Positions 1-64,000 of a stretch of DNA of 64,000 nt are shown in pieces. Below the pieces are notes generated by a model. The model was given only the letters and a program-made list of their open reading frames with translations. It made no database searches and was not told the origin of the DNA. Source of the stretch: Hawksworthiomyces lignivorus (taxonomy: Eukaryota; Ascomycota; Sordariomycetes; Ophiostomatales; Ophiostomataceae). Location of the stretch: contig NTMA01000008.1 of the NCBI GenBank assembly GCA_002917075.1, positions 930,001-994,000 of the forward strand, given 5' to 3'. Each line of letters begins with the position of its first letter. Within the stretch, counting starts at the first letter, position 1. The translations under genes were made by a program, and so were the position numbers.

Positions 1-256
1 AGCGCAAAGGCTCAATGCGGGCAGGGCTTGCCCTCGCATATGCACAGGGGTGTTAGCCAGAAAGCTATACAATAGACCTACTTCCTACTGATTTAAGTCA
101 GTCTTTCAGAAAAAAGAAGGGCAAACAAAAAAATTGCATGTTGAGCGCTCGCTTCGTCTTTCTCTAGGGCTACGGTGGGCTGTCTTCGTACAACCTTCCT
201 CCAACCTCTCTTGTTTCGCCTCAGTTCTGCCGCGCACTGGGTCTCAAAGGACAAAC

Positions 257-961
257 ATGTGATTTCAGTCCTTGTCATTACTTGCCTTGGCGAGCCTGCT
301 TCAAGCTGCCGCGGCGCAGGTTCTCTCTGTATCTTTACCAGTGTCAGTCCTCCAGATTAAGTCGGAGGTGGCCATAGACTACAGCGGCACTATTCCGCCA
401 TATGGTTTCTATGTCGTGGATCCCTTTGACGAGCCGGTGGACTCAATCAGTAAGCATAGAGCTCTTCTACGCCAGCGTTGTGGTCTTCTCCTTTCTTGGT
501 CTGTTTCATTTGAGCAGAGAATTAACATCTCGGGCGCTAGTTCTTGGTTTAAGCGGCGGCGTACTTTCCTGGATACCGAGAGTGTTTAAGGGGATCCACT
601 GCTGTGACGCTGTCTACCGAATAGAAATCATAGACGGACTTTCGAATTCGGCCTTCAGCGACCCGTTTAGCTTCTCTGGCTGCGATTCTTCCATATGCTC
701 CAGCAGCAGGGGACCATCGATGACGACGGTCACAACCACAGTCACATCCGACATCGAGGAGACGAGCGCAGCACTAGCATACAGACAACAACCGCGACGG
801 TCACGGTCACGCCCAAGTGCTGTGTGAAGCTAATGTGCACGTCCACCGTTACAAAGAGACAGATTCACTACAGGACCGTTACTCATGAGACGACAAAAAC
901 ACTACTCAAAAGGGAGCCTCCTGTGACGGTCACTATCTGTCCCGCGAAACGTGAATTATGA
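257..961 (+). pseudogene. Decayed secreted Thr-rich cell-surface protein gene
   Basis: Seen: an ATG at 257 is followed at once by TGA. The same frame then encodes a hydrophobic signal-peptide-like stretch (SLLALASLLQAAAAQ) and a coherent extracellular segment to 449. A GTAAGC donor at 450 and a TAG acceptor ending at 540 define a phase-1 intron of 91 nt. The next exon reads on through a beta-rich segment (YRIEIIDGLSNSAFSDPF) into a TTVTTTVT stretch. Near 770 the Thr/Val-rich tail (TTTATVTVTP) continues only in another frame, to a stop at 961. Inference: a Thr-rich wall or GPI-type secreted protein inactivated by a stop at codon 2 (CGA to TGA would explain it) and a frameshift. An unseen upstream exon could rescue the start. 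No enzymatic function is suggested. Confidence 0.5.
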
Positions 962-1638
962 TCTGGCGTACGAGCTCCTAGTCCTGCAGCTATAACGACA
1001 TTTAGTGGTTTGCAAAGGCAGTGAAATAAGCTTGACAAAGACGAGTATCCGAAGTATAATACTATGTATGTCTATTTTTAAATTACTATTAGGGTAGTAT
1101 TGTAATCGAATTTTGTTGAAAGTTTCCACGGGAATATTTCCATCGTCATTTCTTTATTTACCTTGCTATATTTTTCTCTATTCACTTAATATTTTTCCGC
1201 GTACCGTTTCACCTCACCGCGGAGCTGTTGGCTGATGTCGTCATGTTTCCCGGTCAGCCACTTAGACGAATCTAGTGGGACGATCAAGATATCAAGCTCC
1301 CATTCTAAACGATGACAGAGTGACACGTCCTTGTCTGGTCCAACATGCTTCTGCAGCCTGATTAGCAGCTGCATTGCTCGCTTCTTTGCTCTAATTCATG
1401 TAAGAATCATAATTTGTGTTATTTAGTATTTCTCGCTCTTTTACTTTCTCCTTCTTTTATCCTTTTACCTCTGCTGGCCATCGTTTCGAACCCTTTGTAC
1501 CATTCTTTTGAATATATCAGACATCATATGAAGACCACGGTGCCTAAATGATATAATTTGAAATTCTATTTAATCGTGAAGCCTTTGACTGTCTCCACGA
1601 CTATGAGTAATAAATGGTTGTAGAATTACGCGAGTATA
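962..1638. other. Intergenic, AT-rich, no supported gene
   Basis: This interval separates the decayed secreted-protein gene from the 3' end of the FTA2-like gene. It is AT-rich. The only open frame of note is a 62-codon minus-strand ORF (1186-1374), which resembles no family I recognise and shows no splice-site support. Confidence 0.6.
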
Positions 1639-2573
1639 TTAATCCTCCGTCTGCTGCATGCGCAATCGCGTAATAAAATCTGGGTTCGCTTGAATTCTTA
1701 CCGGCATGGCCATATGCAGCTCTTCTTTTACCATCTCTTCAAAAGCTACAAGGTCAATCTCCCTATTCATCTGAATTTCCTCATCCGAATTAATGTCTCT
1801 GCGGAACTCCAGATGCGGCACCGTCCACGCGGAACTAAAATCCACTAGATGCCCCCCTTTATAGTTACTCCACCTAACATCCATGACGTATATTTGCAGA
1901 CTATTCAAAGCTTTGAGCTCTCGCAGCATTGATTTTATCAACTTCTCCGTGATTTTAGGGTCTGTGTCAACGAAGTCTTTGACAAGAGCTCGGAAAGGCT
2001 GTCGGTCTGCCAAAGGCAAGGAGAGCTCCTCTTCGGGCCGGTTCCAGTCAGTGATGTTGAATTTTCGGGCGAAGAATGATTCCTGCTTTGCGGGTATGCT
2101 GAGGAATCCGTGGCAAGCGATTGCGATAGGGCGTATTCGTGGCCGTGATGCGATGCGGCGGTACGCTCGGCATTCCGCGTAGAATGGGTCTTTTTGGCCC
2201 TCAATTTCTTCCAAAGATACGCGGCTCCTGCCAGCCGGATCCATCATTGCGAGAGCCTCTTCTAGATCGAAAAAGCGAAACTAGCTATTGTTATTATCTC
2301 GCAAGGATTTGAGAAATCAAGCTTGGTTGTCGCTTGTTTCAAAAAAGCGGTTTGCGTTTCGTGACTTACAATTTTCAGTGCGTAGGGCTTCCCGTCAATT
2401 CGTACTCTGAAGACGTAGCCGTGGTCTCCACTCGGCAGCTGGTCCTCGTCGTCGGACGTGCCAAGTAGCTCAATGTACTCAATTCTCTTGTAGTGTCCGT
2501 CTTTGAAGCGTCGGAGCTTTGGGCCCTTGACCCTAGGCAGTTCGTCAAATTGATCGATTGCAGCGGCTGGCAT
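1639..2573 (-). CDS. FTA2-like (kinetochore Sim4 subunit family) kinase-fold protein
   Basis: Two exons, complement(2370..2573, 1639..2280), 281 aa. The 89-nt phase-0 intron (GTAAGT..CTAG) joins YALKI to FRFFDLEEAL, restoring the continuous core typical of this family. Protein-kinase-like landmarks are visible: a glycine-loop-like GDHGYVF (49-55), the Lys of YALK (K67), a helix-C-like DPFYAECRAYRR (99-110), a catalytic-loop-like DVRWSNY (D202, N207) and a DFG-like VDFSS (D215). Known: proteins with the FTA2 domain are widespread, often multi-copy, in sordariomycete accessory regions; the S. pombe namesake is a kinetochore subunit. Inference: this copy is more likely an accessory kinase-fold protein than the kinetochore subunit, because it stands alone among dispensable-looking genes. 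The glycine loop is poor, so activity is uncertain. Confidence 0.8.
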
Positions 2574-3415
2574 GCTTGCTGGTTCGTGTCAATGCTGATT
2601 ATGCTGAAAATCTTTGTCGCGTCCGCTCAACATTATGCGAAAACAAAGACTTTGACCAAGTCGCTCTAACGAGTCTTGATCATGCTATCACCAATAATGT
2701 ATTCTCGTCGAAAGGAGCTATCGAGGCCGCTGTGACAGCTGCTGTGAAGCGCAGCAAACCAGCCACACACACCAGCTGCAGCTGGCCATTTCCGGCACGG
2801 AACGTGTCAGAGGTAGATGAAATGTGTGTAGCACAAGTACGTGGAATGTGCCAACAGGTGCTTTTGAGCATACTTGTCTGGCCAATTAGACCGTCCTGTT
2901 TGTCGCAGGATTGCGGTATTAAATTCCTCTACCATCCAAATAAAGCAGATGCGATGTAGGAACATGGCGGGAAGCGGCTGGGGGACGGGTTAGTCCGCCA
3001 TAGCCCCGAGCCTTTCCGATGTTGGCTTGAGCAATCAGCCTCTGCGATGTAATCTTAGTGGGCAGATTCCTGCCCATTGTCAAACTGGAGGAGGTGTATC
3101 ACCAGTGGTTAAGCGCTGAGTACTCTTCGTTTGTTATATCGGCCAATGGAAGCCCTTCATATTTAGCCAACACTACGACTTCGGCTTTTTTCTTAGTTTG
3201 AAGGATCAGCTGAACGTGCAGCCATTGCGCTCCAACGAAGATGTGCAGAAAATCTGCTACCTCTCTATCGACCTTGAAGGCAGTATATAATAATTCAGAA
3301 TGAAGCGCTAGGGTTACAGTTTTATCATCCTTTTCGCCTATGTAAGTTTACTTGCTGCATCAACAGCGTTTACTGCTATCAGTTTCCAACTATCCATCCG
3401 ACCACCCATCCAGCT
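2574..3415. other. Intergenic; divergent promoter region
   Basis: This lies between two divergently transcribed genes (the FTA2-like gene on minus, the PD-(D/E)XK-like gene on plus). It holds a TATATAA at about 3282 upstream of the plus gene. A plus-strand ORF at 2558-2959 has no recognisable domain or splice support and overlaps the start of the minus-strand gene. Confidence 0.5.
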
Positions 3416-4633
3416 ATGGCGCCAGCAACACCCACATCAAGCAAAACTCCAGACTTCGAGTACAGCTTGCTCCATCACCTCTCTACGAGAAAACCAGAGC
3501 TCCGAGCCACTCCGCAATCCTCCAGCAGAACGAACAGCAAAAACCAGAGTTGGCGAAAGCCAGCAATAGTCGCAAAGTGGGAAGACTTTGACTGCGCCAG
3601 CCTGATGCAATGTTGCGGTGGCCTTTTCTGTGACATGCTCAAACACACCATTGAACCAATGAATTTCTCTCACCTTGAGCGAGATATGATCACATTCGCA
3701 GACGAAGATGCTCTCGAGAAGCACTTTGTAGCGCAGTGGATGCTTCCAATCGTCGAGACTGCTCTCAAGCATGCCCAACGTGAGTTCAGCGACCGTGGGC
3801 TTCGACCACCATTTGTAGAGATGGTTGCAGGCGGTAACGCCCGCAGTGTTCCTAGGCTCAAGCCAGACTGGGCTGGGATTCGGACCACGGTGCGAGGTAA
3901 TCCTGAACAGGTGGTCAATATTCTACCCGGAGACACAAAGGTCAGCTACAAATGGAAGAGCAAGGAGATTATCCCAAAGAAAGTGACCACAAAAGATTTG
4001 GTCAAGAACTGGTTTTGGCCGCTGAGACAGATCTTCACATACTGCATGAACTGCGACACCCGCTATGGGTACATTATCTCGGACGAAGAAGTTGTGGCCT
4101 TCCGTGTGCGAGTTTCGAGCGAACGGCTCGCAGAGGGCAATTCTCGGCGCAAGGTCGCGGCGAAGGACAGGGGCACAATTGAATATGCGCCGATCTATGA
4201 CGCCACGCAAGATCCAAACGGCAAGAAGAGGTTAACGATGAACTTGGCCATATGGTGGCTCCATCTTCTCGCGGCCAATGACCGATCTCTCCACACCGCT
4301 TACGGTCCACTCAAAGACGAGATCCTGAGCGGGCTAGGAAGAGCTCCTACCCCTCCCAGGCAGGTAGAGACACCAGCTCCTAGCGAGATAGCTACCACGG
4401 AGCGAGCATCGCCTGCCACTACGGTTGGGACTTATGATAGTGTGGCCGAATCGGTTGCTTTCTTTTCCCCACAAGCATCGACCTACGGACTTTCGTTCAG
4501 CTCGCTGCCTGATCCGATAGAATCGTTTACATCAATGCGTTCTCCGGGAAGTGCGCGCCCTAAGCGGAAGCGGAATAATTTAGAGCCAGATGGGGGAGTA
4601 TCGCGACCCAAAAAGGGAAAATCACAGCGTTAG
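3416..4633 (+). CDS. PD-(D/E)XK nuclease-like fungal protein
   Basis: Single exon, 405 aa, starting at the first in-frame ATG (CAGCTATGG). The N-terminal 50 residues are Ser/Thr/Pro-rich. The folded part (about 55-310) contains RLKPDWAG (P150-D151) followed 22 residues later by LPGDTKVSYKW (D173-T174-K175). This is the spacing and pattern of a PD-(D/E)XK active site. It is followed by an aromatic helix and the strand RYGYIISDEEVVAFRV (216-231). The C-terminal 60 residues are Pro/Ser-rich and end in basic clusters (RPKRKR, RPKKGK) that look like nuclear-localisation signals. Known: fungal genomes carry many PD-(D/E)XK-like accessory proteins of unknown role. Inference: a nuclear protein with a restriction-endonuclease-like fold; whether it cuts DNA is unknown. 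Fungus-specific and isolated, with no operon-like neighbours. Confidence 0.65.
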   Translation: MAPATPTSSKTPDFEYSLLHHLSTRKPELRATPQSSSRTNSKNQSWRKPAIVAKWEDFDCASLMQCCGGLFCDMLKHTIEPMNFSHLERDMITFADEDALEKHFVAQWMLPIVETALKHAQREFSDRGLRPPFVEMVAGGNARSVPRLKPDWAGIRTTVRGNPEQVVNILPGDTKVSYKWKSKEIIPKKVTTKDLVKNWFWPLRQIFTYCMNCDTRYGYIISDEEVVAFRVRVSSERLAEGNSRRKVAAKDRGTIEYAPIYDATQDPNGKKRLTMNLAIWWLHLLAANDRSLHTAYGPLKDEILSGLGRAPTPPRQVETPAPSEIATTERASPATTVGTYDSVAESVAFFSPQASTYGLSFSSLPDPIESFTSMRSPGSARPKRKRNNLEPDGGVSRPKKGKSQR

Positions 4634-5810
4634 ACAAGCGGGTGTGGGGCACAAAATGCACATGTCTCCTGGGTCCAAAAGGGAGCCGAAAACAGCGAGC
4701 TTTGTCCTACGAGATATAGGAGTTGGCCGCTCCCTCTCCTTGTTATGGTCTCTACGAGCTAGTGTAGCGACAACTGCGTCTCGCGCCGCGGATACCAGAG
4801 TACCACCGCTTGTTGATGTTGATACAAGAATAACAACCCGGTACCCAGAAGACGGTTAAATATGACCACGCCGCAGAGCTGCCGCAGAGCTACCGCTGTC
4901 GCCGCCGCCGTCACCCACTTGATTCTGAGCACGAGTCGTATCGCTACCTGGATGCTACGTCGGTTGAAGCCGGCGACGAACCGGCCACGAGTCTTAGATA
5001 ATTTACACCATAGTGACTGGAGTCGGCATGTCATGTACTATGTTGTTTGAACTCTAGGTTGTGTTATTGTGTTGGTAGAGTGCTACGTCTGGACCCGAAC
5101 CGAACCGCTGCCTGTAAGTGAGGTCATAGATATCCTCTGCCGTACTCGCTTACCCTTCTTATATCTGGGTGGGCATACTCTACGGCAGTCTATTATAGCG
5201 TTCTCTGGAAAGGACGGATGAGAGCCGCACTTGCAAATCGCAACGGTCAAATGAGTCGGATTGCTATTCTTCACTTGTAGTATGTTGCAAAGTTGCTCAA
5301 CGTCTGTGCATGCCCCTCAAAGCACGAATATAACCTAGGGTACATGCACATTAAAGTGAGAGAGAGTCTTTCTAGCAGCTGCTTTAGCAACCTCAGAATT
5401 TAAGGGTCTATCTTTTACTTTGTACGGAGTACGTGGAATTGTAGTTGCATAATATAGAGACCATCTTACAGAACTACATACTACACAGTCATAAATAACC
5501 CAGAAGTTCTTCCGACAGCACTGGCGAAGCCCGGGGGACATTTTGTCCGAAGGTGCTGCTGATAGTCACTAACGTATGAATTCAAGCAGTGCCAAGATAC
5601 CTAAGTATACCAAGAACTTTGTCCTAATCGCCATTGTTTTTGCTCATCTGTACGCTCTGCAAGGGGTTAGAGTTTTTATTTTTTATTTTTTATTTTATTT
5701 TTTAGCTTGGCTCCTTGAACCCCACATTGCACATTGAATACATAGATAACAGATCAGCTGTGCCAGCCCTCTATCATCTTTATCATTACCTAACTCAAAT
5801 TCTAATTCTG

Positions 5811-5834
5811 CTCTGGCTCATTCTCTGGCTCATT
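5811..5834. repeat. 12-bp tandem direct repeat (2 copies)
   Basis: CTCTGGCTCATT occurs twice in a row, followed by CTCC. It sits about 200 bp upstream of the zinc-cluster regulator gene. Functional meaning unknown. Confidence 0.85.
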
Positions 5835-5966
5835 CTCCAGCAATTATTATTTCTCAGCGAGTTCTGCTAAATTGATACAGCTAGACAGAGCTGGTGTCTG
5901 GTAACCGCAAATGCGAAGTTGATCCTACGGCCGAATGGAAGACTTGCAGTCACCACCTAGCCGGCC

Positions 5967-5975
5967 CCGGGCCGG
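5967..5975. promoter_or_regulatory. CCGGGCCGG motif, copy 1 (regulator gene)
   Basis: The exact 9-mer CCGGGCCGG contains CGG and CCG half-sites facing each other, as Zn2Cys6 dimers often bind. It lies 46 bp upstream of the ATG at 6013 and inside the longer alternative reading frame that starts at 5935. The same 9-mer recurs at 10352 and 12676 in the two other control regions of the cluster. Possible autoregulatory site (inference). Confidence 0.45.
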
Positions 5976-6012
5976 TGATATACAGACATCCGGTGCAAGA
6001 CAAAAGAGACAC

Positions 6013-8642
6013 ATGGTGTCTGAGCAAAACCGGAAGCGGGTAGCACGCGCGTATGTGTCGTATCTCCCGACTTTATACTCTAGGAATTAGCCATAATCAA
6101 CTAACGGCCGAGAAAGCTGCGCGGTATGCCGGAGACTGAAGGAGAAATGCGATAGCGTGCAGCCCTGCGGCCGCTGTGTCCGTACTGGCCGTCGTTGCAC
6201 CTTCGACAATGTAGTCAGCACACCTCGTGCATCCAATTCAGCTGGCGCCAGAAGCAGGCACGTTGCGTGTAATCAAAAAAAGAAAAAATATCAAGGGCGA
6301 TACCACTAACTCAGCTTCCTTTTCCTCTCCTAGCAGTGATGGTGGCTTCTTTGATGCTGAGAGGATTCGGGCTCTCGAGCGAATCGTGGCACATTTCACT
6401 GGAATCAGCCAATTTGACAAGCTTGGTCTCTGTCGACTCGCAGAATCTCTACAAAGCCAATCCACGCCAGTCCGAGTGCCGGTACAGTTGGGCCAGAGAG
6501 GGGCGGCAAACTCTATAGATGTGTCTAGCGATGACGAGACATTCCCCGCAGATGGCACTCCGCCAGGAATAACATGTCAGTGGTCACAGGCATCTTCTCT
6601 CTTCTATTACCGTATTGAGAAACACGGAGCTAATCGAATGCAGCCTATCCTGGGGAACTCTCTCACTCAGACTTTTCTCTGCGTCTGCAGCAAAACGTGG
6701 AGAGCAGATTGCACGAACCAGTCCCTCGAGTAAGTCGGCGCATTAGCAGCTGAACTTTATAAATATTAGCATTTTTGTGGCTAATGCTCTTACACAGGAA
6801 TCCATTGGCAGCGCCGCATGCGCAAGTGTTTCACCACCAGCTGCTCAGGTCCAGTCGAGGACATCACTGGCGGCCGACGCCGTGAAGCTATTTCCGCCTG
6901 CTGACATTGCATTCTTTCTACTAAACGTCTTCCTGACGTTTGCACAGACCAATTACTCTTACATAGATGATCAGTTTATGCGAGACAAGCTAGAGGGATT
7001 TTACGCATCGACAGTAGACGTGGACAATTGTGACGTCTCTTGGATCTGTGCTGCTCTGATGGTCTTCGCCGTGGGAACGCAGTTTGCGCACCTCAGCACG
7101 AGAGAAATCGAAGAGATTCGTGAACTAGATGGAGTGGAACAAGATTCTCCCACACAGTCGGCCGATGATCAGATGGCGCTTGTGTTCTACCATCAAGCAT
7201 CGAAGTTGATACCTGATGTCATCGCCATCGCATCGATCGAAAGCGTCCAGGCGTTCCTCCTTCTAGCCATGTATACCTTGCCCATCGATGCGGCGGGACT
7301 GTCGTGTGTGTATCTTAGCATAGCTATACGCATCGCCACACAACTGGGGATGCATCGAAATCTCGTGACGGGATTTGAGCCCCAGCAAGTCCAGCTCCGG
7401 AGGAGAATATGGTGGACTGCGTACACCCTCGAAAGGTAAGCTGCAAACTCAAAGACTTGCGTCTAGCCATATGCATTCAACTGACATATATACAGACGAG
7501 TGTGCATCCTGCATGGAAGACCACTGTCGATTGCACGAACGGACGTCGATTGCGGCCTTCCTTCGGGAAGACTGGAATTTCGAGCATCCACTTCGTCGGA
7601 TCTATTGCCAAATATCCTGGCCATGATTCAACTGACTGACATGTTAGAAGTAGCCAGAGACAAGATGTGCGTAGAATGCAACATCTCTGAAAGCAAGCGA
7701 TTTGCCAAGCATGAATTACGGTGGTTGTAACATGGCTAACAAACTTCTGGTTTTAGTATGGATCTGCGCAAGGCCCCCAAGCGACTGAGAGATGCCAAAA
7801 TCAAACTTATTCAGTTGCACAAAAAAGAGCTACAGGAATACTGGGAGGGCCTCCCCGGCCAGTCAGGTTGCCGAGATCTGAATCCGGCCAATCCTCTCTT
7901 TCGCTTCAACCTCCACCTGACTCTGACCTTTCACCTCATCCGCATCTTTATCGGTCGATCGTTCATCCTTGAGAACCAATCGTCTAGCACAGCGAGCGGA
8001 ACGCTCCGCAGAATCACGTCGGCCGAGTGGGAGAAAGTGCGAGAAGAGTTGGTTGCTGATTGCATCCGCAGCGCCGTCGAGGTCATTGACCTTTGCCAGA
8101 CTTTGCACGACGAGATTGGTCTCGCCCGGGCGTCTTACACCGAATTTACATCCTGCTGCGCCGCGCTGCTGGTGGTATTGGCCCGCCGGATTTCTGCTGC
8201 TGGCACTGCAGCACTTCGGGTTTCATCCGCCCGCGGTCTCCGCCTACTAAAGAAGATGTCGCTAGGCATCTATTCCAATGTGGACAAACAGACAGTAGAG
8301 GCCCTCGAACGTGCCGTGTACAAAATGCAAACAGATGTGTGGCGTACGTCAGAAGCAACGGGGAACAGCAGTGACTCCAGCACCAACATGCGCCAAGCCT
8401 ATGCTCAGTTCAAAGACTGGGCTTCCCTGCACCAGACCCAGCCCATGGTGGACTGGCTGCCAAGCATGTCCTATCGAAGCAACCTAATTGCAGCACCTCC
8501 TCAGAACACGACTTCCATGTCCGAGTCGATGCTACTAGCTAGTGCTCAGTTCGGTATTAGCCAAGGCTACGAGTCTTTGGAACTTAGCGGTTTTGATGCG
8601 ATCCCTGGTCTGGACGACATTTTTCGAAATGGGTTACACTAA
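6013..8642 (+). CDS. Zn2Cys6 fungal-specific transcription factor (cluster regulator)
   Basis: Seven exons: 6013..6050, 6117..6210, 6296..6575, 6644..6729, 6798..7435, 7496..7666, 7757..8642 (730 aa); all phases match. The first intron (branch CTAAC) splits the zinc cluster. Joined, it gives a complete C-x2-C-x6-C-x5-C-x2-C-x6-C at C14, C17, C24, C30, C33, C40. The fungal middle-homology domain follows, with FFLLNVFLTFAQTNYSYID, LSIAIRIATQLGMHR, RRRIWWTAYTLER and RVCILHGRPLSIA. An upstream in-frame ATG at 5935 would add 26 residues; I prefer 6013 because the added stretch contains the cluster-wide CCGGGCCGG motif. The third exon boundary is the weakest: a 31-nt alternative intron, 6211-6241, is possible. 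The gene converges on the amidohydrolase gene 119 bp away. Likely a pathway-specific activator of the neighbouring catabolic genes (inference). Confidence 0.85.
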
Positions 8643-8761
8643 CAAGAGACGTTCTCGGAGAATTATCAAGCTGGTCTAGATCACAAGAAATTTTAAAATA
8701 ATGCATGAATGTATATTAGTCTATGGTAACTATGTATATACAATATATTTACGGAGTTCAG

Positions 8762-10096
8762 CTACAGATCGCGGAGCTGATCAAGGAGTCCATCCAATCC
8801 TGGTAGCTTGCTACTACAGACGCGACCTCCTTTAACAACAGCTACCAGCTCTGTGTCTGTCCGCTCGAATACGGTGATGTCCTCCAAGGGATTCGTGTTC
8901 AAAATGATGAGATCAGCCTCGAACCCGACTTTAATTTGGCCGAGACTCTCTGCCTGATCCAGCATCTTAGCAGGTGTGATGGTTGCACTCTGCAATATGT
9001 CCAGTGACGTCAAGACAGCTGAGCGAAGGGTGAATTCACGGCTCTGGTATGCGACCAGCGGCCCGAGGAGGTCTGAACCGTAACATATAGAAACGCCTTC
9101 TTCCTTTGCGATCCGCAGAGCTTCTAGCCCCATGGCAAGCACCTGCTTATTCTTGGAAGCCGACTCGGACGACAGGAACCGCGGCAGCGCCGGGTCAGCG
9201 AGTGTCTGGTAAGTGACAAGCGTTGGTGTCAGATAGCAGCCGCGACGGGTCATCTCCTTGGCCGTGTCGCGGTCGAGGAGGTTGCCGTGCTCGATCCCGC
9301 GGACGCCATTCTCAATCGCGATGCGGATCGACTCAGGCGTGTAAGCATGGCAGGTGACAAACGTGCGGTTGTTAGACGCTACCAGAACAAATGCCCGGAT
9401 CTCGGCAGGCGAGAATTGGTTGTTTTCCAGCCGGTCTGTTGGGCTAACAACACCGCCACCTCCCATGATCTTGATAAAATCAGCGCCGCGCCGCAGCTCG
9501 TCGCGGGCAATATGGAGGCACGCATCCGCGCCGTCACAGACACGCCCGAGACCAGACACGAAGCCGGCCGCGCAGTCTGCGTGGTCGTGTGCGCTGCGAA
9601 AATCGCCATGGCCACCCGTCTGGCTGAGAGCGTGACCGCATATAAACAGGCGGGGACCGACGGTAAGCCATTCTTCGCAGGCCTGCTTGAGCGCATACGG
9701 CGCTCCTCCACAGTCTCGGACCGTTGTGAAGCCCCGACACAGCATGGCTCGGCATACATATGTCATTCGCAGCAGAGACTGCGTCTCCGGCGTAGCAACG
9801 ATATGGCGAAAGTCGACCTCACCTGGCACGGCGGAGATGTGCACGTGGCTATCAATCAGGCCCGGAGATACGTATCTGCCGGCAAGATCCACGGTGCGCG
9901 TGTTGGGGTGAACGGAAATGTCTTTGCCATCGTCAACGACCGCAGAAATGCGGCCATCTTCAAGATAGATGGATTGTCCCGAACTCCATGTACCGTTGAT
10001 AGGATCAATGATCTTGGCATTCGTGAAGAGGTACCGGGGTATTTCAGACTTGGGTAACCATGGCTTTACAAAGACATCAGTCACTGATGTTGCCAT
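8762..10096 (-). CDS. Metal-dependent amidohydrolase (prolidase/ochratoxinase-like subfamily)
   Basis: Single exon, 444 aa from ATG at 10096; the frame is open further upstream, but that part does not align with the family. Amidohydrolase-superfamily metal ligands are in order: DSHVH (H84, H86), the Lys to be carboxylated in GADFIKIMGGGG (K209), CHAY (H250), IEHGN (H270) and YGSDLLG (D342). HALSQTGGHGDFR (155-167) is typical of the subfamily that hydrolyses N-acyl amino acids, Xaa-Pro or related amides. No signal peptide, so probably cytosolic. Its promoter (10097-10676) holds the CCGGGCCGG motif and GATA sites. It lies next to a Dal5-type permease on the same strand, suggesting that the permease imports an acidic amide or ureide that this enzyme cleaves (inference). 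The exact substrate cannot be read from sequence. Confidence 0.88.
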   Translation of the reverse strand: MATSVTDVFVKPWLPKSEIPRYLFTNAKIIDPINGTWSSGQSIYLEDGRISAVVDDGKDISVHPNTRTVDLAGRYVSPGLIDSHVHISAVPGEVDFRHIVATPETQSLLRMTYVCRAMLCRGFTTVRDCGGAPYALKQACEEWLTVGPRLFICGHALSQTGGHGDFRSAHDHADCAAGFVSGLGRVCDGADACLHIARDELRRGADFIKIMGGGGVVSPTDRLENNQFSPAEIRAFVLVASNNRTFVTCHAYTPESIRIAIENGVRGIEHGNLLDRDTAKEMTRRGCYLTPTLVTYQTLADPALPRFLSSESASKNKQVLAMGLEALRIAKEEGVSICYGSDLLGPLVAYQSREFTLRSAVLTSLDILQSATITPAKMLDQAESLGQIKVGFEADLIILNTNPLEDITVFERTDTELVAVVKGGRVCSSKLPGLDGLLDQLRDL

Positions 10097-10351
10097 TGTA
10101 ATATAGGTTTTAATGTAGACCAAAATACAACCAAAAGCGGCTGTGGTGTTCAATCGAGCTGATACACTTCGTAGAGCTGATTTTAATAGGCCTGTCTGGA
10201 TGAGAGTATATGAATGTTGAGACGTGAATGTATTACCTAGAACCAAGAAAATATTCTATACATATGACTTGCGTTAACAAAAGCGTGCAGTCACGGCAGA
10301 AGTTACCCTTGCTACTAATGTAGGTGCTCAGCCGTCTTGATCTATTACAGA

Positions 10352-10360
10352 CCGGGCCGG
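10352..10360. promoter_or_regulatory. CCGGGCCGG motif, copy 2 (amidohydrolase promoter)
   Basis: Exact 9-mer about 260 bp upstream of the amidohydrolase ATG. It is preceded by GA, as at 12674, so the shared word is the 11-mer GACCGGGCCGG. A related GGGCCGGTCCGG follows 14 bp later. Candidate binding site of the adjacent Zn2Cys6 regulator (inference). Confidence 0.5.
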
Positions 10361-10464
10361 ATCTCAACTACATAGGGCCGGTCCGGTATATCATAAAGAA
10401 TCAACCATCCGCCAAATATCTAATGTTGATGAGACACCCACGCCGTGGAATCTCAAAGTCTTCC

Positions 10465-10473
10465 GATAAGATA
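10465..10473 (+). promoter_or_regulatory. Overlapping GATA sites in amidohydrolase promoter
   Basis: GATAAGATA contains two GATA cores, the first a full HGATAR-type site (CGATAAG). It lies about 370 bp upstream of the amidohydrolase start. Known: GATA factors (AreA/NIT2 type) activate nitrogen-source utilisation genes through such sites. Short motif, so only suggestive. Confidence 0.3.
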
Positions 10474-10676
10474 GTCATTGTTGCAGGTTCATAATATACC
10501 CAGTTTTAACAGTTTTATTTTCTCTTCTATTTAGCTACTAGCGTTGTCTTGACTGCATCCCAACCCATTTCCATACTACGTCTAGCAGATCTACTGTCCC
10601 TGGGGTCTTTCAGTATTACACTCTAGATATGACACTTGTCTCTTATTTCCTCTTCGTTCTACATGTCATTCTAGTT

Positions 10677-12277
10677 CTAGTATATGTACCGAAATTCAGG
10701 CTTTTCACGATCCGTTTTATCTGAGAATTCATTGGCCGTTGGGTTTGCGTCGATCGACAGGTTCATTCTCATCTTGTCTCTCTTGGCATTATCCCAGCGA
10801 CATAAAACAGCATACATGGATATGGAAACGCTGGCAGCAACAAAGCAAGCAAGAAGACCGATGTAGCCGTGACTGTAGTCGGGGGCGTCGTTTGCTTGGA
10901 ACACCTGAGGGCCAATAATGTTGCCGATGCAATATGACACAAAGTAAATAGCATTCATCGTGACTTTCTTCGAGTGGCCTGACACGTTGGCCATAGGTAC
11001 CGATGTTGACATGACCCAAGGACCCCAATATGTGTAGAAGACATAATAAGCTGCCAACAAACCATGTTTGTTGCTCCGTGGCAACTTCCACATGAGAATC
11101 GCGCAGACCATGGGAACAACATTGGCGACGGCGATAATGGTGAAGCGTTGATTCTTCAACCGAGAACACGGGATGGCGAGGACTATCTGCCATAGCGTGG
11201 CCAGGACGCCCGTAGGCATACCAAGGAGCGTTGTAATGCTAGTCGAGTAGCCCAGGCCTGAGACGATGATGGCTGCAAAGGTTACCAGGCCGCCGTTAGG
11301 AATGTTTTGTGCAATCCCAAAGATAGCTAGAAGCCAAGTTTTAGGATCTGTCAAACATTCTCTGACTTGGTACCACTTGACCTTTTTCTCTTCGATGCCG
11401 GTGTTGTTCACCTGCACACGCTTCACACAAATGTACCGCTCCCGTGTCGACAGGAACCAAGCCGATACTGGAGAATCCGGGAGGACAAGGAGAAGGAGAA
11501 GCGCCCATAAGACAGAGAAGCCGCCAAGGACAAGGAACAGCAGCCGCCATTGGGCGATATGGGTGTGGGTCTGTGCTATGCCGTACGATACGATACCAGA
11601 GAAGACGGAAGAAAACTTCAAGTGAGGCACAAATTAGTTAGTGCAAAGCTCTACAGCTGAAATCCGCTCATTATTCCTGACGATTTAATAAGACGCACCT
11701 GATTGAACCAAATGGCAACGCGCATTGGCTGCTCAGTATTGGTATACCACATCACGGTGAGAATGCTCGCGATTGGAAATGCCCCAGCCTCTGTGCAGCC
11801 CATAATGAAGCGAACAACTGCAAGGCCAGCAAAGTTGTGAGTAGCGGCAGTACAAAATAGCATGATCGCCCAGCAGAAGATCATGCTTGCGAGAAGCTTT
11901 GCAACGGGCAGCCTCTGGATTAGGATAGCGGTGGGCCACTCAAACGCGAGGTAACCGAAGTAAAAAATACTGCCAACCCAGGAGTATTGATTGCCGACGA
12001 GACCGGCGTCAGTTTTCATTCCCAAGATCGCAGCATTCGAAATGATGACTTTATCGACGGCACTCAGAATGACTGTCCCAGCAATGAGTGGAAGCACGAC
12101 GAGATCGATTTTCCACAGCACTCTCCGAGATTCAGCTGGCTCGATGGGGACATCTGTTATAGAGCTTTCTAGAGTGGATATAAACCGAGCAGCAACATCA
12201 TTATCGTTAATGTCTTCTATCTCTCCGTGTATGGTTGGAGACCGGGTGCGCTTTAACAAAGTGGATGATTTTGGCAT
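10677..12277 (-). CDS. MFS anion:cation symporter, Dal5/allantoate-permease family
   Basis: Two exons, complement(11699..12277, 10677..11615), 505 aa. The 83-nt phase-0 intron (GTGCGT..TTGAAG) interrupts a loop after WFNQ. The N-terminus is cytosolic and hydrophilic (1-55), then about 12 hydrophobic segments follow. Family hallmarks include DKVIISNAAILGM (75-87), GNQYSWVGSIFYFGYLAFEWP, AATHNFAGLAVVRFIMGCTEAGAFP and the central TWLLAIFGIAQNIPNGG. This is the Dal5/Tna1/Vht1-like group of anion:cation symporters, which move ureides, nicotinate, pantothenate, biotin, dipeptides and related carboxylates across the plasma membrane. It lies between the amidohydrolase (same strand) and the divergent HAD gene, and is probably the importer of the cluster substrate. 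GATA sites and the CCGGGCCGG motif lie in its promoter. Length is normal for the family. Confidence 0.9.
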
Positions 12278-13037
12278 GTTGAATGGAATATCTAAAATCT
12301 GTGGCAGAGAACAATTGACATGGAAATGTAATGATAAGGAAATAGCATCGAAGTGTCAACTGTAGCTCGATTTTCATAATGGACATTTCGATTACTACTC
12401 CTTTATATTTCCATTATATTGCCTTGATAACGCTTCCTGGTTTCCCACCCCAGCCTATCTCACGCAAAACGAGATAAGGCGAATTGTCCAAAGCTACAGA
12501 GATGACCTACATCACAGCCCTCATAACTTTGTGTGGATAGCAAATTCCGGCAAAGAGGATGCAATGCTCAAACGAGCAAAAGATAACCACCCATGTCGAT
12601 ACTCAATATCCAAATAAGGGATTGAGGGAACGAGAAATGAAGAGGGGGAGGAGCCGGTGCCCGCCCCATAAAAGACCGGGCCGGTTCGGTCGAAGGCCAA
12701 AGCCCTAAACCAGCGAGATTTCGGCTAGCGACGGATGAGGTCATCGGCGTATGACTCTTTCTGCCGTAGATGCTTATTATCAAAAAGCTTCCATTGCCAA
12801 ACACATCACGGTGCTGTCGAAGACATATTTATTGCAATTGGAATAATCATGGCTCTGTATACCATCTTTTAGATTCAGGCACCTATCAGCCACTCCATTC
12901 ACTTTCTTTCTTTTTCTTCCCATTTCAATACGCTTGGCGCTTCCCCGCTCTGCATCCCCTCTCTTCCTCACGAAACGTCAGCGAACTTCCCGCGCACGCG
13001 ACAGCAAGCCAGTAGACAGACAGCGCGACAATCCAAA
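12278..13037. promoter_or_regulatory. Bidirectional promoter, permease / HAD protein
   Basis: This 760-bp divergent intergenic region contains CCGGGCCGG (12676), GATAA at 12426, a reverse GATA core (TATC, 12456) and a strong AGATAAG at 12472-12478. A pyrimidine-rich tract (about 12895-12930) precedes the HAD start. The arrangement suits joint control of the permease and HAD genes by the cluster regulator and a nitrogen GATA factor (inference). Confidence 0.5.
12676..12684. promoter_or_regulatory. CCGGGCCGG motif, copy 3 (permease/HAD promoter)
   Basis: Exact copy of the 9-mer, again preceded by GA. It sits in the middle of the divergent promoter, about 400 bp from the permease ATG and 354 bp from the HAD ATG. 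It is followed by TTCGGTCG. Confidence 0.5.
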
Positions 13038-13766
13038 ATGGCAGCATTGACCGATTTCCGCGTACTTACGTTCGACGTATACGGGACCCTGATCGACTGG
13101 GAAACCGGTATCATCACTGCTTTACAGCCTCTCTTTGACAAGAATGGCGGAGCGTCCTTCTCTAGGTCACAAATACTGACTGCTTTACACGAGCTGGAGA
13201 GAGAGCAGCAGGCCAAGACGCCCGACATGCGCTATGCCGAGCTGCTAACAGCAATTCACCCAGGCCTGGTCCCTAAGCTGGGCCTCGCAAACGCCCCGAC
13301 TGCCGAGGAGTCACGCGCCTTTGGCGAGTCGGTCGGAAGTTGGCCAGCCTTTCCTGATACCGTTGACGCGTTACGCCGGCTATCTAAGCACTATAAGCTT
13401 GTTGTCTTGTCAAACGTGGACCGCGAGTCCTTTTCGGCTACCAATGCAGGCCCTCTCCAGGGGGTACCATTCGACCTAATCCTCACCGCGCAAGATATTA
13501 GCTCATACAAGCCGGATCCCCGGAATTTTACGTATATGCTAGACAAGGTGAAGGCGGAATGGGGTGTTGACAAGGCGCAGGTCTTGCAGACAGCACAAAG
13601 CCAATTCCATGATCACCACCCTGCTCAAGCGATGGGAATCAAGTCAGCTTGGATAGTGCGTCCAGGAGCAATCATGGGTAATCAGGAGCGCGAGATTTAC
13701 GATTGGAAATTCGACACACTCGGTGCCTTCGCAGACGCCGCAGACGCCAAGTTTTCGTCCCTTTAG
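13038..13766 (+). CDS. HAD hydrolase, type II 2-haloacid dehalogenase-like
   Basis: Single exon, 242 aa. All HAD motifs are present: motif I TFDVYGTLIDWETG (nucleophile D13), motif II VVLSNVD (S125, N126), the Lys of SSYKPDP (K158) and a motif III region FHDHHPAQAMGIKSAWI. The DVYGTLIDW / SYKPDPRNF / HD.PA..MG signatures match type II (S)-2-haloacid dehalogenase-like proteins. These form an ester on the motif I Asp and release halide; many fungal members have unknown natural substrates. Probably cytosolic or peroxisomal, with no signal peptide. It is divergently transcribed from the permease across a promoter carrying the shared motif, which argues for membership in the same catabolic cluster (inference). 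Whether it truly dehalogenates cannot be judged from sequence. Confidence 0.88.
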   Translation: MAALTDFRVLTFDVYGTLIDWETGIITALQPLFDKNGGASFSRSQILTALHELEREQQAKTPDMRYAELLTAIHPGLVPKLGLANAPTAEESRAFGESVGSWPAFPDTVDALRRLSKHYKLVVLSNVDRESFSATNAGPLQGVPFDLILTAQDISSYKPDPRNFTYMLDKVKAEWGVDKAQVLQTAQSQFHDHHPAQAMGIKSAWIVRPGAIMGNQEREIYDWKFDTLGAFADAADAKFSSL

Positions 13767-14094
13767 AAGATAGTCAGAAATGATAGAACTTTTCTTTTGA
13801 TCCGTTTTGTTTTCGGGGGTTTCTCATTTTTTGAGAGAGAGAGAGAAATAAAAGCTGAATATTTATCCAATACAACGGCTGGATTCTTCTTATGGATATT
13901 ACGAAAACTCTCTTCTATGTATTATGCTTGTTTCAATTTGCTATACTGAGGACTTATACGACCTCTTCAATCAATATACAGACATGGCGAAATCTAAAGG
14001 TGCATCACACTTCGTCTCAATATTTAAGTGTAAAGAATAAGTTAAACTTGTGAGGCAACACGAAGAAATGTCAACTGTTTATTACATATTGATC
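13767..14094. other. 3' flanks of convergent HAD and TatD genes
   Basis: AT-rich 3' sequence with a short GA repeat (about 13833-13846) followed by AATAAA, a plausible polyadenylation signal of the HAD transcript. No gene. Confidence 0.5.
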
Positions 14095-15164
14095 CTACTC
14101 TAGCCAAAACATTGTTCTGCTGTTTTCCCAAGCAGCTTCGCACACCTCGTCAACAGATCTGCCTTGGAGGCCAGCAACAACATAAGCCACCCTGCTAATA
14201 CAGCAGCTCTCATTTCGTCCCTTGACCATTTGTCCCATTTGAAACTTATCTCGCTTCTTGCTGGCTGGGAGACTTGGGGCATTGGCGAGATACCTTTTTG
14301 CCACATCTGAGCTCGGTGCTATCTCACCCCAGGGCGAATCCGTCTCTATTTGCAGACGCTCCAGCGGAACTGCCCGAACCATTTGGAGACTTTCGTCATC
14401 TTTAAAACTGAAACCGCTGATGCTAACGTCAAATCCCATGCTCACCAGTGCCTGCATCTCAGCCGAAGTCCCGACGAAAGAATGTACTAACCCACGTCTT
14501 GGGAGATGTGGAACGTAAGCTTGGATAGTGCTGACAAAGTCATGAAATGCCGCACGACAGTGCAAAAAAAGAGGCAGATCAAATGCGTTCTGGACAAACA
14601 AGTCTAGCTGGGCCTTGAAAGTCTTCAGCTGATCTTCTTTAGAGCAGTGCTGAAGTCGATCATAATCAAGGCCAAGCTCTCCAAATGCCACAATTGGACA
14701 TGGCTTGAGTTGTAAAGTTTCTCGAACAGCAGAAGCTAACCTGTCAAAATAATCTGCTTCTGCATATGGTTCTGATGCGTGATAGGGATGTATGCCGATT
14801 GTTATGCGGCATTGTTCAGGCCGCAAATTTGAAATACGTAGATTGAAAGAGACGTCGTTCAAAGTCATACCGGTTAAGATGACCTTCTCGACACCGGCTT
14901 CTAGAGCCCTATCTAGGACAGCGACAAAATCCGGCTCATGGTACCTTTTATCTCGGTAAATGCCAGCAAATTCTTTAGCCGTTGCAGTTACAGCAACCTG
15001 ATGTGAGAACTATTAGACATTCCGCGTATTCTTTCAATTGTAGGAAAACTGGCGTCTGAGGCCTGGAACGTATGATCATATGGACTCACATCGGCAAAGC
15101 GTAGGTTCCCAGCGGCTTGCGCCGGGGCCTTAGTTGGGAGACCGTCAAGACTGGCAGAATCCAT
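14095..15164 (-). CDS. TatD-family metal-dependent hydrolase/deoxyribonuclease
   Basis: Two exons, complement(15090..15164, 14095..14997), 325 aa. The small first exon (25 codons) ends at GAT before GTGAGT, and the 92-nt phase-0 intron restores NLRFADVAVTATA. TatD features: IGIHPYHA (family GxHPY), VAFGELGLDYDRL (metal-binding Glu), LPLFLHCRAA (His), LVHSFVGT (His), LQIETDSPW (Asp) and the C-terminal KMVKGRNE-like block. Known: TatD/TATDN1 enzymes are 3'-5' exonucleases or endonucleases in DNA repair and apoptotic DNA degradation. The first HxH metal motif of bacterial TatD is replaced by DVAVTAT, as is common in eukaryotic members. Housekeeping in appearance. It converges on the HAD gene and is probably not part of the catabolic cluster. 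Confidence 0.88.
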
Positions 15165-15740
15165 GGCACTGTACTGGGCAATGTGGTTGCGTTAAAAAAT
15201 ACGAAGATGTGGGAGTATGTAAACATTACTGATTAGAGCGAGATAAGGCGGCAACAAGAGAGCTAAACTAGATTTGAAGTTAGTATGATTACGCTCTACA
15301 CAGTTGCACCTTTAGCAGGCGTCTACCCGGTTCCGGTTCCGGCTCCGGTATCTTGTAAAAAAATATCTGAGAAAAAAGATGGCTTCTCATTAAAAGAAAG
15401 TCTCATTCGTTTATGTATGAAAACTGGTTTTCCTATATCTATACTACGTGGCAGCTCTGGTATCTTAAATGGGTTGACCAAGAGTTTACCATTTCTGCAC
15501 CATAGGCAGTGTGCATAATTTCATACCTTGCTATCACTATTAAAGCAAATTTCAGACTAGTCATTCTCTCTAGATATGGAATAGAGTTGAATTTATTTAT
15601 ATATTTCAAATCGATGCTCGATTTCTTCTTGTACTGACCATCAGAACAGGATCCCAAACTACTACGAAAAGTTATATGATTCGATACAATAGAATAAAAT
15701 ATGAAAACCGCTTATCATTACATATCATAGAGTCTCATGT
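15165..15740. other. Intergenic, no gene
   Basis: AT-rich spacer between the TatD promoter and the 3' end of the metallo-beta-lactamase-fold gene. Its only distinct structure is a four-copy CCGGTT-type hexamer repeat (15327-15350). Confidence 0.6.
15327..15350. repeat. Four-copy CCGGTT-type hexamer repeat
   Basis: Units read CCGGTT, CCGGTT, CCGGCT, CCGGTA. The 6-bp periodic CGG content could be a cluster of zinc-cluster-protein half-sites or a simple repeat; nothing decides between these. Confidence 0.6.
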
Positions 15741-17010
15741 TCACCACGGCATGTCGCTTCGCTTGAACTGCAGCGGAAGATGAAGGAACCGATGCCCAAA
15801 CTCTGTGGGTTGGGGGAGCCGACCTGCCCGTATGTTTACTTGAAGGGACTGGTGGAGCAGCCTGGGCGCACCCAATCCAGCATCGCGTTCTTCACGTAGA
15901 GAAACAAACTCTTCTTTGGTAATGCCGTCCCGGAGGTGTTTGTTCTGCTCTCTGTGGTCGAGGACGCTCATCCAAGGCACCGGACCATCGCGACCCTCCG
16001 GGGGATAATCGTGCCCTGTCCAGATCTTGGTGTGGTCTGGAAGAGAGAGGAGGGTCCGCCCAGACTTGAAGAGGTCCTTGGCATTACCGCCAGGGAAGTC
16101 ACAGCGGGCGCTGCCAATGTCGGCATTGAAGATGGAATCACCGCAGAATACATTGTCTGATAGTCATATTAGCAAGCCTGAATTAGCGCGGAGATTATAC
16201 GAGGCTCTTACCTCCGATCTTGTAACCCATGTGGTCGGGGGTATGTCCAGGTAGATGCATAGCTGTGGCTTTCAGGCTTCCAATGCTGAAGGCCTCGTCA
16301 TCGTCTAGGAGAATGTCAAACATGTTCACGTATTCCGAAGGCACCACCCCGTACCTTCGGCCGAACAATTCTTGCACATGTATAATTCGCTTCCCGATAC
16401 AGATGAGCGGCTTGTGATTCTGATCCCGAGCAAGGCGGCTCTGAAGGTACGATGCAGCGGTCAAGTGATCCGCATGTGCGTGTGTCTCAAGGATTCTCTC
16501 CACGCGGTAGCCCTTTTCTTTGACTAGCGAGAGCAAATCGTCTGCAGAACCTGTGGTGATAGCCTGGGTCGCTGGATCATAATCTAGGACTGGATCGATG
16601 ATGATAGCAGTCTTCGTAGATGCATCAGCAACTACATACTGCCAGGTGCCTGTCTTGGGCTCAAAAACAGCATGGACTGTGGGTTCCCCAGCCGTGGCGG
16701 TCATGGTGCTGTACGGAGCTTGGCTTTCTGTAGCCGTTTTCTGGAATTTGCTGATGTTCGGAGGTGTGAAAGTTATGCGGCAGTGAGGGCCCGTGCACCT
16801 GCTAGTCGCTAATGTTTTTATCGGAAGCTCTTGACAAGATGCCGTATTGGCGGAAGTCTGATGATATAAAGCCTTTCTGGAATATATGACCGTGTTTGCA
16901 ATTTGGTGTGTAGAAGGCTGAAGCTGTTTGCCGGTGACGTATAGCTTTGAAAAGTTCCCTGCCGTCGCTCGCCACTTGTTGCTGACGGTCGGCAGAAAGG
17001 GTCGTGTCAT
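15741..17010 (-). CDS. Metallo-beta-lactamase-fold persulfide dioxygenase-like enzyme (ETHE1/Blh type)
   Basis: Two exons, complement(16212..17010, 15741..16156), 404 aa. The 55-nt phase-1 intron restores YKIGDNVFCGDS. Metal ligands: THAHADH (H177, H179, D181, H182), LPGHTPDH, GDSIFNADIGSARCDFPGG (Asp) and WTGHDY (His). DPVLDYD and the DIGSARCDFPGG region match the glyoxalase-II-related persulfide dioxygenase/Blh group, which oxidises glutathione persulfide to sulfite. The first 102 residues are basic and Ser/Thr-rich and precede a second good start (M103, MTATAGEPTVHAVFEP, ATG at 16704), so a long mitochondrial presequence or a shorter cytosolic form are both possible. It is divergent from sulfide:quinone oxidoreductase, which makes the persulfide substrate. 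Strong functional pairing; reaction inferred from family. Confidence 0.85.
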
Positions 17011-18006
17011 GATGGGCGAGTTTGGCGACTTTTAAAGTAAATCTGCGCAGGGAGAGAAGAGCAGCGTCGCTGGGTTTGATATAGATCTTCTATATGAATC
17101 TGATCATAAGCCTCCGAGACAGATAATGTCGGCGATTAGCTTTTGTGGCTCGCCGATCAATTTCGCCGCAAGCCTCACCGGGTATCAGCCACCGAGTTCC
17201 ATACCGACTACCGGGTAGCCGCACGGAGTTAGTTACAGTGCCGCGTAGGTCCCCTTTTCAATCTACTAATACCGCGCAAACCCTGAGCATGTTTCATATT
17301 TAGGCGGCTTTACTGTGAGATGGTATCCGAGGTTCATTTACTGGTTGGTATTTGCTGGGTGTAAGGGAAAAAGTTTCTGCTTCATAGGTGCCGAAAAAAT
17401 TAGTGCGTCGTCTAGGCACTTGAAGCGCTGTACAGCTTCTTGAAATGCTTCGCTGGCTTCTGTAATTTCCATCCGCAGCGTACTATTCTTAGTCATCGGT
17501 TCTAACTACCATTTTCTTTTCTTTTTTTTTTCGGCCTTGCAAGAAAAAAAAGTTTCTTTTAATACTGAATGGCCCACGAAATAAATCTTCTCATCTCCTT
17601 CTTTGTCACGGAGTTTTTCTTCAGCTGAAGAGCCTTCAATTTGATTTTGTATATAGCAATTGTATATCTTCTCGCTCTCACAACAAATTACCAGACTTGT
17701 TAGTCTTGCTGCGATTCACATTGATAGATTAAGCCCACTTTTGCTTGTCTTCTTCTGGCAAGCTCAATTGGTGAGCAGCGAGCCAAGGAGGCAACTTTTA
17801 CAGGGCACTACACCTCATTCGGTAGTGCCGAAAAGCTTTTTTATCCTCTAAGAAATGAGAGCTCGTGCCATTGCGCAATCTCATTGACGGATTCCGGCCT
17901 AGTCTCAGCAGAGCTTCTCGACATTTTTTTCTTGGGGTTTATTTACCTCCTCTCTCCCTCTTCCAAGGAGACAAACACGCGCCTCTCGTCCATCTTTACA
18001 GCAAAC
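17011..18006. promoter_or_regulatory. Bidirectional promoter, sulfide-oxidation pair
   Basis: About 1 kb of non-coding DNA separates two divergent sulfide-metabolism genes. It contains T/A-rich tracts (17515-17552) and a long pyrimidine-rich leader before the SQR start (17930-18000). The short ORFs within it have no support. Joint regulation of the pair is inferred from the arrangement. Confidence 0.45.
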
Positions 18007-19371
18007 ATGTTCCGCACCCGCCCCGCATCGGCAGCTCGCGCTGCAGCGCGGCCATTCCTCGCGACGCCGGCAGTTCAGGCGCGGCGCAATTTTGCCGCAG
18101 AGGCCGCGCCGGTGACCTCGACGACCAGGAACCACAAGGTCGTGCTGGTGGGCGCCGGCAGCGCCGGGCTGTCCATCGGCCACCAGCTGCTCTTCTCAGG
18201 CCAGTTTGCGCAAGACGATATTGCCGTTGTCGATCCGGCGACGCTGCACCACTACCAGCCGGGGTGGACGCTGGTAGGCGGCGGCCTCAAGACCAAGCAG
18301 GAGCTGCAGAGCCGGCTGGACGGCCTGGTCGACCCCAAGCTCAAGTTCTACAACGAGGGCGTGCGCGCCTTTGCGCCCGAGGCCAACTATGTGACGTTGG
18401 CAAACGGCGACAAGATCGGCTACGAGCAGCTGGTCGTGGTGCCCGGCATCCACATCGACTACAGCAGCATCGCCGGCCTGCCCGAGGCCCTCGCCGACCC
18501 CCGCTCCCTCGTGTCGACCGTCTACGGCTACGAGACCTGCGACAAGGTCTTCCGCACCGTCGAGGCGCTCGAGAAGGGGACCGCCATCTTCACGCAGCCC
18601 GCCGGCGTCATCAAGTGCGCGGGCGCCCCGCAAAAGGTCATGTGGCTGGCGCTGGACCACTGGCGCCGCGCCGGCCTGTACACGCCCGGCACCCCCGCGT
18701 CGTCGCCCATCAAGATCACCTTCGCCACAGGGCTGCCCACTATGTTCGGCGTGCCCAAATACAGCGCCGAGCTGGAGAAGCTGCGGCAGGCGCGCGGCGT
18801 CGAGGGCCTGTTCGAGCACGACCTCGTCGCCGTCGACGGCAGCACGGCCGTGTTTGCGCGCCCCGGCGGCAAGGACAAGGTCGCGCGCAAGTTTGACCTT
18901 CTGCATGCCGTGCCCAAGATGGGCCCGCACGCCTTTGTTAAGAGCAGCGCGCTGGCCAACGCGGCCGGCTACGTCGACGTCGACGACACCACCACGCGCC
19001 ACAAGAAGTTCGCCAACGTCTGGTCTGCCGGCGACGCCTCCAGCCTGCCCACGTCCAAGACGGCCGCCGCCATCACGTCGCAGGCGCCCGTGCTGGTGCG
19101 CAACCTGCTGGACGCGATGCAGGGCAAGCCGCCCGCCGCCCTGTATGACGGCTACACGTCGTGCCCGCTGCTGACCGAGTACGGCAAGGTCATGCTGGCC
19201 GAGTTCAAGTACGGCGGCGAGCCCAAGGAGACGTTTGGCGACTGGCTCGGCATCGACCAGGCCGTGCCCCGCCGCGCCTTCTACCACCTCAAGAAGGACT
19301 TCTTCCCGTGGGTGTACTACAACTACATGGTCAAGGGCACCTGGGGCGGCCCGCAGGGCTGGATCAGGTAG
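18007..19371 (+). CDS. Mitochondrial sulfide:quinone oxidoreductase (SQR/HMT2/SQOR family)
   Basis: Single exon, 454 aa, starting at ATG 18007 (AAACATGT). The N-terminus (1-35) is Arg/Ala/Ser-rich and amphipathic, a typical mitochondrial presequence. FAD Rossmann motif VVLVGAGSAGLSIG (45-58) and HHYQPGWTLVGGG (81-93) follow. The redox-active cysteines lie in VIKCAGAPQK (C204) and YTSCPLL (C386), with a third Cys at 178; WSAGDAS (339-345) contacts FAD. The C-terminal amphipathic helices (FFPWVYYNYMVKG) suit monotopic inner-membrane binding. Reaction: H2S is oxidised to a persulfide passed to glutathione or a similar acceptor, with electrons going to ubiquinone. The divergent neighbour encodes a persulfide-dioxygenase-like enzyme, the next step. 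Codon use is extremely GC-rich at third positions compared with both flanks. Confidence 0.93.
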   Translation: MFRTRPASAARAAARPFLATPAVQARRNFAAEAAPVTSTTRNHKVVLVGAGSAGLSIGHQLLFSGQFAQDDIAVVDPATLHHYQPGWTLVGGGLKTKQELQSRLDGLVDPKLKFYNEGVRAFAPEANYVTLANGDKIGYEQLVVVPGIHIDYSSIAGLPEALADPRSLVSTVYGYETCDKVFRTVEALEKGTAIFTQPAGVIKCAGAPQKVMWLALDHWRRAGLYTPGTPASSPIKITFATGLPTMFGVPKYSAELEKLRQARGVEGLFEHDLVAVDGSTAVFARPGGKDKVARKFDLLHAVPKMGPHAFVKSSALANAAGYVDVDDTTTRHKKFANVWSAGDASSLPTSKTAAAITSQAPVLVRNLLDAMQGKPPAALYDGYTSCPLLTEYGKVMLAEFKYGGEPKETFGDWLGIDQAVPRRAFYHLKKDFFPWVYYNYMVKGTWGGPQGWIR

Positions 19372-22300
19372 AGCACGGGCTGCCTCGCGCCTCTGTGCAT
19401 ATTTCACACTAGATTATTGTTATTTTTTTTTTTTTTGGAAGTGGACAAAGCACCCAGCGCAGCGCCATGGACGCGCATTTGCGAGGTGGCGCATTCGCGG
19501 GATGCATTGGAGCATGATAGACCGCAGTGTTTCTGATATGAATGTTACAAAAGTTGATCAAATTTGGAAGCCGGCATCCATGGGCGGCGGTTTCGATCGT
19601 GATATCTCCTCGGCGCTCAAATCTAGAGGGCAACTTTGTGGTCGGCGAGCTGATCTGTTTATTAATCAAACCACAATGTAATATATGCATGGATTCGTAT
19701 GCTCCCCCAGTCTAGCCGTTGCCTTAATTCGAGAATGTAAGATTTGTCCTCACACTTGACGCCAAATGTGTTGCAGGCAGTCAAGTGGCAAATTTCCTAT
19801 CTCTAGGGCTGCAGCAGGGTCCTCAGCGGCACCTCGGTGACTCTCCCGCTCCAAGAGGCTTAAAAACACTCATCCGCTACGGCTTCTGCGGAGAAGCGAA
19901 ACAGCACAGGAATCTGCACAACCTTCAAATTGCGTCCTTGCAGACGCGAGCTAATTCGGGTTTTACAGTTTGTATCCTTTATTTTCTCGCCCCGGTGCCA
20001 CCAGCACTCGTACGAGAACATCATCTTTTCCCTTTTCCCGGATACCACCGCTTAGAGTAGCCAAGCAATTGAGCCAATTTTATCCAATCTGATTCGCGCT
20101 AGACCCCGCCGTAGAGCTTCACGATCCCAATCTCACGCCACTGCAATGGACCGTGCCCAAAATACAATGACCGAGAAGAGAAAGACTACCATCACCAGCG
20201 ATATTACAGGCAAAAAATTTTGCTTACATATGCAGCACCGCTTCATCATCGGTTCTCGGAAACGGCTAGCCTCTTCGTGTGGGTACCGACAAGCCGGATC
20301 AGTGGCGATTAGTGCCAGTAGCTAGCCGTCAGGGATTGTCTAGCCTCCTTATTAATCTAACCTCTTAGAAACGCAACGAAGACGCCACAGCGTTGCTGCT
20401 GGCCTGTTCACCTGCGTTGATGAGACAGTCGAAATTGCACTTGTACTTTCGAGACCATGACATCAACGTTGTGACTATTCCAGACCTGGGTTTCGCCAAG
20501 TTCTGCAAATCGCAGAGCGCTGTTGCACCGCATTCCAAGCACACGTGGCTGCTGATCTCTCTGTGCAGGTCACAAAGCCAAAAAAAAGGCAGCGAGGTCT
20601 CTGTGATGGTCTAGACCGCAGAGGCGAAAAACTGCGTACCTAGTGCTGTACCAGCTACAGACAATGAAAGAGCAGATTTGAGGCAGCCCGGTCTATCCGC
20701 CGAAAATAGAATTACTCTTGTTGATGGCCTCGTTGCTCGCCCAAGGGGAAAAAAAAAAAAAAAAAAGTTAAATAAAATAATAAAATAAAAGGTAAAGGAA
20801 CATCGCAATCGCATTCAAATGCTGTAGTCATGGGGCATAAAAGTAGTGCTACGAGATAGCCAGTAGTAAGACAAGCCACGGAGCCAGACGCGTACGCTGA
20901 AATCGATGGATAAGTACAACTTTCTTTGTGGCTGATTAAGTTTGTAGCTGGGTTCGGTTTTTTAGAGGGAATGCATGCTAAATTTTAGGCCATAAGTGCA
21001 ATGACAGAATTTGACGGTGGTCAGGAATCTAGCGATAGGCTCTAGCCAGACTAGTCGAAATAATGTGAGAAGTGTAAATACGCGCTATGGGAATGCTTTG
21101 AATCTGCATACTAAGAGCTCGGTGTACTTCTCATAGTTGTCAACTCTCTGGAGGCGATTTCGTTCTTTTGATATGGAGCAGACAGCGTAGACGAGGACCA
21201 GATTAGGCGGTAAAGTACTGTAGTTAGTTTCTCCACTTGCAACAAAAGGACATTGAATTGGTCTCTGACCGCTGTATTATTGTATTGCAAGTAATACTGT
21301 GTCATCTCAGCAGAGATGCGCCAGCCAGACAGCAAAAGACCTACGCGGACGGTGGTCTAACGGAGGAGACTCCACGCTGAAAGACAATACCTCGGAGGCA
21401 AACTCGGCAGAAAACAGAGTCCGTGTGAAATTGAGAGGCGTACATTCATAGGAAAGTAAAATAGAAAAATGCCAGAATCCAAAAGAGGCAAAGCAAAAAA
21501 GCAAAGAGAAAAAAGAGAGGCATGCATGTGTAGCTGCGTTCAACTCTTCCGTCGGAAAGCTTCCGCAATAAACCCCAAAAGAAAGTTAGCTTATAGACAG
21601 CTATGTGGAAATTCACCACTTGCGTTACCATTTGTTGGAAATGCACTTTTTCCACTTCCGAAGGCGGAAATTGTCTTTTGCAAGATGTCAACTGTCAGCG
21701 ATACCAGTGGGTCCTTCACAGGCCGTCAACTTGTCTAGTTGCCCATTAACCAGTGGGTGGCCTAACGCCATATGAAATTCGCCATCGATTACCTCTTCGT
21801 AGGCTGCCTCCCGCCGCATCTCTAGAGACCACAACACTGTGAGCCTTGTCTTGGCTTGTCTTAGTGCCGGGGATTAGAGCTGTGGAAGCTAAGCCTTAAC
21901 AGCCTACATCCCTTGCAGAATGCACCAAGTGCCGGAAGATTTGTGGCCCCCACCCCACGATAATCGTCAGGTCCGTTGAAGAAGGTTGAGACGGCTGTGC
22001 GCCTCTTGACACCCTTTTGGGTGAAAAGAAGGTGGCAGCAAAAAAGGCACTGCAGACTTTGCTACTTTATGTATTGTCATTTGCCCACTCTCTGCTGCAG
22101 ACATGCAGCTTCTCATCAGTGCATATCAGAGCCGCAATCTCCCCACATTCAAGAGGTCAAACCAGCTTGGCAACGAGTCTCAAATGTGCAGACCAGGAAG
22201 AGATAACCATAGTGTAAATAGCCCTTAACAGTTCCTTAGTAGTTCAAATTTCAATATAATCGCCGATGAATTCCCCTGCAACAATGATTACGGGCAGGGA

Positions 22301-23359
22301 GCCGTGCCGGAAGACATTTTGGATCAAATCCATCTAGTTGAGAAGTGAGTAAGGAGGAGTGCTGCATGAGTGGAAGAGGAAAAAGGCAAAAGAAAAGAAA
22401 GGAGAGGAGAGAGGGGAAGAAAAAAGGAAGTAAAAAAGGAAGCAAATTCGACACTATAAGAGACGGAGAAATTGCTCGATCGGGGAGTGATCACCGTGTA
22501 TTCCCAGCACGGATGCTCTCCCTTTCGGTATTCACGCTTTAGGACTCTGGGCTTACTGATGTAGTTAGCTACAGGTTAGCTCTGCCTTGAACACATCGTC
22601 GTGTCTCTCCATATTATTGAAGAGCCAATGATTGTTGAAGAGAGTTGTCAAGCAACTGGGCTGAGTAACGGTGTTCCTGTGGTGAGCATCCCTGTCTACA
22701 TTTCTTCATCCGTTCTTTGTCCACTGCTGCCAGCTATCCTATCACTGCAGGTGCGCGTTGAGCTGAACGAAGACACTTTTTACACCAGACTTCAGTCTCC
22801 TTTGAAGCTTCATTTTTGAGCCAAATTCCTTTTTACACTCGATTCGCTAAAATTGAGCAGGTCATTGGCTTTTCGGAGTTGTCTTCCCACAGCAGCGTTT
22901 CCATCAGGCCGAATAAACCACACAGGGATGATACACGATCTAAACTTCAAAGAAAACATCCTACTCTCGTAGCGTAAACACGTGGAGCTAGGTCTGGTCT
23001 TTTTGATAGCTCAGAAATCAGTTCTACTGTGCTTTGTTTCACTTTCCGCAGTTTCGATTCGCAATTTGCTTAGTTGAAGCACGCAAATCGGACAGCCGGT
23101 ATCACGATGGACATCTCAGGTCTCCAGCGAATCGTGCAGTTGCTTTGTGTTCCTGATCTCGTGCGGTGTTCTCGTCTTCGGTTCTATATGTCGCCGTTTT
23201 TGGAGTATATAACATCTCCTTCCCTCCTCCAGATGACCGTAATTCATTTTCAGTCTTCTCATCATCAACAGTCTGACCACATCTCTCACCAACACACTCA
23301 AAAGACCAGCATCTTCCTCAAAGTAGTTTGAACAATATCAAACCTTCAAAACAGTCATC
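19372..23359. other. 4-kb gene-poor region
   Basis: No convincing gene on either strand. Open frames are short, lack domains and lack consistent splice signals. Contents include an 18-A run (20749-20766), purine-rich stretches (about 22380-22440) and, at its right end, the promoter of the small secreted protein. There are no terminal inverted repeats or reverse-transcriptase/transposase motifs that I could see, so it may be ancient relic sequence. Confidence 0.5.
23206..23212 (+). promoter_or_regulatory. TATA box of small secreted protein gene
   Basis: TATATAA lies 148 bp upstream of the ATG at 23360. A C/T-rich stretch and an A-rich leader (CATCAACAG.., TCAAACCTTCAAAACAGTCATC) follow, the usual layout of strongly expressed fungal secreted-protein genes. 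Confidence 0.5.
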
Positions 23360-24048
23360 ATGAAGTTCTCCATCTTTGCCAGTGTTGCGTGCATCGTCGC
23401 CGGTGTTTGCGCCGCTCCTCAGATTGCCAACGAGGATATTGCTCTTCTCGAGCGTGCCACGACCATTGCCCAGCTTCAAAGCGAGGCCAACACTGTCTTG
23501 AACGTGGCCAAGACGATCTGTACGTTCTTTGTTTGCAACGCTTTCGGCGAACATTCCCAAGTAGTTTTATCTTGCTGACAATCACGCAGCCTCGGAGCTC
23601 ACTTCTCTCAGATCCGGCACCGGCAACATGGCCAACGTCATTACCCAGATCACGTCCAGCCTAGGCCAGCTCAACACCACGGTCTCTACTGTCAGCACCA
23701 TTCTGGGCTCTCTCAACTTATCCGGCGGGGGTTCCACCGGTGGTCTCTTCGGCCTCCTTGGCGGCCTTTTTGGCGGCGGCTCAGGGGGATCGACGGCCCA
23801 GGTCATCAGCATCCTGGTCAACCTGATCAGCGTCGTGTCTAGCGTGATTGCTCAGATCACCACTGCTATAAGTACGACTCTCCGAGCCCCTTTCACTTAC
23901 CCTTCATTGTAATGATATCTAACCATTCGCTCCGTTCTTAGGCACTGGTGCCTTTGGCAGCCTGGGATCGGGCGGCACCCAGGAGCTGTCTGGTATTGTC
24001 TCCAACATCGGCTCGATTCTCAGTGGCCTTCTCGCCAAGGTCGTCTAA
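23360..24048 (+). CDS. Small secreted cysteine-free protein, Gly-rich centre
   Basis: Three exons, 23360..23519, 23590..23871, 23942..24048 (182 aa). Both 70-nt introns are phase 1 with GTACG donors. Signal peptide MKFSIFASVACIVAGVCA is followed by APQIANEDIALLERATT. The mature part has no cysteine and consists of amphipathic Val/Ile/Leu/Ser/Thr helices on both sides of a Gly-rich linker (GGGSTGG..GGLFGGGSGG, about residues 117-138). I recognise no enzyme or named family. The layout is reminiscent of hydrophobic surface-binding or cell-wall-associated small secreted proteins, but it lacks the eight cysteines of hydrophobins. It stands alone in gene-poor DNA, a setting typical of effector-like genes (inference). 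The spliced model is strongly supported by matched phases and identical intron lengths. Confidence 0.8.
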
Positions 24049-25691
24049 GGAATCTTCTGCACGGCTGTTGCTCTCGAGAGCTAGAGATGCCTCGGAGCAC
24101 GAACGGTCTTCGGATAGCTATCTTCTCCACCAGATTGCCTTTCCGGTTCTGCCACAGCAACTTCAAAAGCGGAATTGGAACGACGATAGCTGTTATGGGT
24201 GTTTTAAGAATTTTGCTCTTCGTCACAACGTCACACTCTTTTAAACTTGTTATTAAGAGCAAGAAATTACATGCAGCCATCAACTACGGCCCAAGAACCA
24301 AGGGCTTTATGTAATTTTTTTTGGCTACCGGGACTACATAAGAAATACATTTTATTAAATCTACATTTTTCTGAGTTGCGATAGATTTTGTCGAAGAATT
24401 ATCTGATTATACATATATCTAACAGGCCATCCTCCAGAGTGGGCAATTGGCTCACTCACTCACGTATCATGCGGCTGCAGAACGATCTCCGAGGCGCGTA
24501 GGTATGCTTACAAGAGGCCCAAATCAGAGAGAAGACCATATGCCTCTATTGATAGAATCATTACCATGCGCTCTTCTCTATTGGTATCAAAGCGCTGCTT
24601 GGCAGAGTCTCAAATATTATGCTATCAATCCGCGAATGAGGTAGACTATCCTAGCTGTTAAAGAAATTCATGGCGTAGGTGGAAAGAAAAAAAATAATAA
24701 ACCTTTAATCTGGACCTACCATAATTGAAACATTTCTGTACCAAACAGTGTGAGACGTGTCGACCAGTAAGTTTGCTCTGAGATTTAAAATGGCCACCAT
24801 GAAGTGCCGCTATGTTGTTTACGAGTACACCAAGGAACCATCTGAATCCTCTCAATCTAGGGAACTTATGACAGCGTTGCTAGAACGTAACTTTGTTGAA
24901 CTATATATATAGCCGCCATTGTAAGAATATGGCCACCTTTGCATGCAGATATCTATTAGTACTGCATTTCTCTATTGATATCTTAAACACAGAAACTTTC
25001 GTTCTTTTTGCGACAGGCTCCCCCGCCATCTGGCGTAGCATCATCCTCATCACGAAGACCGTCAGTTTAGAGATTAATTTGCCAAGATTGGGCACAGTTC
25101 GGCTTTTCTCAAATCCGATAGGCATCTGGCTCAAAACGAACAAAACCGGCTAGGTAATATTGACTGTGGCTTTCATAAAAGTTCAGCTATGAGACGTTTC
25201 GTGGAAGCTACAGATGCAAAAAGAGAATGCAACTTTGCGGCTGAGACTTGGCACCCCACTTTTGAACAGGAGGCTCTGCTTAAACAGAAGGCTTTATTTT
25301 ACCTGGTCTGCCTTTTTTTGGGTTTTCAAATTGCTTTCAGTTTTCCGAGCCTCAAAAAGCTAAACGTTACTCTTTGCCTGGGCTTAGCCGTATCTCCCAG
25401 AATGGATCCGAATTTGGCTTTCGATTTTTCGGCGCTGCACGCCGCGCTAGCCCGGCGTGAGGCTCGAATGCATCCCCCGGCGTTGACGGGGCCGGCAACA
25501 GCTGTGATTGGTTAGGCCCCAGAATCTAGTTTTCCTTGAATTTCCAAATTACAAATGTTGAGATCCGTTACAACTGCTCTAACACTTGTTTCTCAAGATG
25601 TGTCAACACCTCGGATCGTTCTGGCCCTTAATTTTTGAATATGCCTCTACATGTAAGAAGCATGGAGGACTCTGCGTTGACAGAAAATGTG
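24049..25691. other. Gene-poor AT-rich spacer
   Basis: This is the 3' flank of the secreted-protein gene and further AT-rich DNA with no supported gene. An ORF at 25189-25515 has no recognisable domain. Confidence 0.5.
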
Positions 25692-25714
25692 GATATATAT
25701 ATATATATATATAA
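25692..25714. repeat. (AT)n microsatellite
   Basis: About eleven AT dinucleotides lie just upstream of the Hsp70-like remnant. Confidence 0.85.
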
Positions 25715-25736
25715 CCGCCAGTTAACTTTCGCTTCC

Positions 25737-27411
25737 TAGGTGTGGCATATGCGATTGATGAGTCGACTGCATTCATAGGTTGGGATCCTATCCGGGAAGT
25801 TACCGACTGGCCAGGAGGTTCAGACTACAGAGTACCGAACGAAATTTCCTATTCTGTTTCTGAGAATGGACTCTGCCAGTTCGGTTACGATATCGACACA
25901 AATTCTATAGTTTGCAAAGTGCGGGCCCCCAAGTCGCAGGAAACTTACGGTAGAGACAGCACATCCGCCGATTTTTATCCACACAAATCTATAGAAGAGA
26001 TCTTTCATGACTTCCTAAAGCGCATTGCAGATATAACTGCCGGCGACATAAAGAATAGTTTTGGGATGGGGTCTTTGAGGAAATATCTAATTGACATGAT
26101 CATTACCAACGACGAAGCTAATAGTTTACGGGAAACGCGAAACGACATAAGCCGAGCGGCGGCAATATTATTTCAGCAGCATCTGCCGAATCTACGCAAT
26201 ATGTCATTTATATCAGAAATGGAGGCGCAAGCTCATCTTGCATTAAAACAAGCTCTCACATCACATAGGTTGCCTTTCCAGATGGGAGATTGCTTCATTG
26301 TAGTTGATGCTAGAAGGACTTCCGTTGTAAGCAGGCAAAGTGTCCCGTCTGAAAATAAACTTAAAACCATACAAGCACGAACTAACCGCACCGCAGGAAC
26401 TAGCGGCTTTCTAATTCACAGAAGTTCGTTCCGCGGAGGCAAATTATAAAATACAGCGCATTGGTCATTATTCAAGTGAGTATTGAAAAGGCATTAGACG
26501 AACTTCGAGTCTTTTTGCTGAAGGGGTTAGGGCATCTTTGTGGCTCATATTCCGTTGAGGATGGCTTTATTGCTCTCTTAGAGCACCGTCTTTCCTATAA
26601 GATCAAAGAAGAGATTCTCAAAACCGCACCTTCCTCTATGCTCCATAGGCCGTGCAACGAGGCATGCAAAGCGATGTTAGGCCAATTCTTACCCATCATG
26701 GACAACTACAGCCGTAAAGTTGAAAATCGCGTCTATTGTATATCTCTTCCAAGTCGTTTAAATATCGAAAATGACTAGCGCAATGGTATCGTGGATGGAG
26801 AATTATACCTGACTGAGAAAGATATACATGAGATATTTAAAACTTCGGTGGATATGACCCGGGAATTAATCAGCAGGGGAGCTCCACTTGGGCATAAAGG
26901 TAAATTTCCATGATGTTTTAACACCATGACATCTTTTTCTAACACTGTTTCAGAATGTTTTTCTCACGGGCAGTTTTTCAGAGAAGTAGGTCCTGTGTTT
27001 CCTATGCCTATATTTGATATTCATTCTCTTTAGCCTAACCATTCTAGCAAATGCTTTTCCACTCAAATCGGGGATTTTGTTGAACAGCTTGGCATTGGCT
27101 TTATGAAAAGTGAAAGCAGTTGGTACGTTTCCTAGTCCAAGTTTTTGTTTCCTCTTGCAGCTCATTTATCAACTCATTGGCAGGACCACCTCTGCTGCCC
27201 TAGGAGCCATTGTCAAGATGCAAGGTCAGCAGACGGACAAACCACCGGTAGTATACAGCTGTCACCGCTCCCTCGGCGAATCATCCAATACCGCCCACCC
27301 AGATACTTCGTGAATAGCGCCTATGGGGTTTCCCCAGTAAACATAGGACTAGATTATACTGCACAGGCATATGATAATTTGTACACGAGAGGACAGGTTC
27401 AAGTACAATAG
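25737..27411 (+). pseudogene. Degraded fungal Hsp70-like (DnaK-fold) gene
   Basis: Successive fragments in different frames follow the order of fungal Hsp70-like ATPases. They are: GVAYAIDES with a WPGGSDYRVPNEISYS segment (first nucleotide-binding part, its IDFGTT exon missing); GDCFIVVDARRTSVVS, where functional proteins read DAGGGTVD; GLGHLCGSYSVEDGFIALL (family G.GGLCG...LDEAF) to an in-frame TAG at 26776; GELYLTEKDIHEIFKTSV beyond that stop; a 66-nt-class intron; and NVFLTGSFSE (family FLVGGFG) ending in TAG near 26987. A last piece, RYFVNSAYGVSPV (27310-27350), corresponds to the RxSYGV block. Lost phosphate-binding glycines, at least two stops and frame changes mark it as a pseudogene. 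Known: such Hsp70-like proteins are numerous in fungal accessory regions. Confidence 0.7.
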
Positions 27412-29123
27412 CAAGCTGTTATCATGTAGGCCTATCTTCATTCGCTGAAGGCGGCAGGGTTCCCTTCACAATTTGGGTTCATGGAATTAGTTGTCCTAAT
27501 TTCATTTATCTTGATACAACACGAAAGATTTCGGCGGTGAGTTGGGCTTCATGCTATAGTGGAATTAAGTGGATCTATGTGGTACTGTGGTAGTACTGAG
27601 AAAAGGAAAACAGTAAAATGATTACAGCTGCATCATGTGCAGTAGACGCTCCTCGCATACCAGCACTTCAAAATTCTATGTGGAGAGATAACGAATGTTG
27701 CCAAAAATGCATAGCCTCAAGTGGGCGGCGAAGCAGACAGCAGCTTAAAGCATGATGGGGTAATGCTCTCATCGTCGCCTGCCTCGCCAGATCTATCTTC
27801 ATCAATTGGGTAAAAAACCTTTGAGGCTATCCGTATCAAAAGACCTTTGCAAGTTAAAGACGTTGAGATACAGGTAGAACATCGCACTTGATAATTCTCA
27901 GAGAAGCAACCCACTGCAGCTAGTCAAAGTCAATAGTCTTTGAGCAAGCCAAAACTTCTTTCGCATATGCGCTGAAGCTAGTATAAGTAAGTTTTAATGT
28001 TAAGTACTGAAGCATACCAAGAATCAGAAAGTCATTGATTCAAATATATTAGGAGAGACTTGTTTCATTGGATTGTCTTGTGAAAAGGTGCTTGAAACAG
28101 AATTTCTGAGAAATGATGACTGGAAGGATCAAAATTCGGCTAGGGAAAAAAAATCGATGTTCCCAGACCAAAAAAAATAATGTAACTACTTCTTAAAGCA
28201 GCCCTATATGTAGCTAACTAAAGTATTTAATGGTTGCATGTACAATTTATGGTTTTAGGCGTCCTGGGCGCTGACGTATTTAATTGAGAAACTAAACAGT
28301 CGGGGTGAATAAATATCTTCGAGGTTCGTGCGGAAACAAACTATTACATGGCACCCTAATTGGTGAATACTAATATTTTCATGTCGCACGGAGCACATCT
28401 GAGACATAAGAGCAGATGAAAAAGTGGTTCTGTAATAGTGTGGATATTGGGACAGCTTGGGGCCAAGGCAGAAAAGACCTCAACAATAAGCAGTTCACAG
28501 CATATCTCAAAGGGCGCGAAAATCTTCAGGCAACTGATCAGACACAAGGTCCTGCTGCCTAATAGGCCCTGATGACGGAAGACAACCGGTCCCGTCAAAC
28601 TCCTCGTAGTCCGAGGACAGCATCCGAGACGGTGGTGAGCCCCAATCTTGTTAACTATGTAAGATACCTCTGTTCTCTGTGGCGTTGCTCGGGGGTCGGC
28701 ATTAACTCAGCATAAATCTCATCCTCCCGAAGCAGAAATCAGGCATCTCCGCCATCGGTGCTCGGGCTTTACGTGCGCGGAAAACGACCCTGACCCCCTT
28801 TTGGCTGAGTGTGGATATCGCTGAGGAGGCTGGCGAACCATGAGCCGCCGTCCATATGAGAAGTGGGTCGGATTCTTATCAGATCATCAGATAACAAAGA
28901 GCTTATGAGAAAGAAACGCCGACTCCGACTTGTCTTACAATTTTCTTCTCCGATCACCGAAAGGGCGCGACCAGAGCCTTAGAAGTTGGCTAGACAGCTC
29001 CATGTCTTGGGCCTTCTGATCCTCAATCCGAGTCACGACGGCGAAGCAAATGCGACCTCGACAGTCGCATCCCTATATCAAATTGATTCGCACCGCCACG
29101 GAAATCGATACGCGACCGATGTA
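27412..29123. other. Gene-poor spacer and promoter of large Zn2Cys6 gene
   Basis: AT-rich, with no supported gene to about 28600. It then turns gradually GC-richer into the regulator's leader. In-frame sequence upstream of 29124 is open to 28986 but contains no ATG. Confidence 0.5.
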
Positions 29124-32100
29124 ATGGCCGATATCATCGTTCCCCCCGCACCGCGACCGCCACGTAAACGCCGACGCCCAGCTGTGGTATGCGCCGAGTG
29201 TCGACGGCGCAAGATCGCCTGCGACCGCAAGTCGCCGTGCGGACAATGCGCACTGCACAATGTCGAATGCGTCTACGTAACGGGCGCCGTCCCCCCGCCT
29301 TATGGCCGGCCCGTTCGCAAAGCCACCGCTACCAGCCCCAGCTCGCAGCGAAGCCTTCCTCTCCCGACTCCAACAGCAACGGCGACGACAGCTTCCGGCA
29401 CGGGCCCGGGGAGCGGCGCAGGCAGCGGCGAGCCTCGGACGATCAACTCCCGTGCGACCTCTCCCTTGGCAGACGACGGACAGGCAGGCGACGACTCGCA
29501 CCCCGGCGTGTCGGTTATGGGCGAGCGGTCGCAGCGGTTTGGCGGCCGGCTGGCCAAGACGCGGTTCTTTGGGCGGACGCACTGGATGCACAACATGGAT
29601 GAGGTATGATGATTCCAGTTGCCCTTCTGCCCCCCTGCTGCAGCTTTGGCGACGGAGAGAGATGCGCTGACAAATCGCAGTTCAAAGACATCCACAGCAT
29701 GACGCACCTCGTCCACTTCGTCGGTAGCTCTCCCCTCTTCAAGGCGATGCGCAAGTGCAAACGAATCGCGCGCGCGATTAAAGAAGACGAGCGACAGCGC
29801 ATAAACGCCCCTGCCCGCGAGGGCGATCCCGACTGGTTCACACCGCCGCCGCGTGCCGAAGCCGACCGCCTGCTGGACCTGTACTTTAATGTCTTCGAGC
29901 CCGTCTTCCGCGTCCTGCACATGCCCACTTTTCGCAAGGAGTACCGACAATTTATGGACGAAGTAGAGGCGAATGGCGGGGTGGCACCCCGCAGCAGCGG
30001 CGGCGGCGCACCCCAGCACGACCGAGACGCGCCGGGCGACGTCTTCCAGGTGAAGCTGGTGCTGGTGCTTGCGCTCGGCAGCTGCTTCTACGACCCCCCC
30101 GAGGACAACCTCAGAAACCGGTCTGACAACCGGAGCGCAGCGAGCATCCCCACCACTCCAAACAGCCCTGGCACGGAGCCCGACACCTCCCTCCACGACT
30201 ACCTCCGCGTCGCCGCCGCTCGCGCCCTCCGCAAGATGGACGTCGCCTACTGCATGACGCTGAACAAGCACCGGCTCAACCTCGACATGATGCAGATCTT
30301 CTGCCTCGTCTCCATCGCCCGCCAGACCACGGCGCTCGAGACCGGTGACGACATCTCCTGGCTGCCGGCGGGCGCGCTGCTGCACTCGGCCATCATTATG
30401 GGCCTGAACCGCGACCCGTCCAACTTCAAGTCGCTGACGTTTGCGCAGGCCGAGCTGCGCCGCCGCCTGTGGGCCACCGTGCTGGAGCTGGTTATCCAGG
30501 CGAGCCTGGACCAGGGCATGCCGCCGCTGATCAGCGCCGACGACTACGACTGCGGGCCGCCGCTGAACCTCAACGACGACGACTTTGGCGGGGACGACGA
30601 CCCGCCAGCGACGCTCGACATTCACCCGGGCACAGGGGCAGGCAGCGGCGGCGGAGGAGGAGGCGGGAATGGGGGAGCGAGCGGGGACGGGGCCGCGGGC
30701 ATCACGTTCCGGCCGCCCAGCATGACGGGCCATCCCGACGCCGTCTTTACCCACACCAGCGTCCAGCGGCTGCTGTACCGGTCGCTGCCCGTGCGCCTGC
30801 AGATCATCCGCAGCCTCAACGGGCTGGGCACGGGGCTCACGTACGACCGCGCCCTGCAGCTGAGCAGCGACCTGCTGGAGGCGTGCCGCTACACGGCGAC
30901 GCTGCTCAAGACGGCGCCGCTGATGGCGGCCGCGCCCGGCGACGCCGCGTCCGGCCGCTTCCCGCCGCAGGAGCAGGCCGCCTTTGCGCGCCTGCGCATC
31001 GCCCTGTACGAGCTGCTGACGCGCCGCTTCCACCACTCGCTGCACTCGCCCTTTGCCCGCAAGGCCGCCGGCGACGTGCAGTACTTTTACTCGCGGCGCG
31101 CGCGCATCGAGACGGTCGTGCGCCTGCTGGCCTTCTTCCGCCCGCCGCCGCTGGCGTCCGCCGACTTCCGCGCGGGCCTGGAACAGCTGGACGGCGGCGA
31201 GGAGCTGGACGGCGGCAACTCGGCCTTCCGCCGGTACCAGCACCGGCGCCCCGTGCCGGCCGCCGTCGACCCCTGCCGGCGGCTGTGGCTGGTCGGCCGC
31301 GGGCTCATCAAGTGCGCCATTGTCGACTTCAAGGGCACCGCCACCATCGAGCTGGTGCACCAGCTGCTCGAGGACTACGTGCCGGGCGCCGACCTGACCC
31401 TGTCGCAGCGCGAGCTCTACGACACCATCGTCGCCGTCACCGAGCTGGCCCACGCCCGCATCCGCGAGGCCGGCGAGACCAACGTCAAGGGCTACCTCTT
31501 CTTCCGCGGCGCCCAGGCTCAGATCGACGCCCTCATGGAGGGCCGCCCCGTCCGCCAGACCATTGTCGAGGCCGCCCAGACCGCCGCCGAGCAGATGATC
31601 GACACCCTGCGCGGCCTCGCCGCCCGCAAGAACATTGCGCTGCCCGACGACCTGATCGGCGACGGTGACGGTGGAGACGGCGACGGCGGAGACGAGGACA
31701 GACAGGGCGTTGGCGCAGGCAACGGCAGCGGGGGCAACGGCGGCAGCAGCGGCAGCGGCGGCGGCAGCTGTGGCAAGACTGGCGGCGCCGGCTCCGACCC
31801 GCTGACCATCTCGCCGGTGGCCCTCCAGAACGGCGGCGCCGGCGGCGCGTCCTTGAAGCCGCCGCGCCACTACCACCACAACGTGCCGCAGACGACCACG
31901 GCAGCTTCTTCTCCGCACATTGGCGGCGGCATCGGAGGCGTGCTGCCGTTCCCCGACCTGGACATGGCGCAACCCCCCGCCGGCTCGGGCCTGGACGCGT
32001 CTGCTGACGTCGACCCGGGCATCCACCTGCCCACGCCAGACATCAGCGCCACTGGAAGCAGCAGCAACTTCAGCGGCATCAGCGGCGGCATCGGCGGCGC

Positions 32101-32233
32101 CGGGGAGCCCCCAGGCATAGGACCGCCTGGTGGCAACGGCGCCTGGGTAGATGACTGGATCATGGACCCACAGGGGGATTTTGGCTTTGGCAACTGGTTC
32201 TTCCCGTACAACGACCGCATCAACAATAACTAG
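29124..32233 (+). CDS. Large Zn2Cys6 fungal-specific transcription factor
   Basis: Two exons, 29124..29603 and 29681..32233 (1010 aa), with a 77-nt phase-0 intron (GTATGA..TCGCAG). A basic N-terminus (RPPRKRRRP) leads into the zinc cluster C23-x2-C26-x6-C33-x5-C39-x2-C42-x6-C49. A Ser/Thr/Pro/Gly-rich linker follows, then the fungal middle-homology domain (about 215-720) with YFNVFEPVFRVLHMPTFRKEY, ALGSCFYDP, WLPAGALLHSAIIMGLNRDP and ELRRRLWATVLELVIQ. An insert of Gly repeats (about 385-400) and a Gly/Ser/Pro-rich C-terminal 170 residues are low complexity, possibly an activation region. Third positions are almost all G or C, which opens a spurious 1038-codon frame on the other strand. Nuclear regulator; targets unknown. 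The strong coding bias suggests a conserved core gene. Confidence 0.9.
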
Positions 32234-32635
32234 ATTTTTGCGGGACGAAGGTGGAAGGAGGAGGGAACATCTGCAGCGCGGTGTTTTTGGATTTTTGGAG
32301 GAGGGCGGCAGCACTGGGGGCGGGCGGAGGGCTTTGTACAACACACTGACCTTTTGTGATTTTTTATTAACTCTGGCGTTTCTGTTTAAGAGTGTCTGCG
32401 GCGCACTTGGGGCCAACTCTATTCTTGTGATATTTGGGTTTGAAATTTTTTGATACCTCTCCCTTCTTCACGCGGGTGTGGCACAATACAGAATCTCATT
32501 TTAATGACGCTACAGAACGAGATGTTGAATTAATCGTGACTTCGTACTTGTTGAATACTGACATATCCTTGCGGTAAAAGAGATATTTGACAAATAAAAA
32601 TAATAAGGCAACAATTGGCTATTAAACATCGCGGT
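32234..32635. other. 3' flanks of convergent genes
   Basis: Non-coding sequence between the Zn2Cys6 stop and the flavoprotein stop, with AATAAAAATAATAA (about 32593-32606) as a plausible poly(A) region of the minus-strand gene. Confidence 0.5.
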
Positions 32636-34223
32636 CTACTCCTCCCGGTACTTCACTCCGAGGAACGTCCATGCCCGCGCCGGGTGCATGTCTTCTCTCT
32701 CGCCACCCGAGGCCAGCAGAATCGAATTCCCGCCTCCTTGGTCAACGTATACCACGCCACGATCCTTTCCCAATGTTAATTTGATGCTGGCCTCCATGTA
32801 GTTCGGCTTGTACAGCGCCTTGAGCGGCTGGCCAGCGATCGTTGCCAGCACGTTCTTGACTATCGTCTCGGCTTGGAAGTATGCGGCGCGCGCCATCTTG
32901 GCACCGCCGGTGTGAGCGACGTCGCCAAAAGCGAAGACGCGGGGAACAGGAGAAGCAGGAATGTCTTTGTCGTCGTTTTCGCTAATTACCTGCAAAGTGG
33001 ACGCCACGCGGATCTCATTTCCAGACGCCGCATCAATGGCGCCAGGAAAAAGATCTTTGAGGAGCCCAGAATTGGGTGTTTGGCCAGTGCAAAGCAGCTT
33101 GAAAGATGCGTTAGTAATTTCTGGTAGTTGATATTAGAGATTTAGAGAATAATATGCAATAAAGGAAAAAGAAAAGGAGAAAAGATAGATAGGATCTAAA
33201 AAAGTAATAGAAATAATGAAGTAATAAAGCAAATTGAGTTGTAAAATAATAAAAAAGGAAAAGGATGAAAAAAAAAAACATCCAAAATACACTTACCACG
33301 CAATCATAATGCTTTTCTTGTCCTTCTGCGAACTGCAATGTTCCTGGACCACCGACGACGGCATCTGGTGCGTCGGACTCATAAATCACAGTGGGCCGCT
33401 GCTCAAGGATGACCTCCACGCCGATCTTTTCGAGAACATCTGCTGTGTGCGCATGCAGCCGTGGGCCCCATCGGTTCAGTAAGTGCTTGCGTGAGTGGAC
33501 GAGAGTGACCTGCTTGTCGACAACCGATGGGCCTTCGTCGCCGGGGCTGCCGTCTGCCGCGGCGCCGCTCTTGGTCGCCGCTTTATGGCGGTCTGCCGCC
33601 ACCTGCGCGAACGTTTTTATGTCCGCAGCTAGCTCTACGCCCACGGCACCACCGCCCACGACGGCCACAGTGCGTGCACGGCGAATGCGGTCCTGAAGTT
33701 CTCGCAGCTCTGCGCAGGCAACATCACGGCCGGCAGCAGCGCCAAGCAGCTTGGCGGGTGGGCGCTGGGTGGAGCCCGTGGCCACGACGACGATGTCGTA
33801 AGGAACAGTCTCATTAGAGGCGAGCGTGACAGCGTCAGAGCTAACTGTGACGGCGTCGCCGCGAACCAAGCGGACGACGCCGTGCCGAATGGCTCCCGCA
33901 AAGATCAGCTCGTATGGGATGAAGGCTGAGCGCTCGTAGCCGGGGACGACGGAGTAGCGAGGGAAGTGAAAGCTGAAATTGAAGTGTGAATTGCGCTCAA
34001 CCAGGACGGCTTGCCAGCCGGTCGGTAAAGTCTCAGAGAGGCGCTTGACCAGCTGAACACCGGCGAAGGAACCACCCACGACGACGACGGTCTTGGGGTG
34101 CTCGGTTGGGCCTCGGTAAGTCCAGGCGTGTAGCCAGGCACGCAACTTAGACCCGAGAACGGAGCCTAGGAGGCTGGGGACGTAAACGGCGATGAGGGCG
34201 GCGAGGCGTAGTTTGTCGCCCAT
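32636..34223 (-). CDS. FAD-dependent NAD(P)H oxidoreductase, AMID/FSP1-like
   Basis: Two exons, complement(33297..34223, 32636..33097), 462 aa. The phase-0 intron joins YDCV to LLCTGQTPNSG. Residues 5-24 are hydrophobic (membrane anchor or targeting). FAD site VVVVGGSFAGVQLVKRL (46-62), ATGS motif (148-151), NAD(P)H site VAVVGGGAVGVELAADI (187-203) and FAFGDVAHTGG (second FAD contact) are all present. This is the pyridine-nucleotide-disulfide family related to AMID/FSP1 and type II NADH dehydrogenases, which reduces quinones with NAD(P)H at lipid surfaces. The intron is 199 nt, long for this genome, and almost pure A/T low complexity; unspliced reading gives a run of Phe/Leu/Tyr followed by a stop. 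No partner enzyme lies beside it. Confidence 0.9.
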
Positions 34224-35110
34224 TTTTTGAGATTAGGCCTAGACAGAATAGGTGAAGCTTTGAGGAGACAAATAATTTTGAATAAGACGCGAAGAATCAA
34301 GAATAGAGAAAAGAACTTGAGAAAAACAAAATAAAGAAATAGGACTAGAAGAATACAAAACTTCGAGCAGTTGTGTAAAGAAGTCAGCTGAAAAGACGGA
34401 GATGAGCATGCAGCTCGTTCCCGATCTACGGAACGGTGGGAAGAAAAGGGGGGGCAGCAACTTGGCTGCTTCTTATGGGTGCCGCCTACAAGCCAGCTAA
34501 GGCTGCATCTTGTAGCTGGCCAGCAGGCTGCCAAGAAGAAGGCCACTACCAAAAGGCTCTCGGTGGGTCATTTTACCCGGGGCTAAATTTGCCGACTAAC
34601 ACCACTCGCTTCCGGTCGAATATCCCGCATCTTATCTCCGCGCCGACTTTCCTCATGCGATGCCATCTTATCAGATCCGCACATAAGTGGACCCCTCTGC
34701 TCAAGACTTCATCCTCTCGTCCTTTTTCGGATCCCTCGTCCTCGTGCTGCAAATGTTAACTTTTTCTGAACGTTGCTGGTCTTCAATCTCCTTTCTTAAA
34801 GACTACGTCTTCGGCTCTGCCAGTGCACGTGGCATGCTGAGAAGTTTTGTTTAACACCAAAGTAGTTGTATTCCTTAAATGACACATTGATTACTATGGA
34901 TGACATCCAACAGGTATCTAAGCCGGGGAGGGACATTATGAAGAGTGGAAAAGCAAGAAACAGCGTAAAGCCAATAAAGCAGAACCTTGAAACAGCCCGT
35001 AACATATAAAGCACTCAGGTACCCGCAAAGAGCAAAAGCAAGGAAAAGGAACGAGGAAGAATCACTCCAGTATTCTGCATGTAGACGACATTATCTCGCA
35101 CGACCCTTGC
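34224..35110. other. Flavoprotein promoter and Mtc1 3' flank
   Basis: An A-rich leader upstream of the flavoprotein start (34224-34370) and non-coding DNA to the Mtc1 stop. No gene supported. Confidence 0.5.
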
Positions 35111-36867
35111 TCAGATCAATCCAGCCCGCGCCGCCTCGCCGCCGCCGTCCTCGATGACGGCATCCATGCGCCGCTTGCCCTTGCCGATGCCGCCCTCGCC
35201 GACTCCCATGCGGCGGGCGACGTAGCGCTGGGCGACGACGCCGACGGCCAGGGTGAGCGTCTCTTCGAGCCACTCGGCGACCCACTCGCGGGGGTCGACA
35301 CCGCCGCTCTCAATGATATCGCGGATCTCCTCCGGCACGGCCGAGGATGCCAGCGCGGCGCCGGGCTCGCCGGCGTTGGTCTCTTCGTCGCTGGCGCCAC
35401 CGGTGCTCGAGGCGGGCGTCAGCGTGGCGGGCGTGTCTAGCCAGCGCAGCCACTTGGCCGGCAGGGTCTGGCTGACGGTGTGGTAGATGATCTCGTGGAC
35501 GGGGTCGAGCACGTAGACGCCAAAGCTGACGAGGGCGGCGTCGGCGTCGGACGCGGCGTCGTCCTCCTCCTCGCCGTCTTCCTTCGCCTCGTCAGCCGCC
35601 TGCTTGGCCGAGCCAGCGAACAGCTGCGGCCCCTGGGGGACGGAGATGGCCTGCACGGCCAGGAACAGGTCGGAGCGGCGGACGGGGTTCGATTCGGACA
35701 CGGGCTCAACCGCACGCCGGCGGGCCTCTTCCAGGCCGCCACCCTGGGCCGCGTAGTATTCGTGAGCGTACGCCTCGGCGCTCGCGCGGCACAGCTTGGT
35801 GCCCTCCTGCAGGCCTGACACGGCGCCCAGGTCGCGTGGGCTGTCGACGACGCGCCACCAGGGCCCGTCGCGCCAGCCTGCGGCCGACTGGTGGCCGCCG
35901 CCGAAAAAGGTCTGCCGCTCGGCCGTCGGCGAGCGCACGGCTGCCGTGTTCTCCTGGCCACGCTGGATGACGAGCAGGTCGCCACCCTCAACCTGGGCCA
36001 TGACGCGGGCGAAGACGCCGTGGACCAGCGGGTCAAGCGACGGGTAGCCGACCATGTCGTGCGTGATGTGGATGAGCAAGCGCTCGTGCGAGGCAATAGG
36101 CGGTGCGATGGTATGCAGGATGGTCGTGAACGTAGGGATGGCACGGTGGCGGAGCTCATCACCTGGAAAGGTAAGAGAGGCATAAAGTCAGCAGGAAGCA
36201 CTTTGATTGGAGCCATTTGCTTTCCAATAGGCCGTAAAAAGAGAAAATTATCCCTACCATATCCCCGCAGGGCAGAGTAGTTGCCGCGGACCTGGTCTGC
36301 CCACTTCTTGGCTTCCTCGTTCTGCTGGATCTCCTTAACAGCAGCCTCTGCCTGCTTCATTGCGGCCGAGGCAGTGGACAGAAAACCGCCCCACCAGCCG
36401 CCACTGCCGCCGGCAGATGCAGAGGCAGCTGCAGAAGAAGCAGAAGAAGACGAAGGAGCAGCGGCAGTGGCAGCCGCTGGATAGGCCTTTTCTTCTGTGC
36501 TCTTTCTCTCCACATCTGCCGACGCAGACTTGAAGCTCTCGCCGGACCGGCGTGGGAGAGCGGCATCCGAGGACCCGGCAACTGTCTTTCGTGCAGGCGA
36601 GCCCTTGATGCCGCCAGCACCGCCGGCAATGCCAACCCGCGGCGTGTGCGGTCGCGAGACGGGTTGCTTCTCCTCGAGCTCATTCTCCAGCTCGGCGAGG
36701 ATGTCCTTTTCGGGGTCGGCGGTAGCACCTCCCTTGCTGGCGGCGGACTTGGCCTTGGTGGTCTTTTTCTTCTCAGTGGTCTTGTCGGTGGCCTTCTCCT
36801 CGCCGATGCCCTCGAAGAGCTCGTCCAGCTCGTCGGTGGCGGCGTTCTTTGCTCGCTTGCTAGTCAT
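35111..36867 (-). CDS. MTC1: Maintenance of telomere capping protein 1 (Mtc1) family
   Basis: Two exons, complement(36258..36867, 35111..36162), 553 aa. The 95-nt phase-1 intron joins SALRGYG to DELRHRAIPTF. The start MTSKRAKNAATDELDELFEGIGE is the family's typical N-terminus. A low-complexity linker follows (Lys, Ser, Ala), then GWWGGFLSTASAAMKQAEAAVKEIQ and the globular part with HERLLIHITHDMVGYPSLDPLVHGVF, FLAVQAI, VYVLDPVH and VDPREWVAEWLEETLTLAVGVVAQRYVARRMG at the end. Known: yeast Mtc1 is a cytoplasmic, COPI-vesicle-associated protein whose loss affects cdc13-1 telomere-capping mutants; the molecular activity is unknown. Divergent from the AT-hook protein across a 1.3-kb spacer. Conserved core gene. 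Confidence 0.88.
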
Positions 36868-38156
36868 CGTGGGGGAGAAACGTCTGAAGAGAGGAATGGC
36901 CGATGCATAAGCAAACGAGGCGTTTACAACAAAGCCACAAGCAAATACGAGAAGTGAAACGGCTCTGTAGGAAAGACAATAAAATAATAATACGTACCGC
37001 TGGAGTGAAGTGAAGTCGTCTCTCGTCCTCAAGTCAGGTGATAGTAGTGAGAGGCAGCAGTGTGAAGTGAGGTTGGTTGGCTGCTGTACGATACGAGATT
37101 GGAGGAAGGAGCTTGGCCACACAGCACCTGGCTCGCGCTTGCCCTCACTCTCTCTTTGTCGTCACGGCGATGCTCCACCTGGGACGGCTGCCCCACTCAA
37201 TCGTCCGCCTAAGAGCTGCTTATAGTGGCTGCCACCTACGCTAGACCAGGCTTGGCACTGATGTTGGCGTCCTGTTAAAGGGGGATCGTGGCTGGCATGT
37301 GGCTTGAAGCACTGTGCATTTCGCTAGCTGATTATATTTAGTAAACTGTGTTTTCGCACTGTCTGAAGGTCATTCTCAGCAGGAAACTTATTAGCCTAGT
37401 AGTAGCAGGTCATTCCTGATGATGGAACAAGAAAGAAGAATGATGCATTCTTGTTGTGATAACAAGACTACTCGAATAAAAAACTTCACGATTTAAAATA
37501 TCAGGGGTACGATTAAAGAAAAGAAGACAGTGAGAATTGTTTGACTGTGAGCTTCTTTTCGGGCGTCTCCTCATCGCCATAACGTCCAACCGCGGCCTAA
37601 GCTCGGAATTCAGAAACTAAAGGAAACAAATGGGCATACCAGATTTTGCCTCATCAAGCCACTATCGTCCCTTGAATATTTCTCTTCCTTTGACTCTTTG
37701 GCATCTTTTTTGACTTCTCTTATCTATCTTATTCTTTTTTCCCTTCTCATCGTTTCTGATGCTTCCCGTCTTATGCATGCGTGGCTCTAAGCAAAGCAGC
37801 CAACTCTAAGACGTTAAGCATATAAGCAGTATTAGCAAGGGCCCACTTTTTCTTATTTTTCTGTATTAATTTTTTTTTTCGCTCCTTCCCCTAGTTGGCT
37901 GGTTGTCCGTCCCGTCCGCTCGTTCGCTCTCGCCCTGCTACTGCTGCAAAACAGCTGTGCGTTTAACTTTAACCTCTCTTACACACAAACAGCCACGGCT
38001 ATCAAAAAAGTGTCGCCAGCCCAGAACATCACCACGCCACGGCTACATCCTCAAATGAACCGTGGCCGGTGGCTCTGTCTAACACGAATTTTGTTTTGAT
38101 CGCTTTTTTGGCTCTCCTTTGGCCCTGTGTCGCTGCCTTTCATCTCCGCCCATAAG
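36868..38156. promoter_or_regulatory. Divergent promoter, Mtc1 / AT-hook protein
   Basis: About 1.3 kb of non-coding DNA with long pyrimidine-rich tracts near the plus-strand start (37700-37760, 37850-37910). No gene supported. A leader intron of either transcript may lie here but cannot be proven. Confidence 0.4.
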
Positions 38157-41100
38157 ATGGACCGGCCGCGAGGTGGCAGCCGCTCGCGTGGCAGCAATTC
38201 TTCTCACTCACCTCATCATACACACTCTGCCCATTCTTCTCATCCTTCTCACCCTTCTCATCCTCCTTCCCACTCTTCATATTCTCACGCTTCCCACTCG
38301 CCGCTGGCTTCGCAGCGCCGCAGCCAATCTCGCAGCCAGTCGTCTGCGTCGCCTGCGGCCGGTGCTGACCGTGTTGTTCATTACAGCCAGAGCCAGTCTA
38401 CTGCGTCAGCCTCTTCTTCCCTGGCCTCAGCTCCCGCTGACCCTGTTCCTCTTACAACTTCATCTGCCCCTTTTCCTTCTTCATCATCTACTTCCACTGC
38501 GCATCCATCTTTACATCTCTCTCAACAACAGACCTCTTCTCCCCAGCCCACCCGAGGTCGCCCCCGAAACTCACTTCGTCACGCCTCCCCTTCTTCCTCC
38601 ACTTCTTCATCTACTGCCCTTGCCAACAATACCAACACTCAAAACGTTTCTTCATCCGATTCTCTTAATCCTTTTCAATCTAATAATGCTTCGCTGTCTC
38701 GTTCCCAATCATTGGGAAAGCCATCCAAGCCCTCAATCAACATCATCTCAACGCAGACTACCCCATCTCATACCACCGCTGCCGTCTTCTCTAACCCCTT
38801 CACCGCATCGCCCCCCATCTCGCCCACCATGTCGTCTCATCGCAGCGTCAGCACACGTAGGCGGTCTCGTGCAAACGATACCGATTCTGCCTCTGCTGCA
38901 GTGAACCCGTCAACGGGCGCCGCAGATGACGACGCCGTCTCCAAAGGTGGCCACTCTTTACGGAAACGTACCCGTATCGACTACAACCACATGGAGCACG
39001 GTGATACCATCGTCGACTTCCCACCAAGTACGGTGGCTGATCAGTCGGTGTCCCCTCTTGTCGCCGGCACCTCAACGCGAGGCCGGAAGCGGAAGTCGGT
39101 TCACACCGATGGTCTCCAAGGGGACGAGACAAGCTCGCCGCCGCCTACCATGGCCGCCAAGAAGATTCGTCTTGTGAGCCACTCCGCTGCTGCAAACGCC
39201 GCCAACTCTGGTGCTGCTACGACTGCTGCCAACACCACCGCTGGGCAGACCAACGCCGACTCTGCGACAGCGCCTGCTCCTCCGCCAGCGCCACGTGGCC
39301 GTGGTCGTCCCCCGCTACGCAGGCCTACTGTCGCTACCAACTCGGAAAAACAGCTTCCACCACCAACCCCTACTGGTGCTGCAGCAGCTTCATCTTCTCA
39401 TCCCTCCACGCAGGGATCCCCCTCCAACACCATCGTCGTCCAGGACACCATTGAGGTGGTTGGCAGCCCGATGAGTGCGAGCGACACTGAGCAAGACTCG
39501 TCTACCAGTGCCACGCCATCGGACCATGCTGCCTCACATTCTTCGGCGTCGCTGCAGAACAATATGGCCAAGTCCCTGCATGCTGGTGCTACAGCTGTAA
39601 ACGGGGTGTCTCCAACTGCCAAGACATCAAAGTCGTCAGGGCCCACGTCGGTTCCTGTTGCTGCCAGTCCTACTCCTCATCGGACTGGCAAAGTTGGACG
39701 TCCCCGCCGACAGTCTATCCTTTCCGGGGCTACTGTCACCTTGGACTCCAAGCCACCCTCATCTGCGGCTACGGACAGCTCACCAGAAACAGCCAAGACG
39801 ACGTCCTCCTCAATCGTTGAGTCTCCCAGCAAGACACGCAAGAGACTGATGCTGCGGATCCCGCATGGCCCGAACCGGTCGCCGCCCAGCGTTTTCGTCA
39901 TATCATCTGAGTCGGACGAAGAGCGCTTTGCCACCTACATGGCAGCTCGCGCTAGCGATGCCAACGTCAAAGCCAAGGCAGCGGCATCCTCCATGCTTAC
40001 GCCGATGGATGCCGTTCCCCAACTCTCACTGGACCAGGCGTCCGCTGACGATGATAAGATGGATATTGCAGAAGACAAGCCTGTCCTTGGTTCCACGCAG
40101 ACCGAAGATGTACAGCGACAAGACGTTGACCGGCCTAAATCCGAGCAGCAAGAGCATGATTTGGATGCGCCCGATGCGTCGCCGTTCGATGGCTCTACCG
40201 TCGTTGCAACAGCTGCTGATGGGTCAAACGACAAGTCACCAGTTGATGAGGGCCATGGCAATGCAGAGGAGACTGCCGCGACTAATGGCATCGAGGCCCC
40301 CAAGGCACCACCCTCCATTACGGCTGCTTCAGAAGACAATGATGCAGAAGAGGTGTCGCCACATCCACATCGGCCATTGACGCGCAGGACGAGCACCCGT
40401 ATCGCCTCTGCCGTCGCGCAGAAAGAGATGACTATGCTCGAAGCACACGATACCAAACCTAAAGAAGAAAAAGAGAAGAAGACAGCCAAGGCCTCTATCG
40501 CAGCCAATTTAACCGCGAAAAAGGAAAAGCAGCAGTCAGTTCCAGCGTGGGAGCACCTCACCCCATTTACATCTGAGGTCATCTATTATCCTGAGCAGTT
40601 CGATGCGCCGGCTGCAACCTCATCAACGCCGAACACAGAAGTCGTCGAGCAACCCGAGCAAGTAACAGTTTCTGCCACAGTTGCCGACGAGGGTGCTGTG
40701 CAAGGAAGAGAAACGCCAGCTCTTGTACCAGACCTGGAGGCTGCGCTGCAAGAGAAGATCGCCCAGGACACCCAACTGGAGTTGGAAGCCGAGGCTGCGG
40801 CAGCGGCTGGTGCGTCCGGTGTGGCAGATTCTGGCACGCCGGCGATTGCCACCCCTGATATAGACAGTGCCATGACTTCACCACCACCCGGCGAAGCATC
40901 TATATCCACGCCTACCGTTGTTGTAACGACAGCCTCTGGAAATAACGATGCTCATCCTGCAGCTGTTGCTACGCCCACTCCCGAAATAGAGGCAGATGAC
41001 GCCACAACTGGTGCCACCGCTAATGTGAGCCGAGGTGGCAGCGGTACAAGCAACACTGGAAACAGTGGCAACAAGCCTATGTGGAAGACCCGCTACCGGT

Positions 41101-43666
41101 TCCAGGCGATCAGGGACCCGAAAGAGTTCGTCGACGTCCTCAAAGATCACAAGAACCTCAGCACTGATGATCTCTTCGCTTGTCTGGCTCATATCAATGA
41201 ATCGCTGGTCGCCTGGCAAGATGAATACAAGTTTCTTAGGGGCATCACCGACGACGAAGAGAACGCGGTCCGCCGCCGCCAGCAAGATGCCACCTTTGAG
41301 AATCGTACAGCTATGGCCCTCAAGCGAGGCAATGTCGAGACTGATATCATCGAGCGTGACTTCGTGGTGAAGGGCATTCGTGCCCCTGAGACGATTACCG
41401 ACCCTGTAAAGAAGTACACCCGTCAGCAAGATAAGCTCATGTCCCAGATCTATCTCTTCGAGTACGACCCGCGTGACTCCTTGATCGGACGCCAGGACCC
41501 TGTCGCTCAGCGCGAGGGTCTGCAGAACCCCCGCCTGCGCAACCGGCCAAAGCTGACCCAGAAGGCAGCCGACGCGGCCGAAGCTGAAGATCTGGCCAAC
41601 GGCAGCGGCAGTGGCGTAGGTGGTGTCGGTGTGGCAGCTGGAGGCGGCGTTGTTGGTCGCCGCACGCGCATGCGGCGCAAGGCTTTAGACGACGACAGCC
41701 GAGACGGCAGCCGAGCTGGGACGCCCGCCGCAGCCCCTCCTCCAACCACAGCACCACCGACAGTCACGCGTGGTCGTCGTGGCCGGCCCTCTGCGGCTTC
41801 GATTGCGGCAGCGGCAGCAGCGGCTGCTGCCGCAGAGGAAAGTGCGTCCAGCAAGGACCTCGACGCATCCCATTCGATGGAAGGCGTCCAGACACCATCC
41901 AAGCGCGGCCGTCGGGGCAGAGTACCCCGGAGCCAGTTGTCCGAGTCTGTGGCCGCAGACGACATTGCGCAAGAGGCAATAACACCGACAGCCTCCCCCT
42001 ACCGCAAAGGAGGCAACAACAACATGCTACCACCCTCGCAAGAGAAGCCATCTTCAACCCCGCCGCAGTCTGGTCCCGGCCGGAAGCGGAGACGTGGACG
42101 CCGTCCCAACAGCATGGTGGCTCTGGAAGAAGAACAAGGCGCCACCGCCAGCAGCGGTGGCTCTGCTGCAAACAGGCGTACTCGGATTATTGTTAGCAAT
42201 AACAAGCGGGAGGGAGCTAATGGTCACCTGGGCGAGATTAGTGCCGGCAGCTTCTATTCTCACGGCTACGATGACGAGGAAGATGCTGGCAGAGATGATG
42301 AGCATGCTCGCCCATCTTCATCCTCCTCGAACGGCACCGCGGGCACCGCCGATTCAAACTATTCGCTGCGGCCCAACCGACGCCGTCGCCACTTCGCCCG
42401 CGGCCATGACGACGAGGCACAGGAACAAGCAGACGATGGTGGTGCCGATGCACCTCCAGCGAAGAAGCGGCGGCGGCGGCGGACCACCGCCAACACCAAC
42501 GACGACTCTGTCGCGTCCACGCCTTCGGGTGCCAACAGCAAAACTTTTGGTAGCACCCACCAAAATTCAATGTCTATGGGTGGTATCAGCGGGCAGCCTC
42601 CGCTGGACGGCAACGCACCATACGATCCCGGCTACCCACCCCACCACCGGCATTACAACCACCCCCACCAGCCATACGGTGTTCCACCGCCGTACACCAC
42701 CAGCGTCAACCACTACCAGCCGCCAATGCCGCAGCACCAGCACCAGCCTCCGCCGTTCGGTACCCCTACCCCGCCCGGCGCACCTGGCGGTCCGCGACCT
42801 GCTCTTGCGCCTGCGCCTACACCCCATCCTCCATCTGCTGGTCGCCAGCGCACTACATTCAAGATCAAGAACTATACGCCGGCGCCGGTGGCGCCGTCGG
42901 CTGGTGTGCATGCGTTTACGCAAATGATGCCGAGCGGATCGCGCTCTGGTGGTGGTGCACCGGGCAGCACCAACGCTGGCGCAACGGCAGGAAGCCCCAC
43001 CGTCGGTGGCAGCGGGCCCCGTGGACAGGGGCACCATCACCACCATCATCACCACCACCAACAGTCGGTATCGGGTAGTGGCGGACACAGCCAGCATGCT
43101 TCGTCGGGCCACCCCCAGATGTCTGGCGGTGTAGGTGGAGGCGCTGCGGGCCTGGCTACTATGGAGGATGACAAGGACTACCGCCAGATGACCAAGAGCG
43201 AGAAGATGAGCCATTCAATGAAGAGTAAGTTATTTCAGTCCCTAGGATGGCAGAAGAGACGCCATGCTCGTCTCCGCTTCATTCGTATGCTAACTTCGAT
43301 CCTTTAGCTCGTTGGGCCAACGGCTCCATGCAGGCCGCTGTGGCCAAGCGCAAGGCTACTCTAGCCGCGAAGAAGGCCGCGGCCCAGGCCCAGGCTGCAA
43401 ATGCCCATCACCAGCAGCAAGCAGCTGCCAATGCTGCTCAGATGGCGGCCACATCCCAGCACCACCTCTCGATGAGCCCACACCCCGGTCATCCGGGTCA
43501 TCCAAGCCATCTAAGCCATCCGGGTCATCCCGGCCATCCGGGTCACCATGCAATGCAGAGCGGCGGTCCAATGGATTACCAGATGCACGGCATGCACAGC
43601 ATGCACAGCAGACCACCACACCCGGACGACGCACCGCTCTACGTCAGCAGCAGACAGGAGGCGTAG
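38157..43666 (+). CDS. Large AT-hook nuclear protein, low-complexity, conserved core
   Basis: Two exons, 38157..43224 and 43308..43666 (1808 aa). The 83-nt phase-1 intron has a perfect TGCTAAC branch site. Most of the chain is disordered: His/Ser-rich start (HSPHHTHSAHSSHPSHPSH), Ser/Thr/Pro/Ala stretches and a His/Pro/Gly-rich end with an HPGHPGH repeat. AT-hook-like RGR/GRP cores occur at about 378 (RGRGRPP), 509 (VGRPRR), 1204 (RRGRPS), 1249 (RGRRGR) and 1307 (RRRGRRP). One folded-looking segment (about 971-1140) has KTRYRFQAIRDPKEF, LVAWQDEYKFLRGITDDE and RRRQQDATFENRTAMALKRG. A second conserved block spans the splice site (KSEKMSHSMK/TRWANGSMQAAVAKRKATLA). Probably a DNA-binding chromatin protein; I cannot name the family. 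Confidence 0.85.
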
Positions 43667-44568
43667 TACGCCGTCTGGAGTTTGCGGCCACGAGGCACTG
43701 AGGAGAGGGCGGCAACTATAGAATACGCACAGCGTAGGAGAGGCTAGTGAGGATTTGTGGGCAGGAGAAAAGGAAACGGGAGCAATGGAGAATGCGAGGG
43801 TTTATGGAGGTAGTGGTCAGTGAAGGGGTGATAAGATTATGCTTCATGTTGATTTAGTTCTTCCTTCCCCCCCTTCTTCTTTTTTGTTTTACTTCTCTGC
43901 GCTGTATTTTCTTTCGGCATTGGATGCATCTCAAAAACGGGCATACTGGTATCTTACAAGCACTTCTAATTTGTTTTTGTTAATTTTTTATTATTATTTT
44001 CCACTGCACATCTTTTATTTCCTAATAGAAGGGAGCCTGCATTCTAAACGGGATTTATGTTGTGTAGTTTGTTTTAGGATGTAACGCAGGTCAAGGCAGA
44101 AATACGAAAGCCGACGATAGCTAATTTTTATTGCTCATTAATTCCCTTGAAGCCTAATGATGCCTTCTGTCGAACACTGTTGCTGACAGAAAAAACATTT
44201 ATTAGCTGTATATTGCTTCGTAACAAAAGTCGCACACTTAAATCCCGGGCATCATGAAATCAAAGCTGCAAAGAATCGCAGTCGAAATGGGCAGCGAATC
44301 GATGTCGTCGGCGAAGTCTCTTCGAGTGGAGGTTGGCGCAGCGTCGTTGTTCCGGGTACATCACGTTATGTCCGCTCTTTTTTTGGTTTGAAAATTTTCT
44401 TCTTTTTTTTATTTCTTGCAAAATAAGAACTCCATGTATTTTGTTTGCCGGTGGTCGAGCCATCCATGAATCATCCATGAACAAAACAGTAGAAAACCGT
44501 CGTCCTCCTTCCCTCCCGAAAAACCAATCAGGAACATAGAAAACATCGCCTCCCCTCGCCATAACACT
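43667..44568. other. 3' flanks of convergent genes
   Basis: 3' region of the AT-hook gene and of the ribosomal-protein gene, T-rich in part. No gene supported; a 100-codon minus frame (44260-44562) has no family resemblance. Confidence 0.5.
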
Positions 44569-45834
44569 TTACATCACGACACCAGAGTTGCTGGCAATAC
44601 GCTGTAGGGAGACTCGTTAGTATGAGAGCACAGATGCGAGAGAGGCAGACTAGATCTAGAGGGCGAACCCAGCGGGGAAAAAAAAAAGGGGGAGGGGGGG
44701 TGGACGTACGGGCCACAGCTCAGCGGCCTCCTTGCCGACGGGGCCGGTGATGGCAGAGCCCTTCATCTCGCCCTTGGGGTTGACGATGACGCCGGCGTTG
44801 TCCTCGAAGTACAGGAAGACACCGTCGGTGCGCTTCCAGGGCTTGGACTGGCGCACAATGACGGCGGGGTGCACCTTCTTGCGCAGCTCAGGCTTGCCCT
44901 TCTTGACGGTGGCCATGACCATGTCGCCGACACCGCCCGCGGGCAGCCGGTTCAGGCGGGCACCAGTACCCTTGACGGAGATGATGTACAGGTTGCGAGC
45001 GCCGGAGTTGTCAGCGCAGTTCATGATGGCACCCCTGTTCGCAGGTTAGCTGTTAGCAATCACTCGGGCTGTTTCTCTCTCGATTTTCTAGTTCTAATGG
45101 TTCCAGATCCGCCAGCTATTCTTGCTCGGAGATTTTGGGGGGAAGGAGAAGGGTGTGGATGGGTTCGAAAAAAATACGTACACAGGAAGACCCAGGGTCA
45201 TCTTGAGCTTGCCACCGGGGGCACCACGACTGAAAAAAAAATTGTCAGCATTTCTGGGTACCGGAAAACAAACAAATTTTTTGTCTCTTCAATTGTGCCA
45301 AGCTTCCCGGTTCTCAGTTGGTTGAATGATGGGCACGGTGCTACGTCTCGTGTTGAAGACGATTTGGGAATTCTTCGAGTTACCGCCTCTCCCGAATTCT
45401 GGACTGCCCAAACTGCGAAGCGATTTTTCTCGGAACCAGCACCAGAAACTGCGCCGTCCGAAACCACTATCGGAATTTTTCTTGCATAGTCCGGATCGGC
45501 AGAGGTTGCTTGTCCAGTATTCAGTCGCTCGTCTGAGAATTGAGAAATCATCACCACGAGTCGAAGGCATCCGAGCCGGGTTTTCTGCTGCTAGAACCAT
45601 GACGTCGTTCCATCTAGTCCTTCTGTATCGCTCGCTTCTTTTCCGATTTCGCGTGGTTGTCTTCTCATTTCGGTTCTGCTTGCATCGGTCGTTTCGTACG
45701 TCCGTCGTCTTCCCTTGTGTTTCCTTTGCGGATTCCAATTTTCTTCTCTCGTGCCCTCCAAACCAAAGGCAGCCCGGCACAATTGACAGAAGACGGATTA
45801 AACAGAGTAGTGAAACTTACGAAAGCTTTGCCAT
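44569..45834 (-). CDS. rpl23: 60S ribosomal protein L23 (uL14)
   Basis: Four exons, complement(45821..45834, 45182..45229, 44710..45034, 44569..44601), 139 aa. Phases match throughout. Spliced product begins MAKLSRGAPGG and ends [10 protein letters not shown], with the uL14 core [36 protein letters not shown] and [17 protein letters not shown]. It sits on the 60S subunit interface near the sarcin-ricin loop and contacts translation factors. The first exon is only 14 nt. Its intron is 591 nt, far longer than any other here; introns 2 and 3 are 147 and 108 nt. Intron 3 carries a homopolymeric A then G tract. The upstream region has two TCACGTGA palindromes and AAACCCTA. Length agrees with other eukaryotic L23 proteins. 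Confidence 0.96.
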
Positions 45835-46022
45835 TGCGTCGGTTAAGTGTGTGAGGAACTGGGGTATAGAATGTTGCAGCACGCAAAGAGTGGTCGCAAA
45901 GAATGTGGTGATGATCTCAACAAAAATAAAAAATAAAATAATCCCCTAAGTGCAGCAATTTTTTTTGGCGGCTCCCCCACCACAAAACTTTTTTCCGCAC
46001 CAAATTCGTGGGCAAAAAGTGC

Positions 46023-46128
46023 AAACCCTACTAAAAAACAATATTCACGTGACGATAGCGATAAGATAGTATGAAATTGAAACATAATCTAACTAATAAC
46101 TATTTTTTAAAAGAAAAAAATCACGTGA
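46023..46128. promoter_or_regulatory. Rpl23 promoter elements: AAACCCTA and two TCACGTGA
   Basis: AAACCCTA at 46023-46030 is telomere-repeat-like, matching Tbf1-type sites (TTAGGG on the other strand). TCACGTGA occurs at 46045-46052 and 46121-46128, the Cbf1/bHLH palindrome. All lie 190-295 bp upstream of the Rpl23 ATG. Known: Tbf1 and Cbf1 control ribosomal-protein genes in several ascomycetes, for example Candida. Confidence 0.6.
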
Positions 46129-46784
46129 ATTTACAATTGGAGGCTTCTGCAAAACCCATAGCTACTGGCGAGTTTTACATTACGCGTCTTCTTTTGTTTG
46201 CGTATTTACTCCAAGGCACGCGATTCGTGCAATCAGAATAATACTTGCACGATCTTAGATTTTGACTCTAATAATCTCGGAGCCTAATAAATGCAATTTG
46301 TCTAATATGTGTGTCAACGACGACGCGCACGTGTTTGTCAAGATAGCTCGAATATGGTGATGTGAAGACGAAAGGAGTTGGAGAGAATCGGTAGCGAAAT
46401 TCAAGCTGCGAGCGCACTAATGGAGACTATCAATGCTAGAATTAGATATTTCGAGAAAGCGAAAATATTAATTGCCAATCTATTTGTGATGAGAACTACC
46501 TTTATCTTAAGAGCAGAGATCAATAAAGACATGGAGCAGCGGATGTGCATCCTCTATTTTGATCCAACACCATGTGAATCATCAATACTCTTTCAATAAC
46601 AGCATCTTCTACAATCTTCTGCAAGGAGAAGAGCTGCCTAGGCCCCTGCTGCAAGCGGATCTTTGGGAGGCCCTGCACGGCGACTCAACAGCACAGCTGC
46701 TGAACCAATTGTCCTTTGAAAGCAGGCGCGATTTCGAGTGCCACGTCAGATGCACCTACTGTGGATTGGTCGTGCTCAGCTGAG

Positions 46785-46817
46785 CCACCTGTGTTCCACC
46801 TGTGTTCCACCTGTGTT
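46785..46817. repeat. 11-bp tandem repeat, 3 perfect copies
   Basis: CCACCTGTGTT is repeated three times without a mismatch. Each unit contains CACCTG, an E-box variant. Short arrays like this arise by slippage, but they can also be binding-site clusters. Confidence 0.9.
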
Positions 46818-48248
46818 AACAAACGTACTCACCTTGTTGTGCTGGCAATTTCTTAGATTCCAGCGAGAAGCCAAGTAATGTTTGCTATGTCCATAATCAG
46901 TGCAGCAAGCGTATTGTGTGGCAGCTTCAGCAAGCTCCTGAAATATTGTTAGAGATGACTTTGGAGATTTTGTGATCATAGTACGAACCATTCGCCTACA
47001 TTGGAAGTCTGCAGTGGTTTTTCGCTGCCTAATCTTGAGCCATGGAGACAGAACCTTCCCGCCCGGAGGACACCATAAGAACGAATCTGATATACCGAAG
47101 GAACTGCAGAAGAACGCTGTGGATTCCTAGCTGAGTCTTACAGTTGTTGAGACTAAATGAGACCCGACGCGCGCCCAATTCGCTTTGGGCCCTGCATACG
47201 TCAAGGTTTTTCTAATGTGGATATGAAGTAGCCAGCAGCGACCCTGTATTAATAAGTTGTGAACAAATCAAACAGCCAGGCCTCTTACTAAAATTGGCTA
47301 TGCAGGCACTTGCCAGTTTATAGTGCCCTGTGAAATGGACGATACCATCTTCGTGCCGACTCTTCTTGCCTTCATGAGTGCTGGAGCCGGCTCGTGCTGA
47401 GGAGCGCAGATACAGTAGTCGTGACAGTTCGCATGGCAGGTGGCTGATATGTATCTTGACGAGTGCCTCTGCCATATTTAGACACGATCCACTGCTTGCT
47501 GCAATCGACGCGCTTGGCAATCGCAGGATATTCTCTGCAGTTTCCAGCGCGGCGCCTCTTCAAGAGTGCCAAGAACAGGCATAGTTATCTGGCGAATTCT
47601 GCCCTCATCGCTGCGTGGTCAAGACGTTACTGCAGTCTTGGATCGCATACATTGGCAGAGGCTAGCTGGCGAAAGCAAAACTACGGACCTCACGACCTGG
47701 CGAGCATCATCAGAGATGGAAGCCGGAATTAAAAAACTTTACCAAGGCAAATGAGAAACTAAAGTCGGGAATACATCTGTATGTACACACGTGCACTTAA
47801 CTCTAAGCATAATAAATATGCAAAACAAAAGAACCATTTTATCAGTCCTGCGAGAAGCAAAATCTATGGTCGCAGTCAGCAAATAAATCCCTCTTAAAAT
47901 TTGAGATAAGTGGCTTTTTTTTTTTTTTTTTTTCCTTCTTCATATTCTTCTTCTTTCTTTGCTATTTTTTCACCTCATCAGTCTGGTTTCTTAGAGGCAA
48001 AACACAAACACCAAGGCCTCTTGCATTTCCTAAACAGCAGTTGCCAGCCGGCATAATGAAGCAGTTTATTTGACTGCCTAGGCAGTATCCAAACATAAAT
48101 GTCCATATTTGAGGCTTGAAGGCGAGACGCTGCGGTCTGGACAGATCAGTCCTACAATTAATGGTAAGGCTGCGCGTCTTCTAGTTTTGTGGCCTCCGCC
48201 ACCCTAGGAAACCAATCATAGCACTTTATCAGTCTGTCAGCCTGGAGC

Positions 48249-48256
48249 TATAAAAA
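48249..48256 (+). promoter_or_regulatory. TATA box upstream of NLR gene
   Basis: TATAAAAA lies 307 bp upstream of the NLR ATG. A second A-rich leader (48505-48515) follows. Plausible core promoter only. Confidence 0.35.
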
Positions 48257-48562
48257 TTGGCGCCAGCGCCTTGCCACATGCTCGTCATACCAGCTGCGAT
48301 TCCATGTTGTTTAATATACGAAGTGGTCCGCATGGTCAGCTGCTAGGTGTGGTATGCAATCGGTGTGTGCCTTATTTCATTTCATCAAGCCTTTCTTTTT
48401 TTAATCGAAGTTTCCAGCCTTCCGCTACCCTTCGCAATACTGCTCTGTTCATAGTCATAACTCACCAGCAGACAGAAAGACAGCAAACATATCTCTTTTT
48501 CGGGAAAAAAAAAACATAATTGTTATTGTTTACCATACTAAAGCCCGCACGCACCTACAGAA

Positions 48563-51500
48563 ATGCGCCTTCTACAAAGTGACGATAACGGCGAGATCAG
48601 CCTGAGAGAATTTCCTTTGGGAAATGTTCCTCCTTACGCCATACTCTCGCACACATGGGGCGAGGATGAAGTGACTTTCAAGGACTTGGCTGACGATGTA
48701 GAAAAGAAGGCAAAGGGGAAAGCAGGATACAATAAGATTTCGTTTTGCGCCGAGCAGGCTTGGCGCGACGGCTTCCAATACTTCTGGGTGGACTCGTGCT
48801 GCATCGACAAATCAAACACTGCAGAGCTCCAGGAATCTATTAATTCCATGTTTAGTTGGTATCGCAATGCGGCCGCCTGCTACGTTTACCTAGCTGACAT
48901 GTCTGTGTCTTCCGAGAGCGAAGCATCTGATCCACTGCGTTGGAAAGTGTCCTTCCGTAAATGTAGATGGTTTAAGCGTGGCTGGACACTTCAAGAACTC
49001 ATTGCTCCGAAATCGGTTGAATTCTTTTCGAAAGAAGGCCAGTATCTCGGAAACAAACTGTCTCTAGAGAAATATATCTGTGAGATAACCACGATTCCAG
49101 CTGAGGCTCTACAGATTGATCAAGATCTATCGATTTTCACTGTGGATGAGCGCATGGAATGGACGCAAGGTCGAGAAACAACGCGTGAAGAAGACACGGC
49201 CTACGCACTACTTGGTATCTTTGATGTTTTCCTACTGCCCATATACGGCGAGGGGAAAGAGAATGCTATGAAACGACTCCTGAAAGAAGTCGAAAAAAGT
49301 AACTTTTACACCTATTTCTAAAAGACCCTCTTAACGATCCTCACATACGGCTAAAGCAGACCTAACTAATATTTCTAAAACAACTAGAATTGCCACTCCA
49401 ACCATTTGCGTGGATTCCTTTTTCTCGTGAGCCCGACTTTGTTAATGGTAGGGAAATCCTCGATCAGATTCATCAGCTATGCTCCGAGCCAGGTGGCCGA
49501 GTTGCACTCGTAGGCTTGGGCGGCGTTGGCAAGTCGCAGCTCGCCATCGAATATGCTCATACCATTGCCGAGTCGAGCACTACCTGGGTATTCTGGGTCT
49601 GTGCAGGCTCCCAGGTGCGCGTTGAACAAGGCTTCAAGAGGATTGCCGATATCGTCAAGTTGGACGGACAAGACGACCCAAAAGCTGACATAATGCATCT
49701 TGTGCACGACTGGCTATCCGATGAGCGAAACGGTAGATGGATGATGGTTCTCGACAACGCCGACGACTGCGGCGTTGTCTATGATGGTGACGGTGACCAG
49801 CAACCATTTGCAACGTATCTGCCACAGAGCTCGAACGGAACCATAGTCATCACGACGCGCAACAGAGACCTGGCTCTCAAGCTGGCTGGACATCGCAATT
49901 GCATTTTAGACATCAGGCCAATGTCTTCGGTGGATTCTGTGACGCTCCTGGAGAAGAAGCTGGGGTCGACTCCGCGTCGAGATATGGCAATGGAGCTGGT
50001 TAGGGCGCTTGACCATCTTCCGCTAGCTATCAGCCAGGCTGCGGCGTATATAAAGGCAAGGACGCCACGAAGCTCCGTCGAAATGTATCTTCACAACCTT
50101 CGCGCGAACGAGGCTAAAAGAGCAAGGATTTTGGGGTATGATACTGACGCTACCTGCCGAGACCGCGAAATGTCAAACGCAATCTTTTCGACCTGGCAGA
50201 TATCATTCGATTACATACGATCCGAACGACATTCTGCGGCAGACCTTTTATCGCTGATGAGCTTTTTCGATACACAAGGAATCCCTGAGTGGATTCTTCA
50301 GTCTTTTGGATCTACCAAGAGTGGGAGACAACCTGGCAGCCTCGACACGGTTACGGATTATGCGACTAAAAGCGGCTTGAACGTGGGCGTAGGACCAGAT
50401 GGCGAGATTGCTACTGCGGACAGCGAATTTGAAGCCGACGTGACTATACTCAGGGATTACCATCTCATTAATATAGCAGACGGAGGTAACTCATTTGAAA
50501 TGCACAGGCTAGTGCAGCTGTGCACGAGAAGGTGGCTGAAGGCGCGTGGGAAACAGGACAAGTTCAAATACCAGTATATAGATCGGATGGTGGCATTATT
50601 TCCGACCAGGAAATACGAAAATTGGGCAGTATGTGAAGATCTTTTTGCGCATGTTCAACTGGCAGCCGATTACGAGCCTGATAAAAAGAAGATGAAAGAT
50701 TGGGCCACTCTGCTATGCAATGGGTGTTGGTATGCCAAATTACAAGGAAGACTAGCTGTTGCACAGCGACTAGCGAGAACGGCCCAGAAGACTTGCATAG
50801 AGAACCTGGAGAGAGACGACCCTCTAGCTATAGACTGTACACTATCTCTTGCTGTCGTACTTTCTGATCAGGGCTACCGGGAGGAGGCTGAGAAACTGAA
50901 AATGCAGGTGACGGAGATTTGCGGAACACCACTCGAAGCAGGTCGTCTTTATGCTCTACGAAACATAAATTATCTCGCTACAACGTATCTCAGTCAGGGC
51001 CGATGGAAGGAGGCCGAGAAGTTGCTGACACATGTGCTGGATGTTTATGCTGCACAGTTAGGAGCAAACCACCTTGATATCCAAAGAAGCAGATATAACC
51101 TTGCGTCGGCATACCTGTATCAAGGTCGATGGAAAGAGGCTGAAGACTTGTTTGTGCAAGTAGTGACATATCTTCAAGCTCTGTTTGGAAGATACCATCC
51201 CGACACACTAGATAGCATGAATGCTCTTGCGGTGGTCTATAGGGACCAGGGACGATTACAAGAGGCTGAGAAGATACTCACTCATACGATGGGGGCTTAT
51301 CAGTTAACGCTAGGGAGAGACCATCCTGACACATTGATGAGCAAGAACAATCTTGCTTCGATATATCTGGGTCAAGAACGGTGGGAAGAGGCTGAGAAGC
51401 TTTTTACTCAAGTGACAAAATCTTGCAAGGAAACGCTGGGAGCAGACCATCCATCTACATTAACAAGCATGAATAACCTTGTAACAACTTACGCGTCTCA

Positions 51501-51768
51501 GGGACGGTTTAAGGAAGCCGACGTGCTAGGAATGCATGTAATGGAGACTCGCAAGACGAAACTTGGTACGGAGCATCCCTCAACGCTGAGAAGCATGAGC
51601 AGTCTTGCCATTGTCTGGAATTGCCAAGGCCGCTCTGCAGATGCTTTAGCGTTAATGGAGGATTGTGCCTTGCTTTGTCGGCAAAAGCTAGGCACAGAAC
51701 ATCCAGTCACTTTATCATCTGAGGCTACAATGGAGGAATGGTCCTTGAGCAGCCACGCCAATCTCTGA
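48563..51768 (+). CDS. HET-NB-ARC-TPR NOD-like receptor
   Basis: Two exons, 48563..49298 and 49388..51768 (1038 aa). The 89-nt phase-1 intron has branch CTAACTAAT. The N-terminal HET domain (1-240) has AILSHTWGEDEVTF, FWVDSCCIDK, SMFSWYRNAAACYVYLAD and RGWTLQELIAP. The NB-ARC domain follows with P-loop VGLGGVGKSQLA (287-298), Walker B-like WMMVLDNADD (363-372), a TTRNRD sensor and DHLPLAISQAAAYI. A winged-helix part with FDTQGIPEWIL and DYHLINIADGGNSFEMHRLVQ comes next. The C-terminus has about six 42-residue TPR_10/12 repeats (about 760-1020) built on LA..Y..QGRWKEAEKL and LG.DHPDTL. Known: HET-NLRs trigger regulated cell death in fungal self/non-self recognition. All three modules look intact. 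The ligand-binding TPRs are mutually similar, as expected for repeats that vary by recombination. Confidence 0.93.
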
Positions 51769-52171
51769 TATTATCCTTATATTTACAGCTTATCTCCTTG
51801 AAATTATAATATGAGGCTTCAACAGCAGTCTGACTCGAGAAGAAAACTTGAACTACAACACGACCAAGGGAACTTATGATGCATCTCGAGGCAAGGTCAG
51901 GAATCACTAGTAGATGAAATAATTTCTTTTTCTGTGCGAATCTGCGTTCAACAGGCGGATTCTAAAAAGCCGGTGTGGGCTATAGCCTCTCTTATGAGCT
52001 TTGGTTAGTCGAAAAATGCTAAGATTAAGTAATAATTGATTCAAATTATCATAAACTGTCTGCATATACAGGTGAATATTATTTAGAAATTGGTTGAGCT
52101 GATAACTAGCTGCGCACTTTCTTATCTCCATTGTCATATTGCCGAATAAGAAAATCCCCTGGAATGAAACG
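51769..52171. other. 3' flanks of convergent NLR and HET genes
   Basis: AT-rich non-coding DNA between the two stops. No supported gene. Confidence 0.55.
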
Positions 52172-54542
52172 TTATTTTACTCTAAAGTACTTGTACTGCC
52201 ATTTTGGTTTAAATGAGTTAGGCTTCTTGGAATAGTAGATGAAACCAATACCAACCCGGCTTGAAATGCTATCTCGTGTGGCGAGGCCTAACAGAATTGT
52301 TTGAGTGTCAGGCGGCTTAGTGATTGTATCAGCTGCAACTATAGCAACAAGCTCATCTACTAAGCTAGCTTCACCGTCGAAGCGAAATTGTCCATGGTGA
52401 GAGGACACTTGCAAATCTGCAATACGTTGGCTGCTTGTATATTGGAGAGAAAACTCGCTGAGCGGCAGATATGGCCCATGAAAGCAAAGTTCCCCGCTGA
52501 GGAGATTTGGCGGTACCTGGCACCTGGAACGTTCTAGTATTAGATCGATATCGATGCCGGTACGATGGCTCAAGTAGTCCTTTGCACGATGGAGCTGGTC
52601 TGATTTTTGCTTCCCATCATTGTCCCCAATATTTTGCGAGGTATTCCAAATGTCTTGGCTCCAGAAGTTTTGGTTTGATTCTCCGTAATTCCAGTAAGGT
52701 ATGAGCACGTATATGGGTACACGTTTAATTGGAGCTTGTGAAATATTTCTAGAGAGCCAAAGGCTATCAGCAAACACAAATTCGACCGGTCCAACCCATG
52801 AAACCCTGAAATCAATAGATTAGCAACTTGATACACAAAATATGATAGTTTCAAGCTGAGAAAGCGCACCATGACCATGAGGAGAACCGTTCAACTGCAG
52901 CTCCTGACTGGACAGGTGTGCAAACACGTTTCCGAGAGCCATCTGATGGAAACCAAAGAATAGCCTGAAACAAGAGATGGCTTGGGATGCCTTGTGTTTG
53001 TTGAATATTCTGAGACGGGACATTTCCAGCGCGATCAAAGCGGTTAAAGATACCTCCGAACGCGTGCAATACATCTTGTGTAAATGTAAGATTTTTTCTG
53101 CTATAGTCTTGAACCGCTGTCTGGTAATCGTGAATATCTAATCGCTTATTTTCTCCTCCAAGGTAGTGGTATGGTGTCGGATCAGGGTCCTTTCTGAGTT
53201 TCGAACTCCACCACGGTGGCCCTGTTCGGACTTGGACGTCTAAGCCTCTGCGTTTTTCGTATATGCAATCATAGGCTTCCCTCCATTGAACTTCAGGACA
53301 ATTAAAAAATGTTTCTTCGGCTGTGAAGTAAAGGCACCTCTGGGACAAGCATCCTTCTTGAAACGTCCATCCCCTAGTATTCCATGTCGAGCACCGCACC
53401 CGTTCACCAAGTGACGGCGGACAAAGCGAGAGACTCAGCTGTGTGTCGTCTACTCGATTTGTTATCTTGACGGGTTGGAGTGGGTAACCAGTACGTGGAC
53501 TAATTCCATTTAGTCCAGCATCGGCATCGTGTCCGGCAGCGGCAATAATGGTTAACGCAGCGTTGTCGTAGACCTCATCCATTCTTCCGATGAGTCTTGA
53601 TTTATCTTCCAAATCATCTTGGATGATATATAGCGTGTCTACCCAAAGGTGCCTGATTCCAATCTTCCGAGCCAGTTCCATGGCGTCACGGACGGTACGG
53701 GGAATTTTCCCGCTCAGGAGGTGAGATTGTTGCGGACTTGACAGAGCCCCAGGAATTTCGAGGTCATCGACATTATCTCGAACTGTGAGAAGGACCGGGG
53801 TTATTCTAGAATCATTGCCTGGGAAAAGTATTGTGGGAATGCTGCCCCAGACATAAGACAAGGCCACATAGTCGCATTTTTTGAATTTCTGCACCAAGCA
53901 CCCATCTATCACATCAATAAGCCGGAAAGGATATTCTGGCTCAAAGAGGCTGCAATCGCCTTGGTCAGCGGCCTTTGAATGACGGTGCGTTTTACACTCT
54001 TTAAGCCAGGTTTTCACTAATGAAATATTCGCTCTCTCTCCAACGTCACGCCGTGAGAGGAAAACAGTCTCGCTTGGAAAAGTGGGTGTCGAGGCAGTTG
54101 GCAAAGACTCAATTTCTGCGAATATAAAACGGTCCTTGACACGATCGATCTCTCTCAGCGGTGCACGGTTACGATGAAAATTTGGAGGCTCTAGGTCAGT
54201 CGCTAGAAGGAGGCGAGGCTGAGGGTATTCAGTATAGCCATCCTCTTTAACAGACAGCGGACTTCGACTCTGGATAAAGAGTTTAGGTGGAGGGCTTGTT
54301 TCCGAGCAAAGTCTGGCAGAATTCCATGTATCCCCCCAAGAATGGGAGATAGCCTGTGAAATGAGATCACAGAACGGGCAGAGACTGTGGTTGAAGTTAG
54401 AGAGAGATCCCATACGTCTTTCATTTCTTTCGCCACGAAACAGATCCTCTAGATCCAGCTCTTCGCAAGCACTGCATAGCTGCATATGAAGGCTCAAATT
54501 CGGACGAGTAGCATCCTCGGCAACGTCGCCTAGTAGATACAT
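52172..54542 (-). CDS. HET-domain heterokaryon incompatibility protein
   Basis: Two exons, complement(52870..54542, 52172..52805), 768 aa. The 64-nt phase-2 intron joins FSSWSW to VSWVGPVEF, the usual SWSW..W.G block of this class. An N-terminal Cys pair region (LCSACEELDLEDLF and LCPFCDLI) is typical of HET proteins of this layout. The HET domain runs from DYVALSYVWG (about 224) through KIPRTVRDAMELARKIGIRHLWVDTLYIIQDD, MDEVYDNAALTIIAAAG and NTRGWTFQEGCLS to QWRE. The C-terminal 250 residues are a variable region with no named domain. Known: HET domains mediate cell death upon fusion of incompatible strains. It converges on the NLR gene and is divergent from the next gene. TLYIIQDD has Leu-Tyr where most members read SLCI.Q; otherwise it looks intact. 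Confidence 0.9.
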
Positions 54543-55298
54543 TTGTGAAGCTTCTCTGTTCTGAATCTGTCAATACTACATAGACTAAAGCAAATATCAA
54601 ATCGAAAATGAAGCGAGCTAGAGTTATATGGCATAAAGAACCCATTCCTAATAACACTTTGCTGTAGTGGAGAAAATGAAGTTTTCTTGTGCAAGAAGCT
54701 GTTGATGCCCAACTCTCAAAACAGGGACGCTAGATAACAAAGATCAAACTTAATAGGATAGGCCTTATGCTAGTCTCCCGGCAGGCAGCAGCTGAATGAA
54801 CTAGTTCAGGAAAATATCGACATGGGTGTCATAAATCATAAGAAAATATTCATGGCTGGTGAGAGCTGAAAGACTAATTTAGGAAATGGATCACCAATGG
54901 ATTTCCAATTTATGACGTGCGCGATCGACAACAGAAAAAGTAAGACTATTTTTGTTAACCCAAAGCTGATGGACATGCTTCAAACACACAAATAAGATTT
55001 GCTTAATTCAACACTTTCTCGAAACCCGCGTCTAGTATACACAGATCCATTTGCGTCACATATTGGAAAAGCTTGTCGTGTTTGATAGGTAAATTAGCAG
55101 GCCGTTGTCGATAAAGCGAGATAGTCAAACGAAGCCTATTGAAACTTCTTTTTAGTTGACTCTGACAAGAATTACATTAGTAAATGATCGAAACAGAGTA
55201 AAGGCATCGCAAATTAAGTTAAAACTAGCCGTCTTTGTCGAAGCTTAGGTTTGCTGCAAACTGTCAACCAACTCTGCCACCCGGGACAAACTACACAA
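54543..55298. promoter_or_regulatory. Divergent promoter, HET protein / nucleotidyltransferase-like protein
   Basis: About 750 bp of AT-rich DNA between the two divergent start codons. No gene supported. A shared promoter could couple the two genes (inference). Confidence 0.4.
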
Positions 55299-57215
55299 AT
55301 GGCTTCAAAAGAATCTTCAAGTTCGTCCAAAGGTCTAATACCACCGGTATTTCACATTGTTGATGCTCGGAGACTGGAGCAAATAAGGGAATATATTCCT
55401 CTGCGCAGTGGACCGTCGCCCGCTACCCCAGTGCCTCCGTCTCAATTTCTTTCTTATATTTCGAGCCAACCCAATACTTCAACACGCGATTTAGTGAAGG
55501 ATTTTCTTGAATACGAGACTTGGCTGCGGAGAAAATTCGCAAAGAATGATGGCGGAGTTGATGGCGTTGCAGGACTCGTTCCAATCTATGCTGGCCAGGA
55601 AAACTTGCTCAAGATCAGGACAATCGACCGTCTTATAACAGATGACCAGAAATATTTGATGAGGAGGCCAAAAGGTAACCTTGAAAAGGACGGTGATCCA
55701 GCTATTGCACCAACTCTGTATCAGTTTACAAAAAACTTCGAGCACTTCACACATGGTCAGTCAATTTTTCAAATTGTAAAATTCTCGGTACTCGCTAACC
55801 TTATGATGCGGGCTGCAGGTATTCTGGCAGATATTAGTACGTGATGACTGCATTTTAACTCTTGGATTTCATATTTTATGACGTTTACCAAATGAGAAAC
55901 AAACTAGATTGGTCCAATGTTGTCGTCGCTGGGTCTGCCGCGCTTCTCCCTCTACTCTCGTTTCGAAAGGATGTTAGAATTAAATACCATCAAGATGTCG
56001 AAATATCAACAGAGACATATTATCAGTAAGCTAATTCCATGTTCATTAACCAAGATAGGTATTAACTTGTGCTTTTTTTAGAACAATCGCACGTTCGAGT
56101 GACATCGATATATTCCTCTACGGACTTGAGAGCGAAGACGTAGCAATTCAACGCATTCTTGAAATAGAGGCTTCTGTGCGGAAGAAGCAACGCTTAGATT
56201 TCGGAGATGCTTTGTGTCTACGATCTGAAAATGCCATTACTTTTATATCACCAAGATGGCCTTTTAGACATGTTCAAGTAAATAAGACGCGAAATATATG
56301 TGTCTATATGCTATGAATCTTCCTAACAAGACTCAAATGATAGATCATTCTCAGGTTATACAAGTCTATCAGTGAGATATTGACTGGGTTCGATGTCGAC
56401 TGTGCCTGTGTTGCGTTTGATGGGAGCCAAGTTTATGCAAATCCCCGAAGCATCACGGCCATAGCAACGCGCACCAATACTATTGATCTCAGTCGCCGGA
56501 GTCCATGTAAGTGAAATTTTCAACTAGAATCCGAGTGTCATATTTAACAAGCCGCTATAAGCATATGAAAATCGATTGTGGAAGTACCGAAACCAGAACT
56601 TTGATGTGTTCTGCGAGTCTCTTGATCGGTCGCAAATCCAACGACAATTCAACTTTGGGGATATTCGTAATCTTCAAGGTCTCGCTAGACTTCTCTACTC
56701 TGAATGGTGGCTCGCGGAAGCCGATTACCGCCCGTACGTCCTAAAACGCTTTCTTAAGAAATTCGACGACAGCGGCGAGCCAGCTCTCACCCCAAGCAGT
56801 GGGTATGCGAGTCATGATATTCCCTATGGTGAGAGATTTACTGCTGCCAAGTATGTGCAATAGAATCCAATACTTCATACCCTTGAGGCATCACAGCCTT
56901 AAGCTCATCGACTTGTGAAACATTAGAGTCCGCACGTATGTCGAGAAGCATTCTCGGGAGCCTTATTTGTTCGGTGCAATCCAGGAAATTGTCGAACATG
57001 GTGCGAAATCGAGCAAAAATTCAAGGCTGGTTGGTAAAGTCACATTCCTAAAAGACGATCCAGGACGTCAGATGATTGGGAGCTTTTATCCAATTAGCAG
57101 TGACAATTGGTAAGACACCATCTTCTTGATGGTTTAACATTTTTTCCCCCTCCTGGCTAATGATCATCGTTGTTAATCATCTTTACACAGGACAAAAATG
57201 GCGTATGAGAAGTAG
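55299..57215 (+). CDS. Fungal accessory protein with nucleotidyltransferase-like motifs
   Basis: Eight exons: 55299..55755, 55819..55836, 55908..56025, 56082..56277, 56344..56506, 56562..56850, 56927..57109, 57191..57215 (482 aa). All intron phases agree; one exon is only 18 nt. It matches a fungal family usually annotated by its downstream ankyrin repeats, recognised by SDIDIFLYGL, IILRLYKSISEILTGFDVDC and SPSYENRLWKYR. Here there are no ankyrin repeats: the chain ends soon after YLFGAIQEIVEHG. VVVAGSA (G167-S168) followed about 37 residues later by D205-I-D207 resembles the hG[GS]..DhD signature of the polymerase-beta nucleotidyltransferase fold (inference). Probably cytosolic; function unknown. 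It is divergent from the HET gene and tail to tail with the RNase T1-like gene. Confidence 0.8.
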
Positions 57216-57461
57216 CCTATATGAAATGAGAGATCAAAGACAAGCACATGAGTAAGAAATAGTTTGTTGAAAACAATGACGAAGCAGGGCATGTAGTATA
57301 GAATGAAAGCATCAAGTATTTGAAAGCAAAGTGATGTTGAATTCACATATGTTTACTTCAAAATTAAAAAAATGCGTTTGTAGCTTGTATTCAAACTGCT
57401 GAATTTACTACTGAAAATTATGTTCCATACACTAGGTAGCTACGATTGCATATCATATTGC

Positions 57462-58140
57462 TTAATTGTATTCATACCACGGCAGCTTAACATCCTCTGG
57501 TGCCAGCGTGTCCCGGCCCTCTGGTGCTCGCGTCCGCTCATAATCTGCCTTGTTTGTGATCTTGCACTCGATAAACTTGTCGTTTTTGGTGCCGTTGTGC
57601 GTAATGGTAGCACAGTAGACGGCAGAAGAGTAGTCAGAAGCAACGGATCCGATGACCTGAACAGTCAGTTACAGTAGCTACAAAAGAGAATAGAGGCCAA
57701 GGCGAAAAAAATCCAGCCTTACAATGCGGTCGGCACCTGGGCTGCCATCGCCGTCGTAGACGGAGCCGTTGTTCATAATAGGAAACTCAAAGTACGGCTT
57801 CTCGGCGTGAGAGAATTTGAACCTTTCGTAATCTGGAGGGGATTGTCAGACACTATGGGATCTTAGATGGCACGGGGACTTGAGATTAGAAGGCGAATCA
57901 CCATTGTACGCATGCGGGTATTTGTCGCGGCCAATCTGTCTGCCCTCACTAGCCAGCGTCATGGCTTGCACACAGGCGTCATGGATGGCCTCGCGGTCGT
58001 ACGATGACCGGCCATCGCAGTCGCAGCCATGAGGCTCATAGTCTAAGAACGTCAGAAGAAAATAACGGACTTAAGGATACAGGAAGCTGTAATCCTAGAC
58101 TACACATACAAATGGTAAAACCGTTGCTAGAGTCAGTCAT
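57462..58140 (-). CDS. RNase T1/N1-family guanyl-specific ribonuclease without signal peptide
   Basis: Four exons, complement(58110..58140, 57902..58042, 57723..57832, 57462..57656), 158 aa. All phases fit, with introns of 66-69 nt. The spliced chain matches the microbial ribonuclease (N1/T1/F1) fold: YPHAYND (Y52, H54), PYFEFPI (E73), GSPGADR (R93) and ATITHNG (H114). These correspond to T1 Tyr38, His40, Glu58, Arg77 and His92, so the whole catalytic set is present. Cysteines at 17, 19, 34, 109 and 125. A 30-residue tail follows the fold. The N-terminus (MTDSSNGFTIYY) is hydrophilic, and a stop lies just upstream in the leader, so unlike secreted RNase T1 it appears to stay inside the cell, unless an unseen 5' exon exists. 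It may be a regulated cytotoxic RNase or domesticated effector (inference). Confidence 0.82.
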
Positions 58141-59658
58141 TTTGGTAGCGAACTTGGCTTAGTTGTCTTCGGGTGTTCTCTCAATTTCAACGCGTGCGTG
58201 CCACGAGGACAGGAAGCTGGCAGCTGGCAGAGGCCGTGGCCTTTTAAGTGCTCTCATTTACTTCTCTCCCAGCACATATTCCGCTTGAATTATCTAGGTC
58301 GGATTCTTTCTATCTTGCTTCGGCGACTAGCTTGGGTTCAAAACCAGGTAATCCCATGTAGGTCTGCACATGTCTTAGCTTCAAGACATCATTGGCTTTA
58401 TATCAGCTCGTTGCTAGGGCTGGTTTGGTGGAGACTGCAGCTACTCTGCTTGCAAATGCACCTCAGAAAGCTTAACTCTTCGCCGTCCTCCAATGAGCGT
58501 TTCTGACTTGTCAATATTCTCACCGATCCCTTACGATCTCCCGCTCTTCACCCTGGTAGCTCCCTTGCTATTGGAAATCCCGCGGCGATGTGGGACCAAG
58601 TCAGCCTAGAATCAGCTGAAAGAGGGGTGGTGGGGGCTAGTGTAACAGTGAGATGCATTTTCAGATGGAAAGGAAGACCCTGTTTCTAGCTACTAGTAGT
58701 GAAACCTAACAGAGATATGCCAATCTCTTTGCAGAAAGCTAGCTTATTCTTCGAGTAAGAGAAAGCTCAATCTGTCACGCTCGCAAGAACCTCTACATGA
58801 ATGACAACTGACAGTATTAGGTTGAATAGAAGTCGGGATGGTTACGAGCGCTACGGACGAGATAAATGTAGTATCGCAGGATGACAGTCCTGCAGGGTCA
58901 GACAGAACGGACTGTTACCGGTCTGGAAAGTTTCGTTAAAATAAATTTAAACACACAATCACCAATGATATTAGCTCGTGGCCGTCAGCACCTAGACGGA
59001 CATTAGGTTCCTGCACAACTTCAGGAGTATTACGACGGTGGAAAATTGCCCAATTTCCAATTTCCAATCTTTGAAAGCTGAGAGATTCACAAAATTCGCT
59101 ATGGAGAGGTTTAAGTTCACGGGGCTGAGGTTTGCTTATTTAGTAATTGTTAAATTATACAACACAGTTGCAACGTCCTCTTGGAGGCTCAGTTCCAACG
59201 TGGCGGCGGGGCAAAATCAACCACCATACAGAATGCGTTGATAAGATGCCAAGCCTTGGTAACCTGCAACGGTCAAGAGGATCCTTTGGCATCTAGATCA
59301 CAATCAATCAAGCTGTATCTGCCTGTCCAAGTTAAGCCTAGGCTGAAATGAAGTGTCTTGGCGATGATGCTTGAAATTGCAAAGTACACCATCTAAGAGG
59401 ATTTGAAACTGCCGAAAGAAAAGGACACTAAAAGACTTGCAATCTACTGCTAGATGGCTACCCTTGCCATTTGCGACAAATACAACCGTGGCAGATAGCG
59501 TCCGGGTTTCATCTAGCTACTTGATTGCATGAGAAAGGAAAATGCTGCAAATACCGAAGAAAGTGTACATGTTTCTAGTGCGAATAGACCTTGCAACCTT
59601 GTCAATCAAATTGCTCAACCCTGTCGACTGCTTTTTCTGACCCCTCCAATTTCGTTCT
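58141..59658. other. Intergenic, no supported gene
   Basis: Upstream region of the RNase gene and 3' flank of the dehydrogenase. Short frames (for example 58198-58506) lack domains. Confidence 0.55.
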
Positions 59659-60679
59659 TTAAGCAATTTTCTTTTTCTCAGCCTTTGCCATCTCTCTTCC
59701 TAGAGGAATTACACTATCAACAACCATGTCCTGTAATAGTAATTAGACGTACGACCAAGAACACTCTATGAAGACGAGAGCAAGAGTTATGCGTACGAAG
59801 CCAGAGAACTTACCATGATAGATTGAGGCATAATCCACAGACAGAATCGGCTGATTGCTGCATCGGTGCCAGCCCAGACAGTGCCCGACGCGCCGCCGTC
59901 TATTTGGCGCACAACATTGGTTGCATACTGACGCGCGCTAATAGCCTTGGCTTGTAGCCGGCCGTCGCTGAGATTGCGCACAAAATCCCTAACACCTCCG
60001 TAAAGCGAGTTGTCAGGCAATTCGGTCGCCTCATTGTTATCGAAGAACTTCGTCTTCACTGCGCAGGTGACGAGATCGACAGTGCGGACGCCGAAAGGCT
60101 GCAGTTCGCGGCGACAACTCTGGCTCACTACGGAGAGGGCGGCCTTGGATGAGCCGTAGATACCTAATACGACATTCAAGGTCAATATAACAAGGAAAGC
60201 TGAGTGTGATGTGAAGATATGAAGTACAGCTCACTCATCAATGGCATAGGAATATACGCGTTGGCAGATGAGTTATTCACAACGCAACCCTTGGCTTCGA
60301 TCAGCAAGGGGGCGAAAGCCTGCAGCATGCGCAGCGGTGCCCAGAAGTTGATATCAAAAAGCTTCTTTCCCTCTTCGACGGATGCGTCCAGGGTTGGCAT
60401 CATGTATCCGCCGCCACTGTTGTTAACTAGGACATCGAGCCGGCCACCGGTTTCGGCTCGGACGCTTTGGACTGCAGCGGCGATGGATGCATCGGATAAT
60501 ACATCAAGAGTAAGGACACAAACATTCTGTGCCCTGGAAAGTGCAGGATCAATTTTTGCGGGATTTCGCACAGTCGCAAACACGTAATAGCGCTGCCTCT
60601 GGAACTCTTGGGCCAGTGCGTCACCAATGCCACCAGCAGAGCAACCGGTGATCAGAACCGACTTCAACGCGCGTGCCAT
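59659..60679 (-). CDS. Short-chain dehydrogenase/reductase, Ayr1-like
   Basis: Three exons, complement(60235..60679, 59814..60163, 59659..59730), 288 aa. The introns are 71 nt (phase 1) and 83 nt (phase 0, GTAAGT..TTACAG). The last intron replaces an unspliced 8-codon tail with a 23-residue helix ending KAEKKKIA. Classical SDR features: ITGCSAGGIG (T11-G19) for NADP(H), LDVLVNNSGGG, the catalytic Ser in VVNNSSANAY and Y151-G-S-S-K155. The CSAGGIGDALAQEF variant is characteristic of 1-acyldihydroxyacetone-phosphate-reductase-like SDRs (Ayr1) and related lipid-droplet or ER enzymes. The hydrophobic stretch near the C-terminus suits membrane association. Substrate uncertain; Ayr1-like is a family-level inference. 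Confidence 0.88.
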
Positions 60680-61246
60680 TGTTGACGGAAAAATTGTTTG
60701 TCGATTTTAGAATGGCTTCGAAGGTGAATATAAAGCAGTGAAAATGCGAATAATTTGTCTCCTCCGCAAGATTAAGAAAGAAAGGCCTCGCGGTCATTTA
60801 TATAGAAGAAACATGCGCCGCTGAGATGAGAAATGTCGGCCTGCCACGCGTCTCTGGTACAACTTTGCTAATAGGAGCAACTCCAAGAATAGCAAATGAA
60901 GATGTCTTGGCAAATCTGGAAGCATCTAGCATTATGTTCCCAGAGGGCTGACAATTTGCCTTCCAAGCATCTGATACTGGCTCGGCCGCTATTCCCAAAA
61001 CGGAATCCAAAAAAGTCTTGGCACCCGGAGTTTGCTCACAACTGGATATTCCGTCCTCCGCCGCGTAGCGTTTCCTCAATGATTGAAAAAGACGCCGAGG
61101 ATTGATACTATACTGGAGCATAACTTCTTCCAAAAAAAAAAAAAAAGGGTTCTACCCTCTACTTGCAAAGCTCTCTGGACAAAGCTTTAACCTAGACAGG
61201 AATACAACTAGACGCTGCTAAGACTTTCCTGGGAAGGCTTACGAGA
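60680..61246. other. Divergent upstream region, SDR / TF-like gene
   Basis: Non-coding DNA between two divergent genes, with a 15-A run (about 61131-61145). A 111-codon minus frame (60798-61133) has no recognised family and lies inside the SDR promoter. Confidence 0.5.
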
Positions 61247-63037
61247 ATGGGCAATGCCAGCCGGTCTTCTGGGCCTGTGGCTGGGACGACTTTGCCTACA
61301 CTAGCGCCTGTGCTCATACCATTTATTGTATCATCAAACGCTGATAAAGTTGATCCGGCCACAAGAAAGTTCATCCGAAGCCATGCGAGACGAGGGCGAA
61401 AGAAGCGGAAATGGGATCCAGGTGATGGTCAGGATACCTCTGACTTGGACTTTCGAAACGATGCTAGCCACTGGGGGACAATAACTGGCCCAAGGCACCC
61501 CGAACCTGTCCAGTTGGAAGAAACCATTAAAACATATCAGACTTTAGTTGCGGGCCGCGTGGGGTCTGATTTTTCGATTATGGAATTGCCTGACAAGCTG
61601 GAGCCTTTGGTTCTTTTCAACATGGTGAAAGGTATGAACCACTTATTTTCTGCTTCTTTCAACTTGCTTTCTCTATCGCAGTTCTTCTTGGTGAGAAGCT
61701 CATCAACAACAGTATCCATGGAATTGATGCGAGTCATCTATCCTCTTATCGTGACAACGGGGTTCCAAGAAGACAACCAAGGCTGGTTCCATATCATCCA
61801 GCAAGACGCAGCTGCAATGCATATAACAGCATTTGCTATGGAGGGATTCATTGATCGCGTCCTAAAACCCAAAGGCAAAGACAATTCCAATGGGAGCCTG
61901 AGCCCAACAGCGATGCTGCATTTTCACAAAGGTGTTAGACTGCTGCGTGAGAGGCTCGCAGCAAACGACGATATCGACGGCAAAAAGATATCTAACTCAA
62001 TAATCGGCGCGGTAGTCAAACTAGCCGATGCCTCACATTTTATTGGAGATTTCCACGCTTCCAAGAAGCATATAGAGGGTATTCGTGAAATGGTGCACTT
62101 GCGAGGAGGGCTTGGCGCATTTAGAGGTCAATGGCTCCGGATAGAGATGCTAAGGTAAGGTCGATAACCACTACCAGTAATCGCGATGCACAATGTCATC
62201 ATAACCAGTCGTGATTAACCTTTCTCTGGTTTTCGTGCCATATCGTATAGATGCGATCTCGGCATCGCGCTGCTCAATGGCACAGTCCCCGTATTCTTCT
62301 CTGGCCATCCCTTTTCTGATCCGATCAACGACTACCCAGCCAGGCTGCTTTCTCCTCCAAATGGCCCCGTGTCATACGATTTCCGGGACGACAAGACCAG
62401 TATGGGGCTTGTCCAACACTTGGACAGTACCTTGGCGACAGCGTGGAGAGTTCTGTGGCGATTCTGCTGGCAGGTCAACCTCGGGGCGCAGACGCAGCGG
62501 CTAGTCCGCCAGGATCTTGTCCACGACACGATGACTGCCGTCATATATCGACTGCTGCATATGGGTGACGGCCGCTTCTCAGCCGGCTCGATTGACGAAG
62601 CTGTGCGGATGGGCCTCTTAGCGTTTTCCTATCACATCTTTCTACAATGGAAGGACATTAAACTGCACACCTATCGCCATTTCCCTGCTGCATATCAGCA
62701 TGCCATTTTAACTTTTGAGCTGAGAAATGATAGGACTTTCTCATCTTTGGCGTCACATTCCTTATTCTCGTCCTTGCCGATAGCATCTCCCTTCTCTTCG
62801 CAGCTGATGCTCTGGCTGCTGGTGACCGGGGCCAACTCCATCTTCAACTTATCCACAGAAGCATGGTTGAGGGCTGCAATACAGAAACACGCCAAACGAT
62901 GTGGGATAAGTACATGGAAAGAGATGAAGGACGTTCTGAAGTCATTTTTGTGGATTGACCTGTTCGATGAGGAGGCCGGTAAACATATGTGTGATGCACT
63001 GGAGCTGAGTGACGGATTTCAGCCAAGAAATACCTAG
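61247..63037 (+). CDS. Fungal transcription-factor-domain protein lacking a zinc cluster
   Basis: Exons 61247..61624, 61682..62154, 62251..63037 (545 aa). The first 57-nt intron (GTGAAA..TCGCAG) is a multiple of three and could be retained; the 96-nt second one (GTAAGG..GTATAG) is needed to reach the C-terminal half. The N-terminal FIVSSNADKVDPATRKFIRSHARRGRKKRK block is the hallmark of a large ascomycete family that has a basic segment but no Zn2Cys6 motif. The rest (about 110-540) resembles the fungal-specific transcription-factor region of the Fungal_trans_2 type: MELMRVIYPL, ADASHFIGDFHASKKHIEGIREMVHLRGGL, LLAFSYHIFLQWKD. Probably a nuclear regulator or regulator-derived protein. No target is suggested by the neighbours. 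Confidence 0.8.
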
Positions 63038-63638
63038 ACGGAGAAATGAAAAGGCGATGTATGAAATAGTGGTGGAAAGTCCCTCAAATAAATTGTGTTG
63101 ATATGTATGTATACCGGAATATTAGAGAAATTTTGAGATTCAGAGTTTAGCACACCCGGTGTTTGAAGCAATGTAAAATATGGTGAATTTTGGATCGCGG
63201 CAGTACTTAACGGAGATTGAAGCCGTGTACTACGAGTTTCAGGAAAATCGCTGCGCAATTAATAATCTATGTGCAGAGTGTGGTGCTGCAGAAGAGCGCA
63301 GTAGCGCAACGGACACGGGAGACTGAAGAACAGGAATCAAAGTCTGGATATAGAGTATATAATTCTAAATAGAAGAGATATTAGAAAATATAGTCGTTAG
63401 GGAAAACACAAGGCCAAATTATCGAAGTGTCTAAACCATCTTCAGCACTAAACGGGAACATTGCGCGTGGACAAGGCAGACTTCATTGGGGCTTAGACGT
63501 TAGCTTGCCAGCTGGGCAGCCTAGGCGCCACTGACTTCGAGGTTAAAATTGCCAGCGCTCCTCACAGAAAAATGCAAGAAATCTCTCGCGCCTTCTTGTC
63601 TCTTGATCGTATTTGTCCCATGCTGTGACTTGACCAAT
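63038..63638. other. Intergenic, no gene
   Basis: AT-rich spacer between the TF-like gene and the gene entering the right edge. No supported feature. Confidence 0.55.
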
Positions 63639-64000
63639 ATGAAGGGACTTGTTAAAAACATTGTGCGCAGGGGAAAGCAAGGTGCAGACGACTCTAGCGA
63701 ATCCAGCGCAGCGGTGAGTATCGGTGCGTTTTTGTCTCTCTTCCGGCTCAGTGGCACTAATTTTCCAATAGAGGGGAACGGGAGAGAGGTTCGATGATGA
63801 CTACGCGGACAGCTGGACGGAAGCCGAGGCGAGCGACCCCCACGATTTCGAACTTGAGCCTCACGGCCTATTTGTTCTCCATCCGACGCCGGAAGTCTAC
63901 ATAGATCCTTTGGCATTGGAAGTTGAGTACGAGCAATTTCCTACCCGAATGCAGACACAGCTTGATGGAGTTTCTTGGCTCACCTCTGATACAGTATCGT
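63639..64000 (+). CDS. Unknown protein, 5' part only (runs off window)
   Basis: Exons 63639..63713 and 63772 to beyond 64000. The 58-nt phase-0 intron (GTGAGT..CAATAG) joins SSESSAA to RGTGERFDDDYADSW. The visible 101 residues begin with a basic MKGLVKNIVRRGK and continue as an acidic, hydrophilic chain with DPHDFELEPHGLFVLHP and VEYEQFPTRM. I recognise no domain; the functional part lies to the right of the window. The start and intron are supported by the good donor and acceptor and by uninterrupted coding to the edge. Confidence 0.6.

Follow-up and report, generated by a model that had tools for sequence, protein, structure and literature searches.

A recurrent pair of a HET gene and a nucleotidyltransferase-like gene in fungi: a candidate two-gene cell-death module

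Polymerase-beta-type nucleotidyltransferases (NTases) encoded beside a cell-killing protein or an antidote are known from bacteria, in CBASS CD-NTase-effector operons, MenAT, and MNT-HEPN. In fungi, a cell-death controller and an executor lie side by side in the protease-gasdermin and nwd2/het-S clusters, as described in the accessible text of PMC10197012 and PMC12881547. The accessible part of PMC10890737 describes the het-B locus of Podospora anserina, which comprises the HET-lectin protein Bh and the PII-like protein Bp; it reports that HET/PII-like clustering is kept in 28 of the 31 taxa with both genes, in variable orientation, that a PSWSW-motif domain is present in part of the HET lineages that have a PII-like gene as partner, and that TOL and PIN-C have a PSWSW region. 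Other HET domains are reported to trigger cell death (PMC10197012, accessible text), and the mechanism and control of HET domains, which rank with the most abundant domains of fungi, are acknowledged as a gap in the accessible parts of PMC10197012 and PMC10890737.

The locus described here resembles het-B in that a HET gene, HET2, lies beside a partner from a nucleotide-handling family. However, this partner is a 503-aa protein with a predicted nucleotidyltransferase fold, whereas that of het-B is a PII-like protein of 115-132 aa, and no PII-like partner was found at the HET2 locus. HET2, with SSWSW in its C-terminal region, is likened to TOL and PIN-C by motif alone, all three combining HET with a PSWSW-type motif region; HET-C, the partner of PIN-C, is not an NTase. 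As in the protease-gasdermin and nwd2/het-S clusters, the proposed controller and executor are adjacent, but the executors there are gasdermin and HeLo and the controllers a protease and an NLR; as in CBASS, MenAT, and MNT-HEPN, a predicted NTase is encoded beside a predicted killer. A literature search, with subscription papers and bioRxiv outside its reach, found no HET-nucleotidyltransferase pair; the accessible text of PMC8195603 is unrelated to such a pair, and that of PMC9815663 and PMC4986451, on NLRs, holds no nucleotidyl- terms. The HET2-NTase pair thus looks undescribed, while the combination of a HET protein with a linked partner is already known.

On the strength of two intact genes arranged head-to-head, their recurrent linkage, largely congruent trees, and a predicted fold with conserved catalytic-type residues, we judge it fairly probable that HET2 and the NTase-like protein constitute a two-gene regulated-cell-death module, with the NTase as dedicated controller and the neighboring NLR and RNase as bystanders. 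We propose these executor and controller roles by analogy with the fungal two-gene death clusters and the HET/PII-like pair of het-B. HET2 would be the executor, acting through its TIR-like HET domain, and the divergently transcribed NTase would sense, or else mark, non-self or stress and use its nucleotidyltransferase domain either to keep HET2 off or to turn it on; encoded side by side, killer and controller would be inherited, and perhaps transferred, together. The NTase might produce a nucleotide messenger, nucleotidylate HET2, or tail tRNA. It is a possibility, which we hold tentatively, that one of these activities gates the HET executor and that the pair, with its fungal NTase family, is a eukaryotic counterpart of the CBASS and MNT modules that moves between fungi as a unit. 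With the recurrent pair, one family of HET proteins acquires a dedicated partner whose predicted activity is enzymatic, and two genes suffice to put the control of a HET executor to a direct test. An active NTase would add to fungal self/non-self recognition an arm based on nucleotide chemistry, like the bacterial NTase defense modules.

The window, i.e., the whole 64-kb stretch of DNA that was analyzed (C170:930001-994000), belongs to a genome of 43.7 Mb and has the gene content of a fungus. Four gene models were rebuilt from the sequence at positions 48563-58140, with predicted introns chosen by visual inspection of splice sites and reading frame (Table 1). The frames are open in all four models and all 11 introns are GT-AG, which confirms the four intact adjacent genes of the initial annotation. 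HET2 and the NTase gene are head-to-head, with start codons 756 bp apart, and the interval between them is presumed to be their shared (bidirectional) promoter; the NLR gene and HET2 are tail-to-tail, as are the NTase and RNase genes. Elsewhere in the window, the 1-kb bins at 18001-19000, 29001-32000, and 35001-36000 have 63-73% GC with long open frames inside, and the remaining bins have 40 to 63%.

Table 1. Gene models and intergenic interval at the locus (positions in the window)
Feature	Position	Strand	Product or length	Introns	Exons
HET-NLR (HET-NB-ARC-TPR)	48563-51768	+	1038 aa	1	48563-49298, 49388-51768
HET2	54542-52172	-	768 aa	1	54542-52870, 52805-52172
Interval from the HET2 and NTase models	54543-55298		756 bp		
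NTase-like protein	55299-57215	+	503 aa	6	55299-55836, 55908-56025, 56082-56277, 56344-56506, 56562-56850, 56927-57109, 57191-57215
T1-type guanyl RNase	58140-57462	-	158 aa	3	58140-58110, 58042-57902, 57832-57723, 57656-57462

The second HET protein was borne out, since HET2 scores 103.1 bits against Pfam HET (PF06985, cut-off 22.5 bits). It has 1145 homologues, the best of them 66% identical over 98%, and its next-best match inside this genome reaches 42% over 167 residues. The predicted structure of one relative, P0157, is confident (pLDDT 89.8), and comparison of this model with the PDB gave no usable match. Of 94 conserved columns, HET2 matches 93; the sole departure, Tyr305 (53628-53630, minus strand), stands at a position of the HET motif where 70 of 72 homologues carry Cys and, as far as sequence can tell, may mark an altered executor.

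The NTase-like protein has 380 homologues. Its initial description as a nucleotidyltransferase-like GS...DxD protein stands as regards the motifs and by way of its relatives: the structure model of one relative has an NTase-like fold that matches polymerase-beta-type nucleotidyltransferases, and Polbeta is weakly matched by 5 of 77 relatives (best E 5.4e-4), whereas the protein itself matched no NTase model in Pfam at E<=5, and no PII model. The G, the S, the DxD, and a second DxD are conserved in the family, GS and DxD being present in the window protein and in 25 of the 26 linked rows (the other has a gap), and the window protein agrees with the family at 94 of 98 conserved columns. At about 37 residues, the distance from GS to DxD is longer than usual for the superfamily. 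At E<=1, the 77 relatives matched nine PADLOC families in all, none of them a CD-NTase (CBASS) family, and a CCA-like match weakly favors an RNA or protein acceptor over a CD-NTase-type cyclase. In two Daldinia homologues, P0009 and P0054, the protein runs on into a kinase-like region, recognized by eye in the former and below the Pfam cut-off in the latter; this extension is either a gene-model fusion or a sign that the module has a third gene.

To follow the pair in other fungi, we compared contig sizes between 119 NTase rows (the best 120 of 380, minus P0096, whose contig size has no equal among the HET2 matches listed) and the HET2 rows (the best 120 of 1145). Among these matches, 27 of the 119 NTase rows lie on a contig of exactly the same size as a HET2 row, and the organism is identical in all 26 named cases; jittered sizes gave 0.17 matches on average and at most 2, a control for size coincidence and not for adjacency on long contigs. 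Ten of these contigs are shorter than 500 kb, one of them measuring 4,506 bases. Consecutive gene tags with matching organism names occur in four pairs (Monosporascus MG133, Parahypoxylon, Cephalotrichum, and Botrytis byssoidea), DL765_002889 and DL765_002890 are consecutive under one prefix with differing organism labels, and in Sclerotinia nivalis a single gene separates HET2 from the NTase gene. Together with the trees, the tags and short contigs identify a recurrently adjacent two-gene cluster, whose carriers include Xylogone, Daldinia, Hypoxylon, Annulohypoxylon, Podospora, Cryphonectria, Hirsutella, and Aspergillus, as well as an entry labeled Gyrodon lividus (a basidiomycete as recorded). 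Among the first 61 NTase rows, 34 (12 of them named Xylaria) have no linked HET2 among the matches listed, and rows P0062-P0120 (58 compared; largely ankyrin-bearing or metagenomic) yielded the 4.5-kb contig as sole match.

Maximum-likelihood trees of each gene, built from the 27 linked pairs and the window with the short metagenomic pair left out, are largely congruent. The HET2 and NTase trees have 13 of 25 splits in common (mean 0.25 and maximum 4 in 2,000 label permutations), their distances correlate at r = 0.84, a value reached by 0 of 10,000 permutations, and the window copy groups with Cryphonectria parasitica in both. Shared species history accounts for part of this agreement. Less easily put down to it are D. 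bambusicola and D. caldariorum, which have two pairs each, with copies 1 and 2 in matching, separate clades of both trees, and the Gyrodon pair (P0003 and P0158): both of its proteins share 76% identity with their counterparts in Xylogone, an ascomycete, which suggests joint transfer of the pair, or else assembly contamination. We consider it unlikely that HET2 and the NTase gene are functionally unconnected neighbors by descent, in accessory regions shuffled or exchanged as blocks. Such micro-synteny would be in keeping with the patchy distribution of the pair and with the crowding of HET genes in this genome, where 22 of 207 have another HET gene within 1.2-5 kb against 7.3 expected; yet, among the matches listed, the pair occurs in Aspergillus, Botrytis/Sclerotinia, Hirsutella, Cryphonectria, Podospora, and xylarialean fungi, whose NTases are 41-63% and whose HET2 proteins are 42-66% identical to those of the window, it persists through duplications, and the adjoining RNase does not follow it.

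A quite unlikely alternative to the NTase as controller is that it serves as a guardee or decoy, which HET2 would watch, killing when it is altered, with catalysis incidental. On this reading, the NTase would stand in for its ankyrin-bearing relative, the supposed target of a parasite. This genome retains a second, ankyrin-bearing relative (ankyrin repeats recognized by eye) with no HET link among the matches listed, and guard logic is described for HET-E and HET-C (PMC9815663, accessible text). However, the catalytic-type residues are as strict in the HET2-linked rows as in the ankyrin-bearing rows, and this conservation counts against a decoy, which would not need such residues.

As for the flanking genes, the NLR is indeed the intact HET-NB-ARC-TPR receptor first annotated: Pfam recognizes HET (57.1 bits, first exon), NB-ARC (42.6 bits), and TPR_10 (216.6 bits), and the Walker A sequence GLGGVGKS is present in the translation, in agreement with the fungal NLR layout of N-terminal effector, NB-ARC with Walker A, and repeats. 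With 69 of 264 candidates scored, 61 matches to its HET N-terminus were counted in the genome, the NLR itself among them. The genome holds at least 207 HET loci, 61 of them of NLR type; the total is made up of 150 PF06985 loci scored from 351 candidates and 57 further NLR-type HET N-termini. Of its 51 NB-ARC loci, 7 have a separate HET gene no more than 5 kb away, where uniform scatter would give 2.4 (binomial tail 0.009), and convergent, divergent, and tandem arrangements all occur. This speaks for general crowding or a loose family association rather than for the gene set studied here. Genome-wide, HET-HET and NB-ARC/HET neighbors are both about three times commoner than under uniform scatter, and the adjacency of the NLR and HET2 is therefore not peculiar to the locus. 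As one such case, it carries little information by itself, and the NLR is probably a mere neighbor of the HET2-NTase pair.

The RNase scores 65.8 bits against Ribonuclease PF00545 (cut-off 24), and the residues aligned with YPH, E, R, and H of T1, which we take to be the catalytic ones, are kept. Its start has no hydrophobic stretch that would indicate a signal peptide, as judged by a hydropathy window; at the sequence level, the annotated catalytically complete, intracellular guanyl-RNase thus appears sound. By comparison, the second T1 RNase of the genome (C168, L024) has a leader-like stretch; the gene adjoining it is, by eye, presumably AA9-like. Among 35 relatives (P0121-P0155), an IYYEP-type motif starts within 10 residues of the N terminus in 19, without a strongly hydrophobic leader, the others being fragments or having other starts; the window RNase has a similar start with a slightly different motif. 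The RNase is probably another mere neighbor of the pair. It is linked to it in 1 of 35 rows, that of Xylogone, where the NTase, HET2, and RNase relatives lie on a contig of one size (5.5 Mb), and its relatives occur mostly in fungi absent from the pair carriers among the matches listed, such as Lasallia, Collybiopsis, and Exidia. Linkage in other genomes thus holds for HET2 and the GS-DxD protein, in many ascomycetes, and among the matches listed for the RNase in that single row, so that its suggested part as a killer component is left unsupported. Since the RNase is rarely with the pair and the crowding of NLR and HET genes is general, the single defense locus of sensor and executors initially envisaged shrinks to the two-gene module, in which the linkage does recur. 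A four-gene island with the NLR as sensor and HET2 and the RNase as executors is very improbable, as the adjacency of all four genes here, the excess of NLR-HET neighbors, and the Xylogone contig are outweighed by the single RNase linkage, the RNase relatives outside the listed pair carriers, and the varying NLR-HET arrangements within the genome.

To judge from its sequences, the RNase represents a widespread leaderless, catalytically complete T1-type family, spanning ascomycetes and some basidiomycetes, that is interesting in itself. A C-terminal tail of the R/K-x-L-L/I-x-x-I-D/E-L type, absent from the window copy, is found in 22 of the 35 relatives.
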